A stretch of 14,108 nucleotides of DNA, from contig MU129400.1 of the NCBI GenBank assembly GCA_014904985.1, positions 4,259-18,366 of the forward strand, written 5' to 3'. The notes under the pieces were generated by a model that saw only the letters and a program-made list of their open reading frames with translations, had not been told where the DNA came from and did no database searches. The translations under genes and the position numbers were made by a program. This document shows, in pieces, positions 1-14,108 of this stretch. Source of the DNA: Hydnum rufescens UP504. Taxonomy: Eukaryota > Basidiomycota > Agaricomycetes > Cantharellales > Hydnaceae. Numbering within the stretch: the first letter of the stretch is position 1; every line of letters starts with the position of its first letter.

Positions 1-1557
1 TATAGATATCTTCCAATTTGATGTGTGGTCACTGACAGGTAGTGGATTGTTTGGTGACATTGATACATAGGATGTAAGTGTGGCTCTCCACCTTAATGCA
101 CCATCCATGGCTGACACATCACTGGATAACATTGGCAACCAAGAATGTGGGCTCCCTTATGATTTTGTCTGATTGTTGGTTGATCCATTTTTGGTGACAT
201 TAACCATCACATAGCTGGTGGGCAGCTTCTTGTACAATTTCATGCAGGATCACAGGCTGATACATCTATGGGTCAATGGGTGGTATTCACAATGTAGGAG
301 GTGAGTCTATCCCCCAATCATTAGGTGCTAGTTGATACAGTGTTTTCAATATCATCAACAATGTAGGATGTGAGTCTGGGTGCTCCCAGTTTGATGTGTG
401 GGTGCTGTCTGATATATCATTGGGTGGGGTTGATGAAATAGGAAGTAAGTCAATATCACCCACCATCCATGGGTGGATGTGGGACTGATACATTCATTGG
501 TGGCACTGACAACATAGAATGTAAGTCTGAGTTCCTTAGTATTCAATCAATGCTGGTTGGCTGATATAGATTTGGTGGCATTGACAATGTAGGCTGTAAG
601 TCTGGTTCTCTTCCAATGTAACACACAAATGTGGAGTGATATTTCTTTGTCTCATCTGGACAATGTAGGAAGTAAGCCTGAATCTCCTACAATTTAATGC
701 ATGGTCACTCTCTGATACATTGTTTGGTCTCATTCACAATGCAGCATGTAAGTTGGGATCTCCTTTAATTCAATGTGGGGTCACTGCATATATTCTTTGG
801 TGACATTAATAATGGAGAATGTAAGTTCTAATTGATACCTCCTTGATGCACAATCACTGGCTCATCTCTGGATGACTGTGACAACCTAGGCAGTAAGCCT
901 GGCTCCCTTTGAATTTAGTGGGTGGTGCTGGCTGATCCCATCAATGGTATCAACATTGTAGCTGGTGGGCTCAGGACCTCACAATTTGATGCGGGATTGC
1001 AGGCTGATTCATCATTTGGTGGCATTGACAATTTAGGAAGTGAGTTGCATTGCCCACCATTTGATATATGGGTTTTGGCTAATACATTCATTGCCTGGTA
1101 TTGAAAATGTAGAATGTATGTTGAGGTCTCTGGCAATTGAATGTATGCTCAGTGACTGACACAATCTTGGTGGCATGGACAATGTAAGGTGGTGAGTTTG
1201 TGCCTCTGACCACTCATGGGGTGGTACTTGGTTAAGGTATCTTGGGCAACATTTTAGTATGTAAGTCCAGATATCATATTGATTGAGGCATGGTTTCTGC
1301 CTGATTCATCTTTTGCATTGGCAACAAAGAGGGTAGGTCTGGAGGGTTCAATTCCATATACCACTGCTGGCTGATTTCTCTTGTGGGTGGTTTTGACAAC
1401 ATAGAAGGTAAGCTGGGATCTGTTAGAATTTGATGCAAGAGGCCTGATTCATGGATTGGTTGGTCACCTGAACACTATAGGATGTAAGTCCATATCACAT
1501 ACCCTCAGAAGAATGGTTAACTGTTGATACATCTTTGGGTTGACATTAACAATGTAG
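1..1557 (+). repeat. Diverged left flank of intron-like tandem array (about 21 units)
   Basis: About 21 tandem units of 69-83 bp run in from beyond the left edge; the window opens inside one. Unit-to-unit identity is low in the middle, but a core is recognisable each time: a CTGAT/CTAAT/CTGAC-like motif, a GGTGGCATTGACAA-like stretch, an AG (TAG, CAG, AAG or GAG), three bases, then GTAAGT, GTGAGT, GTAAGC, GTGGGC or similar. The interval from each GT to the next AG is 66-80 bp. The spacing AG-3-GT is exact in every unit although total unit length varies, so the junction is the conserved part rather than the period. Triplets here are more varied in the third base (GAT, AAT, CTG, GAG, GAA, GCT, CAT, GCA, GTG, TAT, AGG, AAG) than in the core. 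Confidence 0.9.
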
Positions 1558-4500
1558 GAAGTAAGTGCAGGTGTCTTAGAATTCAATGCATTGTGCCTTG
1601 CTGATTCATCTTTTTGGTGGCATTCACAACATAGGGTGTAAGTCTGGATGTCTTAGAATTTAATGCATTGTCCCCTGCTGATTCATCTTTTGGTGGCACT
1701 CACAACATAGCCTGTAAGTCTGGATGTCTTAGAGTTCAATGCACTGTCCCTTGCTGATTCATCTTTGGGTGGTATTCACAACATAGGGTGTAAGTCTGGA
1801 TGTCATAGAATTCAATGCATTGTCCCTTGCTGATTCATGTTTTGGTGGCATTCACAACATAGCTTGTAAGTCTGGATGTCATAGAATTCAATGTGTTGTC
1901 CCTTGCTGATTCATCATTTGGTGGCATTCACAACATAGGTTGTAAGTCTGGATGTCTGGGAATTCAATGCATTGTCCCTTGCTGATTCATGTTTTGGTGG
2001 CATTCACAACATAGCTTGTATGTCAGGATGTCATAGAATTCAATGCATTGTCCCTTTCTGAGACATCTTTTGGTGGCATTCACAACATAGCATGTAAGTC
2101 TGGATGTCATAGAATTCAATGCATTGTCCCTTGCTAATTCATGTTTTGGTGGTATTCACAACATAGGGTGTAAGTTGGGATGTCATAGAATTCAATGCAT
2201 TGTCCCTGTCTGACTCATCTTTTGGTGGCATTCAAAACATAGCATGTAATTCAGGATGCCATACAATTCAATGCATTTTCCCTTGCTGATTCATGTTTTG
2301 GTGGCATTCACAACATAGCATGTAAGTCTGGATGTCTTAGAATTCAATGCATTGTCCCTTGCTGATTCATCTTTTGGTGGCATTCACAACATAGATTGTA
2401 AGTCTGGATGTCTTAGAATTCAATGCATTGTCCCTTGTTGATTCATCTTTTGGTGCCATTCACAACACAGGCTGTATGTCTGGATGTCTTAGAATTCAAT
2501 GCATTGTCCCTGCCTGATTCATCTTTTGGTGGCATTCACAACATAGGGTGTAAGTCTGAATGTCTTAGAATTCAATGCATTGTCCCTTGCTGATTCATGT
2601 TTTGGTGGCATTCACAACATAGCTTGTAAGTCTGGATGTCATAGAATTCAATGCATTGTCCCCTGCTGATTCATCTTTTGGTGGCATTCACAACATAGCT
2701 GGTAAGTCTGGATGTCATAGAATTCAATGCATTATCCCTTGCTGATTCATAGTTTGGTGGCATACAACATAGAATGTAAGTCTGGATGTCATAGAATTCA
2801 ATGCATTGTCCCTTGCTGATTCATGTTTTGGTGGCATTCACAACATAGCATGTAAGTCTGGATGTCATAGAATTCAATGCATTGTCCCTTGCTGATTCAT
2901 CTTTTGATGGCATTTGCAACATAGGTTGTAAGTCTGGATGTCACAGAACTCAATGCATTGTCCCTTTCTGATTCATGTTTTGGTGGCATTTGCAACATAG
3001 CGTGTAAGTCTGGATATCTGTGAATTCAATGCATTGTCCCTTGCTGATTCATGTTTTGGTGGCATTCACAACATAGACTGTAAGTCTGGATGTCATAGAA
3101 TTCAATGCATTGTCCCTTGCTGATTCATGTTTTGGTGGCATTCACAACATAGCGTGTAAGTCTGGATGTCATAGAATTCAATGCATTGTCCCTTGCTGAT
3201 TCATGTTTTGGTGGCATTCACAATGCAGCATGTAAGTCTGGATGTCATAGAATTCAATGCATTGTCCCTTGCTGATTCATGTTTTGGTGGCATTCACAAT
3301 ATAGGATGTAAGTCTGGATGTCATTGAATTCAATGCATTGTCCCTTGCTGATTCATGTTTTGGTGGCATTCACAACATAGGATGCAAGTCTGGATGTCAT
3401 AGAATTCAATGCATTGTCCCTTGCTGATTCACGTTTTGGTGGCATTCACAATGCAGCATGTAAGTCAGGATGTCATAGAATTCAATGCATTGTCCCTTGC
3501 TGATTCACGTTTTGGTGGCATTCACAACATAGCATGTAAGTCAGGATGTCTTAGAATTCAATGCATTGTCCCTTGCTGATTCATGTTTTGGTGGCATTCA
3601 CAACATAGGATGCAAGTCTGGGTGTCGTAGAATTCAATGCATTGTCCCTTGCTGATTCATGTTTTGGTGGCATTCACAACATAGACTGTAAGTCTGGATG
3701 TCACAGAATTCAATGCATTGTCCCTTTCTGATTCATGTTTTGGTGGCATTCACAACATAGCATGTAAGTCTGGATGTCATAGAATTCAATGCATTGTCCC
3801 TTTCTGATTCATCTTTTGGGCACATTCACAACATAGATTGTAAGTCTGGATGTTATAGAATTCAATGCATTGTCCCTTTCTGAGACATCTTTTGGGTGCA
3901 TGCATGACATAGGTTGTAAGTCTGGATGTCATAGAATTCAATGCATTGTCCCTTGCTGATTCATTTTTTGGTGGCATTCACAACATAGTTTGTAAGTCTG
4001 GATGTCATAGAATTCAATGCATTGTCCCTTTCTGATTCATCTTTTGGTGGCATTCACAATATAGGATGTAAGTCTGGATGTCATTGAATTCAATGCATTG
4101 TCCCTTGCTGATTCATCTTTGGTGGCATTCACAACATAGGATGTAAGTCTGGATGTCATAGAATTCCATGCATTCTCCCTTGCTGATTCATGTTTTGGTG
4201 GCATTCACAACATAGCATGTAAGTCTGGATGTCATAGAATTCAATGCATTGTCCCTTGCTGATTCATCTTTTGGTGCCATTCACAACCTAGGTTGTAAGT
4301 CTGGATGTCATAGAATTCAATGCATTGTCCCTTTCTGAGACATCTTTTGGTGCCATTCACAACATAGCGTGTAAGTCTGGATGTCATAGAATTCAATGCA
4401 TTGTCCCTTGCTGATTCATGTTTTGGTGGCATTCACAACATAGGCTGTAAGTCTGGATGTCATAGAATTCAATGCATTGTCCCTTGCTGATTCATGTTTT

Positions 4501-5941
4501 GGTGGCATTCACAACATAGGATGCAAGTCTGGATGTCATAGAATTTAATGCATTGTCCTTTGCTGATTCATCATTTGGTGCCATTCACATCATAGGTTGT
4601 ATGTCTGGATATCATAGAATTCAATGCATTGTCCCTTGCTGATTCATGTTTTGGTGGCATTCACAACATAGGCTGTAAGTCTGGATGTCATAGGATTCAA
4701 TGCATTGTCCCTTGCTCATTCATTTTGTGGTGCCATTTACAACATAGGGTGTAAGTCTGGATGTCTTAGAATTCAATGCATTGTCCCTTGCTGATTCATC
4801 TTTTGGTGGCATTCACAACAAAGCATGTAAGTCTGGATGTCTTAGAATTCAATGCCTTGTCCTTTGCTAATTCATATTTTGGTGCCATTCACAATGTAGG
4901 TTGTGAGTCTGGATGTCTTAGAATTCAATGCCTTGTCCCTTTCTGATTCATATTTTGATGTCATTCACCACATAGGTTGTAAATCAGGATGTCATAGAAT
5001 TCAATGCATTGTCCCTTGCTGATTCATGTTTTGGTATCATTCACACCATAGGTTGTAAGTCAGGATGTCATAGAATTCAATGCATTGTCCCTTGCTGATT
5101 CATGTTTTGGTGGCATTCACAACATAGCACGTAAGTCAGGATGTCATAGAATTCAATGCATTGTCCCTTGCTGATTCATGTTTTGGTGGCATTCACAACA
5201 TAGAATGTAAGTCTGGATGTCATAGAATTCAATGCATTGTCCCTTGCTGATTCATTTTTTGATGCCATTCACAATATAGACTGTAAGTTGAAATTTCCTA
5301 GAATTTTGATCCACCATCTTCCCTGATCCATCTTTTGATGGCATTGACAATGTAGGAAGTAAGTCCTGACATCTTGGAACTTAATGTATCATGCCTTGCT
5401 CATTCCTCTTGTGGTGGCATTGACAATCCAGTCTGTGAGTCCAGATGTCTTAGACTTCAATACATCATTGCTTGCTCATGTCCTTCTTGGTGGTTTTGTC
5501 CCCATAGATGGTTAGTGCACACCTCCCACCATTTTATTATTGCTCTCTCCCAGATCTCCTTCTTGGCATCTACTACCCCATAGGATGTAAGTCCACATCT
5601 CCTACCCCTCATTGTATGGTCCCTGGCTCATACACATTTTTCTGGCATTTGTAATGTAGCTTGTGAGTCCCTAGATCTGTACAATGGAATGATATTCTAT
5701 TTCCCAATTGTCCTCTTCACATTTGTATTTTCCACAGGATGATGTAAGTTCATCTACTGTGCCAAAGCCAAATGAATCTGTACAATTGCAATCTATTCAA
5801 TGCTTGCCTTAATTCTGTCTGGTAAATATTGTCATTGTACACTTCAAACCTTACCCCTATCTCATGTAGGTCTCATTAGGTGCTCAACCCTGCAGGGGAT
5901 CAAGGCCAGTGTGCCCCTCCTCAAAGTGTTGGTCAGTTTAG
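71..5941 (+). CDS. Candidate microexon gene: ~76 one-codon exons between ~70-nt introns (5' end outside window)
   Basis: Hypothesis: each unit is an intron and the three bases between AG and GT are an exon. Exon starts: 71,144,215,298,367,442,518,593,669,745,818,890,962,1037,1113,1189,1258,1330,1405,1481,1558, then every 76 bp (2 bp less at 2773, 1 bp less at 4140) from 1635 to 5280, then 5356,5432,5508,5584,5660 and the 6-nt exon 5738. Each intron (66-80 nt, 73 in the core) has GT (GC at 3384, 3612, 4523), a CTGAT-like branch point about 29 nt before AG, and AG. The joined triplets have no stop in phase 0; phase 1 meets TGA whenever a GAN triplet follows NNT; phase 2 meets TGA at 2699/2773. 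Product unknown, no homology recognised, start not in window. Alternatives: a non-coding satellite with splice-like signals, or a recursively spliced large intron. Needs RNA evidence. Confidence 0.45.
1558..5282 (+). repeat. Homogeneous 76-bp tandem array (about 49 units)
   Basis: Forty-nine junctions at 1635-5282 recur every 76 bp, with only single-base length changes and one 2-bp deletion near 2764. Each unit contains GTAAGTCTGGATGTCATAG, then GAATTC, the 10-bp palindrome CAATGCATTG, TCCCTTGCTGATTCAT, TTTTGGTGGCATTCACAA and CATAG. EcoRI and NsiI-type sites therefore recur in nearly every unit. Differences between units are few (CATAG or CTTAG, TTGC or TTTC, CATGTTTT or CATCTTTT) except at the three bases between CATAG and GTAAGT, which differ between almost all neighbours. 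There are no long unique spacers, so this is not a CRISPR array. Homogeneity implies recent unequal exchange or gene conversion. Minus-strand frames in this stretch (for example 3786-3977, 4241-4432) are by-products of periodicity. Confidence 0.97.
5283..5743 (+). repeat. Diverged right flank of the array (6 units)
   Basis: After 5283 the 76-bp sequence decays quickly while the junctions at 5356, 5432, 5508, 5584, 5660 and 5738 stay in register (76-78 bp apart). The triplets are GAA, TCT, ATG, GAT, CTT and finally a doubled GATGAT. 3' sites are TAG or CAG; 5' sites are GTAAGT, GTGAGT or GTTAGT. The CATAG-GAT-GTAAGT core at 5581-5592 is intact although the preceding 60 bases share little with the core unit. 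This is the same behaviour as the left flank and suggests that the central units were amplified out of an older series. Confidence 0.85.
5744..5869 (+). other. Candidate last intron of the microexon gene
   Basis: After the six-base GATGAT a full GTAAGT opens at 5744. The next good 3' site is CATGTAG ending at 5869, preceded by pyrimidine-rich TTACCCCTATCTC. The segment is 126 nt, longer than the 66-80 nt of the array introns, and no longer resembles the repeat. Plausible but chosen by eye: other AG dinucleotides downstream (5878, 5894) could serve. Confidence 0.35.
5870..5941 (+). CDS. Candidate terminal exon of the microexon gene
   Basis: If the array is read in phase 0 and the intron 5744-5869 is removed, the frame continues for 23 codons from 5870 and stops at TAG 5939-5941. 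The peptide has three cysteines and several prolines and serines; no domain is recognisable. An open stretch of 23 codons has roughly a one-in-three chance of arising randomly, so this is a weak call that depends entirely on the splicing model. A longer gene with further exons to the right cannot be excluded. Confidence 0.22.
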   Translation, partial: VSLGAQPCRGSRPVCPSSKCWSV

Positions 5942-7007
5942 GTTTTCATTAACTTCCCAGCTTCAGGAAATCTAAGCATTCATTCCAGCGTCACCTGTCT
6001 ATCCCATTGAAGCCCAACATTCAATATCTGGTGTTTCTTTGTTGTCAGTGTTGAGATTGATTCTAAGTGCACAGGAGATTGCTTATCTTGGCTTGTTAAA
6101 CTAGTGGTCATTATTTGGATTCGAGGTGGGAGGGGTGCAGATCCATCTAATTCACACGATACAGAGCATACTGCTAGCTCTATCCAGGCTCAACTCACAG
6201 ATGGTGGAGATTTGCAAGGACATGGTGTATCCAATATTGCAAGCAGACTTGCAGGGATCATTGATGAATGTACAGCATTATAGGCATCATGTGCATGCAT
6301 GTATCAAAGTGATGTCCTCCCATGACATTGGGATCAATCCTTATCTCTGCCAGGCTTTTTCCCTCAAGTGGAGATCAGAAGCTGGAGGAATTGGTGATGG
6401 ACTGTAACAACATTGCATGTAATATGTCAAAGTTGAAGTATTGGAGATAGACATGAAGCCACACTGGGTGCTATGACAAATCTGTGGGATCTAAGCAACA
6501 GTGCAATTTACCCACCCACTTGGTTTAAATGTTGGGAGCTTACTCTATATTGAGGTGGAGGCAGCAACCTGATTAAATGAATGGGAATATTTTGGTGATA
6601 GTATGGCTGAGCACATTTGTTAAATGAAGGCACCAGGGTAATTATCTATAAGGAATTACCACTCTCTGTGTCAGCACAGCACTGCCATTGAGGCCACAAG
6701 CAAAACTAGATGTGAGATTAATATGTCAGCAGAATGGGTCTGCAGTGGATTCTGATCAGTATTCCAGGCTGGTCAGACAGTCTTAGGGGCCTTAAAAGGT
6801 ATGTCATTTTGATATCTGTATAGTGCCTGATAGGCTTGTATTATGTTTGATATCAAAAAGTGATCAAAAGAGTATTTGATAGCAGAAGAGTTAAGTTTTT
6901 GAGCTCAATTTGAGATCCACTTTGGAACTTGTAAAATTCTGCAATGTTTACTGTAGTGCAGACAAGACATTTTATTATGCAGAGCATTTACATGGTTAAA
7001 GGAAGTA
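5942..7007. other. Unassigned stretch, no recognised gene
   Basis: AT-rich sequence without repeats of the array type. The + strand has a 94-codon open frame from GTG 6126 to TAA 6405-6407 (no ATG at its start). The same frame continues with stops at 6420, 6474, 6492, 6570, 6621, 6639 and 6753. All could be C-to-T versions of CAA/CGA codons, but that number of stops is also what random DNA would give. The peptide resembles nothing I know. It could be a degraded gene or chance. Confidence 0.3.
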
Positions 7008-7400
7008 TCATTCTGAATCCAAATTTAGTTGTACAATTGCTTGGTCCACTGTGGCTATTAAACCAGCTTCCTCTGGCTCACCACCCTCTGAGTCATCATC
7101 TGAACTTGCATCAAAATCATTGAGATTCCTTCTACTTGGAGAATTATGGTCTAGGCATGGTGGGGTTGTAGTGGCAACTAAATATTCTTGTTCCAATTGC
7201 ACTTGGACACTAGACTGAACACCATAATGTTGATGTAGTGCCAAAGGCATTTGAAGCAAGTCCCAACTTGGAGCACCAGGAGCAATGGGCACTTGGACTA
7301 TGTCCTTTGTCCAAGCTGTCATCCAGTCATACAGTTGGTGTGCCTGCAGAAGCCCAAAATATGAGACATCTTCATCCTTGGATCCCATGAAGAGGTCCAT
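7008..7400 (-). pseudogene. KDZ-transposase-like C-terminal fragment (paralogue of the copy at 9201-11859)
   Basis: The minus frame that ends with the stop codon at 7008-7010 resembles the C-terminal exon of the KDZ transposase at 9201-9547. Both have F-x-LL-x-x-H-x-L-x-D at the start, an AW about seven residues later, a proline-rich middle, and an acidic tail with ASSDDD followed by E/G-rich residues. The two copies are clearly diverged, so this is a separate element rather than a recent duplicate. The homology fades upstream of about 7400, where the sequence becomes the copia LTR; the nominal start at 7487 is probably not real. No transposase core is attached on this side. Family assignment rests on similarity to the neighbouring copy, not on a catalytic motif in this piece. 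Confidence 0.6.
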
Positions 7401-7429
7401 TTTGTGGATATGGAAAAAACTACTCCAAA

Positions 7430-7762
7430 GAATGATGATGAGGGCAGGAGAGTTCAGAGGAGAGACTAGCAGAGTGAGGATGGGCAAGAGAATACTCTGT
7501 CTTGATATTGGAATGACTGGCCAATTTATGGCCTACAAACATAGGAGAGAATTACATCTGGTACAAGAGAATCAGGAAGTACATGAAGAACAAAAATAAT
7601 GGAGATAAGATGATGCCACAGAGGGCAAGCACAGGATGCCCATTGAGGTCTCAGGAGATACATTCCAAATACTGTAGGTGCACTTGATTTGGCCTGTATT
7701 GCCAAATAGGGGGTTGCCCATCTATAACCATTAACTCCACCCACCCAATCCGAATTCCAACA
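7430..7762 (-). mobile_element. Copia-type 3' LTR (outer end estimated)
   Basis: On the minus strand the sequence TGTTGGAATTCGGATTGGG begins at 7762, directly after a polypurine tract and the pol stop codon. This is the expected start of a Ty1/copia LTR. The far end is not defined: the coordinate 7430 is an estimate set by where KDZ-like similarity starts. No second copy of this LTR start was seen in the window, so the element is 5'-incomplete and no target-site duplication can be checked. Confidence 0.65.
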
Positions 7763-7771
7763 CTCCCCCTC
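7763..7771 (-). promoter_or_regulatory. Polypurine tract of the copia relic
   Basis: Minus strand reads GAGGGGGAG immediately before the TGTTGG of the LTR. It overlaps the TGA stop of pol (7770-7772). The order stop, purine run, LTR is the normal plus-strand priming arrangement of LTR retrotransposons. Confidence 0.75.
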
Positions 7772-8440
7772 AAGCATGACCTAATCCAAGTCCAACTGCA
7801 TGAAAATCTGATTTCATCAGCCCAAGGGCTTTCATGAGAATGTCAGCCATCATTTCGTCTGTGGGGCAGTAAATAAGATTGAAAGCCCCATCCTTAATTG
7901 TCTCGCAGATAAAATGAAACTGTATGTTGATATGTTTTGTCTGAGCCTGGTAGTTGCCACCCATTGCAAGTCTTATAGCCAATTGGTTGTCGCAAAAGAG
8001 AGTTGTTGGCTCACCAAGCGGGAGTTGAAATAACTCATTAATTATCCACCAGAGCCATATACCTTAGCTGCATGTGTTGTGGCAACATACTCCACCTCTG
8101 CCATCAATAGCATAACTAGCTCTTGCTTTCTTGAGCTCCATGAGATGGCACCACCATTAATTAAAATTGTGTATCCAGAGATCACATGCTGGTGGCTCTG
8201 TGTGGCTCCATCAGCATCCATGAAGCCTAGTAAATTGTGATGTTCAGTACCATACATTAGATTGAAGTTTTTTGTGCCTGCCAGATATTGGATGACTCAT
8301 TTTGTGGCCTCCCAATGCACTGATCCCAGGTTGTCAAGGAATTGTGATAAGGTTGATACCAGGCTGGTCAACCACATTGACTACCCATGTTAGGTACCAA
8401 ATCTGTGCCATGAATTGGTACCTAAGTAGGTCCTACAATA
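7770..8440 (-). pseudogene. Copia (Ty1) Pol, C-terminal RNase H part, degenerate
   Basis: The minus strand encodes the end of a Ty1/copia polyprotein. A stretch near 8290-8360 reads VSTLSQFLDN then VHWEATK, a stop, and VIQYLAGTK, the linker after reverse transcriptase. Next comes RNase H: GFMDADGA with the first catalytic Asp, SGYTI, GGAISWSSRKQ, AEVEYVA with the catalytic Glu, then FCDNQLAIRLA, QTKHINIQFHFI and CPTDEMMADIL at 7790-8030. Defects: TGA at 8297-8299 where CGA fits, and a frameshift near 8065-8072 (the frame to the right stops at 8042, while the true continuation opens as IWLWWIINELF). Upstream of about 8440 the copia similarity is lost. A dead, 5'-truncated element. Confidence 0.88.
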
Positions 8441-9200
8441 CTGGGGCCCCACTAGGGCCCAAATCCAAAGTTAAAGAGCAGTATCAATGCAATGGGTGTA
8501 ACAAAGTGCCTCCCAGTTCAGGAGGGCACCTGTTGTCATACTTGGACAAAGTGGAGTTGACAGGGGAGGGAGTAGGAATAGGGAGAAGAGGAGAAGGGGT
8601 AATCACACCACCCTTAGCACTGGCTTTGCCCTGGACACAGGAGAAAAGGATGCAAGGGAAGGGGAGTCATGATGAAAGGCATAAAGTAGTGACTGGCCAA
8701 GTGGCACAGTCACTACCTAAGGAGAGAGTGGGGGTCAGTGAGAGGTATGGATTATCCTACTCACTGATTTCCCAGCTAGGGTCCCAAGGCACAAGTCCAG
8801 AGCCAGGGAAAGGGCTAGTATTGATGGCTACTAGGGGCCAACTAGATATCCAGATAGAAGCAGAGGCAGAGGCAGAGTATCACAGTTTCTCACTAGGTGA
8901 CGAAGATCCAGGCAAAGGTTCACTTAATTAATATCGGCAACTGCTGTATATACATGACTTTTGAGTCCTAACTTAATTATGTAATACACTATATTACAAG
9001 TATCAATGCAATGGGGCCCAAAATGGGGCCCAAATGGGGCCCAAGTGGACACATTCAAACTGCCTGCACCAATGGGGCCCAAATGTGTGAACTTGTCCCA
9101 AATCCACAGTAGGACACACGAACTCAGATCTCTATTTTTTTTCTAAGTTAAACCAACCATAGTTTACAAAATACAAGATATTACATTCAAATAGAACAAT
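8441..9200. other. Unassigned stretch with a long open frame of doubtful meaning
   Basis: More GC-rich than the flanks. On the + strand a frame stays open from 8302 to 8931 (209 codons), but its first third is antisense to the copia RNase H, and the rest is Gly/Glu-rich with a short EAEAEAE run and no recognised domain. The minus strand is Pro/Ser-rich between stops. It may be an unrecognised inserted element or 3' flank of the KDZ element. The phrase AGTATCAATGCAATGGG occurs twice (about 8481 and 8999). Confidence 0.3.
9011..9083. repeat. Short GGGCCC-rich direct repeats
   Basis: ATGGGGCCCAA occurs three times head to tail at 9011-9044 and once more at 9072-9083. A related GGGGCCCC and AGGGCCCAAAT lie at 8442-8465. 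GGGCCC is a perfect palindrome. The repeats sit about 120-190 bp beyond the KDZ stop codon, so they may belong to the terminal region of that DNA transposon, but no terminal inverted repeat was identified. Confidence 0.6.
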
Positions 9201-11859
9201 TCATGCATCATCCCCAACTAACTCCTCAAGAGCATCAAGAGCAGCTAAGAATGCAATGTCTTGTGGCACAGGTGCATCTTCTAATTCCCCATTTTCATCA
9301 TCATCCGAGCTTGCAGCATCTGAGACCCCATCCACAGCCTCACCTGTCAGTGAGTTTGCCACAGGGGACACAGGCCCACACAGTATCTGAATCCTACCAT
9401 AACAAAGGGGAGGAGGCTGCTCAGGAAGATTCATCCAGCCAATCTGGCCATCACTCCCAAGCATTGCTGATGAATGCCTCTGCCAAGCCTCTACCAAATC
9501 ATGCAGGTGATGCAACTCTAGTAATGCAAAGAACTTCACCTCTGCATCTAGCAGAATGAGGCTAATTCAGTCAACCCCTATCATGACAGCCAATGTAGAT
9601 TACATACCACATGAAAGAGTATATGTGTGCCATGTGGCAGAACATTGGGTCATAAACCATGTATGTAAGTTAGAGAATTCAGCCTTGCAATGCTCCAGCT
9701 CCTGGCAGCAATTTAGAATCTCTTGGGCAGCTCATATCCCATCCCATACCCCCTTATCTCTAAGCCACACAGGTACCTCTCCATCAGGAAAGTTTGCAAG
9801 ATCCTCATGATGAGGTACTTGCCAGATATCTTCATCTACATCTAGCTTGTAGACAGATGAGGATATCTCTGGGGGATATAAGCATCTGCCACAACATTCC
9901 CCTTCCCCTGAAGCTTCATCATCTCCCTTCAGATCTCCTCATATTGCTTTAGAGCCCCTTGTACTCCAGAGACCTGGCTCTTCATTGCCTTTTCAACATG
10001 CTCCTTCATTTGGTGGTCAAGCTCACAGCCAGTATCTGCATGATCCAATCCTGCAAGTTTAAACTTCTGTGCTTGCAGTTTTATCAGAATTTGGTCTTGA
10101 ACAACACGTATATTGAGCTGTAGGTTCACCCACTTATCAGTCTTAAGGTGATCCAACTCTTTATGGGACATCTGATCAGAGAGATGCAGTTCCTCTGTCT
10201 TTTTCTTGATGTTACTCTCGATGCACTTTATACTTGACTGCATAGCCTTGATCTTTGCCCATAGCTCATCCTCCACCACCACAGTGCTGCTATCAGTTGC
10301 AAGCTCTCTCAGCTCATCCACTGTTTCCTTGAGATGGATCTGCAGGGATTGCACAGTCTGTGTCATGGAAAAGATGTGCTCAATTGCATGAGCTCCTTTG
10401 GTTTTCAACTGGCAGGGCATTGGTTTGCTTTGGAAAGCTCATTGTGACTTGAACTGATCCAGGAGGTATGAGATAGACTGCCCACCAAGCCTTGCCATCA
10501 CCTCTCCTTCCCACTTGTGAGCAGATAAAGTGCGATCATGCAGCCATTTCACCAGGCCCTGCTGCTGCAGTTCATCAATGTGCTCCACCTGGAGGTCAAT
10601 GATAAAGAGTCATTGGTGATAGCCCGTAACCCTTAGAGAGGGAATAAGTCTTCGGAGTTCACTCCAAAACCTCTCACAGCCTTCACCATCAGAAAGGCCC
10701 CAGATCTTCGACTTCCGAGGATGATACCATAGCTGGCACATCCATTGGTGGCCATATGCATGGAAGACCAAGACACCAAAGATGATGTGACTATGCCATT
10801 CAGGCATAAAGTTCCATTTTAGGAGACTTTGATGGATTTGACATGCAATGTCATACAATATCCCCATGGTCCACCATTCCGGCAACTCCTTGAAAAGAGC
10901 TGTGATGAGGGCAAATGCATAAAATTGTTTCTTGCCAGCTGTGCGCATGTTGGCAATGTAAAGGGCAATGTCATGGCGACACAGTAAGGCCATGAGCCTG
11001 GTATCATCAAACTGCTGGGTAGAAGCTTTAATGCGATTGCCATCCACTGCAATGAAAGAGTCACCACACATATCAAGAACTGAGTTCAGAACATTCATCT
11101 CAGGTTCCACTGCATCATCTTCACCTGGGACAGCTTGATCATCCTCCATCATCTCAGTTGCTTTTTGTTTTTGCCCTGAGTTGACATGGGTTTTTGTTGT
11201 TGGTCAGAGCTCATTAACATGGCCTTCCATCATATTGAGCTCTACTTGGGATAGCTCCACCATTCTTGGCGAAAAGATCTCAGGGTCTCTAGCTCTGGTT
11301 TTGCCTTTGAAGCCCTTCCACTGATCTTTGTCATGATTGCATTTGATTTGGAAGTTCGCATCAATACATGCTATGGTGCTGACACCTAGTCCACTGGTGT
11401 GACTTCCCCCAAAACAAAGGGGACACCAGGATTGCAAATAAATGCTTGGCCCATCTTGCACATGCCCCACAGAATTGTGCACATTAGTGTAGTTTTGAAA
11501 AGGTATTGGCATTGTTTCATCTAGCACTGGGTACATTGGGGGTCCTGCTGATGTTGGAGCTGCAGAGGGTAGAGAAGAAATTGAGGGCATTGAAGGCCCT
11601 GAGGACCCAAGGGATGTTGGGGCCCCAGAGGGCAGTGATGTCAAGGAAGTTGATGACACTGAGGGCACCAGTGAGGGGTCATGAAAGGAATCTATGATTT
11701 TCGCCATCTCCACATTGATGAGATGGACAAGGACTTGATAGTGCAACAAAGCATTAGCAAATCGCTGACAAAGTGAGTCTGCAGTGGTGAATTCATGGCC
11801 ACAAGCCTTGAGATACTTCATCATGGTGGCTGCCCATGCCCACTCATTGGGACCCATTG
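9201..11859 (-). pseudogene. KDZ (Kyakuja-Dileera-Zisupton) family transposase, 5'-truncated and nonsense-mutated
   Basis: From right to left the minus strand encodes an NEWAW...HYQVL segment, a Ser/Pro-rich linker, the CPLCFGG cysteine motif (about 11408-11427), CIDANFQ (Asp 11360-11362), then the core: VDGNRIKAS, FDDTRLMALLCRHD (near 11000), LYDIACQ, FHAYGHQWMCQLWYHPRK and LSDGEGCERFWSE (10657-10690). A coiled-coil-like Glu/Lys/Leu-rich part follows (9932-10400), then a C-terminal tail with ASSDDDENGELED. This is the basidiomycete CxC-KDZ transposase layout. One frame runs from 11859 to about 9856 with TGA at 11204, 10610, 10439 and 9929. A shift near 9850-9856 fits loss of one copy of a tandem GTCT, and another TGA lies at 9732. 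The LTR at 11860 removes the N-terminus. Inactive. Confidence 0.92.
9548..9607 (-). other. Predicted intron in the KDZ pseudogene
   Basis: On the minus strand GTATGT starts at 9607 and CTAG ends at 9548 (60 nt), with GTTGACTG as a possible branch point. Removing it joins ...TYTLSC to DAEVKFFALLEL in one frame and restores a continuous KDZ C-terminus, as expected for this family. The unspliced frame meets TGA within the segment. Confidence 0.65.
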
Positions 11860-12127
11860 TCAGGGTTTGCCTCTTACTCCAGTCAACTCCGGTCCACTCT
11901 GGATCACTCTGGTCCTTGTCCACCCACCTCCAGTTCTCTGCTTAGTTCCTTTGCCCAAGTCCACCTTGCTTCTGGTTTGACTCCAGTCCAACCCTATCTT
12001 GATTTCATTTCCCTTTCATTTCCCATTGCTTCCAGTTTGCCCCCTGGCTGAGTTCCTGTTCCTGTTCCTGTCCCCCTTGTAACCGCCCCCAGTTTAGTGA
12101 TCACTCCCCCATAGTATAGTCATCATG

Positions 12128-12133
12128 TATAAG
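12128..12133 (+). promoter_or_regulatory. TATA box of the LTR promoter
   Basis: TATAAG followed by TAGTCTGAG, about 30-34 bp before the sequence at 12162 that is predicted to begin the R region. The spacing is that of a normal RNA polymerase II core promoter. Confidence 0.65.
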
Positions 12134-12161
12134 TAGTCTGAGAGCGAAGTCCAGAGACCCC

Positions 12162-12172
12162 AGCTTTGGTCT
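12162..12172 (+). promoter_or_regulatory. Predicted RNA 5' end / self-primer (AGCTTTGGTCT)
   Basis: Eleven bases in the LTR are an exact reverse complement of 12496-12506, which begins two bases after the LTR end. In the Tf1/sushi group of Ty3 elements the first ~11 bases of the transcript fold back onto such a site to prime reverse transcription. Position relative to the TATA box supports this. Confidence 0.65.
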
Positions 12173-12276
12173 CTCAGGATTTCCACTGTTACTCCAGACT
12201 ACAGGTCAGCCTTCATGTATTCCGTATTCATATTACATAATCTCAGGATTTCTGCTGTTACTCTGGACTACAGGTC
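12172..12276 (+). repeat. Direct repeat inside the LTR (36 bp, 69 bp apart)
   Basis: TCTCAGGATTTCCACTGTTA... at 12172-12208 recurs as TCTCAGGATTTCTGCTGTTA... at 12241-12276, with about four differences, both ending GGACTACAGGTC or AGACTACAGGTC. Probably an internal tandem duplication just downstream of the predicted RNA start. Confidence 0.8.
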
Positions 12277-12495
12277 CGAGTACTTTCCAGTTGACTCTGT
12301 GAGCTTAAGGACTGCTGTGCTCATTTCCGCCTAGTCCCCTCTGGGCCGCTGGACTGCCTCTCCGTCCCCTCCTATCCTCGTTATCTCATCCTTGCCCGGA
12401 TTCTCCCGGACTTAGCCAGACTTACACTGGACTTAGTCGGAGTTATCTGTGTTTATATTTGTTTGGTGCTCTCGTCGCAGTGTGGCCCTGACAGA

Positions 12496-12506
12496 AGACC
12501 AAAGCT
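12496..12506 (+). promoter_or_regulatory. Primer-binding site for self-priming (AGACCAAAGCT)
   Basis: Located right after the LTR. It lacks the TGG that starts a tRNA-primed site, but pairs perfectly with 12162-12172. See the LTR entry and the corresponding finding. Confidence 0.65.
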
Positions 12507-12571
12507 CTCCCACGAGTCCACCATCTGGATTGCTTAGTATTGCCGATTTCCCTCCTACTCCTCATTCTGAA

Positions 12572-13516
12572 ATGTCCGACAGTGCTCCAGTAGCCATTAC
12601 CACTGACCACCTCCAACACCTCCTCACCCAACTCCAACAACAAAATGCTGCACTCTGTGAGGAGCTGGACAACATGCGGAACCAAGGGACGCATGTCGCT
12701 GGCTTTGTGTCGGCTGCAGTCCAGCAGACACTCCAACAGCAACCCCTGCCTACCCAATCCACTCGTGAGGCCAAGGGGGCTGACCCTGAACCATTCTCTG
12801 GTGATTGGAAGAAAATGGAGAGTTTCCTACACTCTGTCTGGCTGAACATTGCCCTCCAACCTAGAGTCTATCCAACAGAGTTGCACAAAATCCTGTACAC
12901 ACTCTCCTGGATGAAGGATGGAACTGCCAGAGCATGGGCAGAAAGTCTCTCCACCTCCTTCCTAGATCCAGAAACCCACAACCCATACGAGACCTTTGAA
13001 GGGTTCCTAGTTGCCTTTGAAAGCGCTTTTGGAGAACCGGACCGGGAGTTCACTGCACAATCCCAACTCCGGAATCTGAAACAAGGCAAGATGTCTGCTG
13101 AGGAATACACTGCGCACTTTGACGCCTTGGCAGGACGGACTGGATTTGGAGAGGAAGCATTGATTGATGCATATCAATGGGGCCTCAACAAAAGACTGCT
13201 GGAAAAAATGCACCTCAGTGATCTGCCAGAGACACTCGGAGGATGGCAGGACACAGCACGGCATCTGGATAACCTATATCTCCGGTTCCGACAAGCCATG
13301 TCCAGTACAACCCCATACACTCCGAGAAACCCCCCGACATCCACGGAGAAACCCTGGACAGCAGCACCCATCACTCCTAGACCGACCACACTCCCTCCTG
13401 CACCAACACCCTCCTCGTCGACTTCATTCACTCCCATGGATGTAGACTTGACTTGGAAATGAGAGGCATGACGGTGTTATAACTGTCAAGAGTTGGGACA
13501 CATCTCTCATGACTGT
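12572..13516 (+). pseudogene. gag: Retrotransposon Gag with zinc knuckle, two in-frame TGA codons
   Basis: Start chosen at ATG 12572 (MSDSAPVAI), not the upstream GTG 12449, which lies inside the LTR. Residues about 10-40 are Gln/Leu-rich and helical. Then comes the Ty3-type Gag domain (retrotrans_gag): EPFSGDWKKMESFL, TARAWAESL, F-x-x-F-x-x-AFGEPDREFTAQ, L-x-x-LKQGKMSAEEYTAHF and a YQWGL close to its end. A Pro/Thr/Ser-rich linker and FTPMDVDLTWK follow. TGA at 13460-13462 closes a 296-codon frame, but the same frame goes on past a second TGA (13469-13471) into CYNCQELGHISHDC, a CCHC zinc knuckle (13475-13516). Both TGAs are where CGA (Arg) fits and would give the usual basic run before the knuckle. 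Gag binds and packages element RNA in cytoplasmic particles. This copy is presumably dead. Confidence 0.93.
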
Positions 13517-14108
13517 CCCTATCTGCGGAAGCCACAACAATTCATCCATGCCACAGAAGACATTGGAGCAATCATCCGTGAAGAGTTATGGAAACTATTC
13601 CCAGCTCCGAAAAATGCCTCAGAAGCTCAGGGATCACCTCCGCAGGATTTTCCCAATGGTCAGCAGTGAAGGATGCGTCCTGCCTGACCAACAGATTCTC
13701 CTCTCTCGAAAACTGTACATACGGAGTTGGAAATGACATGTTTTTCTCCAACGATGAGAGTGACGAATCTGAAAGCATATCAACTGAGGTTGACCCTGTC
13801 TATAACCCTCCCCCTTCTATCCGCCTCCTTTCCGAAGACCCCAGATGAGTCACAGAGATCAAGGTGAAAATCCAATCACCACAGACTGGAGCAATCTGTG
13901 CTGGAAAGGCCCTACTGGACTCCAGAGCCACCAGAATGTTCATGGACCTGACCTTCACAAAGGAAAATGGTCTAGACATATGACCCCTTGCATGCCTGAT
14001 CCCTGTCTACAATGTTGATGGAACACTGAATGAAATGGGGTCTGTCCGTGAAGAGGTTGAGGTCATCCTCCAAATCAATGATCACTCTGAATGGGTAGTG
14101 TTCTCTGT
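13517..14108 (+). pseudogene. pol: Start of Pol: spacer and aspartic protease, decayed, runs off the window
   Basis: After the knuckle the Gag frame continues (KPQQFIHATEDIG...) to TGA 13667-13669. Homology then moves to the next frame, open from 13588 to TGA 13846-13848: NDMFFSNDESDESES, an acidic stretch usual before the protease. The same frame past that TGA reads VTEIKVKIQS, then ALLDSRATRMFMDL at 13909-13950. This is the retroviral-type protease motif (A-L-L-D-S-G-A-T-G) with catalytic Asp at 13918-13920, but both glycines are changed to Arg (AGA at 13924 and 13933). TGA 13981-13983 and IPVYNVDGT follow. Tf1/sushi elements usually have one fused Gag-Pol frame, so the shift and stops look like damage. 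Reverse transcriptase and integrase lie beyond the window. Confidence 0.82.

Follow-up and report, generated by a model that had tools for sequence, protein, structure and literature searches.

The array in the 5' portion of the window (the whole stretch of 14,108 nucleotides of Hydnum rufescens UP504 analysed here) is read as the inner part of a GTPase-type gene whose 3-base exons each supply a single codon of an insert that is likely diversified residue by residue; a probability of about 0.85 was assigned to this reading. Splicing of the one-codon exons is almost certain for the gene family. For the window's own gene it is very probable, as judged from sequence and deduced from the paralogues. 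A fungal spliceosome would then very probably be joining more than 70 consecutive 3-base exons, which is far past the expected limits of exon size. In such a gene the invariable portion of each repeat can sit in the intron, leaving the variable residue as the only part that enters the protein.

Junction series and plan of the gene

The window was parsed with exon lengths of 1-12 nt left unpenalised. The parse returned 76 junctions, 75 of them enclosing exactly 3 nt and the remaining one 6 nt, thereby reproducing the AG-N3-GT/GC series described in the initial annotation. The donors were GT at 73 junctions and GC at 3 (GTAAGT at 52, GTGAGT at 7), and the acceptors were TAG at 65, CAG at 6, AAG at 4 and GAG at 1, in accordance with the splice-site preferences noted there. 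Introns inside the array (n=75) were 66-80 nt long with a median of 73 nt. The branch-like motif reported upstream of the AGs was recovered in its strict form, [CT]T[AG]A[CT], in 63 of the 76 introns at a median of 31 nt 5' of the AG. The spacing was also found unbroken in the diverged flank, as had been claimed: positions 1-1560 gave a chain of 20 with only 3-nt exons counted, against a mean of 1.3 and a maximum of 4 in 200 first-order Markov resamplings. Chains of 3-nt exons elsewhere reached 1 on the reverse strand of the array, and 3 and 2 on the forward and reverse strands of the remaining window. With exon length free, no chain of 15 or more was found on the reverse strand of the window. 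A chance origin of the series was rejected by the Markov resampling and the reverse-strand controls.

All parts of the gene lie on the forward strand. The window opens within an intron, whose end occupies bases 1-70, so the series starts upstream of the window, where the sequence is N. The older 5' part consists of 21 one-codon exons, DNLEDENAEHNALENVYRKDE, at 71..1560 (71-73 to 1558-1560); a diverged intron comes after every one of them, and their codon order is similar in 20 paralogues. The hypervariable run comprises 49 one-codon exons at 1635..5282, all NNT except one CTG and one CAC, with near-identical introns and a period mostly of 76. The conserved 3' end at 5356..5662 is formed by the one-codon exons E, S, M, D and L; paralogues have ESMDL or the related PEDL, SLDL or PSVL in the same place. 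Only one member of the series departs from the 3-nt length, namely the 6-nt exon GATGAT (DD) at 5738..5743; its counterpart GACATT (DI) lies joined within P0107, a protein of 207 aa encoded on a 983-base contig. Downstream, a 36-nt exon GIKASVPLLKVL is predicted at 5896..5931, with the homologue GIKACVPFLKLL directly after DI in P0107. A 55-nt exon, RHLSIPLKPNIQYLVFLC plus one base, is predicted at 5989..6043 and is homologous to the P0107 exon PHLPNPSHINIQYLVFIS. The predicted last exon, LVIIWIRGG...IIDECTAL with the stop TAG, lies at 6105..6283; it is homologous to LVILWIRSG...RLAGILDDY of P0107 and was also matched by the protein search (C476:10347-10538). The 76 introns (74..5895, GT/GC...AG) are the 75 inside the array and a longer last one, most of them with a branch-like motif.

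P0109 is annotated on a contig of 18,366 bases, the same size as that of the window; its C-terminus is GFRILM plus one residue, which is the last GTPase-side exon of the family, ahead of the arrays. The window itself carries only the array and the C-terminus, and the GTPase motifs were scored on paralogues. The columns of GxANAGKTT, FHDSxGFE and FTKxD, corresponding to the G1 P-loop, a DxxG-like G3 and the TKxD of G4, were invariant or nearly so in 38 aligned proteins. The N-terminus of many paralogues reads MW(K/T)SIRK, after which comes the GTPase domain. The identity to proteins of other Agaricomycetes was 30-47%, and the P-loop, DSxGFE and TKxD of fungal 'G domain-containing' GTPases are shared by the Hydnum family proteins. 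The structural model of P0003 (pLDDT 79) matched the fold of GTPases with IRG proteins among the top rows, which is no more than suggestive of an IRG relationship. The sequence search against solved structures gave weak P-loop matches only. Pfam scans of one hand-assembled protein, P0107, P0111, P0002 and P0001 revealed no NACHT, NB-ARC or WD40 domain, and nSTAND_NTPase5 rows appeared at the P-loop only, below threshold (about 12 bits, cut-off 34). The protein search gave no homology to the proteins of schistosome micro-exon genes (MEGs); all matches naming an organism belonged to basidiomycete genera.

First-junction sites numbered 39 genome-wide and 0 in the control, and the family has at least about 36 genes. 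The count of 39 is a lower bound, since L018 and L030 begin with ELYG yet their first junctions are absent from the list; two of the 39 sites fall inside the L018 array. From 5' to 3', a family gene begins with ordinary GTPase exons; about 35 one-codon exons (ELYG...) come next, then a hypervariable one-codon run of about 6 to 60 exons, a short conserved end and, last, ordinary exons. The one-codon runs count some 45 to 100 exons in most loci parsed to both ends, the maximum being 101 consecutive tiny exons, and the codon order at both ends is similar in 20 paralogues and the window. Every parsed core-family chain reaching the 5' end starts with ELYG; the 20 genes of the 5'-part comparison were chosen by containing it, so its conservation among them is no test. 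The start of the tail was absent from all 23 annotated family proteins examined, and the one-codon tails thereby expose a blind spot of gene annotation. The paralogue sample consisted of 20 + 4 genome regions plus two small pieces. The analyses of diversity, unit pairs, 5' part, trees and codon use covered 22 loci (L010-L027, L030-L032 and the window), with L028 (which is the remainder of the L027 gene) and the duplicates L001-L009 omitted and L033 handled apart. No match to the array unit was found on viral contigs.

Spliced tails and reading frame

The codons were predicted from the paralogue L010 first and were then found uninterrupted in P0107, with 74/74 residues identical. This identity spans 73 consecutive exons (72 of 3 nt and one of 6 nt) over 5,428 genomic bases. 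Among the remaining 133 residues of P0107, 131 lie in L010 as ordinary downstream exons and the other two fall at exon joints; the match was made at the protein level and not on contig DNA. The 983-base contig is likely RNA-derived, the jgi contigs being unlabelled and taken as RNA because of their length and continuity. An intronless genomic copy of the P0107 tail was searched for and none was found, the sole match being 39% over 57 aa with a stop. For the window's own gene no transcript was found.

Spliced tails were also seen in P0028, P0105/P0106, P0108 and P0111. P0028 is a near-identical homologue of the L010 gene with three extra codons, and its C-terminal VSPDPY is exactly what results from reading through the L010 intron that follows the Y codon. 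An intron is probably retained in P0108 as well, and in P0105/P0106 splicing into the AG of a donor leads to a stop. Since the contigs show retained introns and mis-splicing, much of the RNA may not yield full protein. The C-terminal piece of P0111 matched the assembly at best at 73% over 60 aa, plus 95% over an adjoining 19 aa, and this low best match points to a missing locus or another species. P0111 starts with MTHHWMISTIK.

An exon of 3 nt is expected to be too short for both splice-site complexes to be bound simultaneously, and for this reason splicing would proceed by intron definition and sequentially. The near-identical introns would be removed and the insert would likely be diversified by one amino acid per step. 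P0028, and probably P0108, in which the upstream exons are spliced and the next intron is retained, would fit a 5' to 3' order. The Hydnum arrays thus offer a direct test system for intron definition, splicing order and hypervariable protein evolution.

Stop codons were present in 1 of 1,432 parsed 3-nt exons. With L017, L019, L020 and L030 left out, phase 0 had 1 stop in 1,237 codons, phase 1 had 5 in 1,214 (none in the window) and phase 2 had 252 in 1,214. These counts were expected to single out phase 0; phase 2 was excluded, phase 1 was barely separated from phase 0, and phase 0 is settled by P0107. The apparent TAA/TGA exons were an artefact of a loose parser that took AAG followed by TAA, 4 bases downstream, and the scored parser left one; L015 has one TAG exon. 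A stop was carried by 32 of the 49 parsed 6-nt exons, all in L017, L019, L020 and L030. In the stretches inspected of the irregular loci such places are 2-nt exons. Those of L020 and L030 sit at the variable site of otherwise near-identical units and are for this reason read, though unproven, as deletions in the assembly consensus. With exon length free, exons of 3 nt made up 64/78 in L018, 84/96 in L024 and 79/90 in L031.

Hypervariable codons and their introns

The diversity of the hypervariable units (n=368, core-like context only, from chains with at least six such units) was 0.66 at N1, 0.71 at N2 and 0.10 at N3, with about 0.13 at the intron edges. The 39 core-like units of the window gave 0.66, 0.72 and 0.10. 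The two bases ahead of the mostly invariant T are therefore the most variable sites of the core units and not conserved ones; the first two codon positions approach saturation, and the third behaves like intron. Unit pairs were compared for introns of exactly 73 nt, and those with 0/73 intron differences (n=107) differed at positions 1, 2 and 3 in 63%, 72% and 0.9% of cases. The difference at position 3 climbs with intron divergence, whereas those at positions 1 and 2 do not. As pairs with no intron difference still differ at positions 1 and 2, the introns appear homogenised and the codons diversified. The fixed T in third place makes each variant a sense codon, so NNT codons never turn into stops. 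Identical neighbouring codons were found 21 times in 172 against 20.6 expected, which indicates no avoidance. When tree structure among the units was looked for, 1 of 24 Mantel tests gave p<0.05 (six arrays; L024, exon against upstream intron half, 0.041).

In the older 5' part the change per site was 0.245, 0.188 and 0.147 at the three exon positions against 0.178 in the introns, with 2,385 nonsynonymous and 257 synonymous codon changes. Purifying selection on these codons had been expected, but on average none was found across the 20 genes. The initial annotation had proposed that selection preserves the splicing of 3-nt symmetric exons. Its exons are supported as genuine, while simple preservation does not agree with the diversified middle codons. 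The one-codon exons gain support from the number of loci and their shared codon order at both ends, the single stop and the contig-encoded P0107, while the 5' exon sites, evolving approximately like introns, speak against them.

Explanations of the variation and known systems

Diversification mainly through selection and concerted evolution is moderately favoured. Concerted evolution would hold the introns near one consensus and diversifying selection would vary the two bases that set the amino acid. Units would be gained or lost as whole one-codon steps, for which the three extra codons of P0028 may be compared. The insert might serve recognition, of self/non-self or of biotic partners; this function is suggested tentatively, by analogy with further fungal repeat genes whose internal conservation is high. 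It is rather unlikely that the diversification is targeted (programmed), that is, that a hypothetical mechanism replaces or newly inserts the dinucleotide lying between AG and T in each unit, with the rest copied faithfully. Such a mechanism would agree with positions 1 and 2 being equally variable in pairs with no intron difference and in distant pairs, with the star-like arrangement of the introns about their consensus (ratio 1.75-1.91 in 6 arrays) and with the chance level at which units with identical downstream introns share a dinucleotide (8/73 pairs against 9.6 expected, counted for units flanked by two 73-nt introns and having T in third place). However, the variation is confined to amino-acid-changing positions and the silent third is quiet, for which selection suffices without a two-base-precise machine. 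The dinucleotide use moreover varies from array to array (12 arrays, permutation p 0.001) and is skewed (AGT 0 and TGT 2 of 392), and for some intron distances of intermediate size the sharing of dinucleotides slightly exceeds expectation (at 6 differences, 51 observed and 37.9 expected). Equally doubtful is a eukaryotic diversity generator, in which the genome would rewrite two bases per unit as a stop-proof NNT library and the recognition peptide of a GTPase-type receptor would be altered residue-wise and its length changed in steps of one amino acid. Mutation targeted to the two bases, if real, would represent a new type of programmed diversification among eukaryotes.

A neutral ratchet, by which frame- and splice-neutral units pile up functionless and the codons are noise, is improbable. 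The 5' exons without overall purifying selection, the imperfect splicing and the low-complexity product rich in H/L/G/Y/D are in its favour, but neutral sites should track the introns and position 3, whereas positions 1 and 2 are near-saturated at zero intron divergence. In addition, YxY was kept in 20/20 genes alignable there, despite the difference of 0.178 per site in the intron interiors. Repeated insertion of a mobile intron family (introner type), with the codons as leftovers between insertions, is very improbable: insertion at every third base in constant phase with T last would be unexpected, and the diverged 5' units fit an old tandem duplication instead, although the introns are star-like and the mean intron distance is almost flat with lag, that is, without a neighbour effect, in the four arrays tabled. 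A non-coding minisatellite with an intron-like unit is hardly credible. The window repeat has a 76-bp period, 49.5 copies and 90% match, and in some paralogous arrays the reverse strand, too, gives regular free-length chains (mostly 8 nt; 31/33 in L019), so that periodicity alone is no proof of exons. The series nevertheless persists in diverged units beyond the core, the codon order is common to paralogues, and the codons are uninterrupted on a short contig, which refutes this explanation for L010 if P0107 is RNA.

The insert of one-codon exons was compared with known systems. In schistosome MEGs most exons are short (up to 36 bp) and symmetric, and the products are variable (PMC8293314). Their exons keep the frame as those of Hydnum do (75/76 of 3 nt and one of 6 nt in the window), but the Hydnum exons are single codons in long runs within a fungal GTPase-type gene, and their variation is genomic at the exon itself and not shown to arise via exon choice. 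In the HNWD genes (het-d/het-e WD40) of Podospora, concerted evolution keeps the repeats nearly identical, and diversifying selection acts on their hypervariable positions (PMC12222747). The Hydnum arrays likewise combine near-identical units with codons that are hypervariable; the constant repeat part is protein in HNWD, whereas in Hydnum it is a removed intron and the unit yields the variable residue only. Unlike the HNWD NLRs, the Hydnum proteins have a GTPase domain as N-terminal part, and no NLR domain was found in those scanned. The Globodera HYP effectors have a central hypervariable domain between conserved ends, with a proposed locus-specific and frame-aware diversification (PMC11228951). 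The Hydnum genes share this layout, but the HYP domain is a single exon of shuffled short motifs and that of Hydnum is dozens of one-codon exons with single-codon variation. In the open-licence literature (top matches, titles and abstract starts; subscription papers and preprints lay outside this scope), no description of one-codon exon arrays was found. Exons of 1 nt are described in Arabidopsis APC11 and Fusarium CYP621A (PMC4674806, PMC12940212); like those of Hydnum they are spliced though far under the usual minimum, but they are single and in ordinary genes, whereas up to 101 follow one another in Hydnum.

Arrays of one-codon exons that are very probably spliced

The initial annotation had read 76 consecutive AG-exon-GT/GC junctions at 71-5743 of the window, 75 of them enclosing exons of 3 nt and the last one of 6 nt. 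This series was recovered in full, and the exon lengths were unchanged when the parser was free to pick any length from 1 to 12. The introns within the array (n = 75) measured 66-80 nt. The left diverged flank by itself gave a chain of 20, whereas 200 Markov resamplings gave chains of 1.3 on average and of 4 at most. As bases 1-70 are an intron end, the series starts upstream of the window. The array is followed by predicted exons at 5896-5931, at 5989-6043 and, with a stop, at 6105-6283, all homologous to exons of P0107, a protein from a short jgi contig; the last was also matched by a second search. For the gene in the window itself, no transcript was found. The annotated partial protein P0109, from a contig of 18,366 bases and thus equal in length to the window's contig, terminates in GFRILM and one further residue, in the manner of the GTPase-side exon preceding the arrays.

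P0107 (207 aa, 983-base contig) was retrieved with a profile built on the predicted tails of three loci, including its matching genomic locus, L010. The prediction from genomic DNA at L010 reads ...VYRRDGDLHHPQRHFLHGGGYFRGYNLHNHKFYVDDVGVGYVHIHHYHDGYLGLRRTNSHHHVDLGVTPSVL-DI, and 74 of 74 comparable residues are identical in P0107; this identity covers 73 exons, of which 72 have 3 nt and one has 6 nt, in 5,428 genomic bases. Among the other residues of P0107, 131 of 133 map to ordinary downstream exons of L010 and the remaining two lie at exon joints. With 983 bases against 5,428 genomic ones, the contig has no room for the L010 introns, and we infer that the short contigs are RNA. The other way in which the P0107 contig could have arisen is from a retrocopy, but the genome search revealed no intronless copy. 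Its only match, a contiguous frame at G000:C218:56625-56795, resembles the L010 tail at 39% over 57 residues (E 0.003) and contains one stop; it is similar either by chance or as an ancient copy that lacks introns.

In P0107 and P0111 the codons are joined as far as the ordinary 3' exons; P0028, P0105/P0106 and probably P0108 show intron retention or mis-splicing. P0111 (1,448 bases) reads NLDGEHHLLEEVYRKDE, a different variable stretch and then PEDLDN-GSKACVPFLKLL; the best match of its C-terminal exon in the assembly is 73% over 60 aa. On the GTPase side, P0028 (936-base contig) is homologous and nearly identical to the L010 gene, with 91%, 98% and 96% in three blocks and 74% in a fourth, gap-spanning one. 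It joins 33 codons and has three extra codons, T-P-Q, compared with L010 and L034, as would result if units were gained or lost one whole codon at a time; its end V-S-P-D-P-Y corresponds exactly to the L010 intron that follows the Y codon, as far as the TGA in this intron. P0105 and P0106 (931 and 1,186 bases) share one tail, in which 29 codons are joined. The tail then reads SRYHID, matching a splice into the donor AG (GTAAG/TCC) of a Y unit, giving a stop; a Y unit with this donor occurs in L016, L017, L023 and the window. P0108 (1,456 bases) joins 11 codons before its read diverges, probably into the next intron, and no intron matching this read-on was found among the fetched loci.

The 30 chains parsed in 22 loci contained 1,432 exons of 3 nt, 49 of 6 nt and four of 9 nt. 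Among the 3-nt exons there was a single stop, a TAG at a place where the L015 array is irregular. Stops occurred in 32 of the 49 6-nt exons, all in L017, L019, L020 and L030, where these exons probably stand for 2-nt exons, which were seen directly in the parses of L020 and L030. The irregular places in these four loci, some of which are 2-nt exons where the unit is variable, are possibly assembly consensus deletions in near-identical units. With free exon length, a regular series, mostly AG-N8-GT, was also obtained on the opposite strand of L015, L017, L019, L021, L024 and L030, probably as a by-product of the repeat.

The gene family and its plan

The genome of Hydnum rufescens, an ectomycorrhizal hedgehog mushroom, comprises 63.2 Mb in 539 contigs. 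The core unit pattern gave 170 matches genome-wide (reversed control 0), and the arrays parsed in 20 genomic regions reach up to 101 junctions. The first-exon junction was located at 39 genomic sites (control 0), two of them within a single array. As this list also lacks several known members, the family has at least about 36 genes. The chain starts with E-L-Y-G in the 17 loci with a parsed 5' end and in three more, an extra exon preceding it in two loci. Similar codons follow in the same order across loci (ELYGCENDYEYKASDNLDHENAEHDELENVYGRDE and variants). The next stretch, mostly of NNT codons, is particular to each locus, with about 6 codons in L016 and about 60 in L010. Where the 3' end of the array was reached, it reads (V)ESMDL-DD or a related form, for example PEDL-DN. 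In L025 (G000:C166:75000-84999), the NNT codons are repeatedly interspersed with TGG (W).

The region upstream of the E codon aligns as one gene region in the 15 of 17 loci with enough sequence, and the upstream exons of L022 encode a GTPase (P-loop GPANAGKTT, HDSGGFEAG, FTKLDG). A protein hand-assembled from L022 was used as the search query; it matches many Hydnum 'G domain-containing' proteins, and proteins of other Agaricomycetes at 30-47% identity. For P0003, a GTPase-side protein, the predicted fold is a GTPase (pLDDT 79), with immunity-related GTPases, tied with others, as the best structural rows of the model. Ahead of the GTPase domain, N-termini such as those of P0012, P0024 and P0029 carry repeats rich in DEEVP/DEQVP, reading TKKSP/TNKSP in P0029; their number varies among paralogues, and they form a second repeat region of these proteins.

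The distant paralogue L033 (G000:C96:161150-167149) has an intact series of 16 junctions at 1185-2289, with 15 one-codon exons (RWFLYSLEEVVWGGR) and one 6-nt exon (DY). Since its introns are strongly diverged and the hypervariable core is absent, this locus suggests that the one-codon-exon architecture predates the core, and L033 is perhaps close to the ancestral state.

Variable codons beside near-identical introns

The mean pairwise difference within arrays, over 368 core-like units, was 0.66, 0.71 and 0.10 at codon positions 1, 2 and 3, respectively. Four equally frequent bases would give a ceiling of about 0.75. The intron edges of such units differed by about 0.13. Unit pairs with identical 73-base introns (n = 107) differed at positions 1, 2 and 3 in 63%, 72% and 0.9%. 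As introns became more distant, the difference at position 3 rose roughly with that of the intron, and the differences at positions 1 and 2 stayed flat. The dinucleotide was shared in 8 of 73 unit pairs with identical downstream introns (9.6 expected), which is not above chance, and in some excess at other intron distances (51 versus 37.9 expected at 6 differences). The introns are star-like around the array consensus; neighbouring units were no more alike than distant ones, and no consistent correlation was found between intron halves or across exons. Among 392 units, 22 codons were non-NNT, AGT was absent and TGT occurred twice, and dinucleotide use varied between arrays (permutation p 0.001). 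NNT never specifies a stop and encodes 15 amino acids, a property for which it is used in protein-library mixtures.

The amino acid is determined by positions 1 and 2 and is the same whether position 3 is T or C. Diversifying selection on the protein would produce variability at exactly these two positions, with the third behaving like the intron, and concerted evolution would keep the introns alike. The same pattern is described for protein repeats of fungal HNWD genes (PMC12222747); HNWD genes diversify and homogenise protein repeats, whereas the homogenised part in Hydnum is the intron. A targeted process that changes the two codon bases is a serious rival to selection, because selection alone would have to be very fast, saturating two bases beside 73 identical ones. 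In the older 5' part, the exon positions differed between paralogues by 0.245, 0.188 and 0.147 versus 0.178 for introns (6,404 aligned unit pairs), with 257 synonymous and 2,385 nonsynonymous codon changes. As exon sites differ about as much as introns, average purifying selection was not seen in these pairs. YxY was identical in all 20 genes aligned there.

Extracts of the related accounts describe schistosome micro-exon genes, with symmetric exons that reach 36 bp (PMC8293314), single 1-nt exons in Arabidopsis (PMC4674806, which discusses intron definition with recursive splicing) and in Fusarium (PMC12940212), and HYP effectors with the hypervariable domain in a single exon, for which editing was proposed (PMC11228951). 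Dozens of one-codon exons are absent from these extracts, and nothing closer was found in the open-licence literature searched.

Other features of the window

A KDZ transposase fragment was located at 10610-11203 (-) (PF18758, E 1e-46); the adjoining frame at 11204-11941 (-), without a Pfam match, may belong to the same element. A Ty3-type gag at 12437-13462 (+) (PF03732, PF19259) probably belongs to a Ty3 element that the end of the window truncates. An 11-bp short tandem repeat, AATGGGGCCCA, is present in about 3.5 copies at 9010-9048.
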